Shown piece after piece: positions 1-64,000 of a stretch of DNA of 64,000 nucleotides. Every line of letters starts with the position of its first letter. Within the stretch, counting starts at the first letter, position 1. Origin of the DNA: Streptomyces bacillaris (lineage in GTDB: Bacteria; Actinomycetota; Actinomycetes; Streptomycetales; Streptomycetaceae); assembly GCF_003268675.1 (NCBI RefSeq), contig NZ_CP029378.1, positions 992,001 through 1,056,000 of the forward strand, in the 5' to 3' direction. Below the pieces are notes generated by a model that saw only the letters and a list, made by a program, of their open reading frames with translations, did not search any database and had not been told where the DNA came from. Made by a program: the position numbers and the translations under genes.

Positions 1-922
1 GGCGATGCGCGCCCAGGACCCGGTGGCCGGACGGCACGAGCTGGTGATGGGGCCGTGGGTGCACTCCGGCCAACTGCCGCAGGTGCAGGGCGAGGTGAAC
101 ACGGGTCTGTACGGCTCGGCGCAGGGCGCCCGGCTGGCCGATCTGCACCTGGACTTCTTCGACCGCCACCTGCGACCGGCCGGGGAGGGCGCGGACCAGG
201 AACTGGGCGGGGACGTACGGTACTTCCTCTTCGGCGACGACACCTGGCACCGGGCCGCCACCTGGCCGCCGCCCGAGGCCGTCGACGCGTCCTGGTATCT
301 GGCGGGAGGGGACGGGGACGGCCGCCTGCTGCCCGAGGCGCCCCAACTCCCGGCTTCGCAGGACACGTTCACGTACGACCCCGAGGACCCGGTGCCCTCG
401 CACGGCGGCCGGGTGCTCCAGCTCGGCCGACTGGTGGCGGGTCCGCACGACCAGTCGCATCTGGAGGCCAGGCCGGACGTGCTCTGCTACACCTCCGAGC
501 CGCTCACCGCGCCGCTGGACGTGGTCGGCCGACAGCGGCTGCGGCTCCGCTTCGGTTCGGACGCGCCCGCCACCGCCGTGGTCGCCAAGCTCACCGACGT
601 CCATCCGGACGGGCGTTCCCTGCTGGTGGCCGAGGCGAGCCTGCGGCTGGAGGCGGAGGGGGACGGCCCGGCGGACGAGCCGTTCGATGCCGATCTGCTG
701 CTCGGGGACACCGCGTGGCGCTTCGCCCCCGGCCACCGGCTGCGGGTCCACGTCACCAGCAGCAACTTCCCGCATCTGGACCGTCATCCCAACGTTCCGG
801 GGCCGATCGGAGAGGCGGACCGCTGCTGCCCCGCACGGCAGTCGGTCTGGTACGGCGGCCCGTACGCGAGCGTGCTCCGCCTCCAGACCCTGCCCGCGCC
901 GGACGCCGGGGAGGCCCGGTGA
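1..922 (+). CDS. CocE/NonD family hydrolase, C-terminal part (5' end outside window)
   Basis: The reading frame is open from base 2, so the N-terminal alpha/beta-hydrolase core with the catalytic serine lies mostly upstream of the window. What remains begins near a GPWVHSG motif, the usual late part of the hydrolase fold carrying the catalytic histidine in CocE enzymes. It continues into the beta-sandwich (X-Pro dipeptidyl-peptidase C-terminal) domain, with the typical SEPL...G, FPHLDRHPN and SVWYGGPYAS stretches near the end. The family hydrolyses esters or acylated substrates in the cytoplasm. The stop overlaps the GTG of the next gene (GTGA), so it is translationally coupled to the acyl-CoA ligase. 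The substrate cannot be told from sequence. Confidence 0.85.
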   Translation, partial: AMRAQDPVAGRHELVMGPWVHSGQLPQVQGEVNTGLYGSAQGARLADLHLDFFDRHLRPAGEGADQELGGDVRYFLFGDDTWHRAATWPPPEAVDASWYLAGGDGDGRLLPEAPQLPASQDTFTYDPEDPVPSHGGRVLQLGRLVAGPHDQSHLEARPDVLCYTSEPLTAPLDVVGRQRLRLRFGSDAPATAVVAKLTDVHPDGRSLLVAEASLRLEAEGDGPADEPFDADLLLGDTAWRFAPGHRLRVHVTSSNFPHLDRHPNVPGPIGEADRCCPARQSVWYGGPYASVLRLQTLPAPDAGEAR

Positions 923-2604
923 GCGACGGCCTGGACCTGGACATACTCGACCCGGCCTCCGCCGCCGTACCGACCGCCGAGCAGTGCGTCCTGGGCCCCC
1001 TGCTCAGACGGCGGGCCGCCGCCACGCCCCGGGCGCCGTACGCGCTGATGCCGGACGGTGAACTCTGGACGTACGAGCGGACCCTCCGGGAGACCGAGGA
1101 GACCGCCGCCGCGCTCCAGTCGCTCGGGGTCACGCCGGGGCAGCTCGTGCTGAGCTGGCTGCCGAACGGGCCGGACGCGCTGCGCGTCTGGTACGGGGTC
1201 AACGCGGCCGGGGCCGTGCTCGTCCCCCTCAACATCGCCTACCGGGGCGCGATCCTGCGCCAGGTGATCGCGGACAGCGGGGCCGAGGTGCTGGTCTGCC
1301 GGCCCTCGCTGGCGGCCCGCCTGGAGGAGCCGTACGGTCCGGACGAGGTCGGGGCCGTACGTACGGTGGTGCTGCTCGCGGGCCCCGAGGACACGGCCGA
1401 CGAGGTCGAGGCGCTGGCCGCACGGCTCTCCGTACGCTTCCGGGTGGAGACCGGACTGCGCGGTGGACAGGCGGAGTTCACGGAGCCCGTACCGGCTCCG
1501 CAGCCGTGGGACCCGCAGACCGTCATCTACACCTCGGGAACGACCGGTCCGTCCAAGGGCGTTGTCTCCTCCTACGCCCACCTCTACAGCAGCTGCACCG
1601 CCGCCTTCCACGGGATGGCCGGACCCGAGGACCGCTATCTGCTGCAACTGCCGCTGTTCCACGCGGGCGGCACGATCGGCGCGTACGGGATGCTCGTGCA
1701 CGGCGGTTCGGTGACGGTCGTCCCGGCCTTCACCACCAGCGAGTTCTGGCCGCTGATCCGGCGCACGGGGACGACCCTGTGCACGCTGCTCGGGGTGATG
1801 GCGACCTATCTGCTCAAGCAGCCGCCGCTGCCGCAGGACACCGGGCATCCGCTGCGGGCGGCCTATGTCATCCCGTTCACCGAGGGGGCGACGGAGTTCG
1901 CCAAGCGGTTCGGGGTGTCGGCCCGGGCGCTGTTCAACATGACCGAGGTCTCCTGCCCGGTGCTCTCGGCCCCCGACCACCACCCGGGCGTCCCGATGCA
2001 CTGCGGGGAGCCGAGGCCGGGCATCGCCGCCCGGATCGTGGACGATCACGACCGGGAGGTGCCGGACGGCGAGGCGGGCGAGCTGGTGCTGCGGGCCGAG
2101 CGGCCGTGGTCGTTCCTCAGCGGCTACCTCGGGCGGCCCGCCGAGACCGCCGCCGTCTGGCGCAACGGCTGGTTCCACACCGGGGACACGTTCCGGCGGG
2201 CCCCGGACGGCGGGCTGGTCTTCGTGGACCGGAAGAAGGACGCCATCCGCAGGCGCGGCGAGAACATCTCCTCGTTCGAGGTGGAGGCCCAGGCGTTGGC
2301 CCATCCCGGGGTGCTGGAGGCGGCCGCGGTGGCCGTCCCCGGCGACGAGGGCGAGGACGAGGTGCTGCTCGTGGTGGCGGACCGCGATCCGGGCGCACCG
2401 GTCGACCCGGCGGAGCTGCTGGAGTTCCTGCGGGGGCGGCTGGCCCACTTCATGCTGCCGCGCTACATCAGGGTGCTGCCCGAGCTGCCGAAGACACCGA
2501 CCGGAAAGCCGACCAAGCACACGCTGCGCGCCGAGGGTGTGGTGGCGGGGACATGGGACCGCGAGGCGGCAGGCATCCGGATACGCAGGGAGAAGATCGT
2601 ATGA
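919..2604 (+). CDS. Class I adenylate-forming acyl-CoA synthetase/ligase
   Basis: This enzyme activates a carboxylic acid with ATP to an acyl-adenylate and transfers it to CoA. It has the AMP-binding P-loop motif YTSGTTGPSKG near residue 205, the GWFHTGD motif near 418, the hinge DRKKDAIRRRGENIS near 440 and the C-terminal catalytic lysine in KTPTGKPTK near 530. Length (561 aa) is normal for the family, and the hinge sequence is of the crotonobetaine/carnitine-CoA ligase (CaiC-like) type. The GTG start overlaps the upstream stop, and the gene ends in an ATGA overlap with the enoyl-CoA hydratase. The three genes therefore look like one catabolic operon that hydrolyses, activates and hydrates an unknown acid. 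Substrate unknown. Confidence 0.88.
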   Translation: MSDGLDLDILDPASAAVPTAEQCVLGPLLRRRAAATPRAPYALMPDGELWTYERTLRETEETAAALQSLGVTPGQLVLSWLPNGPDALRVWYGVNAAGAVLVPLNIAYRGAILRQVIADSGAEVLVCRPSLAARLEEPYGPDEVGAVRTVVLLAGPEDTADEVEALAARLSVRFRVETGLRGGQAEFTEPVPAPQPWDPQTVIYTSGTTGPSKGVVSSYAHLYSSCTAAFHGMAGPEDRYLLQLPLFHAGGTIGAYGMLVHGGSVTVVPAFTTSEFWPLIRRTGTTLCTLLGVMATYLLKQPPLPQDTGHPLRAAYVIPFTEGATEFAKRFGVSARALFNMTEVSCPVLSAPDHHPGVPMHCGEPRPGIAARIVDDHDREVPDGEAGELVLRAERPWSFLSGYLGRPAETAAVWRNGWFHTGDTFRRAPDGGLVFVDRKKDAIRRRGENISSFEVEAQALAHPGVLEAAAVAVPGDEGEDEVLLVVADRDPGAPVDPAELLEFLRGRLAHFMLPRYIRVLPELPKTPTGKPTKHTLRAEGVVAGTWDREAAGIRIRREKIV

Positions 2605-3503
2605 GCAACCAGGAAGCGGATCCGGCGGCCCCGGGCCGAGGTCCCGGGCACGAGTGGGCGGGGGCGGCCACGGAGTCGTTCGCGGACTTCGCGGACCGGG
2701 TGGACGGCAAGGAGGACGTACCGCTCCGTGCCTCGCTGGACGGCGGGGTCGCCACGCTGACGTTGGACCGGCCCCGCCGCCGCAACAGCCTCGATCTGAC
2801 GCTCTCCCGCCATCTGCTGCTCGGCCTGATGAGCGCGGGCGACGACCCCGGGGTCCGTACGGTCGTGATCACCGGGAGCGGCGGGGCGTTCTGCGCGGGG
2901 GACGACGTCGAGAGCGTACGGCGGTGGCGGCTGGGCGACCGGGTGGACACCCCCTTCGACCCGATCACCTCGGACGCCCACTATCTGCGGGTCTGCGAGG
3001 CGATCCTGCATCTGCCGAAGCCGGTGATCGCGGGGCTGACCGGGGCGGCGGCGGGTGCGGGCGCGGAGATCGCCTGCGCGGCCGACTTCCGGCTGGCCTC
3101 CACCCGGGCCTCGATCGGCAGCTGCCTGGCCGGGGTGGGGCATGTGGGGAACGTGGTCCTGATGTCCCGGCTGACCGGTCCTGCGCGGGCCACGGAAATC
3201 TATCTGACCGGGCGGATGGTGTCGGGGGACGAGGCGGTGCGGCTCGGCCTCTTCGACCGGCTCTGCGAACCGGAGGAGTTCGACCGCGAACTGGCCGAGC
3301 TGGCGGGCCGGTTCGCCGCGCTGCCGACCGCTTCGGTGGGGTTGTTCAAGGAGCTGCGGGAGCGGAGCTGGGGGCAGCCCGCGGAGTACGGGCTGCGCCT
3401 TCAAGACGCGTACCACCTGAAGACGCACGCCACGGTGGCCGACGCCCGGGAGGGGATGGCGGCGTTCGCGGAGAAGCGTCCGCCGCGGTTCACCGGGGGC
3501 TGA
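2601..3503 (+). CDS. Enoyl-CoA hydratase/isomerase family protein
   Basis: A crotonase-fold protein of 300 aa. The first 45 or so residues are a polar extension, followed by the crotonase core with TLDRPRRRNSLD. The oxyanion-hole regions are GGAFCAGDDVESV and GLTGAAAGAGAEIACAADF. The C-terminal FAEKRPPRFTGG tail is typical of enoyl-CoA hydratases. It starts in an ATGA overlap with the acyl-CoA ligase and probably acts on that ligase's product. The usual first catalytic glutamate position, in the region after GSCLAGVGHVGN, is not the standard PEI/PEV motif. Plain hydration is therefore uncertain, and a lyase, isomerase or hydrolase activity on an acyl-CoA is possible. Confidence 0.85.
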   Translation: MSNQEADPAAPGRGPGHEWAGAATESFADFADRVDGKEDVPLRASLDGGVATLTLDRPRRRNSLDLTLSRHLLLGLMSAGDDPGVRTVVITGSGGAFCAGDDVESVRRWRLGDRVDTPFDPITSDAHYLRVCEAILHLPKPVIAGLTGAAAGAGAEIACAADFRLASTRASIGSCLAGVGHVGNVVLMSRLTGPARATEIYLTGRMVSGDEAVRLGLFDRLCEPEEFDRELAELAGRFAALPTASVGLFKELRERSWGQPAEYGLRLQDAYHLKTHATVADAREGMAAFAEKRPPRFTGG

Positions 3504-3624
3504 GCGACCGGCTCACGGGGGGTGTGAGCAACCGGCTCACCGGGGGCGGGGGACCTACTCACCGGCACCGGAGGGACCGGCGCGCTCCCTTCGCCGTCGC
3601 GATGAAAAGAGTATTCTGATTCTG
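3504..3624 (+). promoter_or_regulatory. Intergenic region with direct repeat and likely leaderless promoter
   Basis: Just after the hydratase stop, a block reading GAGCRACCGGCTCAC occurs twice in tandem (about 3502-3545). Further on, TATTCT at 3612-3617 is followed by exactly 7 bases and then the ATG at 3625. A -10 element of TANNNT form 7 bases before ATG, with no Shine-Dalgarno sequence, is the usual layout of a leaderless actinobacterial transcript. This is read from sequence only; no start site has been measured. Confidence 0.45.
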
Positions 3625-4500
3625 ATGAACGAAGCACCGCGGCAGCGACCTCCGGCGGCCCCGCCGCCCCGTCCCCCGTCCGCCTCCTCCCCCGCCCCGG
3701 TCGAGGAGAGCGCCCACAGCCTCGATGTCTCCGGCGCCCGGCTGCACTACTGGACCGCCGGGGCCGCCGACCGCCCGGCCGTCGCGCTCACCCATGGCGC
3801 CGGGGCCGACCACCGCATGTTCGACCCGCAGATCCCGGCGCTGGTCGGCGCGGGCTACCGCACCCTGCGCTGGGACGTGCGCTACCACGGCGCGTCCGCC
3901 TCCACCACGGGCCGCTTCCGGACCGGCTACGCGGCCGAGGACCTGGCGGCGCTGCTGGACGCGGCCGAGGTGCGCAGACCCGTGGTGCTGCTGGGCCAGT
4001 CGATGGGCGGCAACATCGCGCAGGAGTATCTGCGCCGGAGGCCCGACGAGGTCGCCGCGCTCGTCGTGATCGGCTCCACCTCCAACACCCTGCCCATCAC
4101 GCGGGGCGAGCGGCGGCGGCTGGCGCTCTCGCGCACCCTCATGCGGCTGATGCCCTACCGGCGGCTGAGCCGGTGGATGGCCCGGTCCTCGGCGGAGGAC
4201 CCGGCGGCCCAGGAGTATCTGCGTGAGGCCTTCGTGGCCAACGGGCGGCGCTCCTTCCTCACCACCTGGGACGGCATGACCCGCACGGCCGCCCCCTCAC
4301 CCGGCTACCGTGTCGAGCAGCGCGAGCTTCTGATCTGCGGTGAACGCGACGGCACGGGTAACATCCGCTCCGCCATGGAACGGTGGAGCGAACGCGATCC
4401 GAACAGCGAGTTCCATGTCATCCCCGGCGCCGGACACGTCGCCAATCTCGACCGTCCCGACGAGGTCAACCGGCTGACCGTCGCCTTCCTGAAGGCCTGA
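3625..4500 (+). CDS. Alpha/beta hydrolase
   Basis: A 291-residue soluble hydrolase. After a proline-rich N-terminal tail of about 30 residues it has the alpha/beta fold with the oxyanion HGAGADHRMF segment. The nucleophile elbow is GQSMGG (serine 126). An acidic residue sits in ICGERDGTGN, and the catalytic histidine is in GAGHVANLD near residue 271. The arrangement resembles lactonases or esterases of the 3-oxoadipate enol-lactonase type, but no specific substrate can be named. No ribosome site precedes the ATG and a -10-like hexamer lies 7 bases upstream, so it is probably a leaderless mRNA. The next gene, a GbsR-like regulator, follows after 15 bases and is likely cotranscribed. Confidence 0.85.
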   Translation: MNEAPRQRPPAAPPPRPPSASSPAPVEESAHSLDVSGARLHYWTAGAADRPAVALTHGAGADHRMFDPQIPALVGAGYRTLRWDVRYHGASASTTGRFRTGYAAEDLAALLDAAEVRRPVVLLGQSMGGNIAQEYLRRRPDEVAALVVIGSTSNTLPITRGERRRLALSRTLMRLMPYRRLSRWMARSSAEDPAAQEYLREAFVANGRRSFLTTWDGMTRTAAPSPGYRVEQRELLICGERDGTGNIRSAMERWSERDPNSEFHVIPGAGHVANLDRPDEVNRLTVAFLKA

Positions 4501-4515
4501 GAACCCAGCGAGACC

Positions 4516-5082
4516 ATGACTGACCACGAGATCACCCCCGAAGCCGACGCCGACGCCTCCCCGGCCGCCGAGTCCTCCCCGGCCACCGACGCTTCCTCCG
4601 GCGCCGACCTCTCCCCGGTCCCCGGCCCCGACGGGTTCAGCGACGCGGAGGCCGCCTTCATCAGCGAGATGGGTTCCCTGATGGAGCGCTGGGGGCTGCC
4701 GCAGGCCACCGGGCGCCTCTTCGGCTACCTCCTGCTGCGCAACAAGCCGGTGGACCTGGACACCATGACCCGCGAGCTGGGCCAGGCGAAGAGCGGACTC
4801 AGCGTGGCGGCACGGCAGTTGGAGTCGTGGACCCTCGTACGGCGCTCCACCAGGCCCGGCAGCCGGCGGATCGACTACGAGGCGGTGGGCGACCTCCAGC
4901 ACCTGCTGCTGGTGAACAACGCCCATATGCGCAAGTTCACCCAGACGCTCAGCTCGGGCATCCCGGTGGCGCGCGGCGAGGCCCGGGACCGGCTGGCCTC
5001 GCTCGCCGACCTGTTCAGCGGGTTCGTGGAGCAGACCGAGGCGCTGGTGGCCGACTGGGAGGCCCGGCGCGCCGCCTCCTGA
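4516..5082 (+). CDS. GbsR/MarR-type winged-helix transcriptional regulator
   Basis: A 188-residue DNA-binding protein. The first 40 residues are an acidic Ala/Asp/Pro-rich tail. The GbsR-type winged helix follows: FISEMGSLMERWGLPQATGRLFGYLLL, then TMTRELGQAKSGLSVAARQLESWTLV as the recognition-helix region, then the wing RPGSRRIDYEA. A helical C-terminal dimerisation stretch ends in WEARRAAS. GbsR proteins repress osmoprotectant or transport genes in other bacteria. No such genes are adjacent here, so the target is unknown. It follows the alpha/beta hydrolase by 15 bases and may control that operon. Confidence 0.85.
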   Translation: MTDHEITPEADADASPAAESSPATDASSGADLSPVPGPDGFSDAEAAFISEMGSLMERWGLPQATGRLFGYLLLRNKPVDLDTMTRELGQAKSGLSVAARQLESWTLVRRSTRPGSRRIDYEAVGDLQHLLLVNNAHMRKFTQTLSSGIPVARGEARDRLASLADLFSGFVEQTEALVADWEARRAAS

Positions 5083-5202
5083 ACCGCCCGAAGCCCCAGG
5101 CCCGGACCCCACCTCTGGGCCCGGTCCGAACCGCTCGACAACCCGGCGCCCTACGCGGTCGGTTCGCGACGCCCCGGCCGTACCTCTTCCGACGGAGTGA
5201 CC

Positions 5203-6219
5203 GTGAACGTGCCCGTGAGAACGCCGTCCGCCATCGCCCCCGATCTCCCGGTCCGTCCGCCGGTCGTGGACGCCTGCGCACTGCTGTACGACGACGCGGG
5301 CTGGCGGGTCTATCTGCACCGGCTGGGCGAGAACGCGCCCGAGTACCTGGACGTCTTCTCCGCCTCCTTCTGCCGCTACTTCGGCGCCGACCACGCCACG
5401 TACCGCGACGCGCTGGCCGTCCGCTGGCAGGACGCGGTCGATGTGCTCCTGCCGCCCGGCCGACCGCCCTTCGACCTGGACGCGTACCTCGCGGACCGGC
5501 GACGGCAGGGGGTGACGGGCGAGTTCGCGATGGGGTCGGCGGAGCGGCTGCCGGACGGCCGTACCGTCAACGAGTGGCTGCTGGAGACCACCCGGGACGT
5601 CCGCGACCGGGTCCACGTCTGGGCCGGGCTCTCACTGCGCGACCCGGCCGCCGCCCTCGACGAGCTGGAACGTTCCCTCGCGGCGGGCGCGACCGGGCTG
5701 TGCGTGATCCCCTTCCTGGACGGCACCGACCCGGCCGATCCGCGCTTCGCCCCGGTCTGGGACGCGGCGGCCGGGGCCCGGCTGCCGGTCTGGCTGCACA
5801 CCGGCCACCACTTCGCCCGCAGCCACCCCAGCGGCCTGGGCAGCTGGCGTACGGTCGAGACCCTGGCGGCCCGCCACCGCGAGCTGCTGCTCGTCGCGGG
5901 CCATGCGGGCTGGCCGGATGTGCAGGAGACCCTGCTCACCGCCGCCCGGCACCCGGGGGTCTATCTGGAGTTCTCCTCGCACCGGCCCCGGCACATGGCG
6001 AAGCCCGGCTCGGGGTGGGAGCCGCTGCTGCACCACGCCCGGGGCCTGGCCCGCGACCGGGTCCTGTTCGGCACCTCGACCTGGGTCAACCCGGCCCCGA
6101 CCGCCTCCCTGGCCGACGAACTGGCCGGGCTCGCCCTGCCCGCCGAGGTGACCACCGCCTGGCTCTCGGGCAACGCGGAGGCCCTGATGGCCCGCGCGGC
6201 GGGGCCGCACCGGGGCTGA
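5203..6219 (+). CDS. Amidohydrolase-superfamily (amidohydrolase 2-like) protein with altered metal sites
   Basis: A 338-residue TIM-barrel protein related to amidohydrolase 2. The N-terminal strand reads VVDACALLYD, where active relatives carry a metal-binding HxH. Later strands keep histidines in HTGHHF and HAGWPDV. The last strand reads GTSTWVNP, where an aspartate is usual. At least two normal metal ligands therefore seem missing, and the protein may be inactive or use a different chemistry. The GTG at 5203 is chosen because GGAG at 5194-5197 sits 5 bases before it. The in-frame GTG at 5197 overlaps that ribosome site and is unlikely. A single gene with no clear operon partner. Confidence 0.72.
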   Translation: MNVPVRTPSAIAPDLPVRPPVVDACALLYDDAGWRVYLHRLGENAPEYLDVFSASFCRYFGADHATYRDALAVRWQDAVDVLLPPGRPPFDLDAYLADRRRQGVTGEFAMGSAERLPDGRTVNEWLLETTRDVRDRVHVWAGLSLRDPAAALDELERSLAAGATGLCVIPFLDGTDPADPRFAPVWDAAAGARLPVWLHTGHHFARSHPSGLGSWRTVETLAARHRELLLVAGHAGWPDVQETLLTAARHPGVYLEFSSHRPRHMAKPGSGWEPLLHHARGLARDRVLFGTSTWVNPAPTASLADELAGLALPAEVTTAWLSGNAEALMARAAGPHRG

Positions 6220-6273
6220 GGCGGGCCTACCGTCGGCCGGGTAAGCCACCCCCGACCGACGGAGACGTACGAC

Positions 6274-6969
6274 ATGGCAAAGATCCTTTTCGTAGTGACC
6301 GGCGCGGACCACTGGACCCTGGCCGACGGCACGGCCCACCCGACGGGCTTCTGGGCCGAGGAGGCCGTGACCCCGTACCAGATCTTCACCGGCGCCGGAC
6401 ACGAGGTGGTCGTCGCGACGCCCGGCGGCGTCGTCCCCACCGTGGACCGCGCCAGTCTGGCCCCCGATGTCAACGGCGGCCAGGAGGGCGCGGACAAGGT
6501 GGCGGCCGGGCTGGAGGCGTTCGAGGAGCTGCGGCGGCCGGTCGCGCTGGAGGACGTGGACCCGGAGGCGTACGACGCGGTCTTCTACCCGGGCGGCCAC
6601 GGCCCGATGGAGGACCTGTCGGCGGACCCGGCCTCCGGGCGGCTGCTCACCGAGACCCTGGCCTCGGGCAGGCCGCTCGGCGTGGTCTGCCACGCCCCGG
6701 CAGCGCTGCTGGCCGCCACGGGCCCCGACGGCGTCAACGCGTTCGCGGGCTACCGCCTCACCGGCTTCACCAACACCGAGGAGGACCGGGCGGGCTTCGC
6801 GGACAAGGCGAAGTGGCTGCTCCAGGACCGGCTGGTGGCGCTGGGCACGGACTTCCAGGAGGGCGAGCCCTGGGCGCCGTTCGTGATCACCGACCGGAAC
6901 CTGGTGACCGGCCAGAACCCGGCCTCCGCCGCCCCGCTGGCGGAGGAGCTGCTCAGGCGGATCGGCTGA
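6274..6969 (+). CDS. Type 1 glutamine amidotransferase-like (DJ-1/PfpI) protein
   Basis: A 231-residue cytoplasmic protein of the DJ-1/ThiJ/PfpI superfamily, closest in layout to Hsp31-like members. It opens with MAKILFVVTGADHW and has the insertion typical of the class (GFWAEEAVTPYQIFTGAGHEV). The nucleophile elbow is VVCHAPAALL, with cysteine in the strand-turn-helix, and it ends in a GQNPASA segment normal for the family. Members act as glyoxalase/deglycase-like enzymes, chaperones or stress proteins; which applies here cannot be decided. It has its own ribosome site (GACGGAGACGTACGAC before ATG) and no obvious operon partner. Confidence 0.85.
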   Translation: MAKILFVVTGADHWTLADGTAHPTGFWAEEAVTPYQIFTGAGHEVVVATPGGVVPTVDRASLAPDVNGGQEGADKVAAGLEAFEELRRPVALEDVDPEAYDAVFYPGGHGPMEDLSADPASGRLLTETLASGRPLGVVCHAPAALLAATGPDGVNAFAGYRLTGFTNTEEDRAGFADKAKWLLQDRLVALGTDFQEGEPWAPFVITDRNLVTGQNPASAAPLAEELLRRIG

Positions 6970-7063
6970 GCGAGGCGCCGTACCGCTCCCGCCCGCCCCG
7001 ACCGGTCCGGTGGACGGGCCGTCTCCGTACGCGGGCGGGAGCGCGGGCGTTCTCCGTGTCGGG

Positions 7064-7450
7064 TCAGACCCAGTCCCGCTGGACGGGCGGCTCGCAGAGT
7101 TCCAGGACGACCGCCCCCGACGACTCCGGCTCCTCACCGGCCAGGGGCTTCACGCGGGCGCCGACCGTGACCATCTGCGGCGCGGCCCCGACGACCTGGC
7201 AGCGGAAGACGAAACCCTCGGGGAAGCGGACCAGGGACTCGTTCCGGGCCGCCTCGGTGTAGCGGTGGACCACGGCGGTCCGTACGACCACGCCGTGGCC
7301 GGTGGTGCGTTCCGGCTCCAGTTCGCTCGACGCGCACACCGGGCACAGCAGCCGCCGGAAGGAGGCGGTGCCGCACCAGCGGCAGCGGTTGTAGGAGAGG
7401 CCGCACTCCTCGTGCGCCTTCTGGACGGTGCCCATTCCTGCCTGAGACAC
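7064..7450 (-). CDS. OB-fold/zinc-ribbon (DUF35-type) acyl-CoA-associated protein
   Basis: A 128-residue protein. An N-terminal rubredoxin-like zinc ribbon has two CxxC pairs (CRWCG and CPVC) and is followed by an OB-fold domain ending in a VVLELCEPP stretch. Such proteins are partners of thiolases, HMG-CoA-synthase-like or hydratase enzymes in lipid, polyketide and steroid breakdown. No thiolase is adjacent. The start is the GTG at 7450 because AGGGGG precedes it by 7 bases; the ATG at 7435 has almost no spacing from a GGA. Two 13-bp palindromes lie about 65 and 88 bases upstream and match those at the tetR/etfB promoter, so it probably belongs to the same TetR regulon. Confidence 0.8.
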   Translation of the reverse strand: MSQAGMGTVQKAHEECGLSYNRCRWCGTASFRRLLCPVCASSELEPERTTGHGVVVRTAVVHRYTEAARNESLVRFPEGFVFRCQVVGAAPQMVTVGARVKPLAGEEPESSGAVVLELCEPPVQRDWV

Positions 7451-7514
7451 GGATCGACCCCCTGCGCTCGACTCGGACGCGCCGCACCTGGCTGACGGCG
7501 CGTCCGCACCATAT

Positions 7515-7550
7515 GGCACTGAGTGCCGACACGTAAAGGCACTGAGTGCC
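7515..7550. promoter_or_regulatory. Paired 13-bp palindromic operator upstream of the OB-fold gene
   Basis: The palindrome GGCACTGAGTGCC occurs twice, at 7515-7527 and 7538-7550, with start-to-start spacing 23 bases (about two helical turns). A near match pair occurs at 8372-8406 in front of etfB/tetR. The site overlaps the expected promoter of the minus-strand OB-fold gene. It is inferred to be the binding site of the TetR protein encoded next door. Confidence 0.7.
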
Positions 7551-7583
7551 GATTATTACCGAGTTTTCGCGGGGGGCGGGCGC

Positions 7584-8339
7584 TCAGCCCTCCCCGACGG
7601 CCGCCTCGATCTGCTGCACGACCCGCCACATCGGAGTCCCTTTGGCCGCGACCATGACGATGACCTCGCTGCCCCCGGACCCGGCGGTGACACCGGACGC
7701 CCCGGCCGTCGCCGGCAGGGCCTGTTTCTCCCGGGCGGGCGAGGGCCCGGCGGGCTGCTCCCACACTCCCCGTACGAGATCGAGCGCATGGTCCACGGCC
7801 GCCTCGGGGTCGCCCGCCCCGCCCGAACGCAGCCACAGCCGCAGCCCGTTGTTGTGCGCGGCGACCACGGAGGCGGCGATCACCTCGGCCCGCAGCTCCC
7901 CGTCCCGGTCCGTGCCGAAGCGCCCCCGGAGGTGACCGGCGAGCGTCTGCTCGTAGCGGCGCACCACGGAGAGTTCGTACGTCCGCAGCCCCGGCACCTC
8001 CCGGGTGAGCCGGTAGCGCTGTACGGAGAACTCGGGGTCGGCCGCGTACATCCGCAGCACGATCCGCGCCGCGTCGCACACCGCGCCCACCGGATCCTCG
8101 TCGCCCACGGCGGCGAGGAACTCCGTCATCTCCGCGAGACAGCGCTCATGGTCCGGGAAGACCACGTCCTCCTTGGAGGGGAAGTACCGGAAGAAGGACC
8201 GCCGCCCCACCCCGGCCCGCGCCACGATGTCGTCGACCGTCGTCCGCTCGAAGCCCCGCTCCAGGAAGAGCTGGAAGGCCGCCTGCGCCAGCACCTCCCG
8301 CATGGGTGCCTTCTTCTCGGGTCCGCGCGCCTCGCTCAT
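7584..8339 (-). CDS. TetR-family transcriptional regulator
   Basis: A 251-residue regulator. The N-terminal helix-turn-helix spans about residues 12-60 (LAQAAFQLFLERGFERTTVDDIVARAGVGRRSFFRYFPSKEDVVF), the standard TetR DNA-binding layout. A helical ligand-binding domain follows, and a low-complexity stretch near residue 205 precedes a short C-terminal helix. The ATG at 8339 is the natural start, since HTH residues follow at once. It is divergent from etfBA and upstream of the OB-fold gene on the same strand. Duplicated palindromes lie on both sides, which suggests that it represses itself, etfBA and the OB-fold gene. The inducer is probably an acyl-CoA or related compound; that is inference from neighbours. 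Confidence 0.88.
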   Translation of the reverse strand: MSEARGPEKKAPMREVLAQAAFQLFLERGFERTTVDDIVARAGVGRRSFFRYFPSKEDVVFPDHERCLAEMTEFLAAVGDEDPVGAVCDAARIVLRMYAADPEFSVQRYRLTREVPGLRTYELSVVRRYEQTLAGHLRGRFGTDRDGELRAEVIAASVVAAHNNGLRLWLRSGGAGDPEAAVDHALDLVRGVWEQPAGPSPAREKQALPATAGASGVTAGSGGSEVIVMVAAKGTPMWRVVQQIEAAVGEG

Positions 8340-8371
8340 GCGGCGAAACGTAGCATCGGAGGGAGGGTTTT

Positions 8372-8406
8372 GGCACTGGGTACCTTTACAGAGGGTACTG
8401 AGTACC
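8372..8406. promoter_or_regulatory. Paired palindromic operator in the tetR/etfB divergent promoter
   Basis: GGCACTGGGTACC at 8372-8384 and the perfect palindrome GGTACTGAGTACC at 8394-8406 lie 22 bases apart, matching the double site at 7515-7550 (common form GGYACTGRGTRCC). TAAGGT at 8408-8413 immediately follows and could be the -10 of etfB. A bound repressor would cover both divergent promoters. Confidence 0.7.
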
Positions 8407-8490
8407 ATAAGGTTACCCTTACGAAACCACACCCAGGTGGAACCGGGCCTGATCGGCAGGGACCACACCGAGGTAGGCAGGAGAGCCGGC

Positions 8491-9276
8491 GTGAGCTTGA
8501 GGATCGTTGTCTGTGTGAAGTATGTGCCCGACGCGACCGGTGACCGGCGTTTCGCCGATGACCTGACGGTGGACCGTGAGGATGTGGACGGTCTGTTGTC
8601 GGAGCTGGACGAGTACGCGGTCGAGCAGGCGTTGCAGATCGCGGACGGGGCGGACGGCGCGGAGATCACTGTGGTGACGGTGGGTCCGGAGGACGCGAAG
8701 GACGCGCTGCGCAAGGCTCTGTCGATGGGTGCGGACAAGGCGGTCCATGTCGAGGACGACGATCTGCACGGCACGGATGTGATGGGGACGTCGCTGGTGC
8801 TGGCGAAGGCGGTCGAGAAGACCGGTTACGACCTGGTGATCTGCGGGATGGCCTCGACCGACGGTGTCATGGGCGTCCTCCCGGCCCTGCTGGCGGAGCG
8901 TCTGGGTGTGCCGCAGGTGACGCTGCTGTCCGAGGTCGCGGTGAACGGCGGTGTGGTGAGCGGGCGGCGTGACGGTGACACGGCATCGGAGCAGCTCGAG
9001 GCGTCGCTGCCGGCGGTGGTGTCGGTGACCGACCAGTCCGGTGAGGCGCGTTACCCCTCGTTCAAGGGGATCATGGCGGCGAAGAAGAAGCCGGTTCAGT
9101 CGCTGGATCTGGATGATCTGGGGATCGAGGCGGACGAGGTCGGTCTGGAGGGTGCGTGGACGGCTGTGGACGAGGCGGCGGAGCGGCCGGCGCGGACGGC
9201 GGGCACGATCGTGAAGGACGAGGGTGAGGGCGGCAGGCAGCTGGCCGAGTTCCTCGCGGGCCAGAAGTTCATCTGA
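8491..9276 (+). CDS. etfB: Electron transfer flavoprotein beta subunit
   Basis: A 261-residue FixA/EtfB protein that forms a heterodimer with EtfA. It carries electrons from acyl-CoA dehydrogenases to the respiratory chain. It begins VSLRIVVCVKYVPDATG and has the AMP-binding CGMASTDG...GVLPALLAERLGVPQVTL region. The near-C-terminal signature FKGIMAAKKKPVQSL is typical of EtfB. The GTG start has GGAG about 7 bases before it. Codon use is richer in CGT, GGT and GTG than in neighbouring genes, as in well expressed genes. It is the first gene of etfBA, behind the duplicated TetR-type operator. Confidence 0.95.
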   Translation: MSLRIVVCVKYVPDATGDRRFADDLTVDREDVDGLLSELDEYAVEQALQIADGADGAEITVVTVGPEDAKDALRKALSMGADKAVHVEDDDLHGTDVMGTSLVLAKAVEKTGYDLVICGMASTDGVMGVLPALLAERLGVPQVTLLSEVAVNGGVVSGRRDGDTASEQLEASLPAVVSVTDQSGEARYPSFKGIMAAKKKPVQSLDLDDLGIEADEVGLEGAWTAVDEAAERPARTAGTIVKDEGEGGRQLAEFLAGQKFI

Positions 9277-9344
9277 GCCCCGCCCCCGGGTGATTCCCTC
9301 CCTCTCTTCTGTCTCTTCTGTCTCTGTGTCTGGAGTGCGTTGTC

Positions 9345-10307
9345 ATGGCTGATGTTCTTGTTCTGGTCGATCACGTGGACGGTGCGGTCCGCAAGCCCAC
9401 CCTGGAGCTGCTGACGCTGGCCCGCCGTATCGGTGACCCCGTCGCCGTCGCCCTGGGTGCGGGTGCCGAAGCGACCGCCGGGGTGCTGGGCGAGCACGGT
9501 GCCGTGCGGGTCCTGACGGCGGATGCCTCCGAGTTCGCGGAGTACCTCGTGGTGCCGAAGGTGGATGCCCTGCAGGCCGCGTTCGATGCGGTCTCCCCGG
9601 TGGCGGTGCTGGTGGTGTCCTCCGCGGAGGGCAAGGAGATCGCGGCGCGTCTGGCGCTGCGGATCGGGTCGGGGATCATCACCGACGCCACCGATCTGGA
9701 GGCCGGTTCCCAGGGTCCCGTCGCCACTCAGGCGGCCTTCGCCGCTTCTTTCACCACGAAGTCCCGGGTGTCGAAGGGTGTTCCGGTCATCACGGTGAAG
9801 CCGAACTCGGCTCCGGTCGAGCCGGCTGCTGCTGCGGGTGCGGTGGAGGCGCTGAACGTGTCGTTCGGTGCGGCGGCGACGGGGACGAAGGTGGTTGCGC
9901 GGACGCCGCGTGAGTCGACCGGGCGTCCGGAGCTGACCGAGGCCGCGATCGTGGTCTCGGGCGGTCGCGGGGTGAACGGGGCGGAGAACTTCCCCCTGAT
10001 CGAGGCCCTCGCGGACAGCCTGGGGGCTGCGGTGGGGGCGTCGCGTGCTGCGGTGGACGCGGGCTGGTACCCGCACACCTCCCAGGTCGGCCAGACGGGT
10101 AAGTCCGTCTCCCCGCAGCTGTACATCGCCTCCGGTATCTCGGGGGCGATCCAGCACCGGGCGGGGATGCAGACCTCGAAGACGATCGTCGCGGTCAACA
10201 AGGACCCCGAGGCCCCGATCTTCGACCTCGTCGACTACGGCGTCGTCGGCGACCTCTTCACCGTCGTGCCCCAGCTCACCGAAGAGATCAACAACCGCAA
10301 GAGCTGA
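9345..10307 (+). CDS. etfA: Electron transfer flavoprotein alpha subunit
   Basis: A 320-residue FixB/EtfA protein. The N-terminal domain is followed by the C-terminal FAD-binding domain with [20 protein letters not shown]. The ETF-alpha signature [35 protein letters not shown] is complete. It binds FAD with EtfB and takes electrons from acyl-CoA dehydrogenases such as the one at 19.8 kb. It follows etfB by 68 bases in the same unit and ends before a bidirectional hairpin. Confidence 0.95.
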
Positions 10308-10330
10308 CCCCCTTCCCTCCCGCTCCACCC

Positions 10331-10369
10331 CTCCGGGCCGCACGGTGAACCCCACCATGCGGCCCGGAG
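10331..10369. terminator. Bidirectional terminator between etfA and the hydroxylase gene
   Basis: A perfect 12-bp stem (CTCCGGGCCGCA paired with TGCGGCCCGGAG) surrounds a 15-base loop that itself contains GGTG/CACC. It sits in the 67-bp gap between two convergent genes. Confidence 0.65.
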
Positions 10370-10374
10370 CCGTA

Positions 10375-11763
10375 TCAGCCGCGCTCCTTCGCCGGACGGC
10401 CCGGCACCCCGCCACGGTCCCCGGCCGCGCCGAGTCCGAACGTGGTGAAGGCGGTCCGGTCCGGCAGTGGGTAAGTCTCCTTGCCCGTCAGCGTGTTGAT
10501 GATGACGGCGGAGCGCCAGGCGGCCAGGCCCAGGTCGGGGGTGCCGACCCCGTGCGTGTGCCGTTCGGCGTTCTGCACGAAGACCGATCCCTCGATCTCC
10601 GGTGCGAGGACGAGCCGTTGGCTCTCGTCGACCTGTGGACGTCCGGCACTGTCGCGGACGATGTACGGGTCCAGGGAGGCGAGCAGGGTGTCGAGCGGGC
10701 GTTCCCGGTACCCGGTGGCCAGGACCACGGCGTCCGTGGTGAGGCTGCCCCGGGCCTCCTGCTGGCCGTGTTCGACGGCGAGTCGTATGCGGCCGCCGTC
10801 CGTGAGGGAGGCGCCGGTGACCTCGATGCCGGGGGTGAGCGTGACGTCGGGCCAGTCGCCGCCGAGGCTGCGGCGGTACAGCTCGTCGTGGATGTCCCCG
10901 AGCGTGTCCCCGCTGACGCCCTTGTAGAGCTGCCACTGGCTGGGCAGCAGCCGGTCCCGGGTGGCCTGCGGGAGGCCGTGGAAGTAGCGGGTGTAGTCCG
11001 GGGTGAACTGCTCGAGGCCGATCTTGCTGTACTCCATCGGTGCGAAGGCCGGGGTACGGGCGAGCCAGGTGAGCCCCTCCGCGCCCTCGGGCCGCAACCT
11101 CAGCAGATCCAGCAGGACTTCGGCGCCCGACTGCCCCGACCCGACGACGGTGATGTGGCGGGCGGCGAGCAGCCGGTCCCGCTGGGCGAGGTAGTCGGCG
11201 GAGTGCAGGACGAGGGGTACGGGGTCGGCGGCCAGGGCCCTCAGCGGCTCGGGGACGTACGGCGCGGTGCCGACCCCGAGGGCGAGGTGCCGGGCCTGGG
11301 CGAGCCCGCCTCCCAGCGTCTCGCCGTCCGGGCCGAGCCGGGTGAAGTCGACGGCGAACGCGTCCTCCCCCGCGTCCCAGGCGATGGTGTCGACGCGGTG
11401 GCCGAAGTGGGTGGAGGGCAGTTCGGTGCTCACCCAGCGCAGGTAGTTGTCGAACTCGGAGCGGTGGATGTGGAAGCGCTCCGCGAAGTAGAACGGGAAG
11501 AGCCTGCGCCGGGTCTTGAGGTAATTCAGGTAGCACCAGGGGCTTGTGGGCTCCACCAGGCTCACCAGGTCCGCCAGGAAGGGGACTTGAAGAGTCGCTC
11601 CCTCGATGAGCAGTCCGGGGTGCCAGTGGAAGGCGGTGCGCTGCTCGTGGAAGGCGGTGCGCAGGCCGGGTACGCCGTCGGCGAGGGCGGCGAGCGAGAG
11701 GTTGAAGGGGCCTGCACCCACCCCCAGCAGGTCGAGAGGCGGTGTTCGCGGTGCGGGCGTCAT
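10375..11763 (-). CDS. L-lysine/L-ornithine/diamine N-monooxygenase (DesB/IucD family)
   Basis: A 462-residue flavin N-hydroxylase for siderophore precursors. It starts with LDLLGVGAGPFNLSLAALAD (FAD site) and continues into PFLADLVSLVEPTSPWCYLNYLK, typical of lysine/ornithine/diamine N-hydroxylases. An NADPH motif VVGSGQSGAE lies near residue 205. The ATATGY-type motif is present as VVLATGYRERPL near residue 375. The ATG at 11763 has a clear GGAGGA upstream. It follows a PLP decarboxylase by 37 bases, and both are behind an iron box. By analogy with desferrioxamine genes it likely hydroxylates cadaverine or a similar diamine; exact substrate unknown. Confidence 0.85.
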   Translation of the reverse strand: MTPAPRTPPLDLLGVGAGPFNLSLAALADGVPGLRTAFHEQRTAFHWHPGLLIEGATLQVPFLADLVSLVEPTSPWCYLNYLKTRRRLFPFYFAERFHIHRSEFDNYLRWVSTELPSTHFGHRVDTIAWDAGEDAFAVDFTRLGPDGETLGGGLAQARHLALGVGTAPYVPEPLRALAADPVPLVLHSADYLAQRDRLLAARHITVVGSGQSGAEVLLDLLRLRPEGAEGLTWLARTPAFAPMEYSKIGLEQFTPDYTRYFHGLPQATRDRLLPSQWQLYKGVSGDTLGDIHDELYRRSLGGDWPDVTLTPGIEVTGASLTDGGRIRLAVEHGQQEARGSLTTDAVVLATGYRERPLDTLLASLDPYIVRDSAGRPQVDESQRLVLAPEIEGSVFVQNAERHTHGVGTPDLGLAAWRSAVIINTLTGKETYPLPDRTAFTTFGLGAAGDRGGVPGRPAKERG

Positions 11764-11800
11764 GCGGTTCCTCCAACGGATTTCGTGCGCGTCGGCAACG

Positions 11801-13357
11801 TCATGGCGACAGCCTTTCCTCGGCGGGGGCGGCGGTATCGCCTCCACCGCCTTCGCTGTGGTCATCGCCGCCGTCTCCTTCTCCGCTCGCCGCCCGTTCC
11901 GCCGCCTCCGCCACGAGATCGAGCAGCGGCAGCAGGTCGGCCGTCGCCGCGACGGGGTGCAGGAGCGTGGCCTTGAGCCAGAGCCGGTGGTGTCCGTCAC
12001 CGTCCTCGGCCACCGCCCGCCCCAGGACTGCCCGGCCGTCCAGGAGCAGGGTGCGACGGACCTCCGCGACGACGGCGTCCCCGGCCTCCGGTCCCAGTGC
12101 GTCGGCCACGACCGGCCGGAACAGCACGGTGCTGATCCCGATCGGGCCCGGCCGACGGCGCAGTGCGGGCCGGGCGTCGACGGCCCGGCCGAACTCCTCC
12201 GCCGTACGTACGCAGTGCTCGACCAGTTCGCTCAGTCCACGGCGGCCGAGCGCCCGGAAAGTGGCCGCGATCTTCAGCGCGTCGGGGCGCCGGGTCGTGC
12301 GGATCGAGCGGCCGAGCAGGTCGGGCAGCCCGGCCTCGGTGTCGTCGTCGGCGTTGAGGTAGTCGGTGCGCAGGGAGAGCGGGGCGAGCAGGGCGGTGTC
12401 CGCGACGGCCAGCACTCCGGCGGCGACCGGCTGCCAGCCGAGCTTGTGCAGGTCGAACGTTACGGAGACGGCGCGGTCGAGCCCCTTGAGCAGGGGCGCC
12501 AGGCGCTCGCTGAAGAGGAGAGGCCCGCCGTATGCCGCGTCGACGTGGAGTTCGGCTCCGTACCGCTCCGCGATGTCCGCGATCTCGGGGAGCGGGTCGA
12601 TCCGGCCTTCGTCGGTGGTCCCGGCGGTGGCGACGACCAGGGCCGGCGCGCCGTCGAGTGCGGCCAGGGTGCGGTCGAGGGCAGCGGGGTCGATGCGGCC
12701 GTCGGTGCAGGGGACGACGACCGGGGCGGGGAGGCCGAGCATCCAGGCGGCCCGGTGGACGCTGTGGTGGGCGTTGGCGCCGGTCATCACGCGGAGGGGG
12801 CCGGGCGCGGCCCGTTCGCGGGCGAGGAGCAGGGCGACCAGGTTGGATTCGGTGCCGCCGCTGGTGATGAGGGCGTCGGGGGCGGGGGCGTCCGGGTGGA
12901 CGAGCCGGGCCAGGGCGGCGGTGGTCAGCTCCTCGATCACCCCGGCGGCGGGCGCCTGGTCCCAGGAGTCCATCGAGGGGTTGAGGGCTGCCCCGGCCAC
13001 CTCCGCCGCGACCGCCACGGCGAGGGGCGGGCAGTGCAGATGGGCGACGCAGGCGGGGTCGGCCGGGTCGGCGGCGCCCTCGGCCACCGCCCGTACGAGA
13101 TCCGCGAGGGCCGCCTCGGCGCCGACGCCCTCCTCCGGCAGCACCGGGTCGCACAGGGCGGCGGTCCGCCGGGCCACGGCATCCGGACCTCCGGCGGGCA
13201 GGGGCCCGCCCCGGGCGCGGGCGGCGGTCTCCAGCGTGTCCAGGACGACCGAGGTCAGGGCGCGCAGCCGGCCGGGCCCGTCGGCGCCGCCTGCGAGGAG
13301 GTCTCCCGTACCGCCGCGCTCCAGGGGGAATTGGGCGGGGCCCTGAGCACGCTCCAT
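11801..13357 (-). CDS. PLP-dependent group II decarboxylase (DesA-like)
   Basis: A 518-residue fold-type I PLP decarboxylase of the DesA/glutamate/diaminobutyrate decarboxylase group. Visible features are SGGTESNLVALLLAR, the cofactor-stacking histidine in GANAHHSVHRAAW, the aspartate in HVDAAYGGPLLF and the lysine Schiff-base motif TFDLHKLGWQP. The C-terminus is acidic and Gly-rich (low complexity). The start is the ATG at 13357 because GAAGGG lies 7 bases upstream. A farther GTG at 13390 has no ribosome site. It probably makes cadaverine or another diamine for the downstream hydroxylase under iron starvation. Confidence 0.85.
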   Translation of the reverse strand: MERAQGPAQFPLERGGTGDLLAGGADGPGRLRALTSVVLDTLETAARARGGPLPAGGPDAVARRTAALCDPVLPEEGVGAEAALADLVRAVAEGAADPADPACVAHLHCPPLAVAVAAEVAGAALNPSMDSWDQAPAAGVIEELTTAALARLVHPDAPAPDALITSGGTESNLVALLLARERAAPGPLRVMTGANAHHSVHRAAWMLGLPAPVVVPCTDGRIDPAALDRTLAALDGAPALVVATAGTTDEGRIDPLPEIADIAERYGAELHVDAAYGGPLLFSERLAPLLKGLDRAVSVTFDLHKLGWQPVAAGVLAVADTALLAPLSLRTDYLNADDDTEAGLPDLLGRSIRTTRRPDALKIAATFRALGRRGLSELVEHCVRTAEEFGRAVDARPALRRRPGPIGISTVLFRPVVADALGPEAGDAVVAEVRRTLLLDGRAVLGRAVAEDGDGHHRLWLKATLLHPVAATADLLPLLDLVAEAAERAASGEGDGGDDHSEGGGGDTAAPAEERLSP

Positions 13358-13403
13358 GGCGAAGCCCTTCGATCGGAGTGCAAGATCCACAACCGGGATT
13401 CGC

Positions 13404-13422
13404 TGGTTAGGCTAACCTAACT
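13404..13422 (-). promoter_or_regulatory. Iron box (DmdR/DtxR-type operator)
   Basis: The 19-bp sequence here contains GGTTAGGCTAACCTAA, which matches the actinobacterial iron box TTAGGTTAGGCTAACCTAA very well. It lies about 50 bases before the decarboxylase start, where a DtxR-family repressor loaded with Fe2+ would block transcription. This fits iron-controlled siderophore-precursor synthesis. Confidence 0.85.
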
Positions 13423-13485
13423 CCCCCGTCGGGGAAGAATGCACTCCGGCCACCCGCCCCGACCGGCCGGGCTTCCGAACGAGCG

Positions 13486-13509
13486 TGCCCCCGACCGAAG
13501 TCGGGGGCA
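13486..13509 (-). terminator. Terminator after metE
   Basis: A perfect 10-bp stem (TGCCCCCGAC with GTCGGGGGCA) closes a 4-base loop, 64 bases beyond the metE stop. It separates metE from the iron-box promoter of the decarboxylase. Confidence 0.65.
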
Positions 13510-13572
13510 GCGGGTCTCAAGTGCGGTGACCCGGTACGGAAACGGCGGTGGCCGCTCCCGCACCGGGGCGGA

Positions 13573-15897
13573 TCATGCCGCGTCGGTGGGCAGCTCCGCG
13601 CGGATCTCCCGCGCGGCGGCGACCAGGTTCTCCAGGGAGGCCCGGGTCTCGGGCCAGCCGCGGGTCTTCAGGCCGCAGTCGGGGTTCACCCACAGCCGCT
13701 CAGCCGGGATGGCCTCAAGCCCCTTGCGCAGCAGGGCCGCCGCTTCCTCGGTGCTCGGGATGCGCGGGGAGTGGATGTCGTAGACGCCGGGTCCGGCCTC
13801 GCGCGGGTAGCCATGGGCGGCCAGTTCGCGGGCGACCTGCATGTGGGAGCGGGCGGCCTCCAGGCTGATGACGTCGGCGTCGAGGTCGTCGATGGCCTGG
13901 ACGATGTCACCGAACTCGGCGTAGCACATGTGGGTGTGGATCTGGGTGTCCGGCCGCACCCCGGAGGTGGCGAGGCGGAAGGACTCGGTCGCCCACTCCA
14001 GGTACGCGGCGTGCCCGGCGGCGCGCAGGGGCAGCGTCTCGCGCAGTGCGGGCTCGTCGACCTGGATCACCGAAGTACCGTTCGTCTCCAGGTCGTTGAC
14101 CTCGTCGCGCAGGGCGAGGGCGACCTGGCGGGCGGTCTCGCCGAGCGGCTGGTCGTCGCGGACGAAGGACCAGGCGAGCATGGTGACCGGCCCGGTGAGC
14201 ATGCCCTTGACCGGGCGCTCGGTGAGCGACTGCGCGTACGCCGTCCAGCGCACGGTCATCGGCTCGGGGCGCGAGATGTCCCCGGCGAGGACCGGCGGGC
14301 GGACGTAGCGGGTGCCGTACGACTGGACCCAGCCGTGCTGGGTGGCGAGGTAGCCGGTGAGCTGCTCCGCGAAGTACTGCACCATGTCGTTGCGTTCGGG
14401 CTCGCCGTGGACCAGGACGTCGATCCCGGCCTTCTCCTGGAAGGAGAGGACCTCGCGGATCTCGTCCTTGATGCGCTCCTCGTACCCGGCCCCGTCGATC
14501 CGGCCGGCCCGCAGGTCGGCGCGGGCGGTGCGGAGTTCGGTGGTCTGCGGGAACGAGCCGATGGTGGTGGTCGGCAGCAGCGGCAGCCCCAGGTGGGCGC
14601 GCTGGGCGACGGTCCGCTCGGCGTACGGCTGGGAGCGGCGGCCGTCGGCGTCGGTGATGGCCGCCGTACGGGCCCGGACGGCCGGGTCGCGGGTGATGGG
14701 GGCGTCGGCGCGGGAGGCCAGGTCGGCCCGGTTGGCGGCGAGTTCGGCGGCGATGGCCTCGGTGCCCTGGGAGAGCCCCTTGGCCAGGGTGACGATCTCG
14801 GTGGTCTTCTGCCGGGCGAAGGCCAGCCAGCGCAGCACCTGCGGGTCGATGTCCTGCTCGGCCGTGGCGTCCAGCGGGACGTGCAGGAGGGAGGAGGAGG
14901 CCGAGACGTCGACGTGGTCCGCGAGGCCGAGGAGCGTGCCGAGGGTGGCGAGCGACTTCTCGTAGTCGTTGATCCAGATGTTGCGGCCGTTGACGACGCC
15001 CGCGACCAGCCGCTTGCCGGGCAGTCCGCCGGCCGCCGCGAGGTCGTCGAGGTTGGCGGCGCCGGACTCGGTGAAGTCCAGCGCGATCCCCTCGACCGGG
15101 GACTTGGCCAGGACGGGCAGGGCCTCCCCGAGCCGCCCGAAGTAGGAGGCGACCAGCAGCTTCGGCCGGTCGGCCAGGGAGCCCAGCTCGCGGTAGGCGC
15201 GGGCGGTGGCGTTCAGCTCGGCCGGGGTGCGGTCCTGGACGAGGGCGGGCTCGTCCAGCTGCACCCACTCGGCGCCCGCGGCCCGCAGGTCCGCGAGGAC
15301 CTCGGCGTACACGGGCAGCACCCGGTCCAGCAGGGTCAGCGGCTCGAAGTCGGCGGCGACGCCGGGGGCCGCCTTGGCGAGCAGGAGGTAGGTGACGGGG
15401 CCGACCAGGACCGGGCGCGGGGTGTGGCCGAGCGCCAGGGCCTCCTTGAACTCCTCGACCTGCTTGGCGGAGTCGGCGGTGAACACCGTGTCCGGGCCCA
15501 ACTCGGGTACCAGGTAGTGGTAGTTGGTGTCGAACCACTTGGTCATCTCCAGCGGCGCCACGTCCTGGGTGCCGCGGGCCATGGCGAAGTAGCCGTCGAG
15601 GGCGTCCGCGTCGACCGCCGCGCGGTGCCGCTCGGGGACAGCGCCGACCATGACACTGGTGTCCAGGACGTGGTCGTAGTACGAGAAATCACCGGTCGGC
15701 ACTTCGTGGACGCCGGCCTCGGCGAGCTGCTGCCAGGTGCCCCGGCGCAGTTCGGCGGCGGTCTGCCGGAGGGTGTCCGCGTCGACGCGGCCCTTCCAGT
15801 AGCCCTCGATGGCCTTCTTCAGTTCACGGTTCTGACCCTGGCGGGGGTAGCCGTACACGGTGGCCCGTGCTGCCGCGGCTGCGGGCTTCGCTGTCAC
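13573..15897 (-). CDS. metE: Cobalamin-independent methionine synthase
   Basis: A 774-residue enzyme that transfers the methyl group of 5-methyltetrahydropteroyltri-glutamate to homocysteine without B12. It opens [34 protein letters not shown]. It has both barrel domains and the zinc ligands of the C-terminal half: HTHMCYAEF (His and Cys) and NPDCGLKTR (Cys). The GTG at 15897 is chosen because AAGGAG lies 6 bases before it; the upstream ATG at 15918 lacks this. The gene lies behind a cobalamin riboswitch and is expected to be shut off when B12 is plentiful and the B12-dependent MetH can work. It is monocistronic. Confidence 0.96.
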
Positions 15898-16075
15898 GTG
15901 ACTCTCCTTCGCGAGCATGTCTCCAGCTGTTCCCGGAACGGAACGCGGACGCGAAGGAGTGACGGATCGGGCGGAAACACGACACGCTGACCGTGTCCGT
16001 CCACCCGACGGTTACGCCGACCCGCCCACGAGGTCACCGGGAACTCCGCACACGAACGGTCGCGTGCGGGCAACG

Positions 16076-16272
16076 GGCAGGTCTTCGGACTCGCGGGCAC
16101 GTCTGCCGGGGGCAGACACCTAGTGGCCGTCGCTTCCCAGACCCGTCCGGGTCCAGTGCGTATGACGGCGGTCGTTCCCGCTCACCGCTGCGGGGCAGTC
16201 CCGGATTCCCACCGGGTTCCCTCTTACGACGCTCCCGTCCGGCTGACGGGGCGAACCAGCTGCACCGGTCAC
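16076..16272 (-). promoter_or_regulatory. Cobalamin riboswitch upstream of metE
   Basis: Read on the minus strand this has the B12-riboswitch core: AGAGGGAACCCGGTG, then GAATCCGGGACTGCCCCGCAG and an internal CACTGG. The conserved TCTGGGAAG and GCCACT elements follow, and the closing GCGAGTCCGAAGACCTGCC ends the aptamer. About 180 bases of leader lie between aptamer and metE; they include a CCGCAC/GTGCGG hairpin (about 16045-16072) that may serve as expression platform. Bases 16273-16548, between the riboswitch and the next plus-strand gene, hold only promoter-like sequence (CATATCAC on the minus strand) and no gene that I can support. Confidence 0.9.
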
Positions 16273-16548
16273 CCTAAGCGGACGACCGCCGGGCGCACAC
16301 CGTTGTTCACACTTCGGACGGTGATATGAGACACGGACTCCGTACGGAGGGCGCCCGGCGGCTTCGGACGGCCCGGATTCCGCTCCTCTTCGCCCGTTCG
16401 CTGACTTCCGGTCAGCTCGTGGTGGCACGGTGACACAGATGTAACCGAATGGCGTAGGCGAGGCGGAACCACAGAGCGTCACAGGCCGTTCTTCTTGCCA
16501 ATACACGGCCGCCGACCCGCGGCGGCGAGGAGAGAAGGGGAGCGCTGT

Positions 16549-16746
16549 ATGAAGAAGACAGTCGGCTGGGCCCAGGACGGCGACGGCTGGACGATCACGG
16601 TGAACGGCACGCAGTACCGGGCCGTGGAGCGCGCCACCGACGGGCGCGTGGACAACTATCTGGTGCGGGGCAACGACCTGAGCGCCGAGTGCCCGAGCCT
16701 CGGCCATGGGCTCGGCCTGATCCGGGCGCACGAGTCCCGGAGCTGA
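16549..16746 (+). CDS. Small hypothetical protein
   Basis: A 65-residue soluble protein beginning MKKTVGWAQDGDGW. It has no signal peptide, membrane segment or known motif that I recognise. The ATG at 16549 is preferred over an in-frame ATG at 16495 because AGAAGGGGAG sits just before it. It faces away from metE and converges on cobF. Function unknown. Confidence 0.6.
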   Translation: MKKTVGWAQDGDGWTITVNGTQYRAVERATDGRVDNYLVRGNDLSAECPSLGHGLGLIRAHESRS

Positions 16747-16768
16747 CCCCGGCAGGGCCCGACGACGA

Positions 16769-16859
16769 GGTGCGGCGCCGCCGCCCGCGCCTCGCCCGGC
16801 CCGCCACCCCTTGTCCGGGCCCCCGCCCACGGGCCGGGGCCCATCAGCGGCGCCGCACC
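16769..16859. terminator. Nested bidirectional hairpin between small gene and cobF
   Basis: A perfect 13-bp inverted repeat (GGTGCGGCGCCGC at 16769-16781 with its complement at 16847-16859) encloses a second hairpin (GGGCCCC with GGGGCCC, about 16817-16842). It lies between two convergent genes. Confidence 0.55.
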
Positions 16860-16890
16860 ACCCGACGCCTCCGGGATGCCGAGGCGCCCC

Positions 16891-17694
16891 TCAGCCCCTC
16901 GCGCCGCCCGGCGTCCCCGGCCCCTGCCGCAGCAGGTACGTGTCCATGATCCAGCCGTGCCGTTCGCGGGCCTCGGCGCGGACCCGGCTGATCCGGTCCG
17001 CGACCTCGTCGAGCGGGCCGGAGACCAGGAGTTCGTCCGGGGTGCCGATGTAGGCGCCCCAGTAGATCCAGAGCCCCCGGCCCGTCAGATGGGTGAAGCT
17101 CTCGTGGCCGTCGAGCATCACCACGATGTCGCCGTCGTCGTCCGGGAACCCCTCCGCGAGCCGTCGGCCGGGGGTGATGTGGATCGGGCGGCCGACCTGG
17201 TTCAGGGACGTACGGTGGCGGGCGGCGAGGGCGGAGACGCTGCTGATGCCGGGAATCACCTCATGGCCGAATTCCACCGTTCCCCGGTCCTGGATGTCCT
17301 CCAGGATCGCCAGGGTGCTGTCGTACAGGGACGGGTCGCCCCAGACCAGGAACGCCCCGCACTCCCCCGGTGCCAGCTCCTCGATGATCAGGCGTTCGCA
17401 GATGTCGGCGCGGCGGTGGCGCCAGTCGTGGACCGCCGAGGTGTAGCGCCCCCGGTCGTCCTGGGTGCGGTCCCGCCAGGGGTCCTCGGCCTCGACGACC
17501 CGGTAGGGGCCGGTGAGGTGTTCGGCCAGGATGTCCCGTCGCAGCCGGGTGAGGGACTCCTTCTCACGGCCCTTGCCGAGCACGAAGAAGACCTGCGCCC
17601 GGCGCATCGCCTTGATCGCGGCGAGGGTCAGGTGGTCGGGGTCGCCGGCGCCCATGCCGATGACGAGGATGTGGCGTGGTGGTGCGTCGCTCAT
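16891..17694 (-). CDS. cobF: Precorrin-6A synthase (deacetylating)
   Basis: A 267-residue SAM-dependent tetrapyrrole methyltransferase of aerobic cobalamin synthesis. It methylates precorrin-5 at C-1 with release of acetate. Sequence signs are HILVIGMGAGDPDHLTLAAIKAM, the GDPSLYDS motif in FLVWGDPSLYDSTL, and the IPGISSVSALAARH segment that packs around SAM. The ATG at 17694 is natural. It stands alone, not in a cob cluster, between two riboswitches; neither lies on its own strand ahead of it. The rest of the corrin pathway must be elsewhere. Confidence 0.9.
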   Translation of the reverse strand: MSDAPPRHILVIGMGAGDPDHLTLAAIKAMRRAQVFFVLGKGREKESLTRLRRDILAEHLTGPYRVVEAEDPWRDRTQDDRGRYTSAVHDWRHRRADICERLIIEELAPGECGAFLVWGDPSLYDSTLAILEDIQDRGTVEFGHEVIPGISSVSALAARHRTSLNQVGRPIHITPGRRLAEGFPDDDGDIVVMLDGHESFTHLTGRGLWIYWGAYIGTPDELLVSGPLDEVADRISRVRAEARERHGWIMDTYLLRQGPGTPGGARG

Positions 17695-17828
17695 GTCGGC
17701 CGATCATGCCAGGACGGGCCGGCCGGGCCGGGCAGGGGGCGAGGCGGCCACCGCACCGACCAGCACAGGCAGGCCCCCGGCCGGGGCAAGGGGCAAGGGC
17801 GCGCATGTCGGAGCGAGGCGGGGTGGAC

Positions 17829-17851
17829 TTACTAGGACGTCCAACTATATG
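17829..17851 (+). promoter_or_regulatory. Promoter with GGACGTCC palindrome ahead of the second riboswitch
   Basis: The palindrome GGACGTCC (17835-17842), in the context CTAGGACGTCCAAC, is followed at once by a TATAT stretch (17846-17850) that could be a -10 box. Transcription from here would begin near 17858 and run through the cobalamin aptamer into mmsA. The regulator is unknown. Confidence 0.45.
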
Positions 17852-17875
17852 TTCGTGAGCAGAGGGGCGACCGGC

Positions 17876-18057
17876 ATGGTGCCAGGCGCCTCGAAGGCCC
17901 GTGGTGTCAGGGAAGCCGGTGCGATTCCGGCGCGGTCCCGCCACTGTGACCGGGGAGTCCGTCCTCGCAGGACACGCCACTGACGACGAACCAGCCGTCG
18001 GGAAGGCAAGAGGGCGTGCGCTGATCCGGGAGTCAGGATACCGGCCACGGGGATTGT
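17876..18057 (+). promoter_or_regulatory. Cobalamin riboswitch in the leader of the mmsA operon
   Basis: A complete B12 aptamer pattern on the plus strand. It shows GGTG followed by CAGGGAAGCCGGTGCGATTC, then CCCGCCACTGTGACCGGGGA. GCCACTGACGA and TCGGGAAGGC follow, and the aptamer ends GATCCGGGAGTCAGGATACC. Such elements normally turn a gene off when adenosylcobalamin is present. No B12 transport or synthesis gene follows; the next full gene is mmsA, 235 bases on. Confidence 0.9.
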
Positions 18058-18089
18058 TCCGTGTTTCCACGAGGATGGAGCAGACACGC

Positions 18090-18155
18090 ATGGCACCGGT
18101 GCGCACCCACGGCCCCGCAGGCCCGTCCCGGCGAGCGGTTCTCCCCGCCCCCTGA
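18090..18155 (+). other. 21-codon ORF after the riboswitch (leader peptide or gene remnant)
   Basis: An ATG preceded by GGATGGAGCAG opens a 21-codon frame (MAPVRTHGPAGPSRRAVLPA..., stop at 18155). It has a twin-arginine-like SRRAVL near the end. Position and ribosome site are what one expects of the first gene under the riboswitch, but it stops almost at once. It may be a leader peptide or the 5' stub of a lost exported protein. Nothing else gene-like lies between it and mmsA. Confidence 0.35.
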
Positions 18156-18291
18156 CGGCCCCCGCCCTTCGCGTCCCCCCTGGCGGCAGCCCTTCCGCGC
18201 CCCCGTGCACCCGACCGGTGCGTGGGCCGGTGGCAGCCGTGCGCCATCCCCGGATCTCTCCTGACGATCTCACCGACGAGAGCAGGTTTCC

Positions 18292-19794
18292 ATGGTCCGC
18301 GAACTCACCCATTTCATCGGCGGCAAGCACACGCCCGGCGCCTCGGGCACGTACGGCGATGTCTACGACCCCAACACCGGACAGGTCCAGGCCCGGGTGC
18401 CGCTGGCCGGCCGGTCCGAGACCGAGGCGGCCATCGCCGATGCCGCCGAGGCGCAGCGGGAGTGGGGCGAGTGGAACCCGCAGCGCCGCGCCCGGGTGCT
18501 GCTGCGCTTCCTCCAGCTGGTGGAGAAGGAGAAGGACTCCCTGGCCCGGCTGCTCTCCTCCGAGCACGGCAAGACCGTGGCCGACGCGCACGGCGACATC
18601 GCGCGCGGCCTGGACGTGGTGGAGTTCGCGGCCGGTGTCCCGCATCTGCTGAAGGGCGAGTTCACCGACAACGCGGGCGCCGGGATCGATGTCCACTCGC
18701 TGCGCCGGCCGCTGGGCGTGGTCGCGGGCATCACCCCGTTCAACTTCCCGGCGATGATCCCGCTCTGGAAGGCCGCGCCCGCTCTGGCCTGCGGTAACGC
18801 CTTCATCCTCAAGCCCTCGGAGCGCGACCCGTCGGTGCCGCTGCGGCTGGCCGAACTCTTCCTGGAGGCCGGGCTTCCGCCGGGGGTCCTGAACGTCGTC
18901 AACGGCGGCAAGGAGCCCGTGGACACCCTGCTGGAGGACCCGCGCGTCAAGGCGCTCGGCTTCGTCGGCTCGACGCCGATCGCCGCGCACATCTACGCGA
19001 CGGCCGCCGCCCACGGCAAGCGGGCGCAGTGTTTCGGCGGGGCCAAGAACCACATGATCGTGATGCCGGACGCCGATCTCGACCAGGCGGTGGACGCGCT
19101 GATCGGGGCCGGGTACGGCTCGGCGGGCGAGCGGTGCATGGCGATCTCGGTGGCCGTGCCGGTCGGTGAGGCAACCGCCGACGCACTGGTCGCCAGGCTC
19201 ACCGAGCGGATCGGTGAGCTGCGGATCGGCCGCTCGGACGACCCGGACGCCGACTTCGGGCCGCTGGTGGGCCGGGACGCGGTGGACCGGGTGCGCGGCT
19301 ATGTCGACCTCGGTGTCGAGGAGGGCGCCGAACTCGTCGTGGACGGGCGGGACTTCACCCTCGAAGGCCATGAGGACGGGTTCTTCGCGGGCGCCTCGCT
19401 CTTCGACCGGGTCACCCCGGACATGCGGATCTACCAGGAGGAGATCTTCGGGCCCGTGCTCTCCGTGGTCCGTGCGGCGGACTACGAGGAGGCGCTGCGG
19501 CTGCCCTCGGAGCACGCGTACGGCAACGGCGTCGCCCTCTTCACCCGTGACGGCGACATCGCCCGCGACTTCACCCGCCGCGTCGACACCGGGATGGTCG
19601 GCGTGAACGTGCCGATCCCGGTGCCGGTGGCGTACCACACGTTCGGCGGCTGGAAGCGCTCCGGCTTCGGGGACCTGAACCAGCACGGACCGGACGCCAT
19701 CCGCTTCTACACCCGTACCAAGACCGTCACTTCGCGCTGGCCCGCCTCCGGGATCCGGGACGGTGCGAGCTTCACGATTCCGACCATGGGATGA
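18292..19794 (+). CDS. mmsA: CoA-acylating methylmalonate-semialdehyde dehydrogenase
   Basis: A 500-residue aldehyde dehydrogenase that turns methylmalonate semialdehyde (or malonate semialdehyde) plus CoA into propionyl-CoA (or acetyl-CoA). It is the last step of valine breakdown. Signs are PLGVVAGITPFNFPAMIPLW, the Rossmann FVGSTPIAAHI, AQCFGGAKNHMIVMPDAD and the catalytic cysteine in GYGSAGERCMAIS near residue 284. MMSDHs carry this GGAKNH motif, unlike ordinary aldehyde dehydrogenases. It is the first full gene of the valine operon behind a cobalamin riboswitch and ends in an ATGA overlap with the next gene. Confidence 0.93.
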   Translation: MVRELTHFIGGKHTPGASGTYGDVYDPNTGQVQARVPLAGRSETEAAIADAAEAQREWGEWNPQRRARVLLRFLQLVEKEKDSLARLLSSEHGKTVADAHGDIARGLDVVEFAAGVPHLLKGEFTDNAGAGIDVHSLRRPLGVVAGITPFNFPAMIPLWKAAPALACGNAFILKPSERDPSVPLRLAELFLEAGLPPGVLNVVNGGKEPVDTLLEDPRVKALGFVGSTPIAAHIYATAAAHGKRAQCFGGAKNHMIVMPDADLDQAVDALIGAGYGSAGERCMAISVAVPVGEATADALVARLTERIGELRIGRSDDPDADFGPLVGRDAVDRVRGYVDLGVEEGAELVVDGRDFTLEGHEDGFFAGASLFDRVTPDMRIYQEEIFGPVLSVVRAADYEEALRLPSEHAYGNGVALFTRDGDIARDFTRRVDTGMVGVNVPIPVPVAYHTFGGWKRSGFGDLNQHGPDAIRFYTRTKTVTSRWPASGIRDGASFTIPTMG

Positions 19795-20945
19795 CCGCTG
19801 TGACCACCCTGCTCAGCGACGACCAGCTCGCGGTCGTCGAGACCACACTCGACTTCGCCCAGGAGCACCTGGCCCCGCACGCGGTGGCCTGGGACCAGGA
19901 GAAGCACTTCCCCGTCGACGTCCTGCGGAAGGCGGCGGACCTCGGTCTCGGAGGTGTGTACGTACGGGAGGAGGTGGGCGGCTCCGGGCTGTCCCGCTCC
20001 GACGGGGTCCTCGTCTTCGAGGCCCTGGCCACCGGCTGCCCGTCGGTCGCCGGGTACCTCTCGATCCACAACATGGTCGCCTGGATGGTCGACCAGTACG
20101 GCACCGACGCCCAGCGCGCCCGGTATCTGCCGGAGCTGTGCACCATGGAGCAGCTGGGCAGTTACTGCCTGACCGAGCCGGGCGCGGGCTCCGACGCGGC
20201 GGCGCTGCGCACCCGCGCCGAGCGCGACGGCGACCACTACGTCCTGACGGGGACGAAGCAGTTCATCTCCGGGGCGGGCGCCACGCACCTCTACATCGTG
20301 CTGGCCCGCACGGGCGACAGCGGTCCCGGCGGGATCTCCGCGCTCCTCGTCGAACGGGACGACGCGGGGCTCTCGTTCGGGGCCAACGAGAAGAAGATGG
20401 GGTGGAACGCGCAGCCCACCCGGCAGGTCATGCTCGACGGCGTGCGCATCCCGGCCGACCGGATGCTGGGCGCCGAGGGCGAGGGCTTCCGGATCGCGAT
20501 GAACGGCCTCAACGGCGGCCGACTCGGCATCGCCGCCTGCTCGTTGGGCGGTGCGCAGAGCGCGCTGGACCGGTCCCTGGCCCATCTCGCGGACCGGGAG
20601 GCGTTCGGGGCCCGGCTGCTGGAGGCGCAGGCGCTGCAGTTCCGGCTGGCCGACATGGCGACCGAACTGGCCGCCGCCCGGGCACTGGTGCGGCAGGCCG
20701 CCGAGGCGCTGGACCGGAAGTCGCCGGGGGCACCGGAGTTGTGCGCGATGGCCAAGCGGTTCGCCACCGACACCGGGTACGCGGTCGCGGACCGGGCGCT
20801 CCAACTCCACGGTGGCTACGGCTATCTCTCCGAGTACGGCATCGAGAAGATCGTCCGGGACCTGCGGGTCCACCAGATCCTGGAAGGGGCCAACGAGATC
20901 ATGCGCGTCATTGTGGCCCGGAGTCTGACGGGAGCCCTGCGATGA
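19791..20945 (+). CDS. Acyl-CoA dehydrogenase (likely isobutyryl-CoA dehydrogenase)
   Basis: A 384-residue FAD enzyme that makes a 2,3-enoyl-CoA and passes electrons to EtfAB. It has YCLTEPGAGSDAAALRTRA and GTKQFISGAG in the middle domain. The C-terminal YGYLSEYGIEKIVRDLRVHQILEGANEIM contains the catalytic glutamate (in LEGANE), as in isobutyryl/short-branched enzymes. The context (mmsA upstream, HIBYL-CoA hydrolase and HIBADH downstream) points to isobutyryl-CoA as substrate. ATGA overlaps join it to both neighbours. The etfBA pair at 8.5 kb could be its electron acceptor. Confidence 0.9.
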   Translation: MTAVTTLLSDDQLAVVETTLDFAQEHLAPHAVAWDQEKHFPVDVLRKAADLGLGGVYVREEVGGSGLSRSDGVLVFEALATGCPSVAGYLSIHNMVAWMVDQYGTDAQRARYLPELCTMEQLGSYCLTEPGAGSDAAALRTRAERDGDHYVLTGTKQFISGAGATHLYIVLARTGDSGPGGISALLVERDDAGLSFGANEKKMGWNAQPTRQVMLDGVRIPADRMLGAEGEGFRIAMNGLNGGRLGIAACSLGGAQSALDRSLAHLADREAFGARLLEAQALQFRLADMATELAAARALVRQAAEALDRKSPGAPELCAMAKRFATDTGYAVADRALQLHGGYGYLSEYGIEKIVRDLRVHQILEGANEIMRVIVARSLTGALR

Positions 20946-22009
20946 CCGAGGAGCACGTCGTCGTCCGCACCGAGGGGCGTACGGGGGTGGTGACCCTGAA
21001 CCGGCCCAAGGCGCTCAACGCCCTGACCCACGACATGGTCGGGACGGTCGCGGCGGCCCTGGACCGGTGGGAGCACGACCCGGAGGTGGCCACGGTCGTC
21101 ATCACCGGGGCCGGGGAGCGCGGCCTGTGCGCGGGCGGCGACATCCGGTCCATCTACGAGGACGCCCGCGCGGGCGGCAAGGCGTCGGCGGCGTTCTGGC
21201 GCGACGAGTACCGGCTGAACGCCCGGATCGCCCGCTATCCGAAGCCGTACGTGGCCGTCATGGACGGCATCGTGATGGGCGGCGGGGTAGGTGTCTCGGC
21301 GCACGGCAGCGTCCGGATCGTCACCGAGCGGTCGAAGGTGGCCATGCCGGAGACCGGGATCGGCTTCGTGCCGGACGTCGGGGGTACGTATCTGCTGGCC
21401 CTGGCCCCCGGGGAGCTGGGCACCCATCTCGCCCTGACCGGGGCGGTGGTGGGGGCCCGGGACGCGCTGCTGTGCGGGCTGGCCGACCACTTCGTACCGG
21501 CGGACGAGCTGCCCGCGTTCCTCGCCGCGCTGCGGACGGAGGAGGTCCCCGAGGTGCTGGGCCGCCACGTCCGGGAGGCGCCCCCCGGGACGCTGGAGGC
21601 CGACCGGGCCTGGATCGACCACTGTTACGCCGCCGACACGGTCGAGGAGATCGTGGAGCGGCTGCTCGCCTCCGACGCCCCGGCGGCCGGTGAGGCGGCG
21701 AAGACGGTCCTGGGCCGTTCGCCCGTCGCGCTCAAGGTCACCCTCGCCGCGCTGCGCCGGGCCCGTGAACTCGGGCCGCTGGAGCGGGTGCTGGAGCAGG
21801 AGTACCGCGTCTCGTACGCGGCGCTCTCCTCCGCCGATCTGGTGGAGGGCATCCGGGCCCAGGTGATCGACAAGGACCGTACCCCCCGCTGGACCCCGGG
21901 GACCCTCGTGGAGGTCACGGAGGCGGACGTGGCCCGGTACTTCGCACCGACCGGCGACGGGGAACTGGTCCTCGCCGCAGCCGACTCACCGCAGGAGGTG
22001 CCCTGGTGA
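20942..22009 (+). CDS. 3-hydroxyisobutyryl-CoA hydrolase (crotonase fold)
   Basis: A 355-residue crotonase-family protein, longer than enoyl-CoA hydratases, as HIBYL-CoA hydrolases are. It has [13 protein letters not shown], then GERGLCAGGDIRSIYEDAR. GIVMGGGVGVSAHGSVRI and the catalytic MPETGIGFVPDVGGTYLL follow, and the long C-terminal helical extension is present. It releases 3-hydroxyisobutyrate from its CoA ester, the step before the dehydrogenase encoded next. It overlaps its neighbours by ATGA and by 4 bases. Confidence 0.88.
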   Translation: MTEEHVVVRTEGRTGVVTLNRPKALNALTHDMVGTVAAALDRWEHDPEVATVVITGAGERGLCAGGDIRSIYEDARAGGKASAAFWRDEYRLNARIARYPKPYVAVMDGIVMGGGVGVSAHGSVRIVTERSKVAMPETGIGFVPDVGGTYLLALAPGELGTHLALTGAVVGARDALLCGLADHFVPADELPAFLAALRTEEVPEVLGRHVREAPPGTLEADRAWIDHCYAADTVEEIVERLLASDAPAAGEAAKTVLGRSPVALKVTLAALRRARELGPLERVLEQEYRVSYAALSSADLVEGIRAQVIDKDRTPRWTPGTLVEVTEADVARYFAPTGDGELVLAAADSPQEVPW

Positions 22010-22937
22010 CCACCACCACGACCGTCGCGTTCATCGGCCTCGGCCACATGGGCGGCCCGATGGCCGCCAACCTCGTCCGGGCCGGATACCGGGTGCTCGG
22101 CCACGACCTGGTGGAGAGCTGTCTGGCCGCCGCCGAGGAGAGCGGGGTGGAGCGGGCGAAGTCCGCCACGGAGGCGGCCGCGGTGGCCGACGTGGTGATC
22201 ACCATGCTGCCCGCCGGCCGCCATGTCCTCTCCCTCTACGGGCAGGAAGGGCTGCTCGAAGCGGCCCGCCCCGGCACGCTGTTCGTCGACTGCTCCACCA
22301 TCGACGTGGCCGACTCCCGCGCCGCCCACGCGGCAGCGGCGGCGACCGGTCACCGCTCGCTGGACGCCCCCGTCTCCGGCGGGGTGGTGGGCGCCGAGGC
22401 GGGCACGCTCACCTTCATGGCCGGGGGCGAGGAGACCGCGTTCGCGGCGGCCGAGCCACTGCTCTCCGTGATGGGGAAGAAGGCGGTGCACTGCGGCGGG
22501 GCCGGTGCCGGGCAGGCGGCGAAGATCTGCAACAACATGATCCTCGGCGTCTCGATGATCGCCGTCAGCGAGGCGTTCGTCCTCGCCGAGAGCCTCGGCC
22601 TCTCCGACCAGGCGCTGTACGACGTGGCCTCGGCGGCCTCCGGCCAGTGCTGGGCCCTCACCGTCAACTGCCCCGTCCCCGGCCCGGTCCCGACCAGCCC
22701 GGCCAACCGCGACTACCGCCCCGGCTTCGCCGCCCCCTGATGGCGAAGGATCTCGGGCTGGCCGCCAACGCCCTGCGCGCGGGCGGCATCGACGCCGAAC
22801 TGGGGCTCAAGGCAGCCGAGTTGTACGCCCGGTTCGCGGAAGGGGCCGGGGCGGACCAGGACTTCTCCGGGATCGTCCGCGCGATCCGGGCCGCTTCGTC
22901 GCAGACCACCGAAACGCAGGAAGGCACCCCCGCATGA
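22006..22937 (+). pseudogene. mmsB: 3-hydroxyisobutyrate dehydrogenase, split by a frameshift
   Basis: The frame from the GTG at 22006 gives 244 residues with the NAD motif FIGLGHMGGPMAANL, the substrate motif DAPVSGGVVGAEAGTL and the catalytic lysine in GQAAKICNNMI. It runs through [12 protein letters not shown] and then stops (22738-22740). The normal continuation, [22 protein letters not shown]..., about 65 residues, is in another frame, 22740-22937. One extra C in the CCCCC run just before the stop would rejoin them into a full enzyme of about 310 residues. Either a real one-base deletion or a sequencing error fits. The layout TGATG would also allow the second piece to be translated by coupling. 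Joined, the enzyme oxidises 3-hydroxyisobutyrate to methylmalonate semialdehyde, the MmsA substrate. Confidence 0.85.
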
Positions 22938-23743
22938 GCGAGCACGACGACACCCCCGCCACCCCGGGTCCGTACGGGACGATCCTGGTCGAGCGCCGGG
23001 GCCGTACGGCCCTGCTCACCCTGAACCGCCCCAAGGCGCTCAACGCGCTGAGCCTGGAGGTCATGCGGGAGACGGTGGAGGCGGCCGAGGCGCTGGACCG
23101 GGACCCGGATGTCGGCTGCATCGTCATCACCGGCAGCGGTGAGAAGGCGTTCGCGGCGGGGGCGGACATCAAGGAGATGCAGCCGCAGAGCTACATGGAC
23201 ATGTACCTCAGCGACTGGTTCACCGCCTGGGACCGGCTCGGCCAGCTCCGGACCCCGACGATCGCCGCCGTACGGGGCTACGCCCTGGGCGGGGGGTGCG
23301 AGCTGGCGATGCTCTGCGATCTGGTGATCGCCTCGGAGTCGGCCGTCTTCGGGCAGCCGGAGATCCGCCTCGGGGTGATCCCCGGCATCGGCGGCTCCCA
23401 GCGGCTGACCCGGGCGGTCGGCAAGGCCAAGGCGATGGACCTCTGTCTCACCGGCCGGAACATGGACGTCCAGGAGGCGGAACGGGCCGGGCTGGTCTCC
23501 CGGATCGTCCCGGACGCGGAGCTGCTGACGGAGGCGCTGGCGGTCGCGGAGACGGTCGCCGGGATGTCGGCGCCGGTCGCGATGATGGCGAAGGAGGCGG
23601 TGAACCGTGCCTTCGAGACCACGCTCGCGGAGGGCGTCCGCTTCGAACGCCGCCTGTTCCACGCGGTGTTCGCGACGGCCGACCAGAAGGAGGGCATGAA
23701 GGCCTTCACCGAGAAGCGGCCCGCGGAGTTCACCCACCGCTGA
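22934..23743 (+). CDS. echA: Enoyl-CoA hydratase
   Basis: A 269-residue crotonase-fold hydratase. It has [16 protein letters not shown], then [15 protein letters not shown], which forms one half of the oxyanion hole. [16 protein letters not shown] carries the first catalytic glutamate and [16 protein letters not shown] the second. It ends in a standard FTEKRPAEF tail. In this operon it would hydrate methacrylyl-CoA to 3-hydroxyisobutyryl-CoA. The ATG overlaps the end of the preceding (frameshifted) mmsB, and a strong terminator follows. Confidence 0.93.
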
Positions 23744-23758
23744 GACCCGCACACCCCG

Positions 23759-23799
23759 GCGCCCTCTGCCCACCCCGCAACGGGGAGGGCAGAGGGCGC
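23759..23799 (+). terminator. Terminator after the valine operon
   Basis: A perfect 13-bp stem (GCGCCCTCTGCCC with GGGCAGAGGGCGC) surrounds a 15-base loop, 16 bases after the echA stop. Confidence 0.75.
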
Positions 23800-23823
23800 T
23801 CATCCGCCCACCCACCCTCCTTA

Positions 23824-23851
23824 TTGCCTATGATGTGCAGTTGCATATGGT
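23824..23851 (+). promoter_or_regulatory. Promoter of the alanyl-tRNA synthetase gene
   Basis: TTGCCT (23824-23829) and TATGGT (23846-23851) are separated by 16 bases in an AT-rich patch about 65 bases ahead of the GTG start. No T-box-like leader or attenuator hairpin is visible. Confidence 0.4.
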
Positions 23852-23915
23852 GGGCATGGATGCTCGGTGAGAGTGCGCCCCGCCCGCCGACCTCTCACCC
23901 CATCGGAGCAGCCCT

Positions 23916-26573
23916 GTGCGCACCGCCGACATCCGCAGCCGGTTCCTGGACCACTTCGCCGCACGCGGCCACACGGTCGTGCCCAGCGCCCCGCTGCCCA
24001 CCCCCGACCCGACGCTGCTCTTCGTCAACGCGGGCATGGTGCCGTTCAAGCCGTATCTGACCGGCGAGCTGGCCGCGCCCTGGCCCCGGGCGGCCAGCGT
24101 CCAGAAGTGCGTGCGGACGCTGGACATCGAGGAGGTCGGCCGCACCACCCGGCACGGCTCGTTCTTCCAGATGAACGGCAACTTCTCCTTCGGGGACTAC
24201 TTCAAGGAGGAGGCCATCGCGGACGCCTGGGAGCTGTCGACCTCCTCCCTCGCGGACGGTGGCTTCGGGCTCGACCCGGGGAGGATCTGGGTCACCGTCC
24301 ACCACACGGACGCCGAGGCACGGGCCGTCTGGCGGCGGGTCTCCGGGCTGCCGGAGAGCCGGATCGTGGACCGGGGCGACGCGGACAACTTCTGGTCGAT
24401 GGGGGTGCCGGGACCGTGCGGCCCGTGCTCGGAGCTGTACTACGACCGGGGTCCGGCGCTGGGGGCCGAGGGCGGCCCTGAGGTCGACGAGGACCGGTAC
24501 ATGGAGTTCTGGAACCTCGTCTTCATGCAGTACGAGCGCGGCGAGGGCCCCGGCAAGACCGGCTACCCGATCCTCGGTGAGCTGCCCCGCCGCAACATCG
24601 ACACCGGCATGGGCCTGGAGCGCATGGCCACCCTCCTCCAGAGCGTGGACAACCTGTACGAGATCGACGAGACCCGGCCCGTACTGGACCGGGCCGCCGA
24701 GCTGGCCGGCGTACGGTACGGGGCCGACCACGAGTCCGACGTACGGCTGCGGGTCGTCGCGGACCACGTCCGTACGGCTCTGATGCTGCTGGCCGACGGC
24801 ACGGTCCCGGGCAACGAGGGCGGCGGCTATGTGCTGCGCCGGATCCTGCGCCGGGCGGTCCGCTCGATGCGGCAGCTGGGCTTCCACGACCCGGCGCTCC
24901 CGGAGCTGCTGCCGGTCGCCCGGGACTGCATGGCGCCGAGCTATCCGGAGGTTGCCGAGGCCTATCCCCGCATCCTGGACCGGGCGGGCGGCGAGGAGGA
25001 CGCGTTCCGGGCCACGCTGCGCCAGGGGACGACCGTCCTGGACACGGCGGTGGCCGAGGTGAAGAAGAGCGGGGGCCGTTCGCTGCCCGGGGCGCAGGCG
25101 TTCCTGCTCCACGACACGTACGGCTTCCCCATCGACCTCACCCTGGAGATGGCCGCCGAGCAGGGCGTGGAGGTGGACCGGGAGGGGTTCACCGCGCTGA
25201 TGACCGCCCAGCGCGAGCGGGCGCGCGCCGATGCCCGGGCCAACAAGGCGGGCGGCGGCGCGGACACCGCCGCCCTGCGTACGGTCCTGGACACCGAGGG
25301 GCCGACCGACTGGCGGGCATGGGAGACCCTGACGACCGACTCCCGGGTGCTGGCGGTGCTCGGTCCACGGGGTCCGGTGCCGGTGGCGTCGGCCGGGGAG
25401 ATCGTCACCGTCGTGCTGGACCGCTCGCCGTTCTACGCCGAGTCCGGCGGCCAGGAGAGCGACGCCGGGCAGCTCACCGGCGCCTCCCTCACCGCCGAGG
25501 TGCTGGACGTCCAGCGCCCGCTGCCCGGCCTCATCGCCCACCAGGTGCGGGTCACGGCGGGCGAGCTGGCCGCCGGGGACTCCGTACGGGCGGCTGTGGA
25601 CCCGGAGTGGCGGCTCGGGGCGCGCCAGGCGCACTCCGGCACGCACGTCCTGCACGCCGCCCTGCGCGAGGTGCTGGGCCCGAACGCGTTGCAGTCCGGC
25701 TCCTACAACCGCCCCGGCCACCTCCGCCTGGACTTCCCGTGGCGCGGGGCGCTCTCCGCCGGGGCCCGCAGCGAGGTGGAGGAGGTCGCCAACCGGGCGC
25801 TGCGCCGGGACCTGCCGGTGGGGGTGCGGTGGATGACCCTGCCGGAGGCGAAGGAGCTGGGGGCGCTGGCGCTCTTCGACGAGACGTACGGGGAGAAGGT
25901 CCGGGTCGTCGAGATCGGCGGGGCCTGGTCACGGGAGCTGTGCGGCGGCACCCATGTGGAGCACGCCTCGCAGGTCGGGGTGATCGCGCTGACGGCGGAG
26001 TCCTCGGTCGGCGCGGGCACCCGCCGCCTGGAGGCCGCCGTGGGCGTCGAGGGGTTCGGCTATCTCGCCCGGGAACGGGACCTGGTGGCCCGGATCGCCG
26101 AGCAGGTCCAGGCCCCGCGCACCGAGCTGCCCGAGCGGATCGGCGGCCTCCTCCAGCGGCTCAAGGCCGCCGAGCGGGAGAACAAGCAGCTCCGGCAGCA
26201 GGCCACCACCGCCCGGGCCGCCGAGCTGGCCGCCGGTGCGGTGGACGCGGCCGGGGTGCTCGTGGTGACGGCGACCGCCGAGGGCGGGGCGGACGCGGCC
26301 CGCACCCTCGCCCTGGCCGTACGGGACCGGCTCCCGGTCGGCCGCCCCGGCACCGTGGCGGTGGGCGCGGCCACCGGCAGCGGCGCGGCGGTCGTGGTGG
26401 CGACCAACGACGCCGCGCGGCAGCGCGGGCTGCACGCGGCGAAGCTGGTCAAGCGGCTCCTGGACGGCCGGGGCGGCGGCTCCGCCGAGGTGGCCCAGGG
26501 CGGCGGGACACCGGCGGGCCGGCTGGCGGAGACGCTGGGGGCGCTGCCGGGCCTGGTGACGGCGGCGGGCTGA
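23916..26573 (+). CDS. alaS: Alanyl-tRNA synthetase, probable second copy
   Basis: An 885-residue enzyme that charges tRNA-Ala, of normal family length. The class II catalytic core is at residues 1-240 (FVNAGMVPFKPYLTG, then HGSFFQMNGNFSFGDYFK). The tRNA-recognition domain follows. The editing domain has its zinc-type residues in QAHSGTHVLHAAL (HxxxH) and ELCGGTHVEH, and a C-Ala domain ends the protein. All key motifs look intact. The usual housekeeping alaS of Streptomyces sits near yqgF and rpsD; here the neighbours are echA and a lipoate ligase. This is therefore likely a paralogue, perhaps specialised or resistance-linked. That is inference; only the genome can show whether another copy exists. 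Confidence 0.92.
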   Translation: MRTADIRSRFLDHFAARGHTVVPSAPLPTPDPTLLFVNAGMVPFKPYLTGELAAPWPRAASVQKCVRTLDIEEVGRTTRHGSFFQMNGNFSFGDYFKEEAIADAWELSTSSLADGGFGLDPGRIWVTVHHTDAEARAVWRRVSGLPESRIVDRGDADNFWSMGVPGPCGPCSELYYDRGPALGAEGGPEVDEDRYMEFWNLVFMQYERGEGPGKTGYPILGELPRRNIDTGMGLERMATLLQSVDNLYEIDETRPVLDRAAELAGVRYGADHESDVRLRVVADHVRTALMLLADGTVPGNEGGGYVLRRILRRAVRSMRQLGFHDPALPELLPVARDCMAPSYPEVAEAYPRILDRAGGEEDAFRATLRQGTTVLDTAVAEVKKSGGRSLPGAQAFLLHDTYGFPIDLTLEMAAEQGVEVDREGFTALMTAQRERARADARANKAGGGADTAALRTVLDTEGPTDWRAWETLTTDSRVLAVLGPRGPVPVASAGEIVTVVLDRSPFYAESGGQESDAGQLTGASLTAEVLDVQRPLPGLIAHQVRVTAGELAAGDSVRAAVDPEWRLGARQAHSGTHVLHAALREVLGPNALQSGSYNRPGHLRLDFPWRGALSAGARSEVEEVANRALRRDLPVGVRWMTLPEAKELGALALFDETYGEKVRVVEIGGAWSRELCGGTHVEHASQVGVIALTAESSVGAGTRRLEAAVGVEGFGYLARERDLVARIAEQVQAPRTELPERIGGLLQRLKAAERENKQLRQQATTARAAELAAGAVDAAGVLVVTATAEGGADAARTLALAVRDRLPVGRPGTVAVGAATGSGAAVVVATNDAARQRGLHAAKLVKRLLDGRGGGSAEVAQGGGTPAGRLAETLGALPGLVTAAG

Positions 26574-26852
26574 CCGCACCCGAGCACCGTGGGCCGGGGC
26601 CCCGGGCGCGCGGGCCTCGGAGGTCCGGGCCCGGGCACGCGGGCCTCGGAGCACGGACCTGGGAACGCAGGCCGCCGCGTGCTCAGGGCCCAGAGCTCGG
26701 GTGCGTGGACCTTGGCACGCGGCACCCGGCGCACAGGCCCCGGCCGCGCGCGGGATGATCCACACCGCGATGCGCGTTGTATCCCGTCGTGTCCGGTTCA
26801 CGCGTCGAGCCGGACCTTCGTGGACGAGACAGACGGAGCTGGAGGCGGCGCT
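26574..26852. other. GC-rich intergenic region with short repeats
   Basis: A 279-base stretch after alaS. It carries CGCGGGCCTCGGA twice (near 26608 and 26638) and several related GGGCCCGGGCACG-like and GGACCTGGGAACG-like imperfect repeats. An open frame passes through it into the lipoate ligase but looks non-coding (Arg/Gly/Pro only). No gene is supported. Confidence 0.4.
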
Positions 26853-27917
26853 GTGCACGGTGAGTACAAGGTTCCCGGCGGCAAGCTGGTCGTGGTGGAT
26901 CTGGACGTGGCGGGCGGGGCGCTGCGGAACGTCCGCGTCTCCGGGGACTTCTTCCTCGAACCGGACGAGGCGATCCTCGCGATCGACGCGGCGCTGGAGG
27001 GCGCCCCGGCCAACACCGACACCGCCGGGCTCGCGGCCCGGATCGAGGCGGCGCTGCCCGACTCCACGGTGATGCTCGGACTGAGCGCGGAGGGCGTCGC
27101 CACCGCCGTACGCCGGGCGCTGGCGCAGGCCACGGAGTGGAGCGACTACGACTGGCAGCTGATCCACGACGCGCCCCAGTCGCCCGCGCTGCACATGGCG
27201 CTGGACGAGGTGATCACCGCCGAGGTGGCGGCGGGGGTGCGTCCGCCGACGCTGCGGGTCTGGGAGTGGGACTCCCCCGCCGTGATCATCGGCAGCTTCC
27301 AGTCGCTGCGCAACGAGGTGGACCCGGCGGGCGTGGAGCGGCACGGTGTGAACGTCGTGCGCCGGATCTCCGGCGGGGGCGCGATGTTCGCGGAGCCCAG
27401 CTCGACCATCACGTACTCGCTGGCCGTCCCGCAGGCGCTGGTCTCCGGGCTCTCCTTCGCCGACAGCTACGCCTATCTGGACGACTGGGTCCTCGAAGCC
27501 CTGGCGGACATGGGCATCAAGGCCTGGTACCAGCCGCTCAACGACATCGCCACCGAGGTCGGCAAGATCGCGGGAGCGGCGCAGAAGCGGGTGGTCGGGC
27601 CGGACGGCGGGCCCGGGGCCGTACTGCACCACGTGACGATGGCGTACGACATCGACGCCGACAAGATGCTGGAGGTGCTCCGCATCGGCAAGGAGAAGCT
27701 GTCGGACAAGGGCACCCGCTCGGCGAAGAAGCGCGTCGACCCGCTGCGGCGGCAGACCGGTCTGCCGCGCCAGGTGGTGATCGAGCGGATGATCGACTCG
27801 TTCCGCAAGCGCCACGGGCTGACCGCCGGCAGCGTGACGGCCGCCGAGCTGGCGCGCGCCGAGGAGCTGGTACGGACGAAGTTCGCGACGGAGGAGTGGA
27901 CGGCCCGGGTGCCGTAA
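26853..27917 (+). CDS. Lipoate-protein ligase A family protein with N-terminal accessory domain
   Basis: A 354-residue enzyme attaching lipoate (or octanoate/biotin-like groups) to acyltransferase subunits of 2-oxoacid dehydrogenases. Residues 1-85 form an accessory (LIP_DRE/LplB-like) domain: EYKVPGGKLVVVDLDVAGG, FFLEPDEAILAID. The catalytic BPL/LplA/LipB domain follows, with LIHDAPQSPALHMALDE, VIIGSFQSLRNEVD and VVRRISGGGAMFAEPSSTITYS. In E. coli LplA the accessory domain is at the C-terminus; here it leads. GTG 26853 is chosen because GGAGG lies 7 bases upstream. Confidence 0.85.
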   Translation: MHGEYKVPGGKLVVVDLDVAGGALRNVRVSGDFFLEPDEAILAIDAALEGAPANTDTAGLAARIEAALPDSTVMLGLSAEGVATAVRRALAQATEWSDYDWQLIHDAPQSPALHMALDEVITAEVAAGVRPPTLRVWEWDSPAVIIGSFQSLRNEVDPAGVERHGVNVVRRISGGGAMFAEPSSTITYSLAVPQALVSGLSFADSYAYLDDWVLEALADMGIKAWYQPLNDIATEVGKIAGAAQKRVVGPDGGPGAVLHHVTMAYDIDADKMLEVLRIGKEKLSDKGTRSAKKRVDPLRRQTGLPRQVVIERMIDSFRKRHGLTAGSVTAAELARAEELVRTKFATEEWTARVP

Positions 27918-27967
27918 GGGTCCCGGGCGCCCTGGAGCGTGCCGCACGGGCCCGCATACTGGGAGGC

Positions 27968-28843
27968 ATGGACAGAGCGCGATCAGGCTCCGGGGTGCGG
28001 GACCGTCTGGGCAGGGAGCTGTTCGCCCGGGTGGCGGGGCCGTCCGGGCCGGAGAACCGGGCCCGGATCCACGGCACCCCCGGCCCCCGCTGGTTCGGCC
28101 CGGAGCGGCCGGTCCGCCGGGTGCACGGCGACGCGTCCATGTTCATCGGCGGGCTCCGCGCCCTGCTCCTCCAGTCGCTGCACCCCCTCGCCATGGCCGC
28201 CGTCGCGGGCCACTCCGGGTTCCGGGGCGACCCGTGGGGGCGGCTCCAGCGGACGAGCACGTTCCTCGCGGTGACCACGTTCGGCACGGCCGAGCACGCG
28301 CAGGAGGCGGTGGACCGCGTACGTTCCGTGCACGAGCGGGTGCGCGGGAGGGCACCCTCAGGTGAGCCGTACCACGCGGCCGATCCGCACCTCCTGTGCT
28401 GGGTGCACATCGCGGAGGTGGACAGCTTCCTCCGGGCCCATCAGCGGTACGGGGCACGGCCGTTGGACGGTGCCGGGTGCGACGGGTACATCCACGACAT
28501 GGCGACGGTGGCCCGCGCCCTCGGCGTCCCCGACCCGCCGCACGACCGGGCGGAGCTGGCCGCGCGCATCGCCGCCTACCGCCCGGAGCTGCGGGCCACC
28601 CAGGAGGCCCTGGACGCGGCCCGCTTCATCCTTCTCCACCCGCCGCTCCCCTGGCCCGCCCGTCCCCCGTACGCCGTACTCGCCGCCAACGCCGTGGCCG
28701 CGCTGCCGCCGTGGGCCCGGGAGCCGTTGCGGCTGCCCCGGGTGCCGGGGGTCGAGGAGGTCTGCGTACGGCCTGCCGGGAAGGCGCTGACCAGGACGAT
28801 CCGGTGGGCGATGAACCCGCCGCCCCCACCGGCCGGAAGCTGA
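27968..28843 (+). CDS. Oxygenase MpaB family protein (DUF2236)
   Basis: A 291-residue protein of the MpaB/DUF2236 family, related to heme-dependent latex-clearing oxygenases. The typical run is GDASMFIGGLRALLLQSLHPLAMAAV...SGFRGDPWGRLQRT, followed by EPYHAADPHLLCWVHIAEVDSFLRAHQRYG with the histidines expected to hold heme. The substrate is unknown; members oxidise lipids or polyketides. The ATG at 27968 follows GGGAGG closely, so initiation may be weak. A terminator follows. Confidence 0.8.
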   Translation: MDRARSGSGVRDRLGRELFARVAGPSGPENRARIHGTPGPRWFGPERPVRRVHGDASMFIGGLRALLLQSLHPLAMAAVAGHSGFRGDPWGRLQRTSTFLAVTTFGTAEHAQEAVDRVRSVHERVRGRAPSGEPYHAADPHLLCWVHIAEVDSFLRAHQRYGARPLDGAGCDGYIHDMATVARALGVPDPPHDRAELAARIAAYRPELRATQEALDAARFILLHPPLPWPARPPYAVLAANAVAALPPWAREPLRLPRVPGVEEVCVRPAGKALTRTIRWAMNPPPPPAGS

Positions 28844-28869
28844 GCGGTACGCACCGGGAGGTGCCCCGA

Positions 28870-28896
28870 GTCCCCGGCCGTCCGGGTGCCGGGGAC
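28870..28896 (+). terminator. Terminator after the MpaB-family gene
   Basis: A 9-bp stem (GTCCCCGGC with GCCGGGGAC) and 9-base loop lie 27 bases after the stop. Confidence 0.5.
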
Positions 28897-28955
28897 GGCC
28901 GGTGGCAGGACGATGGAGGGGACCGTACGCAGGGGGGCCATGACGGGAGGCCCCG

Positions 28956-30596
28956 GTGGCACGCAGCGGATCGACCGATGTGCTCGTCGTGGGCGCGGGG
29001 CCCGTCGGGCTGATGCTCGCCGCCGAACTGCGCCGCGCGGGTGTCTCCTGCCGGATCGTGGACCGCCTCCCGGCCCGGCTCCCGTACGCCAAGGCGGTGG
29101 GCGTCCAGCCGCGCACGCTGGAGCTGTTCGACCGGATGGGGCTGGTGCGGGACGTGCTGGACTCGGCGGTCCCGATGCGCGGACAGCTGACGTACGAGAA
29201 CGGGGTGGCGCTGGGCCGGATCGACCTGGTCCTGCCGCCCGAGGTGCCGTACGGCTTCGCCGCGCTGCCGCAGTACGAGACGGAACGCGTCCTGGAGGAG
29301 CACCTCGGGCGGTACGGCACGGGGATCGAGCGCTCGACGGAGCTTCTGGCGTTCGCCCAGGACCCGGCCGGGGTGACGAGCCGGGTGAGGACGGCGTCCG
29401 GGGCCGAGGAGGAGGTCCGGTCGCGGTTCCTGGTGGGGTGCGACGGGGCGCACAGCCTGGTCCGCAAGGCGCTCGGGCTCACCTTCGAGGGCGGCGCGTT
29501 CCCGGAGGAGTACATGCTCGCGGACGTCGAGGTGGGGTGGGGGCTGGAGCCCGGGTACGGGGTGCGGTCGATGCACCGCGCCGAGGACGGCACGGTCGAC
29601 GACCTGCTGGTCTGCATCCCGCTGCCGGGGAAGGGCCGCTACCGGATGTCGATGCTGGTGCCGCCTGAGCTGTCGGCCGCCCGGGAGTCCGGGCCGTCGG
29701 CCGGTGACGGGGTGGCCCACGGGCTGGAGGGCGGCACGGCACCCGCCCTCTCGGACATCCAGAAGGTGCTGGACCGGCTCTCCCCGGAGCCGGTCACCGC
29801 GTCCGCGCTGCGCTGGTCGTCGGTGTTCCGGATCAGCCACCGGCTGGTGGACCGGTACGGGGAGGGGCGGGTGTTCGTCGCCGGGGACGCGGCGCACATC
29901 CATCCGCCGACCGGGGCCCAGGGCATGAACACCGGCGTCCAGGACGCCTGCAACCTGGCGTGGAAGCTGGCGCTGGCCCTCGGGGACGCGGCGCACCCGC
30001 GGCTGCTGCCGAGTTACGACGCCGAACGGCGCCCGGTGGGCGAGGAGGTGGTGGGCCGGACCGTCCGCCATGCCGCCGAGGGCATCCAGGCCGACCGGTC
30101 GGACCCGGAGACGCTGATGCTCCGGCAGGCCCAACTCCTGGTCGATTACCGGGAGAGCCCGCTGGTGACGCCCCTCGCCCGGAACGACGGGGCCCCGCTC
30201 CGGCCGGGCGACCGGGCCCCGGACTGCGGCGGGCTCACCGGGGCCATCGCCGCCTACCCGGTGCGCCTCTTCGAGCTGCTGCGCGGGCGCGAGCACGTCC
30301 TGCTGGTGTACGGGGACCATCCGGCGGGCGACTCGGCGGCCGATCTCGCGTCGGCGGCACGGGAGTTTTCGGGCGGCCGGATGGTCACGTACCGCGTCCT
30401 GCCCGCCGACGGAGCCTCGCCGGACCGGACGGGAGCACCCCATCACCTCGACAGCCGGGGCGAGTTCGCGCGCCAGTACGGGCCCGGGGAGGGCGCGGCC
30501 TTCGCCGTACGCCCGGACGGCCATCTGACGGCATGTCTCCAGCCGCCCACGGTAGGGGCGTTGAAGGAGGCACTGGGAAAGGTCTTCGCTCCATGA
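28956..30596 (+). CDS. FAD-dependent aromatic monooxygenase
   Basis: A 546-residue flavin hydroxylase of the p-hydroxybenzoate hydroxylase fold. The FAD motif VLVVGAGPVGLMLAAEL is at residues 9-25. The DG motif FLVGCDGAHSLVRKALG is near 160. The FAD ribityl motif VFVAGDAAHIHPPTGAQGMNTGVQD is near 310. The C-terminal 140 residues form the thioredoxin-like domain seen in phenol, MhpA-like and rifampicin monooxygenases. Such enzymes hydroxylate aromatic catabolites or modify polyketides and drugs; the substrate is unknown. GTG 28956 has GGGAGG 5 bases before it. It stands alone, ending 15 bases from a convergent gene. Confidence 0.87.
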   Translation: MARSGSTDVLVVGAGPVGLMLAAELRRAGVSCRIVDRLPARLPYAKAVGVQPRTLELFDRMGLVRDVLDSAVPMRGQLTYENGVALGRIDLVLPPEVPYGFAALPQYETERVLEEHLGRYGTGIERSTELLAFAQDPAGVTSRVRTASGAEEEVRSRFLVGCDGAHSLVRKALGLTFEGGAFPEEYMLADVEVGWGLEPGYGVRSMHRAEDGTVDDLLVCIPLPGKGRYRMSMLVPPELSAARESGPSAGDGVAHGLEGGTAPALSDIQKVLDRLSPEPVTASALRWSSVFRISHRLVDRYGEGRVFVAGDAAHIHPPTGAQGMNTGVQDACNLAWKLALALGDAAHPRLLPSYDAERRPVGEEVVGRTVRHAAEGIQADRSDPETLMLRQAQLLVDYRESPLVTPLARNDGAPLRPGDRAPDCGGLTGAIAAYPVRLFELLRGREHVLLVYGDHPAGDSAADLASAAREFSGGRMVTYRVLPADGASPDRTGAPHHLDSRGEFARQYGPGEGAAFAVRPDGHLTACLQPPTVGALKEALGKVFAP

Positions 30597-30611
30597 GGGC
30601 TGCCGTCACCG

Positions 30612-32189
30612 TCATTCCACGGTGACCACGACCGAGTGCCAGCCGCTCGCCCCGTCCGGAACGGTCCCGGTGCGCTGCTCGGTCTGCGTCTCGCCCGTGC
30701 CGTCGGTGGCGCGGACGGTGAGGGTGTGGCCGCCCGGGGTGGCCCGCCAGGGGTAGGACCACTGGCGCCAGGTGTCGACGGTGGTCTGCTCGGCCAGCTG
30801 GGCCGGGCGCCACGGGCCGTCGTCGACACGGATCTCGACCTTCTCGATCCCCCGGTGCTGGGCCCAGGCCACCCCGGCGACCATCACGGTGCCCGCCTCG
30901 GGCCGCCCGAAGGGCTTGGGGGTGTCGATCCGGGACTGGGTCTTGATCGGGGCCTCCCGGGCCCACTTCCGCTTCACCCAGTACGCGTCATAGGCGTCGA
31001 ACGTGGTCAGCTCGATGTCCTCGATCCACTTGCAGGCCGAGACATAGCCGTACAGGCCGGGGACGAGCATGCGGACGGGGAACCCGTGGGTGAAGGGGAG
31101 CGGTTCGCCGTTCATGCCGACGGCGAGCATCGCGTCCCGGCCGTCCATGACGTCCTCGACGGGGGTGCCGAGCGTCATGCCGTCCACCGAGCGGGCGATG
31201 ATCTGGTCGGCCTTTCCGCCCCGGGACGGCGACTTGACGCCCGCCTCCTTGAGCAGGTCGGCCAGGCGGACGCCGATCCACCGGGCGTGGCCGATGTAGG
31301 GGCCGCCGACCTCGTTGGAGACGCAGCAGAGGGTGATCTCGCGTTCGATGAGGGGCCGCTCCAGCAGCTCCCGGTAGGTGAACTCCAACTCCTTCCGTAC
31401 GCCCAGGCCGTGGAGGCGCAGCCGCCAGGTGTTCGCGTCGACCTTGGGGACCACCAGGGCGGTGTCGACCCGGTAGAAGCGGTCGTTGGGGGTGGTGAAG
31501 GAGGAGAGTCCGGGGACCCGGAGCCGCGCCCCCGCCGGGATCGGCTGCGCGGGCGAGGCCGGGGCGGGGAGGCGGACGGCGTCACGGGAGGCGATGGCGT
31601 CCTGGGCGCCGCGGCTGTTGAGCGTACGGCCGAGGGCTCCGGCAGCGGTGGAGGCGGCGGCCGCGGCCGCGGCGGCGACCAGGAAGCCGCGCCGGTCCCA
31701 GCCGCCCTCGCCCTGCGGGTCCGCGCGCGGGGCGGTGAGCCGGCCGACGAGGACGTACAGCAGGACCGCCCCGGCCACCGCGCCGGTCAGGGAGGGCAGC
31801 GCGTCGGTGAATCCGGTGGAGTCCGGGCGGCTCAGGGCGGCCGCCGCGCCGACGGCTCCGAAGGCCAGGACGGCGGCGGAGCCCGTACGGCGGTGGCGCA
31901 GCGCGAGGAGGCCGACGGCGACGGCGAAGAGGGCGAGCGTGGCGACGATGCCGAGTTGGAGTACGAGCTTGTCGCTCTCGCCGAAGGTGCGGATCGCCCA
32001 GTCCTTCACCCCGGCGGGGGTCCGGTCGACGGCAGCCCCGCCGACCACCGTGACGGGGCTCGCCTCGGGTCTGACGGCGGCCGAGACGAGTTCGGCCACG
32101 GTCAGGGCGGCGAATCCGGCGAGCAGGCCGCTCAGGGCGGCGAGCGCGCCGCGGGTCAGGGCTGTGCGTGTGATCCTCACGGACGTCAT
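30612..32189 (-). CDS. Membrane-anchored sulfite-oxidase-like molybdopterin oxidoreductase
   Basis: A 525-residue protein. Residues 1-150 hold about four hydrophobic membrane segments. A twin-arginine stretch WDRRGFLVAAAAAAAAST follows near residue 165, and then the soluble domain. The molybdopterin domain has the molybdenum-binding cysteine in LCCVSNEVGG near residue 290 and the AVGMNGEPLPFTHGFPVRMLVPGLYGY signature of the sulfite oxidase family. The C-terminal dimerisation/Ig-like domain ends in WHSVVVTVE. The catalytic domain is likely outside the membrane. The natural substrate (sulfite or another oxidised sulfur/nitrogen compound) is unknown, and no haem or cytochrome gene is adjacent. 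Confidence 0.85.
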   Translation of the reverse strand: MTSVRITRTALTRGALAALSGLLAGFAALTVAELVSAAVRPEASPVTVVGGAAVDRTPAGVKDWAIRTFGESDKLVLQLGIVATLALFAVAVGLLALRHRRTGSAAVLAFGAVGAAAALSRPDSTGFTDALPSLTGAVAGAVLLYVLVGRLTAPRADPQGEGGWDRRGFLVAAAAAAAASTAAGALGRTLNSRGAQDAIASRDAVRLPAPASPAQPIPAGARLRVPGLSSFTTPNDRFYRVDTALVVPKVDANTWRLRLHGLGVRKELEFTYRELLERPLIEREITLCCVSNEVGGPYIGHARWIGVRLADLLKEAGVKSPSRGGKADQIIARSVDGMTLGTPVEDVMDGRDAMLAVGMNGEPLPFTHGFPVRMLVPGLYGYVSACKWIEDIELTTFDAYDAYWVKRKWAREAPIKTQSRIDTPKPFGRPEAGTVMVAGVAWAQHRGIEKVEIRVDDGPWRPAQLAEQTTVDTWRQWSYPWRATPGGHTLTVRATDGTGETQTEQRTGTVPDGASGWHSVVVTVE

Positions 32190-32251
32190 TCGGAGCCGTG
32201 GGCCGCCCGGATTGCCCGTTCACCCGAACGGCACGGGCGCCGGTACGCGAA

Positions 32252-32284
32252 CCGCCCCGGCGGGCACGGGGCCCGCCGGGGCGG
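32252..32284 (-). terminator. Strong terminator after icd
   Basis: A perfect 14-bp stem (CCGCCCCGGCGGGC with its complement) closes a 5-base loop, 37 bases past the icd stop and ahead of the sulfite-oxidase-like gene on the same strand. Confidence 0.75.
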
Positions 32285-32320
32285 AACGGACAGCAGGAGG
32301 GGTCACCCCCCTGTCTCACC

Positions 32321-34672
<2,352 letters not shown>

Positions 34673-36253
34673 TTACGGGGCCGGGGGCCGCCGCTCGTAC
34701 CACCGCAGGTCGTCCTCCAGCTGGGCGGCGAGCGCGATCAGCCGCTCCTCACTGCGGGAGGGCCCGAGGAGCTGGGCGCCGACGGGGAGGCCGGAGCAGG
34801 TGAAGCCGGCCGGGACGCTGATGCCGGGCCAGCCGAGGACGTTCCACGGCCAGGCGTAGGGGCAGGCGGCGGCCATGGTGACGTCGGTGCGCCAGGCGCT
34901 GAGCCGGTCGAAGGTGCCGATACGGGGCGGGGGCGCGGCGGTCGTCGGGGTGAGGAGGACGTCGTACGTGTCGAAGAGCGCCCCGATCCGCCGGTGCTGG
35001 CGCACTTCGCGGGCGCGGGCCGCCCGGACCACCCGGCCGCCGAGCCGCGTCCCGGTCCGCAGGGCGCTGCGGGTGCGCGGATCGAGGAGGGCCGGTTCGG
35101 GGTGGCGGGCGGCGAACTCGGCTATGCCGGTCGTGGCGCGGGGGACGAAGGAGAGGCCGATCAGCCCGTACCGGGGGCGGGCCTCCTCGACGTGGTGGCC
35201 GAGCCTGGCCAGCGTCTCGGCCAGTGCGGCGACGGCCCGGCGCACCTCGGGGTCGGGTCCGGCGCCGGTGAGGGTGAGCGGAGGTCGCCAGGCGAGGGCG
35301 ATCCGGAGGCGGCCGGGGTCCCGGCGGGCGGCGTCACAGGCGCGGACGGCGGGCGGGCGGTGGAGGTCCCCGGGGTGCGCGCCGGCGGCCGCGTCCAGCA
35401 GGAGCGCGGCGTCGGCCACCGTACGGGCGAGCGGGCCGTTGACCGTGAGGCCCTGGAAGGCGTCGTGGTGCGGGTGGACGGAGACCCGGCCGCGCTGGGG
35501 CTTGATGCCGACGAGGTGCGTCCAGGCGGCGGGGATGCGGACGGACCCGGCGCCGTCCGACCCGAGTGCGGCGGGGACCAGGCCCGCGGCGACGGCGGCG
35601 GCCGATCCGCCGGAGGAGCCGCCGGGGGTGTGGTCGGTGTTCCAGGGGTTGCGGGTGGCGCCGAAGGCGGGCCCTTCGGTGAACGGCCACTGCCCCAGTT
35701 CGCAGGAGTTGGTCTTGCCGACGATGACGGCCCCGGCGGCACGCAGCCTACGGACCGCCTCGCTGTCGGCGGTGGCCGGGGGCCGCTCCCCGTCGCAGCC
35801 GAAGTGCGTGGGCAGGCCCGCCACATCGGTGTCGTCCTTGACCGCGACCGGCACACCGAGCAACGGCAGCCGCTCCCCCGCCGCGAGCCTGCGGTCGGCC
35901 TCGGCGGCCTCCGCGAGGGCGGCTTCGGCCCGCAGATGACGGAAGGCGTTGAGGCTGGTCCGGGTGGCCTCGATCCGGGCGAGGGCGTCGGCGACGAGGG
36001 CGGTGGAGGTGGTGGCGGACGCGGCGAGGAGGCGGGCGCTCTCGGCGAGTCCGGGCAGGGGGGCGGGGACGGCTGCCGGGGCGGGCGCAGGCACGGGCTC
36101 CTGGATGGAGACGGCCTCCGGGGCGGGCGCGCGGCCGTCGGGGCGCGGCGCCCGGCTGTCCGGCGCCTGGTCGTGCGGCGCCCGGTCGTCCCGGCTCGGA
36201 AGGGCTCGTACGTCCGGCTCTGTGCGCTCGGTGGTGGGCTCCGCTGAGGACAT
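34673..36253 (-). CDS. Amidase signature family protein
   Basis: A 526-residue amidase-signature enzyme that hydrolyses a C-N bond. After a Pro/Ala-rich N-terminal region (about 80 residues) comes the fold with the Ser-cisSer-Lys triad: lysine in VAVKDDTDV, cis-serine in TPGGSSGGS and nucleophile serine in GSDGAGSVRIPAA. The C-terminal NVLGWPGISVPAGF...PVGAQLLG is the family ending. ATG 36253 is preferred because GGAGG lies about 8 bases before it. It is not close to any amide- or GatCAB-related gene, so the substrate is unknown. Confidence 0.88.
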   Translation of the reverse strand: MSSAEPTTERTEPDVRALPSRDDRAPHDQAPDSRAPRPDGRAPAPEAVSIQEPVPAPAPAAVPAPLPGLAESARLLAASATTSTALVADALARIEATRTSLNAFRHLRAEAALAEAAEADRRLAAGERLPLLGVPVAVKDDTDVAGLPTHFGCDGERPPATADSEAVRRLRAAGAVIVGKTNSCELGQWPFTEGPAFGATRNPWNTDHTPGGSSGGSAAAVAAGLVPAALGSDGAGSVRIPAAWTHLVGIKPQRGRVSVHPHHDAFQGLTVNGPLARTVADAALLLDAAAGAHPGDLHRPPAVRACDAARRDPGRLRIALAWRPPLTLTGAGPDPEVRRAVAALAETLARLGHHVEEARPRYGLIGLSFVPRATTGIAEFAARHPEPALLDPRTRSALRTGTRLGGRVVRAARAREVRQHRRIGALFDTYDVLLTPTTAAPPPRIGTFDRLSAWRTDVTMAAACPYAWPWNVLGWPGISVPAGFTCSGLPVGAQLLGPSRSEERLIALAAQLEDDLRWYERRPPAP

Positions 36254-36389
36254 GGGCGTGCCGCCTCCCTCGTGGCCGCGGGGCCGGCCGGTCGTCCCGG
36301 CTGCTCCCACACGTACTTACTGGAGGGTAACGAGAGGAGGCGGCACGCTCAACCGTTACGACCGCCGCGGCCGCCGCACCCTCGCGGCA

Positions 36390-36746
36390 TCACGGCCGGA
36401 CATGGATCTCCCCGATGCCCGTGCCGATCTTCCCGCAGTGGGCGGTGGACTGGCCGGATTCGCCGGGCCGCAGGGTGACGCGGTTGCCGTCGACGTCCGG
36501 GGCCCAGCCGCAGACCAGGTGGACCCAGAAGGTCTGCGTCCGGCTCCCGTTGTTGCGGCAGAGCGCGTAGCCCGTGTACTCGTCGACGGCGTGCTTGCCG
36601 GTGTGGCAGGAGAGGCCGGGCGGAATCGCGGCCGGGGCGGCGGCCGCCGTCGGCGCGGTGACCGGGACCGCCAGCGCGGCGACCACCGACACCGTGCCGA
36701 ACGCCCGCAGGGCGGACCGGGTCCGCTTCCCCGTGAACAGCTTCAT
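36390..36746 (-). CDS. Small secreted protein with two probable disulfides
   Basis: A 118-residue protein. It has a Sec signal peptide (positive MKLFTGKRTRSALR, hydrophobic core, Ala-rich cleavage region near residue 36). The mature domain of about 80 residues has four cysteines (LSCHTG, ALCRNN, LVCGWA, AHCGKIG). The arrangement suggests a small disulfide-stabilised beta fold. No enzyme motif recognised; the ATG has AGGAGAAC upstream. Function unknown. Confidence 0.7.
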   Translation of the reverse strand: MKLFTGKRTRSALRAFGTVSVVAALAVPVTAPTAAAAPAAIPPGLSCHTGKHAVDEYTGYALCRNNGSRTQTFWVHLVCGWAPDVDGNRVTLRPGESGQSTAHCGKIGTGIGEIHVRP

Positions 36747-36944
36747 GGTTCTCCTTCATGGGTTCGTCCGACGTGACCCCGGGCGGGATCACGTACGGCT
36801 CTCCCCACGCTCCGTGGCCGAAAACACCGCCATGCTTGACGCTCCGTACACGCGCCGGGCGGCGCCCCCGCTCCCGGCGTACGCTCGAATGTGCCGGTCA
36901 CCCTGCTCGGCCCTCCCTGACCGGCACCTTTCCGAGGAGGCGAC

Positions 36945-37706
36945 GTGAGCGGACACCGATGGGCCGCACGGGCGGCCGCGGGAGCGGCGGCCGTGGCGCT
37001 CACCGTGACGGGTGGCGCGGTCGCGCAGGCTGACGACGACATCGCCTCGCTCGGCGCGGAGCAGATCGCGGACCGCTCGCGCGACGCCCTGCTCAAGGTC
37101 TCCTCCCTGCACCTGAGTGCGCGGGGGAGTGTCGACGGGAGCGGCGACTCGATGAGCGTCGACCTCGCCCTGGACCAGGACGGCAACTGCGCGGGCGGGA
37201 TCGACATGGGCGAGGACGGTTCCGTGGAGATCGTGAAGCGCGCCGACGACGTCTGGCTCAAACCGGACAGGGCGTTCTGGGAGACCCACGTCCCGATCGG
37301 CGGCTCCACCTTCGACGCGATCCTCGACGGCCGCTACATGAAGGCGAAGGCGGACGACCCCCGGCTGCTGTCGGTGACCGAGGTCTGCGATCTCGACACC
37401 TTCCGCGAGCTGATCAAGGACAACCGCGACGCCGCCGACCGGGGCACGCTGACGAAGGGGCGCGAGACCGAGGTGAACGGCGCGCCGGTCATCCCGGTGA
37501 CCCGCGCGCAGGGCGACGAGCGGGTGACGGTCGACGTGGCCACCGAGGGCGAGCCGTACCCGGTGCGGATCACCGTGGAGGGGCCGAAGGAGAAGGGGAC
37601 GGTGACCTTCTCCGGCTTCGACCGGCCGGTGCCCTCCGGAACGCCGTCGGCGGACGAGACGGTGGATGTGACGACGCTGCTGGGACGCAGCGTCAAACCG
37701 GTGTGA
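36945..37706 (+). CDS. Secreted protein, LolA/LppX-like fold
   Basis: A 253-residue exported protein. A signal peptide (residues 1-28, VALTVTGGAVAQA) is followed by the sequence type of the LppX/LprG or LolA-like lipid-binding families. The strand-rich stretches are LHLSARGSVDGSGDSMSVDLALDQDGNCAGGI, ADDVWLKPDRAFW and ETEVNGAPVIPVTR, and it ends PVPSGTPSADETVDV. Streptomyces has many such proteins. It lacks a lipobox, so it is probably soluble. GTG 36945 follows GAGGAG by 6 bases. Substrate unknown. Confidence 0.72.
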   Translation: MSGHRWAARAAAGAAAVALTVTGGAVAQADDDIASLGAEQIADRSRDALLKVSSLHLSARGSVDGSGDSMSVDLALDQDGNCAGGIDMGEDGSVEIVKRADDVWLKPDRAFWETHVPIGGSTFDAILDGRYMKAKADDPRLLSVTEVCDLDTFRELIKDNRDAADRGTLTKGRETEVNGAPVIPVTRAQGDERVTVDVATEGEPYPVRITVEGPKEKGTVTFSGFDRPVPSGTPSADETVDVTTLLGRSVKPV

Positions 37707-37800
37707 GCGTCACGTCGAGTTCGGTGCGGGCCCGGTGAGAGCCGACCCGGTGACCGTCTGCCGCCCCGGTGAGCGCCGAGGGGCAAGCCCGCCGGTCCGC

Positions 37801-37847
37801 CGACCACCGACCACCGACCACCGACCACCGACCACCGACCACCGACC
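37801..37847 (+). repeat. Tandem heptamer array (CGACCAC) x6 plus partial
   Basis: Six perfect head-to-tail copies of CGACCAC cover 37801-37842, followed by a partial copy. The array sits in the 243-base gap before the kinase gene, 108 bases from the predicted start. Tandem heptamers of this kind can slip during replication and alter promoter spacing. It has no spacers and is not a CRISPR. Confidence 0.8.
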
Positions 37848-37949
37848 CAGCAACTGCCCACCGGTCCGGCCGACATGCCGGGTGCCCGGATCCGGTTGCC
37901 TTGCTCCCCGTTGCTGGGACAGGATCGTCCGGGGGAGCCATCACCGGGG

Positions 37950-39263
37950 GTGCACGTGTCGGGCAGGGAAGTGATCGGCGGGCGCTATCGCCTGCACCGG
38001 CTGATCGGCGCGGGAGGCATGGGTGTGGTCCACGAGGCCCTGGACCTGGTGCTCGACCGCAGGGTCGCCGTGAAGATCCTCTCCGTGGCGGCCTCGTCGA
38101 CGGACACCGAGCGGCTGTCCGAGCGGTTCCACCGGGAGGCCCGGGCCCTGGCACGGATCGCCGGCGACGGCACACCGGCGCTGTACGACTTCGGCATACT
38201 CGACGGCTCTCCGTACCTCGTGATGGAGTACCTCGACGGCGTCGACCTGCAGACACTGGTGGCCCAGCGGGCGCGATTACCGGACGCGGCCGCCGTCGGC
38301 ATCGGGATCGGGGTCTGTGCCTGTCTGGCGGCCGCCCACGAAGCGGGTGTGCTCCATCGCGATGTCAAGCCGTCGAATGTACGGATCACCTCTCAGGGAC
38401 GGGTCGTCCTGCAGGACTTCGGGCTGGTCCGCCTGACCGAGGACTCGGCGATCACCAAGGTGGGCGCGCTGGTCGGCACCCCCCGGTACATGGCTCCGGA
38501 GATCATGCGGGGCGAGCGGCCCGGACCGACGAGCGACCTCTACGGCCTGGGCCTGTGCATGTATCTGATGCTGACGGGTGAGCCGCCGCTCGCGGAAGTC
38601 GACGACGTCGGGGCCGTCGTGGAACGTGCTGTCGACGAGGGCGCGCCCCGGCTGGCCCGGAGCCGTCACCGTGTTCCGCCGCCGCTGGCGGAGTTCGTCG
38701 ATGCGCTCTCCGCCCGGGAACCGTTCGAGCGGCCGCAGAGTGCTGCCGCGGCGCTCTCCGATCTGCTCGCGCTGCGGACGGAGCCGGACACCGCCCGGCT
38801 CCTCGGTGAGCTGGTGCGGCGGTCCGTCCGTGAGGACGCCGTCCGGCAGGTTCACCGTCCTCCCGAGGCCGAGACCTCGTATCCGGAGTATCTGGACGCC
38901 GCCCTCCCCCAGGGTCCCGTGGTGGAACTGCGGCCCGATCGCGTACTGCCGCTGTCCCTCAGCGAGGTGACCCGTCAGACCGTCCTGGGCAGCATGACGG
39001 CGGAGAACGCGCTGTCGCGCCAGCGGGAGGCCGTCAATCTCGTGCTGCGGGGAGAGCTGCAGGAAGCCGCTCACATGCTCGCCTCGGTGGTGCAGGTCTG
39101 CACGAGGACACTCGGCGCCTCCCACCCCACGACGCTCACCTCCCAGTACTGGCAGGCCGTGTGCCTGGCGAGACTCGGTGCCCGTGAGGTGGCGCTCGCA
39201 CTGTTCTCGGGGGTCGGCGCCCGGGCGGAACGGAGAAAGGACCCATCAGGTGACCAAGGTTGA
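37950..39263 (+). CDS. Serine/threonine protein kinase of the EACC1-caspase module
   Basis: A 437-residue soluble Hanks-type kinase with complete active site. The glycine loop is IGAGGMGVV, the ATP lysine is in VAVKIL (K42), HRDVKPSN holds the catalytic D138, DFG (D156) is present and GTPRYMAPEI is intact. Residues about 340-425 are TPR-like (AVNLVLRGELQEAAHMLASVV, then ASHPTTLTSQYWQAVCLARLGAREVAL). There is no membrane segment or PASTA domain. Codon 110 is TTA (38277-38279), the bldA codon, unusual in Streptomyces. The GTG at 37950 is favoured by GGGGGAG 12 bases earlier; GTG 37956 is also possible. It overlaps the EACC1 gene by 14 bases. It probably gates the downstream caspase by phosphorylation. 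Confidence 0.85.
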   Translation: MHVSGREVIGGRYRLHRLIGAGGMGVVHEALDLVLDRRVAVKILSVAASSTDTERLSERFHREARALARIAGDGTPALYDFGILDGSPYLVMEYLDGVDLQTLVAQRARLPDAAAVGIGIGVCACLAAAHEAGVLHRDVKPSNVRITSQGRVVLQDFGLVRLTEDSAITKVGALVGTPRYMAPEIMRGERPGPTSDLYGLGLCMYLMLTGEPPLAEVDDVGAVVERAVDEGAPRLARSRHRVPPPLAEFVDALSAREPFERPQSAAAALSDLLALRTEPDTARLLGELVRRSVREDAVRQVHRPPEAETSYPEYLDAALPQGPVVELRPDRVLPLSLSEVTRQTVLGSMTAENALSRQREAVNLVLRGELQEAAHMLASVVQVCTRTLGASHPTTLTSQYWQAVCLARLGAREVALALFSGVGARAERRKDPSGDQG

Positions 39264-39648
39264 GGTACGTGTCGTCGGGAACGAACACGCCGAGGGCGGC
39301 GAGGCGGATCTCCGCTCGCTGCTGCGCTGGGTGGATGCCGAGGAGTCGCTGCGGCACGAGGTGAGAGGCAGGCTCGCGAGCGGCACGACGGCGCCGCCCG
39401 GCTCCATGGGTACGGGGTTCGATGTCCTGGAACTCCTCATCGGCTCCGGGCTGTCCACCGGAGCCCTGGTCGTGTCCGTGGCCCAGTGGCGCGAATCGCG
39501 ACGCAACCGGCCCGCGATCACGCTGCGGAGGGGCGCGGTCGAGGTGGAGATTCCGGCGAACGGTGTCTCGGCCGACATGGTGGAGCGCATCGTCACGCTG
39601 CTCGACCGGGAAGCGGACGGCAGCTCCGACGATGAACAGGCTTCCTGA
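39250..39648 (+). CDS. EACC1 family effector-associated component
   Basis: A 132-residue protein matching the effector-associated constant component 1 pattern. It has DLRSLLRWVDAEESLRHEVRG, then PGSMGTGFDVLELLIGSGLSTGALVVSVAQWRESRR, and last a short AITLRRGAVEVEIP strand pair. The hydrophobic middle helix may be membrane-active or a packing helix. EACC1 is known only as an accessory in actinobacterial NTP-dependent conflict systems, next to kinases, caspases and other effectors. It overlaps the kinase (14 bases) and the caspase (17 bases), so all three are made together. The biochemical role is not established. Confidence 0.8.
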   Translation: MTKVEVRVVGNEHAEGGEADLRSLLRWVDAEESLRHEVRGRLASGTTAPPGSMGTGFDVLELLIGSGLSTGALVVSVAQWRESRRNRPAITLRRGAVEVEIPANGVSADMVERIVTLLDREADGSSDDEQAS

Positions 39649-40756
39649 CCCGGCCGCGTCCCGGGCCGTGCTCATCGGCACGCACTCCTACCGGAGCCTC
39701 GAACAACTGCCCGCGGTCCGGGCCAACGTGCGTGACCTGTCCGAAGCGTTGCGGGACGCGATGCTCTGGGGCCTCCCGGAACCGCACTGCACGGTCGTAC
39801 TGGATCCCGAGGACGGTTCGGCCATGCTCGATCCGGTGCACAACGCGGCGGAGGAGGCCACCGACACCCTCTTCGTGTACTACGCGGGGCACGGGTTGCG
39901 CGACGCGGACACCGCGGACCTCTATCTGGCCCTGACGGGGTCGCGCGAGAACACCGGTTACACGGCGGTGGCCTTCGAGCATCTGCGGGCCGCCATCCGT
40001 TCGTCCAGGGCCCGGCGACGGGTGATCGTGCTGGACTGCTGCTTCAGCGGGCGCGCCGCCCGCACCCTCGCGGGCGACGCGGACACGCTGGCCGGCCGGG
40101 TGGCGGTCGACGGGGCCTACGTGCTGACGGCCTCTCCGAAGGACAGACTGGCCCTGGCCCCGGAGGGCGAGGTCCACACCGCTTTCACGGGCGAGCTGCT
40201 CCATCTGATGCGGACGGGGGTGGCCGACGGGCAGGAACTCATCGACCTCAACACCATCTACCGGGTGCTGGACGAGCGGTTGCGGGCGAAGAGCCGGCCG
40301 AGACCGCAGCGTTCGCAGGAGAACGACATCGGGCGTCTCCCCCTGATCCGCAACCGCGCACGCGCCGGGCGCCATGTCCCGGCGGGCCCGGTCGTGGACG
40401 CCGACGTCCGCGCGGCGCTGGTCGCCGCCGGACTGAACCTGGCGCGTCTGCTGCGTACCGAGGGGCGCAACCGCGACGCCCTGCCGATCCTCCGGCTCGC
40501 CCTGGGCGAACAGTCCCCGGGCGGGGAGAGCCACGCCTTCGCCGTACAGCTCGAGCTGGCCGAGGCCCTGGCCGACGCGGGTCAGCTCAGGGAGGCGATC
40601 GAGGTGCTGGAACAGGCGTTCCACCAGACGCACAAGACACGCGGCCCGGAAGCCGTGCTGGTCTGCCGTCGGCTCGCCGGTCTGCTCCAGGAGTCCGGCA
40701 ACCACCTCCAGGCGTGCGAGGTGCTCGAACACGCCCTGGACCTCGTCCAGGGCTGA
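39632..40756 (+). CDS. Caspase-like protease with C-terminal helical repeats (probable effector)
   Basis: A 374-residue protein. Residues 5-235 are a caspase (C14) fold. It has RAVLIGTHSYRSLEQLPAVRANVRDLSEAL, then the catalytic histidine in YYAGHG (H87) and the catalytic cysteine in LDCCFSG (C137). Residues 265-374 are TPR-like (AALVAAGLNLARLLRTEGRNRDALPILRLAL, then LEQAFHQTHKTRG and LLQESGNHLQACEVLEHAL). It should cut proteins after activation and likely causes cell suicide or shut-down. It overlaps EACC1 and lies downstream of the kinase. It is followed by a weak hairpin and a convergent gene. Confidence 0.85.
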   Translation: MNRLPDPAASRAVLIGTHSYRSLEQLPAVRANVRDLSEALRDAMLWGLPEPHCTVVLDPEDGSAMLDPVHNAAEEATDTLFVYYAGHGLRDADTADLYLALTGSRENTGYTAVAFEHLRAAIRSSRARRRVIVLDCCFSGRAARTLAGDADTLAGRVAVDGAYVLTASPKDRLALAPEGEVHTAFTGELLHLMRTGVADGQELIDLNTIYRVLDERLRAKSRPRPQRSQENDIGRLPLIRNRARAGRHVPAGPVVDADVRAALVAAGLNLARLLRTEGRNRDALPILRLALGEQSPGGESHAFAVQLELAEALADAGQLREAIEVLEQAFHQTHKTRGPEAVLVCRRLAGLLQESGNHLQACEVLEHALDLVQG

Positions 40757-40763
40757 CGCCTCC

Positions 40764-40784
40764 GCCCGCCCGGCTCCGGCGGGC
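40764..40784. terminator. Weak hairpin between caspase and LLM oxidoreductase genes
   Basis: A 7-bp stem (GCCCGCC with GGCGGGC) and 7-base loop lie between two convergent genes. Confidence 0.4.
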
Positions 40785-40798
40785 TCTCCCCGGGGGCG

Positions 40799-41800
40799 TC
40801 AGCCGGTCAGGGCCGGGATGATCCGGGCTCCGTACGCGTCGATGGTCGCCTCGCGGGCGTCGTGCATGTCGTAGACGGCGAACTGGTCCACGCCCATGTC
40901 CCGCAGCGCCTGGAGCTTCTCGATGTGGGCCTCGGCGGGGCCCAGCAGGCAGAACCGGTCGACGATCTCGTCGGGGACGAAGGCGGTGTCCGGGTTGCCG
41001 GTGCGCCCGTGGTGGCTGTAGTCGTAGCCGGAGCGTCCGGCGATGTACGCGGTCAGCGCCTCCGGGACCAGACCGGAGTGCTCGCCGTAGCGGGCGACCA
41101 GGTCGGCCACGTGGTTGCCGACCATCCCGCCGAACCAGCGGCACTGCTCGCGGGCGTGGTCGAGGTCGTCGCCCACATAGGCGGGGGCGGCGACGCAGAT
41201 GGTGACGGAGTCCGGGTCCCGTCCGGCGTCGGACGCCGCGTCCCGTACCGCCTTGATCATCCACTCGGTGAGGAACGGGTCCGCCAGCTGGAGGATGAAC
41301 CCGTCCGCCTTCTGCCCTGCCAGGGCGAGGGCCTTGGGCCCGTACGCCGCCATCCAGACCGGCAGCCGCCCGTCCTTCACCCACGGGATCTGCACCGGCT
41401 GCCCGTCGACCGTGGCCTCCCGCCCCTCGGCGAGGTCCCGGATGGCGTCGATGGCCTCCCCCAGCCGGGCCAGCGTGTTGGGCCGCCGGCCCGCGACCCG
41501 CATGGCGGAGTCCCCGCGCCCGATCCCGCACACCGTCCGGTTGCCGTACATGTCGTTGAGGGTGGCGAAGGTGGAGGCGGTCACCTCCCAGGTGCGGGTG
41601 CCCGGGTTGGTGACCATCGGGCCGACGATCATGCGGTCCGTGTGCTCCAGGATGCGGCTGTAGATGACGAACGGCTCCTGCCAGAGCACCGCCGAGTCGA
41701 AGGTCCAGCCGTAGCGGAAACCGTTGCGCTCGGCGCGGCGCATCAGGCCGACGACGGCGGAGGCGGGCGGGTCGGTCTGGAGGACGAGTCCGAAGTCCAT
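40799..41800 (-). CDS. LLM-class F420-dependent oxidoreductase (TIGR03842-like)
   Basis: A 333-residue luciferase-fold barrel: MDFGLVLQTDPPASAVVGLMRRAE, then GPMVTNPGTRTWEVTASTFATLNDMYGNR. GIGRGDSAMRVAGRRPNTLARLGEAI and WMAAYGPKALALAGQKADGFILQ follow. The GIGRGDS loop is typical of F420-binding subfamilies, and this subtype is usually found beside dihydropyrimidinase and beta-ureidopropionase genes. Here those genes lie 12 kb away at 53.2-56.9 kb, beyond a toxin island. It may take part in pyrimidine or related amide breakdown. A near-perfect 16-bp palindrome lies 180 bases upstream. Confidence 0.85.
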   Translation of the reverse strand: MDFGLVLQTDPPASAVVGLMRRAERNGFRYGWTFDSAVLWQEPFVIYSRILEHTDRMIVGPMVTNPGTRTWEVTASTFATLNDMYGNRTVCGIGRGDSAMRVAGRRPNTLARLGEAIDAIRDLAEGREATVDGQPVQIPWVKDGRLPVWMAAYGPKALALAGQKADGFILQLADPFLTEWMIKAVRDAASDAGRDPDSVTICVAAPAYVGDDLDHAREQCRWFGGMVGNHVADLVARYGEHSGLVPEALTAYIAGRSGYDYSHHGRTGNPDTAFVPDEIVDRFCLLGPAEAHIEKLQALRDMGVDQFAVYDMHDAREATIDAYGARIIPALTG

Positions 41801-42306
41801 GCGGGATCTCCTGGTCCGGGTGCGGCAGGTGTCGCGGGAGTGTCGGGGTCGTGCCTGGCTCGGCCGGTGAACCTCCCTCTGTCGACAGCGGGTTCGCGGC
41901 ACAGGAGCACGCCCTCGAGCTGCGCGACGCCGCGATCGCCCATGCCCCGGGATCCTTCCACATCGGAACCGGCCGAACACTATGCGACGCGTTGCATCCA
42001 GCCGCCGGAGGAGAGAGCCAGCCGGGGACCGGTTCTTCCCCTCCGGGGGAAGCCGATCCTGGAGCTTTGCAGAGAAAAGGAGAACGACGCAATCACGCCA
42101 ATCAACAGTTGACCGAAATGCCGCCGTCTACCTGCATCTCCCCCGGACTCTGCTTGAGCCGTGACGCACGGCACGCAGGGAAAGGAAGGATTTGCAGCCT
42201 TGGCCCCCATTAATCCGCATGGATCTTCACCTCTGCTCCGCATAGCGTGCACAACAGCTTTCTCTTCTCAGAGAATTCTCATCTTTGCGTGTAGACGGGG
42301 TGGAGT
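41801..42306. promoter_or_regulatory. Divergent control region between LLM oxidoreductase and LamG genes
   Basis: A 506-base region with no supported gene. At 41982-41997 lies ATGCGACGCGTTGCAT, a 16-bp palindrome with one mismatch pair. Nearer the plus-strand gene the GC content falls to roughly half. GAGAATTCTC (42271-42280) is a perfect 10-bp palindrome, and TAGCGT-like -10 sequences precede the ATG at 42307. This lower-GC patch marks the left edge of the toxin island. Confidence 0.5.
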
Positions 42307-45300
42307 ATGTGGAGGCATGCGCTTTCGCGCAGCAGCCGAGGGGCCTTGGCCGGCCTCTTGAGCGTGGCCATAGTGGGGGTGTCGGCCCCAGGGGCGCTCG
42401 CCACGCAGTCGGCACCGAAGGCGGTGAGCGCGGCCGAGAGAGCCTCCGGCACCGCGGACGACGCCGCCACGAGCGCCCTGGCTGAAGCCAAGCGCACGGG
42501 GAAGCCCGTGGAACTTGTGGCGGAACGCTCCGAGCGCGCAACGGTTTTCGCCAACCCGGACGGGGTCTCTTTCACAGCGGAGCAGTCGACCGTTCCGGTC
42601 CGTGTGGCGAAGGAGGGTGGCGGCTGGCAGGCCCCCGACGCAACTCTCGTACGGTGGGGTGACGGCACCGTAGGGCCCAGGGCTGCCGCGGCCGACGTAA
42701 GGTTCTCCGGGGGTGGGGACGCATCCCCGCTCGCCACGATCGCGGACGAGGGACGTTCCCTCAGCCTCTCCTGGCCCGGCACTCTGCCGAAGCCCGAACT
42801 CAGCGGGACCACCGCCCTCTACCCGGACGTACTGCCCGGTGTCGACCTGCAGGTCAACGCGACGGTGGAAAGCTTCCAACACCTCTTGGTGGTGAAGACG
42901 CCCGAGGCTGCCGAGGATCCGCGGCTGAAGAAGGTGTCGTTCGGGCTGAGTACCGAGGGGCTGACGGTCCGCCAGGGAGCGGCGGGCAACCTCGCCGCCG
43001 TGGACGCGAACGGAGCCACGGTCTTCCGCGCGCCGCCTCCTCAGATGTGGAACTCGGCCGGCAAGGCAGCTGCCGCCAAGGGGCGGAAGACTGCTCCTCA
43101 GGGGGCTCCGGCCGGATCCGCCTACGCAACCACGGCCCCTCCCACCGCCCCGGAGATCCCCGGTGACACGGCGGAGAACACTCCTTCCGGCAAGGGTGTG
43201 GAGCCCGGACAGGGCGACCGGGTCGTCCGGATGGACGTACAGGTCACGAAGGACGCGCTCGCCGTGACGCCGGACACGTCCATGCTGACCGAGGCGAAGG
43301 GGACGGACTTCCCGCTCTTCATCGATCCGAACGTCACCTGGGGCGAGTCGGAGCGTACGCTCCTGCGCTCGGACGGCTACGAGTCGTACGGCTGGGGCAA
43401 CGGCGACGACAACCTGGGCAAGGGCGTCGGCAAGTGCGGTACCTGGAACGGCTACTACTGCGGCCCCGGCTATGTGCAGCGGCTCTACTACGAGTTCTCG
43501 CCGGCAGAGCTCAAGGGCAAGCAGGTGCTCGACGCCACCTTCCGGGTAACCGAGCCCTGGGCGTTCCAGTGCAGTCCACGCTGGGTCGACCTGGTCCGCA
43601 CCAACAACATCTCGTCGTCCACCACCTGGGCCTCCCGTCCCAAGGAGCTGGACCTGATGGTCGACCGGAACGTGTCCGCGGGCCGTGGCTCGCTCTGCGA
43701 CCCCGACTCCCCGGACGCGGCCATCGAGTTCCGGGACAACCCCGAGGAGACCAACGAGAACCTGACGCCGACCGTCCGTGACTTCGCCGCGGGCAAGTTC
43801 TCCAGGCTCACCCTGCAACTCCGTGCCCATGACGAGTCGGACACTTCAGCCTGGAAGCGGTTCCGCAACGACGCGGTCCTTTCGGTGAAGTTCGTCGCCC
43901 TCCCCGCGCTGCCGACGGGTGTGGGCCTGGTGTCCGGCAACGGCACGGTGTGCTCGACGCAGGCGGCCGACCCCGACATCATCAGCGACCCGACTCCGCT
44001 GGTCACCGGCAAGCCCAAGACCGCGTCGGGCGGGGAGTCCGGTGCCAGTCTGCGGATCCGGTGGCGGACGCAACGCCTGGACAGCGGTACGTGGGTGACC
44101 GCGCACACCGATGTGGACAGCCCCACGTCCGGCTACGTCGGCAACCTCGTGACCCAGTCCAAGAGCCTGCCCAAGTTGTCCGAAGGAGTGCGCTACCGAC
44201 TCCTCGCCCTCACTCTCTCGTTCGACGAGAAGGGAGCCAACCGGCTCAACACGGGTTACACGACACCGTGCTACTTCATGGTCGACGCCACCGCCCCCAA
44301 GGCGCCGAAGGTGACGCTGGAGAGCCCGCACACTCCGTGCCTGCCCAATTCCTGCGTACCTCGCGGGCGGCCGGGGGCTCCGGTGAACTTCGCCTTCGCC
44401 GCAGCCGACGGAGACCCGCCCACCCTGTCGTACCAGTACAGGCTGACGTCGCAAGAGGCTTGGGTCAACGCCCAGAAGGTCTGCAGCACCGGGTCGAGCT
44501 GGGTGTGCGCAGGGGCACCGGAACACAGCGTGTTGATCAAGGGAGGGAAGGCGACGGTCAAACCGGCGAAGTCCGGAACGTACCGCATCTACGTCCGCGC
44601 CAAGGACAGTCTCGGACGCTGGGGTGCGCAGAGCACGCTGGACTTCGCGATCGCGACCGGAGAGGCCCCGGAGGGGCGCTGGCATCTGTCCGAGGCCGAC
44701 GGGGTCGCGGTTGACTCCGAAGCAACCGACGGCCGCGACGATCTGACGCTCGGCGGTGGCGCGGTACGCGATGATCGCGGCCGCCGGGGGCTGCTCACGC
44801 ACGACGCCCAGGGGGTGCCACTGTCTCAGCCGGTTACCGACCGGGGCCTGGCCCTGAACGGGACGGACGGCCACGCGTCGTCGTCCGCCCGGGTCCTGGA
44901 GACCGACAAGTCCTACACCGTCACCGCCTGGGTGCGGCTCGACCCCGGCGCCAACCGCACCATGACCGTCCTGAGTCAGACACCGTCGACCGCCAGTCCC
45001 TTCACCCAGAAGTACAGCCCCTTCTACCTCTCCTACGGGGCCGGGGGCGACGGGACATGGAGTCTGCGGACCCTGTCCAAGGAAGGCCAGTTCAGCACCG
45101 TCAAGGCCAAGCACACGGCCTCACGCGGGGTCTGGACACACGTGGCCGGCGTCTATGACGCCGAGGAGAGCACGATCGGCCTCTACGTCAACGGACTCCT
45201 CCAGGAGACCGCCGCAGCCGGGACCGCTTGGGCCTCGGACGGTCCGCTGCAGGTCGGACGGGTCATGCACGCCGACGTGAACAAGGACTACCTCCACGGC

Positions 45301-46089
45301 TCGGTGGACGAGCCCGCCGTATGGCAGAGGGCCCTCAGTGAGGAGGAGATCAAGGACGAGGCGAGGCTGCTGACCTCGGGCGGCTTCGCGGGCGTCGAGC
45401 TCATGGCCGACTGGAACCCCACGGCGGGCAGCGGCACCACCGTCCCCGACACCACGTCCGGCTACGGCAGGAGCCTGGCGCTGCAAGGCGGCGCGGCCCT
45501 GGCCGACGAGGCCATCGTGCTGGACGGTGTGGACGACCGGGCCACGACCACGGCGGGCCCCGTCGTGGACGACCTGGGGTCCTTCACCGCCTCGACCCTG
45601 GTGAAACTCGACCCGGAGAAGCTGCTGACCAAGAGCATCGGCTACACCGGCCAGGTCCTCGGCCAGCGGACCTCCGACGGTTCGGCCTGGGGCTTCTGGT
45701 ACCAGCTGTCGGGCAAGGACACGGTGCTGGACATGGAGACCGGGCTCGAGACGACGGTGCCCGTCGGCAAGTGGCACTTCGGGCGGCTCAACAACGACGG
45801 CTCGTTCAGCTCCGTCGTCTCCGACGAAGTCGCCTCCCTCGACAGCGAGGTGCGGCTGACCGGGACATTCGACGCCCAGGAGGGCACGATCAGCCTGTAT
45901 CTGGGCCACAACCAGAACGGCGATTCCAAGGCGTACACCGCCCGGCTGAGCAGCGGTGAGTTCGCTCTGGGGGCGGGTTTCACCGGCGGCGCCTGGAAGC
46001 ACCATCTGCCGGCCCGCATCTTCGAAACCCGCCTGTGGGCGGGGGCTATGGCGAGTTCGGCGCAGATCGACGAGCACGTCGGCGACTGA
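42307..46089 (+). CDS. Secreted DNRLRE/LamG-domain protein, RHS-associated
   Basis: A 1260-residue exported protein. The signal peptide is residues 1-32 (LAGLLSVAIVGVSAPGALA). Residues 35-330 resemble the N-terminal region that often precedes RHS proteins (ALYPDVLPGVDLQVNATVESFQHLLVV). Residues about 350-540 are a DNRLRE-type beta-sandwich with YVQRLYYEFSPAELKGK and paired cysteines. A fibronectin-like segment with four cysteines follows, then two LamG/concanavalin-like domains (about 790-1020 and 1035-1258). Genes of this form commonly lie just upstream of large RHS/YD proteins in Streptomyces. It likely binds sugars on surfaces and may help in export or delivery. The downstream hairpin suggests partly separate transcription. 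Confidence 0.8.
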   Translation: MWRHALSRSSRGALAGLLSVAIVGVSAPGALATQSAPKAVSAAERASGTADDAATSALAEAKRTGKPVELVAERSERATVFANPDGVSFTAEQSTVPVRVAKEGGGWQAPDATLVRWGDGTVGPRAAAADVRFSGGGDASPLATIADEGRSLSLSWPGTLPKPELSGTTALYPDVLPGVDLQVNATVESFQHLLVVKTPEAAEDPRLKKVSFGLSTEGLTVRQGAAGNLAAVDANGATVFRAPPPQMWNSAGKAAAAKGRKTAPQGAPAGSAYATTAPPTAPEIPGDTAENTPSGKGVEPGQGDRVVRMDVQVTKDALAVTPDTSMLTEAKGTDFPLFIDPNVTWGESERTLLRSDGYESYGWGNGDDNLGKGVGKCGTWNGYYCGPGYVQRLYYEFSPAELKGKQVLDATFRVTEPWAFQCSPRWVDLVRTNNISSSTTWASRPKELDLMVDRNVSAGRGSLCDPDSPDAAIEFRDNPEETNENLTPTVRDFAAGKFSRLTLQLRAHDESDTSAWKRFRNDAVLSVKFVALPALPTGVGLVSGNGTVCSTQAADPDIISDPTPLVTGKPKTASGGESGASLRIRWRTQRLDSGTWVTAHTDVDSPTSGYVGNLVTQSKSLPKLSEGVRYRLLALTLSFDEKGANRLNTGYTTPCYFMVDATAPKAPKVTLESPHTPCLPNSCVPRGRPGAPVNFAFAAADGDPPTLSYQYRLTSQEAWVNAQKVCSTGSSWVCAGAPEHSVLIKGGKATVKPAKSGTYRIYVRAKDSLGRWGAQSTLDFAIATGEAPEGRWHLSEADGVAVDSEATDGRDDLTLGGGAVRDDRGRRGLLTHDAQGVPLSQPVTDRGLALNGTDGHASSSARVLETDKSYTVTAWVRLDPGANRTMTVLSQTPSTASPFTQKYSPFYLSYGAGGDGTWSLRTLSKEGQFSTVKAKHTASRGVWTHVAGVYDAEESTIGLYVNGLLQETAAAGTAWASDGPLQVGRVMHADVNKDYLHGSVDEPAVWQRALSEEEIKDEARLLTSGGFAGVELMADWNPTAGSGTTVPDTTSGYGRSLALQGGAALADEAIVLDGVDDRATTTAGPVVDDLGSFTASTLVKLDPEKLLTKSIGYTGQVLGQRTSDGSAWGFWYQLSGKDTVLDMETGLETTVPVGKWHFGRLNNDGSFSSVVSDEVASLDSEVRLTGTFDAQEGTISLYLGHNQNGDSKAYTARLSSGEFALGAGFTGGAWKHHLPARIFETRLWAGAMASSAQIDEHVGD

Positions 46090-46103
46090 CCGAGGCACCA
46101 CCC

Positions 46104-46140
46104 GTGGGGCGGCGTCATGCGAGACATGGCGCCGCCCCAC
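46104..46140 (+). terminator. Hairpin between LamG and RHS genes
   Basis: A perfect 11-bp stem (GTGGGGCGGCG with CGCCGCCCCAC) and 15-base loop sit in the 118-base gap between the two genes. Confidence 0.65.
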
Positions 46141-46207
46141 CTTTGAGCGGCCATGGAGCCGCAAGCGAAACACCACACCGTTGGTGAGACCCGTGGGGGA
46201 TAACCGC

Positions 46208-49200
46208 ATGTTGTTCGGCACAGTGAAATCACGACCACGGAAGGTCGGCCGGCCAGGCCGGAGCCTTCTGGCGAGCGTTCTGGCCATGTTCGTGGCCGTT
46301 CCCATCGTCTACGCGCCGACCGCCGATGCCCGGCCGGGGGGTCTGGGCCGCCCCGAGGTCCAGGAGCAGCGGGTCAGCAAGGTGCGACCGGTCGACGGCC
46401 CGGGCGCGCAGAAAGCGCGGGCACAGGTGGCCGCCGATCTGGCGGCCAATTCGGTGCAGGCCCGCAGGGCCGAGGCCGAACAGCGAAAGGCCGTATGGCC
46501 CGAGCCCGGCAGCGCGAAGCTCACCCCGGGTGCCGTCAAACGGGCCGCGGGGAGTCTGCCGTTGACCCTGCGTTCGGCCCCGAGCAGGAAGAGCTCGGCC
46601 GACGTCGGCACAGCCACCGTGAACGTCCTGGACCAGAGGACCGCCGACCGTCTCGGCATCACCGGTGTGGTCATGACCGCCGAGGCCGAGACGGCGGGCA
46701 AGGGCGAGATAGCGGTCGACTACGGCGACTTCGCCTCCGCGGTGGGCGGCGGCTGGGCCGGACGACTGGAACTCGCGACGCTCCCCGCCTGCGCGCTGAC
46801 GACTCCGGAGAAGTCCGTCTGTCGTACGCGTACGCCCCTTCCATCGGCCAACGACACGCGCGAGCAGACCGTGTCCGCCGTCGTACCGCTGAGTGCCCCC
46901 TCCGATGGCGGCTCGCCGCGGTCTGCCTCCTCCGCCCCCGGCCCCACCGTTCTGGCCCTGGCAGCCCCTGGGGCCGGCACCGGGGAATCTCCCTCGGGCA
47001 GTGGTGACTACTCGGCCACCGACCTCTCCGAGTCCTCGTCGTGGTCGGCCGGCAGCAGTTCGGGGTCCTTCACCTGGTCGCACGACTTCCCCCTTCCCAC
47101 GCCCGCCGCCGGACCGGCGCCGACTCTGTCCCTCGGCTATGACTCGGGCAGTGTCGACGGCCGCACCGCCTCCACGAACAATCAGGGCAGCACGGTCGGC
47201 GAAGGATTCAGCAGCACCGAATCGTATGTGGAGCGCTCCTACGGGAGCTGCGACAAAGACGGGCAGGACGACGTCTTCGACCTCTGCTGGAAGTACGACA
47301 ACGCCCGGCTCGTCCTGAACGGCAAGTCCTCCACTCTGGTCAAGGACACCACATCGGGCAAGTGGCGGCTCCAGGGCGACGACGCATCGAAGGTCACCCG
47401 GTCCACCGGGGCCGACAACGGGGACGACGACGGCGAATACTGGACCGTGGTCACCGGTGACGGTTCCACGTATGTCTTCGGCCTGAACAAGCTGCCGGGT
47501 GCGGCTGCCCAGCGCACCCACTCCGTGTGGACCGCACCCGTCTTCGGCGACGACTCGGGCGAGCCCGGATACGACGAGGGCAACTCGTTCGCCGGTCGTT
47601 CACTGACGCAGGCGTGGCGGTGGAACCTCGACTACGTCCACGACACCCGTGGCAACGCGTCCACCTACTGGTACGCGGCCGAGGAGAACCACTACCGGAA
47701 GAACAAGTCGGCCAAGTCCGATGCTTCCTACGTCCGCGGCGGGTACCTCAGGGAGATCCAGTACGGCCTCCGCAAGGGGGCGCTGTTCACCGGCAACGCC
47801 GACGCCAAGGTCACCTTCGGCTACGCAGAGCGCTGCACGGTCTCCGACTGCTCCGAGCTGAAGAAGGAAACCGCGGAGAGATGGCCGGATGTCCCCTTCT
47901 ACGCCATCTGCTCGAACGGCTCCGGCGACTGTGACGCGCTGGCGCCGGCCTTCTTCACCCGCAAGCGCCTGACCTCCGTCAACACCTTCACCTGGTCGGC
48001 GGCGACGTCCTCGTACGATCCCGTCGACTCCTGGGCGCTGACCCAGAAGTATCTCGACGGGGGCGACATCGGTGATACGACCGACCATGTGCTGACGCTC
48101 CAGTCACTCCGGCGGACCGCCAAGGCCGGTTCCACCCCCGTCGTCATGGACCCCATCACCTTCACCTACCACATGCGCCCCAACCGGGTGGACGGTACGG
48201 ACGACATCCTGCCGCTGACCCGGCCCCGGATATCGACGATCACGTCGGAGACCGGTGCCATCTCCACCGTCACGATGTCCGCTCCCGAGTGTGTGCGGAG
48301 CGAGGTGACCGGAGCCGCCGAGGACACCAACACCCGTAGCTGCTTCCCGCAGTTCTGGAACATCAACGGTTCCTCCACCGCCTCCGTGGACTGGTTCCAC
48401 AAGTACCGGGTACTCGCCGTGGTCACCTCCGACCCGTCCGGGCACAACGACGTCCTGGAGCAGGAGTTCGCGTACAGCGGCGCAGCCTGGCACTACAACG
48501 ACTCGCCCCTGACGCCCAAGGAGGAACGGACCTGGTCCGACTGGCGCGGCTACCGCCAGGTGACCGTCTACAAGGGAGCCAAGGACACCACCCGTTCCCG
48601 GACCGTCTCCCTCTACCTCCAAGGCATGAACGGCGACGCCACGCGGTCCGGGCCCCCCAGGTCCGTCAGCGTGCCCGGTCTGCCGGTCCCGGGCCTCACG
48701 GTCCCCTCCATCACCGACGACGCCGACTACGGAGGCCAGCTCCGCCAGCAGATCACGTACTCCGGTGCCACGGCGATCGGGGCCGTGGTCAACGAGCCCT
48801 GGGCGCAGGAGACGGCCCGGCAGAAGGTGCCGGGCGCCGGGGACCATGTCGCACGTTATGTGCGGACCCGGAAGACCACCACCCACACGTACCTGACCGT
48901 GCCGAAGTCCTGGCGCTCCCGTACGGTCACGACCGATCATGACGACCACGGGATGCCGTACCAGGTCCAGGACAGCGGTGACGACGCCAGATCCGGCGAC
49001 GAGACCTGCACCCGTACCTGGTACGCGCGGAACGCGGACGCCGGTATCACCACTCTGCCGTCCCGGGTCAGGACCGTCGGCAGGACCTGCTCGGTGACCG
49101 ATGCCGCGCTGAATCTGCCGGCCACCTCGGCACAGCGCGGTGATGTCCTCTCGGACACCGCGCTCGCCTACGACGGCGCCACCTGGTCCGCCACCCAGAA

Positions 49201-52200
49201 GCCCACCGTGGGCCTCACCACCTGGAGCGGCCGCGCGGCCTCGTACAACGCGGCGGACCAGCCCTCGTGGCAGACCGTCTCCACCACGGGCTACGACGCG
49301 CTCGGCCGGGCCACCTCCTCCACCGACGCGGCCCAGCACACGACGAGGACGGATTACGTTCCGGCGCAGGGCGGTCCGGTGACGCGCACCGATGTCACCA
49401 ACGCCAAGGGCCACAAGACCATCACTTTCTTCGACACCCGGCGCAATCTGCCGTTGCGGACGTTCGACCCCAACGCCAAGAAGACGGAGGTCGCCTACGA
49501 CGCCGTGGGCCGCATGACCGAGGTCTGGCTGCCGAACCGCAACCGTGCTGCTGGCTACAGCCCGAACCAGAAGTTCGGCTACCGCCTGAGCAGGACCGAC
49601 GCGTCGGCGGTCTCCACCTCGGTGCTCAACAAGGACGGCACCACTTACCAGACCACGTACGCGATCTACGACTCCCTGCTGCGTCCGCTCCAGAAGCAGT
49701 CGCCCACTCCGCAGGGGGGCCGACTGCTCACCGACACCCGTTACGACTCTCGGGGCCTGGCTTACGAGACGCATGCGGACATCTTCGACAGCAAGAACCT
49801 GCCCAACGGCACCTACACCCGGGCCGAGTACGGCGAGTCGCCCACCCAGACCGAAGTCGTCTTCGACGGCGCCGGCCGCGAGACATCGCGTTCGGTGTAC
49901 TTCTTCGGGGTCAAGCGCTGGACCACATCCACCCAGCACACCGGCGATTCCACGGCCACCTCGTCCCTAGCGGGCGGCAACGCGACCCGGGCGGTCGTCG
50001 ATGCCCGCGGGCTGACGGTGGAGACACGCTCGTACGCCGGTTCCTCCCCCAACGACGTCCAGTACGGCAGCGCCACCGGTGCCGCGTACACATCCGCGAG
50101 GACGGGCTACACGCTCGACGGCAAGGAGACCACGTTCACCGGGCCGGACAACTCCGTGTGGACCTACGGCTACGACCTCTTCGGCCGCCGCACCACGGTG
50201 AACGACCCGGACAAGAAGGACGCGGACAGCGAGTACAACGCGCTCGACCAGCTCACCAGGATCACCGACAGCAGGAAGGCGGCGGTCCTCACCGAGTACG
50301 ACGAGATCGGCCGGATCACCGCCACCTGGGCGGGCAGCAAGACGGATGCCAACCAGTTGACCGCGCACCGGTACGACGACGTGCTCAAGGGCAGTCCGTC
50401 TTCGTCCACCCGCTACGTCGGTGGCAAAGCCGGAAAGGCGTACGTCCGCGAGGTCGTCGCCTACGACAGTCTGGGCCGCGCCACGGGCACCCGGCTGAAG
50501 CTTCCCGCGAGCGACCCGCTGGTCGTGGCCGGGGCACCGGCCACGATCGACTTCTCGACCGCCTTCAACATCGACGGCTCGAAGGCGAACTCCACAGAAC
50601 CGGGGTTGGGCGGCCTTCCCTCCGAGGTTCTCACCTACGGCCACACGCCCCTCGGCGAGATCAAGTCGATCGTCGGCTCCACCGGGTATCTGCTCTCCGC
50701 CGACTACTCGGCCCTCGGCCAGGTGCAGCAGCTCGTGCTCGGCACCGCGAACACCGAGGCCCACAAGAAGGCCTACGTGACCAACACCTACGAGGAGGGA
50801 ACCGGCCGGCTGACCCGGAGCCATGTCACGGACCAGACGCATCCGTACATGCTCCAGGATCTCAACTACACCTTCAACGACGCCGGCAACGTGACGGCCA
50901 TATCCGACCCGACGACGCTGGGCGGAGCCGGCAAGGCCGAGACCCAGTGCTTCGCCTACGACGGTTTCCGACGTCTCACGGAGGCATGGACCCCCGCCTC
51001 ACAGAAGTGCGGCGATACCCGGAAGGCCGACAGCCTCTCCGGTCCCGCTCCGTACTGGACCGGCTATACCTACGACGACGCCGGTCAGCGCCGGACGGAG
51101 ACCCAGCACCGGACCACCGGTGATGTCACGACCACCTACTGCTACACCGACGCCCGCCCGCATCTGCTGACCGGGACCAGCACGCAGAACAACTGCGCGG
51201 CTCCGCAGCGCTCGTACACGTACGACGAGACGGGCAACACGCGCAGCCGGCCGGGTGCGTCCGGGACTCAGGACCTCAAGTGGGACAAGGAAGGCAGGCT
51301 GGAAAGCCTTTCGGAGGGGGCCAGGAGCACCGACTACGTCTACGACGCCGACGGCAACCTGCTGATCCGCAGCGAGAAGAACGGCGAGCGCGTTCTGTAC
51401 GCCGGCGGGACAGAGCTGCATCTCAAGTCCGATGGAAAGTTCTGGGCCCAGCGCTTCTACGGGACGCAGCAGCTGACCGTCGCCATCCGCTCCAACGAGT
51501 CGGGCACCAACAAGCTCCAGTACCTGGCCGGTGACCGCCACGGAACCTCCTCCCTCGCCATCGCCTCCGACACCCAGGCGTTCACCAAGCGATACATGAC
51601 CGTCTTCGGTGCGGAACGCGCGGGAGCCATCGGCCTCTGGCCGGGAGACCGGGGTTTCCTGGGCAAGACGCACGACAGGTCCACCGGGCTGACGCATGTC
51701 GACGCTCGTGAGTACGATGCGGCGCTCGGCCGTTTCATCAGCGTCGACCCGCTGCTGGAGCCGGGCAAGCACCAGTCGCTCAACGGATACGGATACGCCG
51801 AGAACAATCCAGCGACCCTGTCCGACCCATCGGGGCTGGGCTCCTTCTCCTGCACCATGGGGGTGGACTGCAGCGCCGCGGTGGTAAAGGTCGAGTCCAC
51901 CGTGTCGCCGCCGCTCTACGGCGCCAGCAGCACGGGCCACTCGGGCACCGCGTGGAACTCCCCCCTCGGCTTCACGGGCAGCTCCGCCTCTCCCCTGCTG
52001 CCGTCCCCGCCGCCGCTGCTCATGGGGCCCGACCCCATCGAGCTGCAGTACACGGGGCCGATGAGCCCGGCACAGAAGATGCAGGCGCTCAAGCGGTATC
52101 TGGACAGCATTCCCGTACAGTCCGGCTCGCTGGTCCACAACGACCACGGCGGGGACGGGAAGGTCAAGAGCGACGGGCCCTGGAGCCTTGCGTATCGTTG

Positions 52201-52702
52201 GATGTGGGGGAGCGATTTCAGCAATCCGACCAACACCATCTCGGACGCGAAGTTCGACGGTGACGACAAGATGACGGAACTCGTCAGGAAGAGCTCCGGC
52301 ATGAAGGACGTCCGCGAGCAGGTCGTGAAGCAATTCACCGAGACGGGGAAAAAGAGCGGAAAAGACAAGTACAGCGTCACCAAGAACCGGGACGGGTCCG
52401 AAAAGAGCAAGGCCCAGATGGCCCAATCCTACGTGGCCGACTTCGGCGGACTCCTCATCGGCAAGGAGAGCCGTGAGGCCCAGGGAGTCCTGGGCTCCTA
52501 CGACGTCACGTACGACATCGTGAAAAGCAAGGGCAATGAATTCACCGTCGAGTACCGCGTGAGAACAGACATCGACAACGAGTCTTTCGTGCCGGGCCAC
52601 AGCCCGGGCCAGAAGATATTCAACTACCTTCCGCAGAAGATGGGCGGATACTTCGCGGGATACCGAGTGGATATCAGATGGTCCGAAACCATGTACAAGT
52701 AG
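46208..52702 (+). CDS. RHS/YD-repeat polymorphic toxin, secreted
   Basis: A 2164-residue exported protein. A long signal peptide (residues 1-42, SLLASVLAMFVAVPIVYAPTADA) is followed by a hydrophilic linker. A large shell has many YD/RHS repeats (YDALGRATSSTDAAQHTTRTDY, YDAVGRMTEVWLPNRN, YDLFGRRTTVNDPD). The RHS core ends REYDAALGRFISVDPLLE...GYGYAENNPATLSDPSGL near residue 1877. The last 287 residues (51839-52699) differ in composition, are richer in Lys and lower in GC, and hold an unrecognised toxin domain ending YRVDIRWSETMYK. The shell should enclose and deliver it. GTGGGGGA precedes the ATG at 46208. A lipoprotein gene follows after 6 bases. Confidence 0.9.
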   Translation: MLFGTVKSRPRKVGRPGRSLLASVLAMFVAVPIVYAPTADARPGGLGRPEVQEQRVSKVRPVDGPGAQKARAQVAADLAANSVQARRAEAEQRKAVWPEPGSAKLTPGAVKRAAGSLPLTLRSAPSRKSSADVGTATVNVLDQRTADRLGITGVVMTAEAETAGKGEIAVDYGDFASAVGGGWAGRLELATLPACALTTPEKSVCRTRTPLPSANDTREQTVSAVVPLSAPSDGGSPRSASSAPGPTVLALAAPGAGTGESPSGSGDYSATDLSESSSWSAGSSSGSFTWSHDFPLPTPAAGPAPTLSLGYDSGSVDGRTASTNNQGSTVGEGFSSTESYVERSYGSCDKDGQDDVFDLCWKYDNARLVLNGKSSTLVKDTTSGKWRLQGDDASKVTRSTGADNGDDDGEYWTVVTGDGSTYVFGLNKLPGAAAQRTHSVWTAPVFGDDSGEPGYDEGNSFAGRSLTQAWRWNLDYVHDTRGNASTYWYAAEENHYRKNKSAKSDASYVRGGYLREIQYGLRKGALFTGNADAKVTFGYAERCTVSDCSELKKETAERWPDVPFYAICSNGSGDCDALAPAFFTRKRLTSVNTFTWSAATSSYDPVDSWALTQKYLDGGDIGDTTDHVLTLQSLRRTAKAGSTPVVMDPITFTYHMRPNRVDGTDDILPLTRPRISTITSETGAISTVTMSAPECVRSEVTGAAEDTNTRSCFPQFWNINGSSTASVDWFHKYRVLAVVTSDPSGHNDVLEQEFAYSGAAWHYNDSPLTPKEERTWSDWRGYRQVTVYKGAKDTTRSRTVSLYLQGMNGDATRSGPPRSVSVPGLPVPGLTVPSITDDADYGGQLRQQITYSGATAIGAVVNEPWAQETARQKVPGAGDHVARYVRTRKTTTHTYLTVPKSWRSRTVTTDHDDHGMPYQVQDSGDDARSGDETCTRTWYARNADAGITTLPSRVRTVGRTCSVTDAALNLPATSAQRGDVLSDTALAYDGATWSATQKPTVGLTTWSGRAASYNAADQPSWQTVSTTGYDALGRATSSTDAAQHTTRTDYVPAQGGPVTRTDVTNAKGHKTITFFDTRRNLPLRTFDPNAKKTEVAYDAVGRMTEVWLPNRNRAAGYSPNQKFGYRLSRTDASAVSTSVLNKDGTTYQTTYAIYDSLLRPLQKQSPTPQGGRLLTDTRYDSRGLAYETHADIFDSKNLPNGTYTRAEYGESPTQTEVVFDGAGRETSRSVYFFGVKRWTTSTQHTGDSTATSSLAGGNATRAVVDARGLTVETRSYAGSSPNDVQYGSATGAAYTSARTGYTLDGKETTFTGPDNSVWTYGYDLFGRRTTVNDPDKKDADSEYNALDQLTRITDSRKAAVLTEYDEIGRITATWAGSKTDANQLTAHRYDDVLKGSPSSSTRYVGGKAGKAYVREVVAYDSLGRATGTRLKLPASDPLVVAGAPATIDFSTAFNIDGSKANSTEPGLGGLPSEVLTYGHTPLGEIKSIVGSTGYLLSADYSALGQVQQLVLGTANTEAHKKAYVTNTYEEGTGRLTRSHVTDQTHPYMLQDLNYTFNDAGNVTAISDPTTLGGAGKAETQCFAYDGFRRLTEAWTPASQKCGDTRKADSLSGPAPYWTGYTYDDAGQRRTETQHRTTGDVTTTYCYTDARPHLLTGTSTQNNCAAPQRSYTYDETGNTRSRPGASGTQDLKWDKEGRLESLSEGARSTDYVYDADGNLLIRSEKNGERVLYAGGTELHLKSDGKFWAQRFYGTQQLTVAIRSNESGTNKLQYLAGDRHGTSSLAIASDTQAFTKRYMTVFGAERAGAIGLWPGDRGFLGKTHDRSTGLTHVDAREYDAALGRFISVDPLLEPGKHQSLNGYGYAENNPATLSDPSGLGSFSCTMGVDCSAAVVKVESTVSPPLYGASSTGHSGTAWNSPLGFTGSSASPLLPSPPPLLMGPDPIELQYTGPMSPAQKMQALKRYLDSIPVQSGSLVHNDHGGDGKVKSDGPWSLAYRWMWGSDFSNPTNTISDAKFDGDDKMTELVRKSSGMKDVREQVVKQFTETGKKSGKDKYSVTKNRDGSEKSKAQMAQSYVADFGGLLIGKESREAQGVLGSYDVTYDIVKSKGNEFTVEYRVRTDIDNESFVPGHSPGQKIFNYLPQKMGGYFAGYRVDIRWSETMYK
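51839..52699 (+). other. C-terminal toxin region of the RHS protein
   Basis: After the DPSGL end of the RHS core come a Ser/Pro-rich linker (residues about 1890-1945) and a domain of roughly 210 residues. The DNA is visibly poorer in GC than the shell. No nuclease, deaminase, ADP-ribosyltransferase or peptidase motif is recognised. The last 90 residues look beta-rich (LGSYDVTYDIVKSKGNEFTVEYRVRTDID). Activity unknown. Confidence 0.6.
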
Positions 52703-52708
52703 ACGGAT

Positions 52709-53149
52709 GTGATCGTCGTGAATCGAAGTAGAGCACGCATGGCCAAGGCCGGACTGGCCGCCCTGCTCATCGTGGGCAGCGCGACCGGATGCAGCACCGG
52801 ACCGGACCGCACGATCGAACGGGCGCAGGTCGTCGGCGTGTGGAAAGCCGACGACGGCGGGCAGATCGAGTTCGCCTCCGACGGCCGGTTCGAGATGTCC
52901 GGAATCGCGCGAAGTGCAGTGGTCTTCAGCTTCAGCGAGCCTCCGCCGGGTGAGGGTCCCTTGTCCGGTTCCGGAACGTGGGAGCTGGAGAATCGGCGAA
53001 GCATCGAGGTGACGTACGAGAAGGGCGGTTCGTTCTCGTACGTCGAATCGGGCGAGATAGCCATCGCCGAAAGCGGGAAGAATCCGGCGCTCTACTTCTC
53101 GACGAACAGCGACAAGGGATACGGATACAGGATCAGCAAGGTCTCGTAG
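52709..53149 (+). CDS. Lipoprotein, candidate immunity protein
   Basis: A 146-residue lipoprotein. Its signal peptide ends in a lipobox-like GSATGCS (cysteine near residue 28), and the mature beta-rich domain (GVWKADDGGQIEFASDGRFEMSGI, then GSGTWELENRRSIEVTYEKGGSF) resembles lipocalin-like outer-face proteins. It starts 6 bases after the RHS toxin gene, the place where immunity genes lie. If so, it would block the toxin at the membrane, hinting that the toxin acts outside the cytoplasm or on the membrane. That role is inference. GTG 52709 is used; a later GTG is possible. Confidence 0.7.
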   Translation: MIVVNRSRARMAKAGLAALLIVGSATGCSTGPDRTIERAQVVGVWKADDGGQIEFASDGRFEMSGIARSAVVFSFSEPPPGEGPLSGSGTWELENRRSIEVTYEKGGSFSYVESGEIAIAESGKNPALYFSTNSDKGYGYRISKVS

Positions 53150-53165
53150 CCGTTCCACGTCGGGC

Positions 53166-53199
53166 AGGGCCGGTTCCGTCCTCGGGCGGGGCCGGCCCT
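53166..53199. terminator. Bidirectional terminator at the right edge of the toxin island
   Basis: An 8-bp stem (AGGGCCGG with CCGGCCCT) and 18-base loop lie between the lipoprotein gene and the convergent dihydropyrimidinase gene. Confidence 0.5.
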
Positions 53200-53224
53200 G
53201 ACGCGTGTGTGAGCCGTGCGCGGG

Positions 53225-54625
53225 TCAGCCCGCGTACTGGCAGGTGCCTCGCGGGAGGTAGGTGCCGTGACCGGTGCGGCCGGTGAACTTGCGGTGCTCG
53301 ATGACGGGTTCGCCGCGCGAGAGTACGGTCTCGACCTGGCCGGTGATCCGTTTGCCCTCGTACGCCGAGTAGTCGACGTTCATGTGGTGCGTCTCGGCGG
53401 AGAGGGTCTGCTCGGCGGCCGGGTCGTAGATGACGATGTCCGCGTCGGCGCCCGGGGCGATGGTGCCCTTCTTCGGGTAGAGGCCGAACATGCGGGCCGG
53501 GGAGGCGCAGGCGATCTCGATCCAGCGGCGGCGGGTGATGTGGCCGTCCACGACCGCCTGGTGGAGCAGGTCCATGCGGTGTTCGACGCCCGGCATACCG
53601 TTGGGGATCTTGGAGAAGTCGCCGCGGCCCATCTCCTTCTGGCCGGAGAAGCAGAAGGGGCAGTGGTCGGTGGAGACGACCTGGAGTTCGTTGTTCCGCA
53701 GGCCCCGCCAGAGCGCCTCCTGGTGCTCCTTGGGGCGCAGCGGGGTGGAGCAGACGTACTTGGCGCCCTCGAAGTCGGGCTCGGCCAGATTGTCGGTGGA
53801 GAGGAAGAGGTACTGGGGACAGGTCTCGCCGAAGACCGGGAGGCCCTTGTGGCGGGCGGCGGCGATCTCGGCCACCGCCTCGTCGGCGGAGACGTGGACG
53901 ACGTAGAGGGGTGAGCCCGCGACCCGGGCCAACTGGACGGCGCGGTGGGTGGCTTCGGCCTCCAGGGCGACCTTGCGGACGTCTCCGTGGTAGCGGGGGT
54001 CGGTGCGGCCGGCGGCGAGGGCCTGTTCGACCAGCACGTCGATGGCGATGCCGTTCTCGGCATGCATCATGATCAACCCGCCGTTGCCGGAGGCCTGTTG
54101 CATGGCGCGCAGGATCTGGCCGTCGTCGGAGTAGAAGACGCCCGGATACGCCATGAAGAGCTTGAAGGAGGTGACGCCCTCCGCGACCAGGCGGTCCATC
54201 TCCTTGAGCGAGGAGGGGTTCACGTCCGCGAGGATCATGTGGAAGCCGTAGTCGACGGCGCAGTTGCCGTCCGCCTTGGCGTACCAGGCGTCGAGCCCCT
54301 CGCGCAGGGACCTGCCCACGCTCTGGATCGCGAAGTCCACGATGGTGGTGGTCCCGCCCCAGGCGGCGGCCCGGGTGCCGGTCTCGAAGGTGTCGGCGGC
54401 GTAGGTCCCGCCGAACGGCATCTCCATGTGGGTGTGCGCGTCGACGCCCCCCGGGATGACGTACTTGCCGGTGGCGTCGATCCGGCGGTCGGCGGTCCAG
54501 GATCCGGCCGCGTCCGTGCCGTGGGCGGCGAGCGCGGCGATGCGCCCGCCCTCGACGAGGACGTCGGCGTGGATCTCGTCGGACGCGGTGATGACCAGGC
54601 CACCGTGGATGACGGTGCGGCTCAT
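53225..54625 (-). CDS. hydA: Dihydropyrimidinase/hydantoinase
   Basis: A 466-residue amidohydrolase that opens dihydrouracil or dihydrothymine (and hydantoins) to N-carbamoyl amino acids. Metal sites are complete: HTHMEM, the carboxylated lysine in SFKLFMAY, HAENG, HVSADE and STDHCPF. Substrate-loop stretches FSKIPNGMPGVEHRM and the N-terminal VIHGGLVITASDEIHADVLVEG are typical. ATG 54625 follows GGAGG by 5 bases. It lies downstream of the aminotransferase and beta-ureidopropionase genes on the same strand, after a 137-base gap holding imperfect CGTACGG repeats. Together they make a reductive pyrimidine-catabolism operon. Confidence 0.93.
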   Translation of the reverse strand: MSRTVIHGGLVITASDEIHADVLVEGGRIAALAAHGTDAAGSWTADRRIDATGKYVIPGGVDAHTHMEMPFGGTYAADTFETGTRAAAWGGTTTIVDFAIQSVGRSLREGLDAWYAKADGNCAVDYGFHMILADVNPSSLKEMDRLVAEGVTSFKLFMAYPGVFYSDDGQILRAMQQASGNGGLIMMHAENGIAIDVLVEQALAAGRTDPRYHGDVRKVALEAEATHRAVQLARVAGSPLYVVHVSADEAVAEIAAARHKGLPVFGETCPQYLFLSTDNLAEPDFEGAKYVCSTPLRPKEHQEALWRGLRNNELQVVSTDHCPFCFSGQKEMGRGDFSKIPNGMPGVEHRMDLLHQAVVDGHITRRRWIEIACASPARMFGLYPKKGTIAPGADADIVIYDPAAEQTLSAETHHMNVDYSAYEGKRITGQVETVLSRGEPVIEHRKFTGRTGHGTYLPRGTCQYAG

Positions 54626-54762
54626 GGGTACCTCCTCGCTGGGGCGGCACGGGGGTCCGGTCGCGTGGGCGAACGGCCCCCCGTACGCTGCCCGGTCGGC
54701 GCTCGTACGGTGCTCGGTACTCGGACCGCGGTCGTACGGCTCGGACTCTCGTCGTACGGTGT

Positions 54763-56046
54763 TCAGCCCGCGGCGCGCAGGGCGTCGGCCAGGATCGACG
54801 CGCCCTCCTCCGCCTCGGCGACGGTCAGGGTCAGGGGCGGGGCGATCCGCAGCACGCTGGTGTTGTGGCCGCCGCCCTTGCCGATGAGCAGGCCGCCCGC
54901 GCGCGCCGCCTCCAGGACGGCCGCGGCCGCCTCCGGGTCCGCCTCGTCGGTGCCGGGCTTCACCAGCTCGATACCGATCATCAGACCCCGGCCGCGCACC
55001 TCGCGTACGGCGTCGGAGGCGGCGGCGACCGACCGCAGCCGCTCGATGAGCAGACCGCCCACGCGCCGGGCGTTGCCCTGGAGGTCGTGCTCCAGGTGGT
55101 ACGCGAGGTTGGCGAGACCGGCCGCCATGGTGACGGGTGAACCGCCGAACGTGGAGATGGAGTTGGCGTCCAGGCAGTTCATCACCTCTGCCCGGGCGAC
55201 GACTCCGCCGATGGACATGCCGTTGCCGATGCCCTTGGCGAAGGTGAGGATGTCCGGCGGCCCGTTCTCGGCGTGCGCCTGCCACCCCCAGAAGTGTTCG
55301 CCGGTGCGGCCCCAGCCGGTCTGCACCTCGTCGGAGATCCACAACACCCCGTGCCGGTCCAGGACTTCGCGGAACGCGGCGAACAGCCCGTCGGGCGGTG
55401 AGGTGAAGCCCCCGACGCCCTGGATCGGTTCCGCGATGAGGGCCGCGGCCTCCCGGGTGTGGCCGAGGAGGTCCTCCAGATCGGCGACGCACGCCCGGAT
55501 GAACTGCGCGTCGCTCAACTCGGCGTACGGGCCCCGGGTGCGGACGCCCCCGTGGACGTACAGCGTCTGCAAGGGGGACAGACTCGTGGGCGACCAGGCG
55601 TGGTTGCCGGTGATGGAGACGGCCGAGAACGAGCGGCCGTGGTAGCTGTTGCGCATCGCCAGGATCTGGTTGGAGCGGCGGTACGCGGTGGCGAGCAGGA
55701 GGGCCGTGTCGTTGGCCTCGGTCCCCGACGTGGTGAAGAAGACCCGGGCGTCGGGGATGCCGGAGAGGTGGGCGATGCGCTCGGCCAGCTCCACCATCGG
55801 GCGGTTGAGGTAGAGGGTGGAGGAGTGGATGATCCGCCCGGCCTGTTCGGCGACCGCCTTGGTGACCTCGGGCAGGGCGTGGGCGGTCATGGTGGTGAGG
55901 ATGCCGCCGAAGAAGTCCAGGTAGCGGTTGCCGTCGGCGTCCCAGACGTACCGGCCCTCGCCGTGGGTGAGTTCGATGGGGTGGCGGTAGTAGAGGGCCA
56001 GCCACTCGGGGCTGACGGCGAGGTGGCGTTCGTACAGTCCGCTCAC
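54763..56046 (-). CDS. Class III omega-aminotransferase (AGXT2/beta-alanine type)
   Basis: A 427-residue PLP enzyme. Visible signs are the aminotransferase III signature LWISDEVQTGWGRTGEHFWGWQ, the Schiff-base lysine in DILTFAKGIGNG, and TTSGTEANDTALL. SYHGRSFSAVSITGNHAWSP is also typical of the alanine-glyoxylate/beta-alanine group. In this operon it would transfer the amino group of beta-alanine or beta-aminoisobutyrate made by the two other enzymes. The gene starts with GTG overlapping the end of the nitrilase-family gene (4-base overlap). Confidence 0.9.
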   Translation of the reverse strand: MSGLYERHLAVSPEWLALYYRHPIELTHGEGRYVWDADGNRYLDFFGGILTTMTAHALPEVTKAVAEQAGRIIHSSTLYLNRPMVELAERIAHLSGIPDARVFFTTSGTEANDTALLLATAYRRSNQILAMRNSYHGRSFSAVSITGNHAWSPTSLSPLQTLYVHGGVRTRGPYAELSDAQFIRACVADLEDLLGHTREAAALIAEPIQGVGGFTSPPDGLFAAFREVLDRHGVLWISDEVQTGWGRTGEHFWGWQAHAENGPPDILTFAKGIGNGMSIGGVVARAEVMNCLDANSISTFGGSPVTMAAGLANLAYHLEHDLQGNARRVGGLLIERLRSVAAASDAVREVRGRGLMIGIELVKPGTDEADPEAAAAVLEAARAGGLLIGKGGGHNTSVLRIAPPLTLTVAEAEEGASILADALRAAG

Positions 56047-56885
56047 GGCTCCACCAGCCCGTCGTAGGCGTCGGGCCGTCGGTCACGGTAGAAGGCCCAC
56101 TGCCGGCGGACCTCCTCGATCAGACCGAAGTCCAGGTCCCGGACGAGGAGTTCCTCCTCTTTGTCGCTGGCGACGTCCCCGACGAACTGACCGCGCGGGT
56201 CGACGAAGTAGCTGGTGCCGTAGAAGTCGTTGTCGCCGTACTCCTCCTGGCCGACGCGGTTGATCGCGGCGACGAAGTACTCGTTGGCGACGGCGGACGC
56301 GGGCTGTTCCAGCTGCCAGAGGTAGGCGGAGAGACCGCGCGAGGTGGCGGACGGGTTGTAGACCAACTGGGCTCCGTTGAGTCCGAGTTGACGCCACCCC
56401 TCGGGGAAGTGCCGGTCGTAGCAGATGTAGACGCCGACCTTGCCGACGGCCGTGTCGAAGACCGGCCAGCCGGCGTTCCCGGGCTTGAAGTAGTACTTCT
56501 CCCAGAACCCCTTCACCTGCGGGATGTGGTGCTTGCGGTACTTGCCGAGGTAGGAGCCGTCGGCGTCGATCACGGCGGCGGTGTTGTAGTAGAAGCCGGA
56601 CTGCTCGACCTCGAAGACCGGGACCACGATGACCATGCCGGTCTCCCGGGCGAGGTCCTGCATCCGGCGGACGGTCGGCCCGTCCGGGACCGGCTCGGCC
56701 CAGCGGTAGTGCTCGGGCTCCTGGACCTGGCAGAAGTAGGGGGCGTTGAACACCTCCTGGAACCCGATGACCTTCGCCCCCTGCCGGGCGGCCTCGCGCG
56801 CATGCTCCTCATGCTTGGCGATCATGGATTCGGTGTCGCCGGTCCAGGTCGCCTGGACGAGTGCGGCGCGTACGACGTGGGACAT
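56043..56885 (-). CDS. N-carbamoyl-beta-alanine amidohydrolase (beta-ureidopropionase, nitrilase superfamily)
   Basis: A 280-residue carbon-nitrogen hydrolase with the Glu-Lys-Cys triad: E44 in GFQEVF, K118 in YRKHHIP and C155 in ICYDRHFPEGWR. The sequences TSYFVDPRGQFV and the length fit the beta-ureidopropionase/N-carbamoylputrescine amidase group. It hydrolyses the dihydropyrimidinase product to CO2, NH3 and beta-alanine. It is the first gene of the operon; the operator-like palindrome at 56929 is about 45 bases upstream. Confidence 0.92.
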   Translation of the reverse strand: MSHVVRAALVQATWTGDTESMIAKHEEHAREAARQGAKVIGFQEVFNAPYFCQVQEPEHYRWAEPVPDGPTVRRMQDLARETGMVIVVPVFEVEQSGFYYNTAAVIDADGSYLGKYRKHHIPQVKGFWEKYYFKPGNAGWPVFDTAVGKVGVYICYDRHFPEGWRQLGLNGAQLVYNPSATSRGLSAYLWQLEQPASAVANEYFVAAINRVGQEEYGDNDFYGTSYFVDPRGQFVGDVASDKEEELLVRDLDFGLIEEVRRQWAFYRDRRPDAYDGLVEP

Positions 56886-57213
56886 GAGCTGCTCCTTCGA
56901 CGCGGCGTCAGAGAGCCTCTACGCGATTTCTACGCACGTAGATCGGTGCATGGATGGAGAACGTAAGCCCCTCCGTGCGGCGGGGCAAGACCATCGCCGT
57001 GAACCGGCTGAGTCGATCATGTTTCGCACCCGAGCGGTCCACAACGGCCACGGTACGCATCATTCCCCGCACCCGGTGGTGTCTCCGGCCGATCGGGGTG
57101 GTAGTTGCCCTGAAGTGCGCTCCAGCTCGTAGCCTCCGGGGCGTCAGGGCACCGCGGGCGTCACCAGGGGCGGGACCGTCGCCGCGGGGCGGCGGCCGAG
57201 CGAAAGGACCTTC
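56886..57213. promoter_or_regulatory. Divergent promoter region of the pyrimidine operon and aldo/keto reductase
   Basis: 328 bases without a gene. TCTACGCACGTAGA (56929-56942) is a near-perfect 14-bp palindrome. TCTACGC also recurs 11 bases to its left (56918), making a likely repressor site over the minus-strand promoter. The rest, up to the aldo/keto reductase start at 57214 (preceded by GAAAGGA), shows nothing else clear. No regulator gene is adjacent. Confidence 0.45.
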
Positions 57214-58263
57214 ATGCGGTACACACTCTTCGGCAGGACCGGGCTGCGCGTCAGCGAGCTGGCGCTGGGCGCCATGACCCTGGGCCGCCACGAATCCGGC
57301 CACACGGCCGTACGGGAGACCTCCGGGCGGATTCTCGACGCCTACCTGGAGGCGGGCGGGAACTTCGTGGACACGGCCGACGTCTACGCGGCCGGCGCCT
57401 CCGAGACCGTGCTCGGGGAGCTGCTGGACGAGGACCGCCGGGACACGCTCGTCCTGGCCAGCAAGTACACCTGCGCCACCCGGCCCGGCGACGTCAACTC
57501 CGGCGGCAACCACCGCAAGAACCTGGTGCAGTCCGTGGAGGCCAGCCTCCGGCGGCTGCGCACCGACCGGCTGGACGTCCTCTGGGTGCACGCCCGGGAC
57601 CACTTCACCCCGGTGGAGGAGGTCATGCGCGCGCTCGACGACCTGGTCCGGAGCGGCAAGGTGCTGTACGTGGGCGTGTCGGACTGGGCCGCCTGGGAGA
57701 TCGCCCAGGCCAGTACGGTGGCCGAGCTGCGCGGCTGGACCCCCTTCACCGGTTCGCAACTCCGCTACAGCCTGCTGGAGCGGACCCCGGAGCGCGAACT
57801 GCTCCCGCAGGCCCGCGCCTTCGACCAGGCCGTCTTCGCGTGGAGCCCGCTCGCCCGGGGCCGCCTCACGGGCCGCCGGGAGGAGACCGCGCCGGACGCC
57901 TGGGACGACGAGGCGGAGCGGCGCGCCCGGGAGACCGTGCGGGCCGTCGTCGAGATCGCCCGGGAGGGTGGCTGGAGCCCGGCGGCCGTGGCCCTCGCCT
58001 GGCTGCGCGGCCGCCCGGGGAACATCGTCCCGATCCTCGGCCCGTCCAGGCCGGACCACCTCACCGAGGCCCTCGGCTGCCTGGAGGTGCGGCTGGACGT
58101 GGACGCCATGGGCCGGCTCGACACGGTGAGCCGGGTGCCGCTGGGCTTCCCGCACGACTTCCTGCGCGAGGACGAGGTACGCAAGACGGTGTACGGGGAC
58201 CGCTGGACGGCCATCGAGGACCGGCGCTCGGCCCATCGCCGTACGGTCTTCGGGGCGATCTGA
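57214..58263 (+). CDS. Aldo/keto reductase
   Basis: A 349-residue NADPH-linked (alpha/beta)8 reductase. It starts MRYTLFGRTGLRVSELALGAMTLGR. The tetrad is visible as D in FVDTADVYA, Y in the same motif, K in LASKYT and H in LDVLWVHARD. The C-terminal cofactor-binding stretch is PGNIVPILGPSRPDHLTEAL. Family members reduce aldehydes or ketones; the substrate is unknown. It stands alone, divergent from the pyrimidine operon. Confidence 0.9.
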   Translation: MRYTLFGRTGLRVSELALGAMTLGRHESGHTAVRETSGRILDAYLEAGGNFVDTADVYAAGASETVLGELLDEDRRDTLVLASKYTCATRPGDVNSGGNHRKNLVQSVEASLRRLRTDRLDVLWVHARDHFTPVEEVMRALDDLVRSGKVLYVGVSDWAAWEIAQASTVAELRGWTPFTGSQLRYSLLERTPERELLPQARAFDQAVFAWSPLARGRLTGRREETAPDAWDDEAERRARETVRAVVEIAREGGWSPAAVALAWLRGRPGNIVPILGPSRPDHLTEALGCLEVRLDVDAMGRLDTVSRVPLGFPHDFLREDEVRKTVYGDRWTAIEDRRSAHRRTVFGAI

Positions 58264-58396
58264 GGCTCTCGGGGGCGCTCCGAGGTTCTCCGCACCGCCG
58301 CGCCGGTGAGGCGGGCGGGGCCGTCGGCCGTGAGCCGGATGGGGGCTGCGGTCTCCCGAGGGCTGCTGCCCGGGGGCGCTCGTCCCCCTGCCCGCC

Positions 58397-59941
58397 TCAC
58401 ACCCCCGGCACGCCCGCCACCCGCAGTGCGTGGACCAGGTCCCACTCCCGCTCCACCGACACCTCGCGGGCCGCCGCCAGCAGCTGCGGCAGGATGCGGT
58501 GGCCCCCGTCGCCGCCCGCGATCCCGGCCGCCTCCTGGGGCGTACGTACGCGGACGAAGGCGCCGAGCAGCGCCCGTGCCTCGGCCCCGTGGCCCGCCCC
58601 GTCCAGGGCCAGTACCGCTTCGGCCACCTCGGCGGCGGGTCTCGCCACGCCCTGCCGGAGCAGCAGCCCGCAGTCGTCGTCCCGGCCCGCCGAGGCCAGC
58701 GCGCCCGCCGCCGCGGCGAACCCGGCGGGCGGCAGCGAGGACGCCTCCCAGAGCAGGGTCGTCCAGTCGGCGGCGAGCCCGGCCCGGTGCAGGGCGACCG
58801 CCAGCACCGGCAGCCGGGGCGCGGGCCAGGCCGCCACCTCGCAGAGCACGACATGGGCCTCGCCGCTGCGCCCCGCCGTACGGAGGCGGACCAGCCGTTC
58901 GACGGCGGCGACCACGGCCGCACCCGCCGCCGGGTCCGGCTCCGGCGCGGCGACGCGGACGCGTGCTTCCGGCTCCCCCGCCGCGCCGCCGCCGAACCGG
59001 GCGCCGCGCGGGGCGGAGCCGCCCTCCGCCGGGGGCGCGGGCAGCACGGGAACGGGCGAGGGCGCGTACGCGGTCCCCTCCCCCTCGTCGTCCACATCGA
59101 GCCCGGCGAACCGTGCGCCCCGCGGCTTCTTGCGCCTGGGCGCGGGGGCGGGGGCGGGTCCGGGACCGGCGGCGGAACCGGTCCCGGACCCGGACCTGCG
59201 GGACGACCGGGAGCGCGCCGAGGGTTCAGTGGCCGGTTCATGTTCGGGGGCCGGTTCACCTCCCCGTACGGATTCCGGTACGGGCTCCGCCATCGGTACG
59301 GGCTCCGGTGCCGCCCCCGGAACGGGCTCCGGCGCCTCCCCGCCCCAACTCGCCCGGCCGCGCCCCGTCCAGGCCTCGGCCCCCTCCCCCGTCCTCGACC
59401 GGGGAACCGTGACCGCCGCCAGCCGCCCCCGCAGCTCCGCGCATCGGGCCGCCGCGCGCCGGTGGTCGTCCTGCGCCCAGGCCAGCGCCTCCGCCGCGGC
59501 CGGGTCCACGCCCACCGGTCCGGCCGCCCCGGCCGCCCCGGCCGCCCCCGTCGGCCCGGCGGCTCCCGCCGCCCCCGCCGTACGCAGCCGCTCCGCCGCC
59601 CGGCCCTGCTCGCGGATCATCAACTCCAGCCGGTGGACCAGCTCCTGGCGTCCGCCGAGCCGCCGGTCATGGGCCGCGGCGGAGGCGGAGTAGAGCGCGG
59701 CGGTCCGCACCGAGACCCGCTCGGCCACGTGCGTACCGTGCAGTGCGGCCAGGTCCGCGAGCAGTGACTCCACGACGTCCCAGGGCGGTATCTCCACCCC
59801 GTCGAGGCAGGACCGCATCCCTTGCGGGTCGCGCCGGGTGAAGACCCCGTACCACCCGCTTCCGGGGTCGAGCCGTGCCGTCAGTTCTCGTAGATACTGC
59901 GCGAACGTGCCTACATCCACCGCTTGTTGACGCACCGTCAT
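58397..59941 (-). CDS. Conserved Streptomyces protein with low-complexity centre
   Basis: A 514-residue protein of unknown function. Residues 1-110 are folded and resemble the short XRE-like N-terminal domain of other Streptomyces proteins (TFAQYLRELTARLDPGSGWYGVFTRRDPQGMRSCLDG). Residues 125-145 are Ala/Gly/Pro repeats. Residues 200-300 are Pro/Glu/Ser-rich and disordered. Residues 320-514 are helical repeats (VAAVERLVRLRTAGRSGEAHVVL). No catalytic motif is seen, and no signal or membrane segment. It is preceded by its own ATG at 59941. Confidence 0.65.
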   Translation of the reverse strand: MTVRQQAVDVGTFAQYLRELTARLDPGSGWYGVFTRRDPQGMRSCLDGVEIPPWDVVESLLADLAALHGTHVAERVSVRTAALYSASAAAHDRRLGGRQELVHRLELMIREQGRAAERLRTAGAAGAAGPTGAAGAAGAAGPVGVDPAAAEALAWAQDDHRRAAARCAELRGRLAAVTVPRSRTGEGAEAWTGRGRASWGGEAPEPVPGAAPEPVPMAEPVPESVRGGEPAPEHEPATEPSARSRSSRRSGSGTGSAAGPGPAPAPAPRRKKPRGARFAGLDVDDEGEGTAYAPSPVPVLPAPPAEGGSAPRGARFGGGAAGEPEARVRVAAPEPDPAAGAAVVAAVERLVRLRTAGRSGEAHVVLCEVAAWPAPRLPVLAVALHRAGLAADWTTLLWEASSLPPAGFAAAAGALASAGRDDDCGLLLRQGVARPAAEVAEAVLALDGAGHGAEARALLGAFVRVRTPQEAAGIAGGDGGHRILPQLLAAAREVSVEREWDLVHALRVAGVPGV

Positions 59942-60115
59942 CGCCGCTCTCGCCGACTGTGGACTTCGACTGGAGCCTTCCAGTCCGCAGGCATTCGACC
60001 GCAGGTGTGTTACGGGGCGGCTACGCGCGGCTTTCGTCCGCGCTGCGGCGGGCGCACGGCACCGGCGCCGTGCGCCCCCCTCCGCACGCGAGGGCGGCCG
60101 GGGACGGAGCCGGGC

Positions 60116-60496
60116 TCAGAAGGTGACGGCGATCCCGGTGTGCGGGCGCTTGCCGAGGCGGGCGACGGTGGCGGGCCAGTCGACGAGCCAGAACTTCCAG
60201 GTGTACTTGCGGGCGAGCAGCTTGCGTACCGCGCGCGTCTCCGCAGCGTCGAGGAGGCGCGCGGTGCCCACGGCGCTCGGGGCGCCCTCCGCGATCCGGC
60301 CGCGCACATCGCAGACGGTGACGGTGACGGCGGTGTTGTTCCGGAGCCGTTTGACCTTCCACGAGTCGGAGCGGGTCCAGACGTACAGCACCTCGCCGTC
60401 GACAGCGGCCCAGACGGGCGTGGCGACGGGCGTGCCGTCCTTCCGGTACGTGGTCAGGCTGACGTATTCGCTGCGCTCGAAGTCCTGGAGAGTCAC
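60116..60496 (-). CDS. PPOX-class, probably F420-dependent oxidoreductase (FDOR)
   Basis: A 126-residue split-beta-barrel flavin/F420-binding protein: YVSLTTYRKDGTPVATPVWAAVDGEVLYVWT, then KVKRLRNNTAVTVTVCDVRG. It belongs to the pyridoxamine-phosphate-oxidase-like group in which many actinobacterial members use F420. The start is the GTG at 60496 (TLQDFERS follows), with AGGG 8 bases before it; a GTG at 60514 is less likely. Substrate unknown. It lies 28 bases downstream of the XRE regulator gene on the same strand. Confidence 0.82.
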   Translation of the reverse strand: MTLQDFERSEYVSLTTYRKDGTPVATPVWAAVDGEVLYVWTRSDSWKVKRLRNNTAVTVTVCDVRGRIAEGAPSAVGTARLLDAAETRAVRKLLARKYTWKFWLVDWPATVARLGKRPHTGIAVTF

Positions 60497-60524
60497 GGAC
60501 GCGACCCTACGCACCGCACGGCCG

Positions 60525-60866
60525 TTACGCGATCAGGGGGACGACGGCGGGTTCGACCGGTCCGGCGGATCGGGCCGAACCGACGGATCCGGCGGACCGG
60601 GCAGGCCCGGAGGCCGCCGTGCCCTCCGGTCCGCAGCGGCCGAGCAGCTCGTCCAGGGAGAGGCCGAGGGCCCCGGCCAGCGCGGCGACCGTGAAGAAGG
60701 CGGGGGTGGGGGCGCGGCCGGTCTCGATCTTGCGGAGGGTCTCGGCGGAGATTCCCGCGCTCGCCGCGACGGCGACCATGCTGCGCTCCCCGCGCGCCTC
60801 ACGCAGGAGGCGCCCGAGACGTTCGCCGCGGAGGCGCTCTTCGGGGGTGAGAGGGGTGCGGACCAT
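60525..60866 (-). CDS. XRE-family transcriptional regulator
   Basis: A 113-residue regulator. The HTH is at residues 12-75 (RLGRLLREARGERSMVAVAASAGISAETLRKIETGRAPTPAFFTVAALAGALGLSLDELLG), standard for XRE/Cro. A short Ser/Ala/Gly tail completes it, with no sensor domain. It is divergent from a methionine aminopeptidase, and a perfect 13-bp inverted repeat between them is probably its operator. It may be cotranscribed with the flavin-fold gene at 60116. Confidence 0.88.
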   Translation of the reverse strand: MVRTPLTPEERLRGERLGRLLREARGERSMVAVAASAGISAETLRKIETGRAPTPAFFTVAALAGALGLSLDELLGRCGPEGTAASGPARSAGSVGSARSAGPVEPAVVPLIA

Positions 60867-60903
60867 GGCCCCACTCTACTACGCCCCACCATTCTTATAC
60901 CGT

Positions 60904-60936
60904 CATTACTATACCGCTTCGACCGGTATAGTAATG
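60904..60936. promoter_or_regulatory. Perfect 13-bp inverted repeat over a leaderless promoter
   Basis: CATTACTATACCG (60904-60916), a 7-base spacer and its exact complement CGGTATAGTAATG (60924-60936) lie between the XRE and aminopeptidase genes. The right arm contains TATAGT (60927-60932), 7 bases before the ATG at 60940, so the operator covers the -10 box. A further TATACCG at 60896-60902 repeats the core. On the other strand TATAAG (60895-60900) may serve the XRE gene. Confidence 0.7.
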
Positions 60937-60939
60937 GGC

Positions 60940-61707
60940 ATGGTGCACATCAAGACCGACACATCCATCGAGGCCATGCGCGACTCCGGCCGGGTCGTCG
61001 CCCAGATCCTGACCCGCGCCCGGGAGGTCGCGGCGGTCGGCGTGACCCCCCGCGAGCTGGACGAGGCGGCCCGCGAGGTGCTGCGCGAGGCGGGGGCCGC
61101 CTCCCCCTTCCTCGACTACAAGCCGCACTTCGCGCCCACCCCCTTCCCCGCCGTCATCTGCGTCTCCGTCAACGACGCCGTCGTCCACGGCATCCCCTCC
61201 GCCGAACCCCTGCGCGACGGCGACCTGGTCAGCGTGGACGCGGGCGCCCTGCTCGACGGCTGGGCGGGCGACGCGGCGGTCAGCTTCACCGTGGGCGAGC
61301 CCCGCCCCGCCGACACCCGGCTGATCGCCACGGCGGAGGCCGCCCTGGCGGCGGGCATCGGCGCGGCCGTCGTCGGCAACCGGATCGGGGACATCGCCCA
61401 CGCCATCGGCAAGGTCTGCCGGGCGGCGGGCTACGGCATCCTCGACGGCCACGGCGGCCACGGCATCGGCCGTTCGATGCACGAGGACCCGTCCGTGCCG
61501 AACGAGGGCCGCCCGGGACGCGGTATGCCGCTGCGCCACGGGATGGTCCTCGCCATCGAGCCGATGCTGCTCGCGGGCGGCCTGGACGAGTTCCGCCACG
61601 ACCCGGACGGCTGGACCCTGCGGACGACCGACGGCAGCCGGGCCGCGCACGCCGAGCACACGGTGGCCATCACGGACGACGGCCCCCGCGTGCTCACCGC
61701 ACTCTGA
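60940..61707 (+). CDS. map: Methionine aminopeptidase, type I
   Basis: A 255-residue type I enzyme that removes the initiator methionine. Metal ligands are intact: the two aspartates in SVDAGALLDGWAGDAAVSF, histidine in GHGGHGIGRSMHEDP, and glutamates in AIEPMLL and AEHTVAI. There is no N-terminal zinc-finger extension. No ribosome site is present; TATAGT 7 bases before ATG 60940 points to leaderless translation (ATG 60934 is in frame but lies inside the operator). Streptomyces usually has a housekeeping map near ribosomal genes, so this is likely a regulated paralogue. Confidence 0.88.
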   Translation: MVHIKTDTSIEAMRDSGRVVAQILTRAREVAAVGVTPRELDEAAREVLREAGAASPFLDYKPHFAPTPFPAVICVSVNDAVVHGIPSAEPLRDGDLVSVDAGALLDGWAGDAAVSFTVGEPRPADTRLIATAEAALAAGIGAAVVGNRIGDIAHAIGKVCRAAGYGILDGHGGHGIGRSMHEDPSVPNEGRPGRGMPLRHGMVLAIEPMLLAGGLDEFRHDPDGWTLRTTDGSRAAHAEHTVAITDDGPRVLTAL

Positions 61708-61726
61708 TCCGCGCTCAGGTCGCTCG

Positions 61727-61759
61727 GAACCCCCGGATCCCGCAGAGGCCCCGGGGTTC
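61727..61759. terminator. Bidirectional hairpin between map and chitosanase genes
   Basis: GAACCCCCGG pairs with CCCCGGGGTTC around a 12-base centre. CGCAGAGGCCCCGGG is also directly repeated (61741 and 61759). It lies between convergent genes. Confidence 0.45.
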
Positions 61760-61777
61760 GCAGAGGCCCCGGGCCGC

Positions 61778-62650
61778 TCAGCGCCCGACGAACGCCCTCG
61801 CCAGCTCCTCGCCCCTGCTCTCCGCCGTGGCGCGGCTCTCGATCGGGGAGATCCGGGAGTCCTTGAACGCGATGTACGTGACGCCGGACGCGGCCCCGCC
61901 CGTCGTCGGGTGGGGGTCGATGGACAGCTCCTCGGCCAGGGCATACGAGCCCTCCCCGATGATCCCGGCGGGCCCGGTGTCACCGATGACGGCGTACCGC
62001 ACCCTGCCCTCGTAGATCACGGCGACGACGCTGCCGCCGGTCAGCCCGGACTTCCGGTAGTCCCAGGTACGGCTCGGCGCCGGTACCACCACGAACGGCA
62101 GCGCGGCCGAGTCCAGGGGTTTGCCGCGCGAGCTGGTGAAGGCGGTCTGCGGCTGGAAGTAGGGGTCGGTCTTCTTGTTGCAGACCTTCGTCCGCCGCCC
62201 GTCGCAGTCGATGTCCATGTCCGCCTTCCAGAAGACGGCATCGCTGGTGGCGCAGACGGGAACGGTGGCCTTGGCGATGTTGGCGTCCGTACGGTACTTG
62301 CCCTGGGAGATCTGCCGGCAGGAGCGGACCTCCGCGAGCAGCTCCTCGGCGGTCACGGGGGCGTCGTCGGCCGGAACATCGGCCCGGGCGTCCGCCGTGG
62401 CATCGGTTCGGGCGTCCGCCGTGACCTCGGCCGGGGCATCCACCGTCGCGTCGGCCGGGACGCCCGGAGCCGGGTCCGCGAGGCCGTCGCCCGCCCACGC
62501 GTCCGGCAGGAGGCCGGCGCGCTCCCCCGGCGAGGTGTCCGGTGCGGGCCTGTGGGGCGTGGCGGTGGCGGGCAGTGCCGCGGGCCCGAGCAGGGCGGCG
62601 CCGCACACGGCGGAGGAGACGGCGGTCAGAGCGAACGTTCGGGTGCGCAT
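61778..62650 (-). CDS. Secreted chitosanase, glycoside hydrolase family 75
   Basis: A 290-residue exported protein. The signal peptide covers residues 1-30. An acidic Ala/Asp linker of roughly 60 residues follows, with repeats such as ADARTDATADARADV. The GH75 catalytic domain begins near residue 98: LAEVRSCRQISQGKY, then ADMDIDCDGRRTKVCN with the acidic residues expected in the active site. TWDYRKSGLTGGSVVAVIYEGRVRYAVIGDTGPAGIIGEGSYALAEEL is the most conserved run of the family. It cuts chitosan outside the cell. The linker may hold the enzyme to the surface or a partner. ATG 62650 start. Confidence 0.85.
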   Translation of the reverse strand: MRTRTFALTAVSSAVCGAALLGPAALPATATPHRPAPDTSPGERAGLLPDAWAGDGLADPAPGVPADATVDAPAEVTADARTDATADARADVPADDAPVTAEELLAEVRSCRQISQGKYRTDANIAKATVPVCATSDAVFWKADMDIDCDGRRTKVCNKKTDPYFQPQTAFTSSRGKPLDSAALPFVVVPAPSRTWDYRKSGLTGGSVVAVIYEGRVRYAVIGDTGPAGIIGEGSYALAEELSIDPHPTTGGAASGVTYIAFKDSRISPIESRATAESRGEELARAFVGR

Positions 62651-62742
62651 CGTGGGGACGGCCCTTCCAGTCGACCGGAGAGACCCGTCCGGGCCCCTCC
62701 TCTGCCGGCACGGGTTCGCCGGCGCTCCCTCCCCCGGCGGCC

Positions 62743-62781
62743 GGGCGGGCCGTACGCGGCGTCTCCGCGTACGGCCCGCCC
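62743..62781 (-). terminator. Strong terminator after the gamma-glutamyltransferase gene
   Basis: A perfect 17-bp stem (GGGCGGGCCGTACGCGG with its complement) closes a 5-base loop. It lies about 120 bases past the ggt stop and 93 bases before the chitosanase start. Confidence 0.8.
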
Positions 62782-62802
62782 GGCCGCCCCTTCTGCGAAA
62801 CC

Positions 62803-62855
62803 TTCGAGAACTCCGAGAACTCCGAGAACATCAGGAACTCAGGGAACTCGGGGAA
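62803..62855. repeat. Short GAACTCCGA-type tandem repeats
   Basis: Between the ggt stop and the 17-bp hairpin lies TCGAGAACTCCGAGAACTCC followed by GAGAACATC, GGAACTCAG, GGAACTCGG. This is an array of 9-base near-copies of GAACTCCGA, locally AT-richer than the surrounding DNA. Confidence 0.6.
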
Positions 62856-62900
62856 GCTGCCTCGTGGGACCGCCTCGCACGGCGGCCCCACGAGGCCGGG

Positions 62901-64000
62901 TCAGCTCATGCCGCCCGGCTGGACCACCATGGCCGAGCCTCCGCCCCGCCGCACCTTTTCCGCCGCCGCGAGCCAGCGCCCGTCGGGCAGCCGCTGTACG
63001 GCGGTGGCGGCGCCGATCTCCGGGTTCTGCCGGAAGGCGTGACCGAGCGCTTCGAGCCGGCCGCGGACCGGGCTGTTCCAGAGCCCCGGCTCGATCTCGG
63101 TGGTGGCCGCGTTCCGCTGGCTGGCGCGCGGGGCGGCGAGCGCCTCGACGAGCGGCAGCCCGCGGTCGAGGTGGCCGGTCAGGGACTGGAGCACGGTCGT
63201 GATGATCGTGGCGCCGCCCGGCGAGCCGAGGGCGAGGACCGGCCTGCCGTCCTCGAGCACGATGGTCGGGGACATCGACGAGCGGGGGCGCTTGCCCGGG
63301 CCCGGCAGGTTGGGGTCGTGGACGGCCGGGTTGGCCGGGGCGAAGGAGAAGTCGGTCAGCTCGTTGTTGAGGAGGAAGCCGCGCCCGGGGACGGTGATGC
63401 CGCTGCCGCCGGTCTGCTCGATGGTGAGGGTGTAGGAGACGACGTTGCCCCACTTGTCGGCCGTCGTCAGGTGGGTGGTGCTCTCCCCCTCGTACGTCGT
63501 CGGCGCCGCCGTACCACCACCGCCGCAGCGGCCCGGGTTGCGCGGGTCGCCGGGCGCGACCGGGCTGGTCAGCACCGCGTCGTCCTTGATCAGGCAGGAG
63601 CGCGAGGCGGCGTACCGCTGGCTCAGCAGCTCCTTGGTGGGGACGTCCTCGAAGGCCGGGTCGCCCACCCAGCGTCCCCGGTCGGCGAAGGCGATGCGGC
63701 TCGCCTCGATGAGCCGGTGGAGGTATCGGGTCTCGCTCGCCCGGGAGAGGTCGGTGGGCTCCAGCATGTTGAGCGCCTGGCCCACGGTCGTGCCGCCGGA
63801 CGAGGAGGGCGCCATGCCGTAGACGTCCAGGCCCCGGTAGCCGGCCTTGGTCGGGGGCTGCTGGAGGGTGCGATAGGCGGCGAGGTCGCCCCGGGTGAGG
63901 TCGCCGGGGCGGACGGTCCGGGTGGCCTTCGGGTCGACCGGCGGCTTGCGGACCGTACGGACGATGTCGTCGGCCAACTCGCCCCGGTACAGCTCGCCCA
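62901..64000 (-). CDS. ggt: Gamma-glutamyltransferase, C-terminal part (5' end outside window)
   Basis: The gene runs off the right end. About 366 codons are present, reading from GELYRGELADDIV. It contains the autoprocessing/nucleophile threonine in GESTTHLTTADKWGN and the small-subunit stretch SSMSPTIVLEDGRPVLALGSPGG. The large-subunit end (GMAPSSSGGTTVGQALNMLE) is also present. The family transfers or hydrolyses gamma-glutamyl groups of glutathione-like compounds outside the cytoplasm; its N-terminal signal lies beyond the window. A strong terminator follows the gene. Confidence 0.9.
   Translation of the reverse strand, partial: GELYRGELADDIVRTVRKPPVDPKATRTVRPGDLTRGDLAAYRTLQQPPTKAGYRGLDVYGMAPSSSGGTTVGQALNMLEPTDLSRASETRYLHRLIEASRIAFADRGRWVGDPAFEDVPTKELLSQRYAASRSCLIKDDAVLTSPVAPGDPRNPGRCGGGGTAAPTTYEGESTTHLTTADKWGNVVSYTLTIEQTGGSGITVPGRGFLLNNELTDFSFAPANPAVHDPNLPGPGKRPRSSMSPTIVLEDGRPVLALGSPGGATIITTVLQSLTGHLDRGLPLVEALAAPRASQRNAATTEIEPGLWNSPVRGRLEALGHAFRQNPEIGAATAVQRLPDGRWLAAAEKVRRGGGSAMVVQPGGMS

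Follow-up and report, generated by a model that had tools for sequence, protein, structure and literature searches.

A divergent XRE regulator and a third methionine aminopeptidase in Streptomyces bacillaris: a probable autorepressed gene pair kept in Streptomyces and related bacteria

The XRE-MetAP locus

The window, by which we mean the whole 64-kb stretch of Streptomyces bacillaris DNA analysed here, contains a small regulator gene and a methionine aminopeptidase (MetAP) gene that diverge from a shared intergenic region (60867-60939). The locus comprises the following features:

60525-60866, minus strand: single-domain XRE (Cro/CI-type) regulator, 113 aa (HTH_31, HTH_3), divergent from the MetAP gene
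60873-60878, minus strand: XRE -10 box TAGAGT, 6 nt ahead of the XRE ATG, leaderless geometry
60890-60902, minus strand: third operator half-site CATTCTTATACCG (CGGTATAAGAATG on the minus strand), a motif match
60904-60916, minus strand: inverted copy of the operator half-site, forming the opposite arm of the perfect 13-bp repeat (13-bp arms in 0/20,000 shuffles)
60924-60936, plus strand: operator half-site CGGTATAGTAATG covering the -10 box of MetAP, a repeat arm, conserved
60927-60932, plus strand: MetAP -10 box TATAGT, 7 nt ahead of ATG 60940, leaderless geometry
60940-61707, plus strand: type I MetAP, 255 aa, with a six-residue insert between Y60 and C74 (TIGR00500, M24)

The regulator belongs to the XRE family, with Pfam scores above the cut-offs of both HTH_31 (41.5 bits, cut-off 27) and HTH_3 (33.1, cut-off 23), and HTH_31 matches all 23 aligned XRE members. 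Over residues 1-76 it resembles the solved protein 2ofy (E 2.5e-26), which we take to be an XRE regulator from Rhodococcus; 2ofy is of the same protein family and is known from its structure only, and the single paper found under its code uses it to test simulations (PMC9861041). The window XRE has no ligand domain. Two other identities were considered for it and rejected, a type II antitoxin of the HipB/Y4mF-like kind (22.5 bits, cut-off 71.65) and a protein of phage origin (no match in 50,697 phage records). PADLOC returned for this locus only a weak capH-type HTH match.

The divergent gene encodes a type I MetAP according to its TIGR00500 score of 244 bits (cut-off 171.35), and D100, D111, H174, E207, and E239, which we take to be the five metal ligands, are invariant between this protein and the housekeeping MetAPs. 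Seven genes of the genome exceed the M24 cut-off. The best relatives of the window protein among them are two MetAPs, 45% and 35% identical to it, which are taken as the housekeeping pair because both kinds were found in each of 30 further Streptomyces genomes searched. The earlier note had counted the window enzyme as a second MetAP and had named a sole map gene as one observation that would speak against its reading; the genome has three type I MetAPs, and the window enzyme is the third. Each of the 24 aligned MetAPs with a link to XRE or to the operator has six additional residues after Y60. They are absent from the three housekeeping-type enzymes compared (the two of this genome and one ribosomal-block MetAP), and the solved MetAPs 3tav, 1o0x, and 3tb5 are likewise gapped at this position. 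The insert aligns beside the substrate pocket, in a loop to which two tyrosines of the substrate pocket presumably belong in the E. coli enzyme. An AlphaFold model of the window MetAP (mean pLDDT 90.5) has as its nearest solved fold the Mycobacterium abscessus MetAP 3tav (52% identity, TM 0.93), which differs by the lack of the insert. Since the metal ligands are conserved, the window protein is expected to be an active enzyme with an altered pocket. Mycobacterium MetAP1c is also a type I enzyme and an extra actinomycete copy, but carries an N-terminal extension of ~40 residues (PMC3154147) that the window MetAP lacks, and the window MetAP has the pocket insert instead. The linked enzymes fall into two subfamilies, about 50% identical, each with a matching type of XRE.

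Operator and promoters

The arms of the inverted repeat (60904-60916 and 60924-60936) comprise 13 nt each, are 100% complementary, and enclose a gap of 7 nt. The repeat covers TATAGT, which 7 nt separate from the ATG at 60940; the coordinates thus bear out the earlier note, which had described a perfect 13-bp inverted repeat over the -10 box and TATAGT exactly 7 bases ahead of the ATG. When the 73-nt intergenic region was shuffled 20,000 times, arms of 13 nt never arose and the longest was 11. The whole 64-kb window has five places with comparable repeats (arms of 13 nt or more, gap 3-30), so the repeat alone is not unique and the case rests on its conservation. Within the repeat there is a second in-frame ATG (60934-60936); at this place the sequence is TTGG in most relatives, which retain the start at 60940 alone.

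The half-site consensus derived from 124 intergenic regions of MetAP subfamily 1 is ATACCGGTATAGTAATTGG. The half-site CGGTATNNNAAT occurs four times in the 7.9-Mb genome, and because three of these occurrences are at the XRE-MetAP locus the operator looks dedicated to it. Most near relatives in the set of loci L010-L018 retain the third half-site (60890-60902) in slightly altered form. A dyad operator over the promoter co-occurs with the XRE gene, as would be expected of an XRE repressor. A sigma-70 consensus scan recovered no promoter here, an expected outcome for a site with a weak -35 region. Duplicated operator copies are present in the intergenic regions of two other loci, L066 (genome G076) and L069 (G171), suggesting that half-sites are easily gained and moved.

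Start-codon geometry differs between the two genes. Of 172 unique intergenic regions, 167 have the pattern TAnnnT 6 or 7 nt ahead of the XRE start, and the pattern is hardly found elsewhere within 20 nt of XRE starts; these regions derive from 212 XRE starts, are heavy in Streptomyces, and are uncorrected for relatedness. Exactly 7 nt ahead of the MetAP start, the same pattern occurs in 97/124 regions of subfamily 1 and in 1/31 of subfamily 2. Shine-Dalgarno-like words precede one of the 97 leaderless-type MetAP starts, 26 of the 27 other subfamily-1 starts, and 30 of the 31 in subfamily 2. On the basis of this spacing and these word counts, leaderlessness would be general for XRE, and for MetAP a Streptomyces-type trait that appears dispensable for the system. 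At the window locus itself the -10 boxes are 6-7 nt ahead of the start codons and a Shine-Dalgarno sequence is missing, so that the leaderless MetAP proposed in the earlier note stands as to its geometry, which 97/124 subfamily-1 regions share, but not as a general property of the linked enzymes. The trait is a common one, with leaderless transcription at about 21% of the primary starts of S. coelicolor (PMC4895711).

Conservation in Streptomyces

An XRE match of 1.7e-17 or better was found in 372 of 392 Streptomyces genomes, and the other 20 have none better than 1e-7; the regulator is near-universal in the genus, not patchy. At 29 of the 30 Streptomyces loci fetched, which were the best XRE matches and included that of the window, MetAP is encoded divergently beside it. 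The promoter pattern CGGTATAGTAATNGNCATGGT, with at most one mismatch, is present in 151/246 Streptomyces genomes (reversed control: zero). All ten XRE-containing Streptomyces tested have an intact third MetAP, compared with two of the 20 that lack XRE. Sixteen of these 20 have the housekeeping MetAPs alone, two each; G168 and G028 retain an intact third MetAP, in G119 it is frameshifted or broken, and G188 has a remnant with a stop. That G168, G028, and G119 carry a MetAP with the operator but no intact XRE alongside counts against dedicated wiring. In G168 (locus L265) an intact operator precedes MetAP and no XRE lies within the 2.6 kb examined; this may be a natural strain whose MetAP gene is permanently on.

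Distribution in the class and on plasmids

Among 394 genomes of the class, which represent 137 genera, 165 genomes from 51 genera match the XRE profile. Outside Streptomyces, 45 loci were chosen to span 38 genera in 13 families; 40 of them contain MetAP, in 39 cases divergently, and five do not, and the MetAP-bearing loci represent 35 of the 38 genera and 13 families. The recurrent operator of the divergent pair is CCGGTATAnTwATTGG. Its exact form is found in 63 of the 165 genomes with XRE versus 2 of the 229 without (Fisher p 3e-25, relatedness uncorrected), and this is an undercount because the exact pattern demands TTGG and the XRE genomes it misses include the window's own (ATGG). XRE and MetAP distances correlate, with a Mantel r of 0.89 overall that includes shared descent, and of 0.78 and 0.70 within the subfamilies (at most 1/2,000 permutations). 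The Tsukamurella genes run in the same direction, and no upstream operator was seen there, which counts against the general picture. Across Streptomyces and related soil bacteria, the pairing looks ancient and undescribed; a search of freely accessible papers, by title and start of abstract, found no report of a divergent XRE-MetAP pair.

Large replicons catalogued as plasmids also carry relatives of the pair, in Streptomyces, Kitasatospora, Rhodococcus, and others; some of these replicons may be mislabelled or may be secondary chromosomes. The neighbours of these copies vary from case to case, and one copy is located near arsenic-resistance genes. A replicon of Tsukamurella tyrosinosolvens catalogued as plasmid 22 (NZ_LR134464.1; L047, 1066-6675) carries a ribosomal-protein block rpsH-rplF-rplR-rpsE-rpmD-rplO-secY-adk-map, which may be a duplicate of a chromosomal block or a mislabelled contig.

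Separation of regulator and enzyme

Pairs on one stretch of DNA could persist by hitch-hiking, but genomes in which regulator and enzyme are split could not owe their arrangement to it. Eight genomes were examined because the promoter pattern or MetAP was missing from them. In seven, no MetAP adjoins XRE, and the eighth, G046, has both genes. Among the seven, G087 and G019 possess another complete pair at a different place. In the remaining five, a MetAP of another branch is encoded elsewhere, preceded by the operator, and no XRE match lies within the 6 kb examined. In four of these (G170, G232, G072, and G211) there are exactly two CGGTATANTWATNG sites in each genome, one at the lone XRE and one before the distant MetAP, and the reversed-pattern control gave 0; the fifth, G034, has a variant operator. 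Four more came from the class scan, G133 from Streptomyces and G459, G636, and G427 from another genus, which brings the cases of the same operator before a distant MetAP to six Streptomyces and three species of another genus. Because physical linkage cannot account for a distant MetAP preceded by the operator, the split cases are counted as the strongest evidence that XRE would act on MetAP. The class scan also yielded nine operator sites judged to be away from XRE starts; five precede MetAP and four do not. Operator matches near no MetAP (G597, G701, the second of G512, and G577) count against a dedicated operator, as do lone XREs without a good operator nearby (G715, G760, and G459). Taken together, these comparisons strongly support the regulated MetAP with a dedicated XRE claimed in the earlier note: the pair, the operator, and the -10 position are conserved class-wide, and the operator also precedes MetAP genes sited away from XRE.

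An autorepressed divergon

As regards the regulatory wiring and the identity of the enzyme, we consider it probable that a spare type I MetAP is kept down by an autorepressor dedicated to it; that the XRE binds and represses, that it regulates itself, that the mRNAs are leaderless, and that the enzyme is active are all deduced from sequence comparison. The small XRE protein, probably a dimer, would bind CCGGTATA-type half-sites over or beside the -10 boxes of the XRE and MetAP genes, and the position and conservation of these sites suggest that both genes would thereby be kept low. Some signal would relieve the repression, and the derepressed cell would make a spare type I MetAP with an altered pocket loop on top of its two housekeeping MetAPs. 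In S. bacillaris both mRNAs probably start at or beside the AUG. The purpose may be extra or inhibitor-tolerant removal of N-terminal methionine when the housekeeping enzymes become limiting. We propose inhibitor tolerance or back-up only tentatively, as altered substrate choice and causes not yet thought of share the larger part of the probability.

All cells remove methionine from new proteins as a housekeeping task. The step is also a drug target, yet dedicated control of it is hardly known. The class-wide tie between XRE and MetAP, which extends to distant or 50%-identical replacement enzymes, would mean that switchable excision is worth keeping in soil actinomycetes, and the signal could reveal natural MetAP inhibitors or stresses that impair N-terminal processing. 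Bacillus subtilis yflG is similar to the window MetAP in that it encodes an extra, weakly expressed, functional type I MetAP under the control of a repressor, YvoA, by which it is weakly repressed (PMC1266368). This repressor (YvoA/NagR), however, is weak and belongs to the GntR/HutC family (PMC4333415), and the available text of PMC1266368 describes neither a dedicated divergent autorepressor nor a shared operator. The same authors saw a paired duplication of deformylase and MetAP (PMC1266368). A deformylase link found no support in Streptomyces, with PF01327 means of 2.6 in 15 genomes without XRE and 2.9 in 19 with it (Mann-Whitney p 0.32).

Alternative functions

The earlier note had suggested resistance to a MetAP inhibitor or a change of the stress proteome. 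The spare MetAP might indeed be a resistance device, insensitive to a natural inhibitor and made when XRE is released on sensing the inhibitor or its effect. The substrate-pocket loop insert in 24/24 linked and 0/3 housekeeping-type MetAPs would fit this explanation, as would the plasmid-borne copies, including the one near arsenic-resistance genes. However, H83 and all metal ligands, presumably the contacts of such inhibitors, are unchanged, a Pfam search with 21 open reading frames of the window revealed no inhibitor gene cluster, and XRE is near-universal in Streptomyces, not patchy. Producer self-resistance to bengamide, a MetAP inhibitor, finds mention in PMC6022970 and favours resistance; for a Streptomyces compound with MetAP as its target there is an in silico prediction only (PMC9983862). 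On balance we regard resistance as rather unlikely. We are equally doubtful of a device for specificity, in which the insert would alter the second residues accepted and induction would change protein N-termini, e.g., during development or stress. The same six-residue insert by the substrate pocket is compatible with this function, and YflG of B. subtilis, the more active but weakly expressed second MetAP, is thought to have other targets (PMC1266368), but no developmental link was seen at the loci studied here.

A bolder reading starts from the regulator. Since this protein has a MetAP as its target and is devoid of a ligand domain, its own methionine is a possible sensor. XRE would then gauge MetAP activity by its own N-terminus, and the output gene would be whichever MetAP is present. 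If Met1 is removed, the N-terminal arm would bind DNA; if MetAP activity falls, Met1 would stay, repression would weaken, and the spare MetAP would be made. Of 172 relatives whose intergenic regions are distinct, 171 have Val at residue 2, and since all four Val codons are in use the constraint acts on the protein; Met-Val is a borderline MetAP substrate. Residue 4 is free. A structural role of the arm would equally explain the conservation of Val2, as P5, L6, and many HTH residues are just as invariant, and we consider such a homeostat improbable. A selfish or addiction-like pair of mobile elements, which the plasmid copies in Streptomyces, Kitasatospora, Rhodococcus, and others and the weak HipB-like match of XRE might suggest, is most improbable, because the antitoxin model scores far under its cut-off, MetAP is lost while XRE stays and persists without it, and XRE occurs in none of the phage records searched.

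Neighbouring genes

No functional partner beyond MetAP emerged among the locus neighbours in Streptomyces and at 40 loci of other genera whose flanks were examined. The PPOX, GH75, and gamma-glutamyltransferase genes and a gene for a 514-aa protein are partly kept in Streptomyces and were found at none of these 40 loci. The GH75 gene (fungal-type chitosanase, 61778-62650) is situated directly downstream of MetAP on the opposite strand and is present at part of the Streptomyces loci. Between the GH75-type and gamma-glutamyltransferase genes is a perfect inverted repeat (62736-62788, arms of 24 nt by nested hits), possibly a terminator. Farther away in the window, two very large plus-strand reading frames (42307-52702) with a Laminin_G_3 domain and an RHS repeat possibly encode a polymorphic toxin or wall protein.
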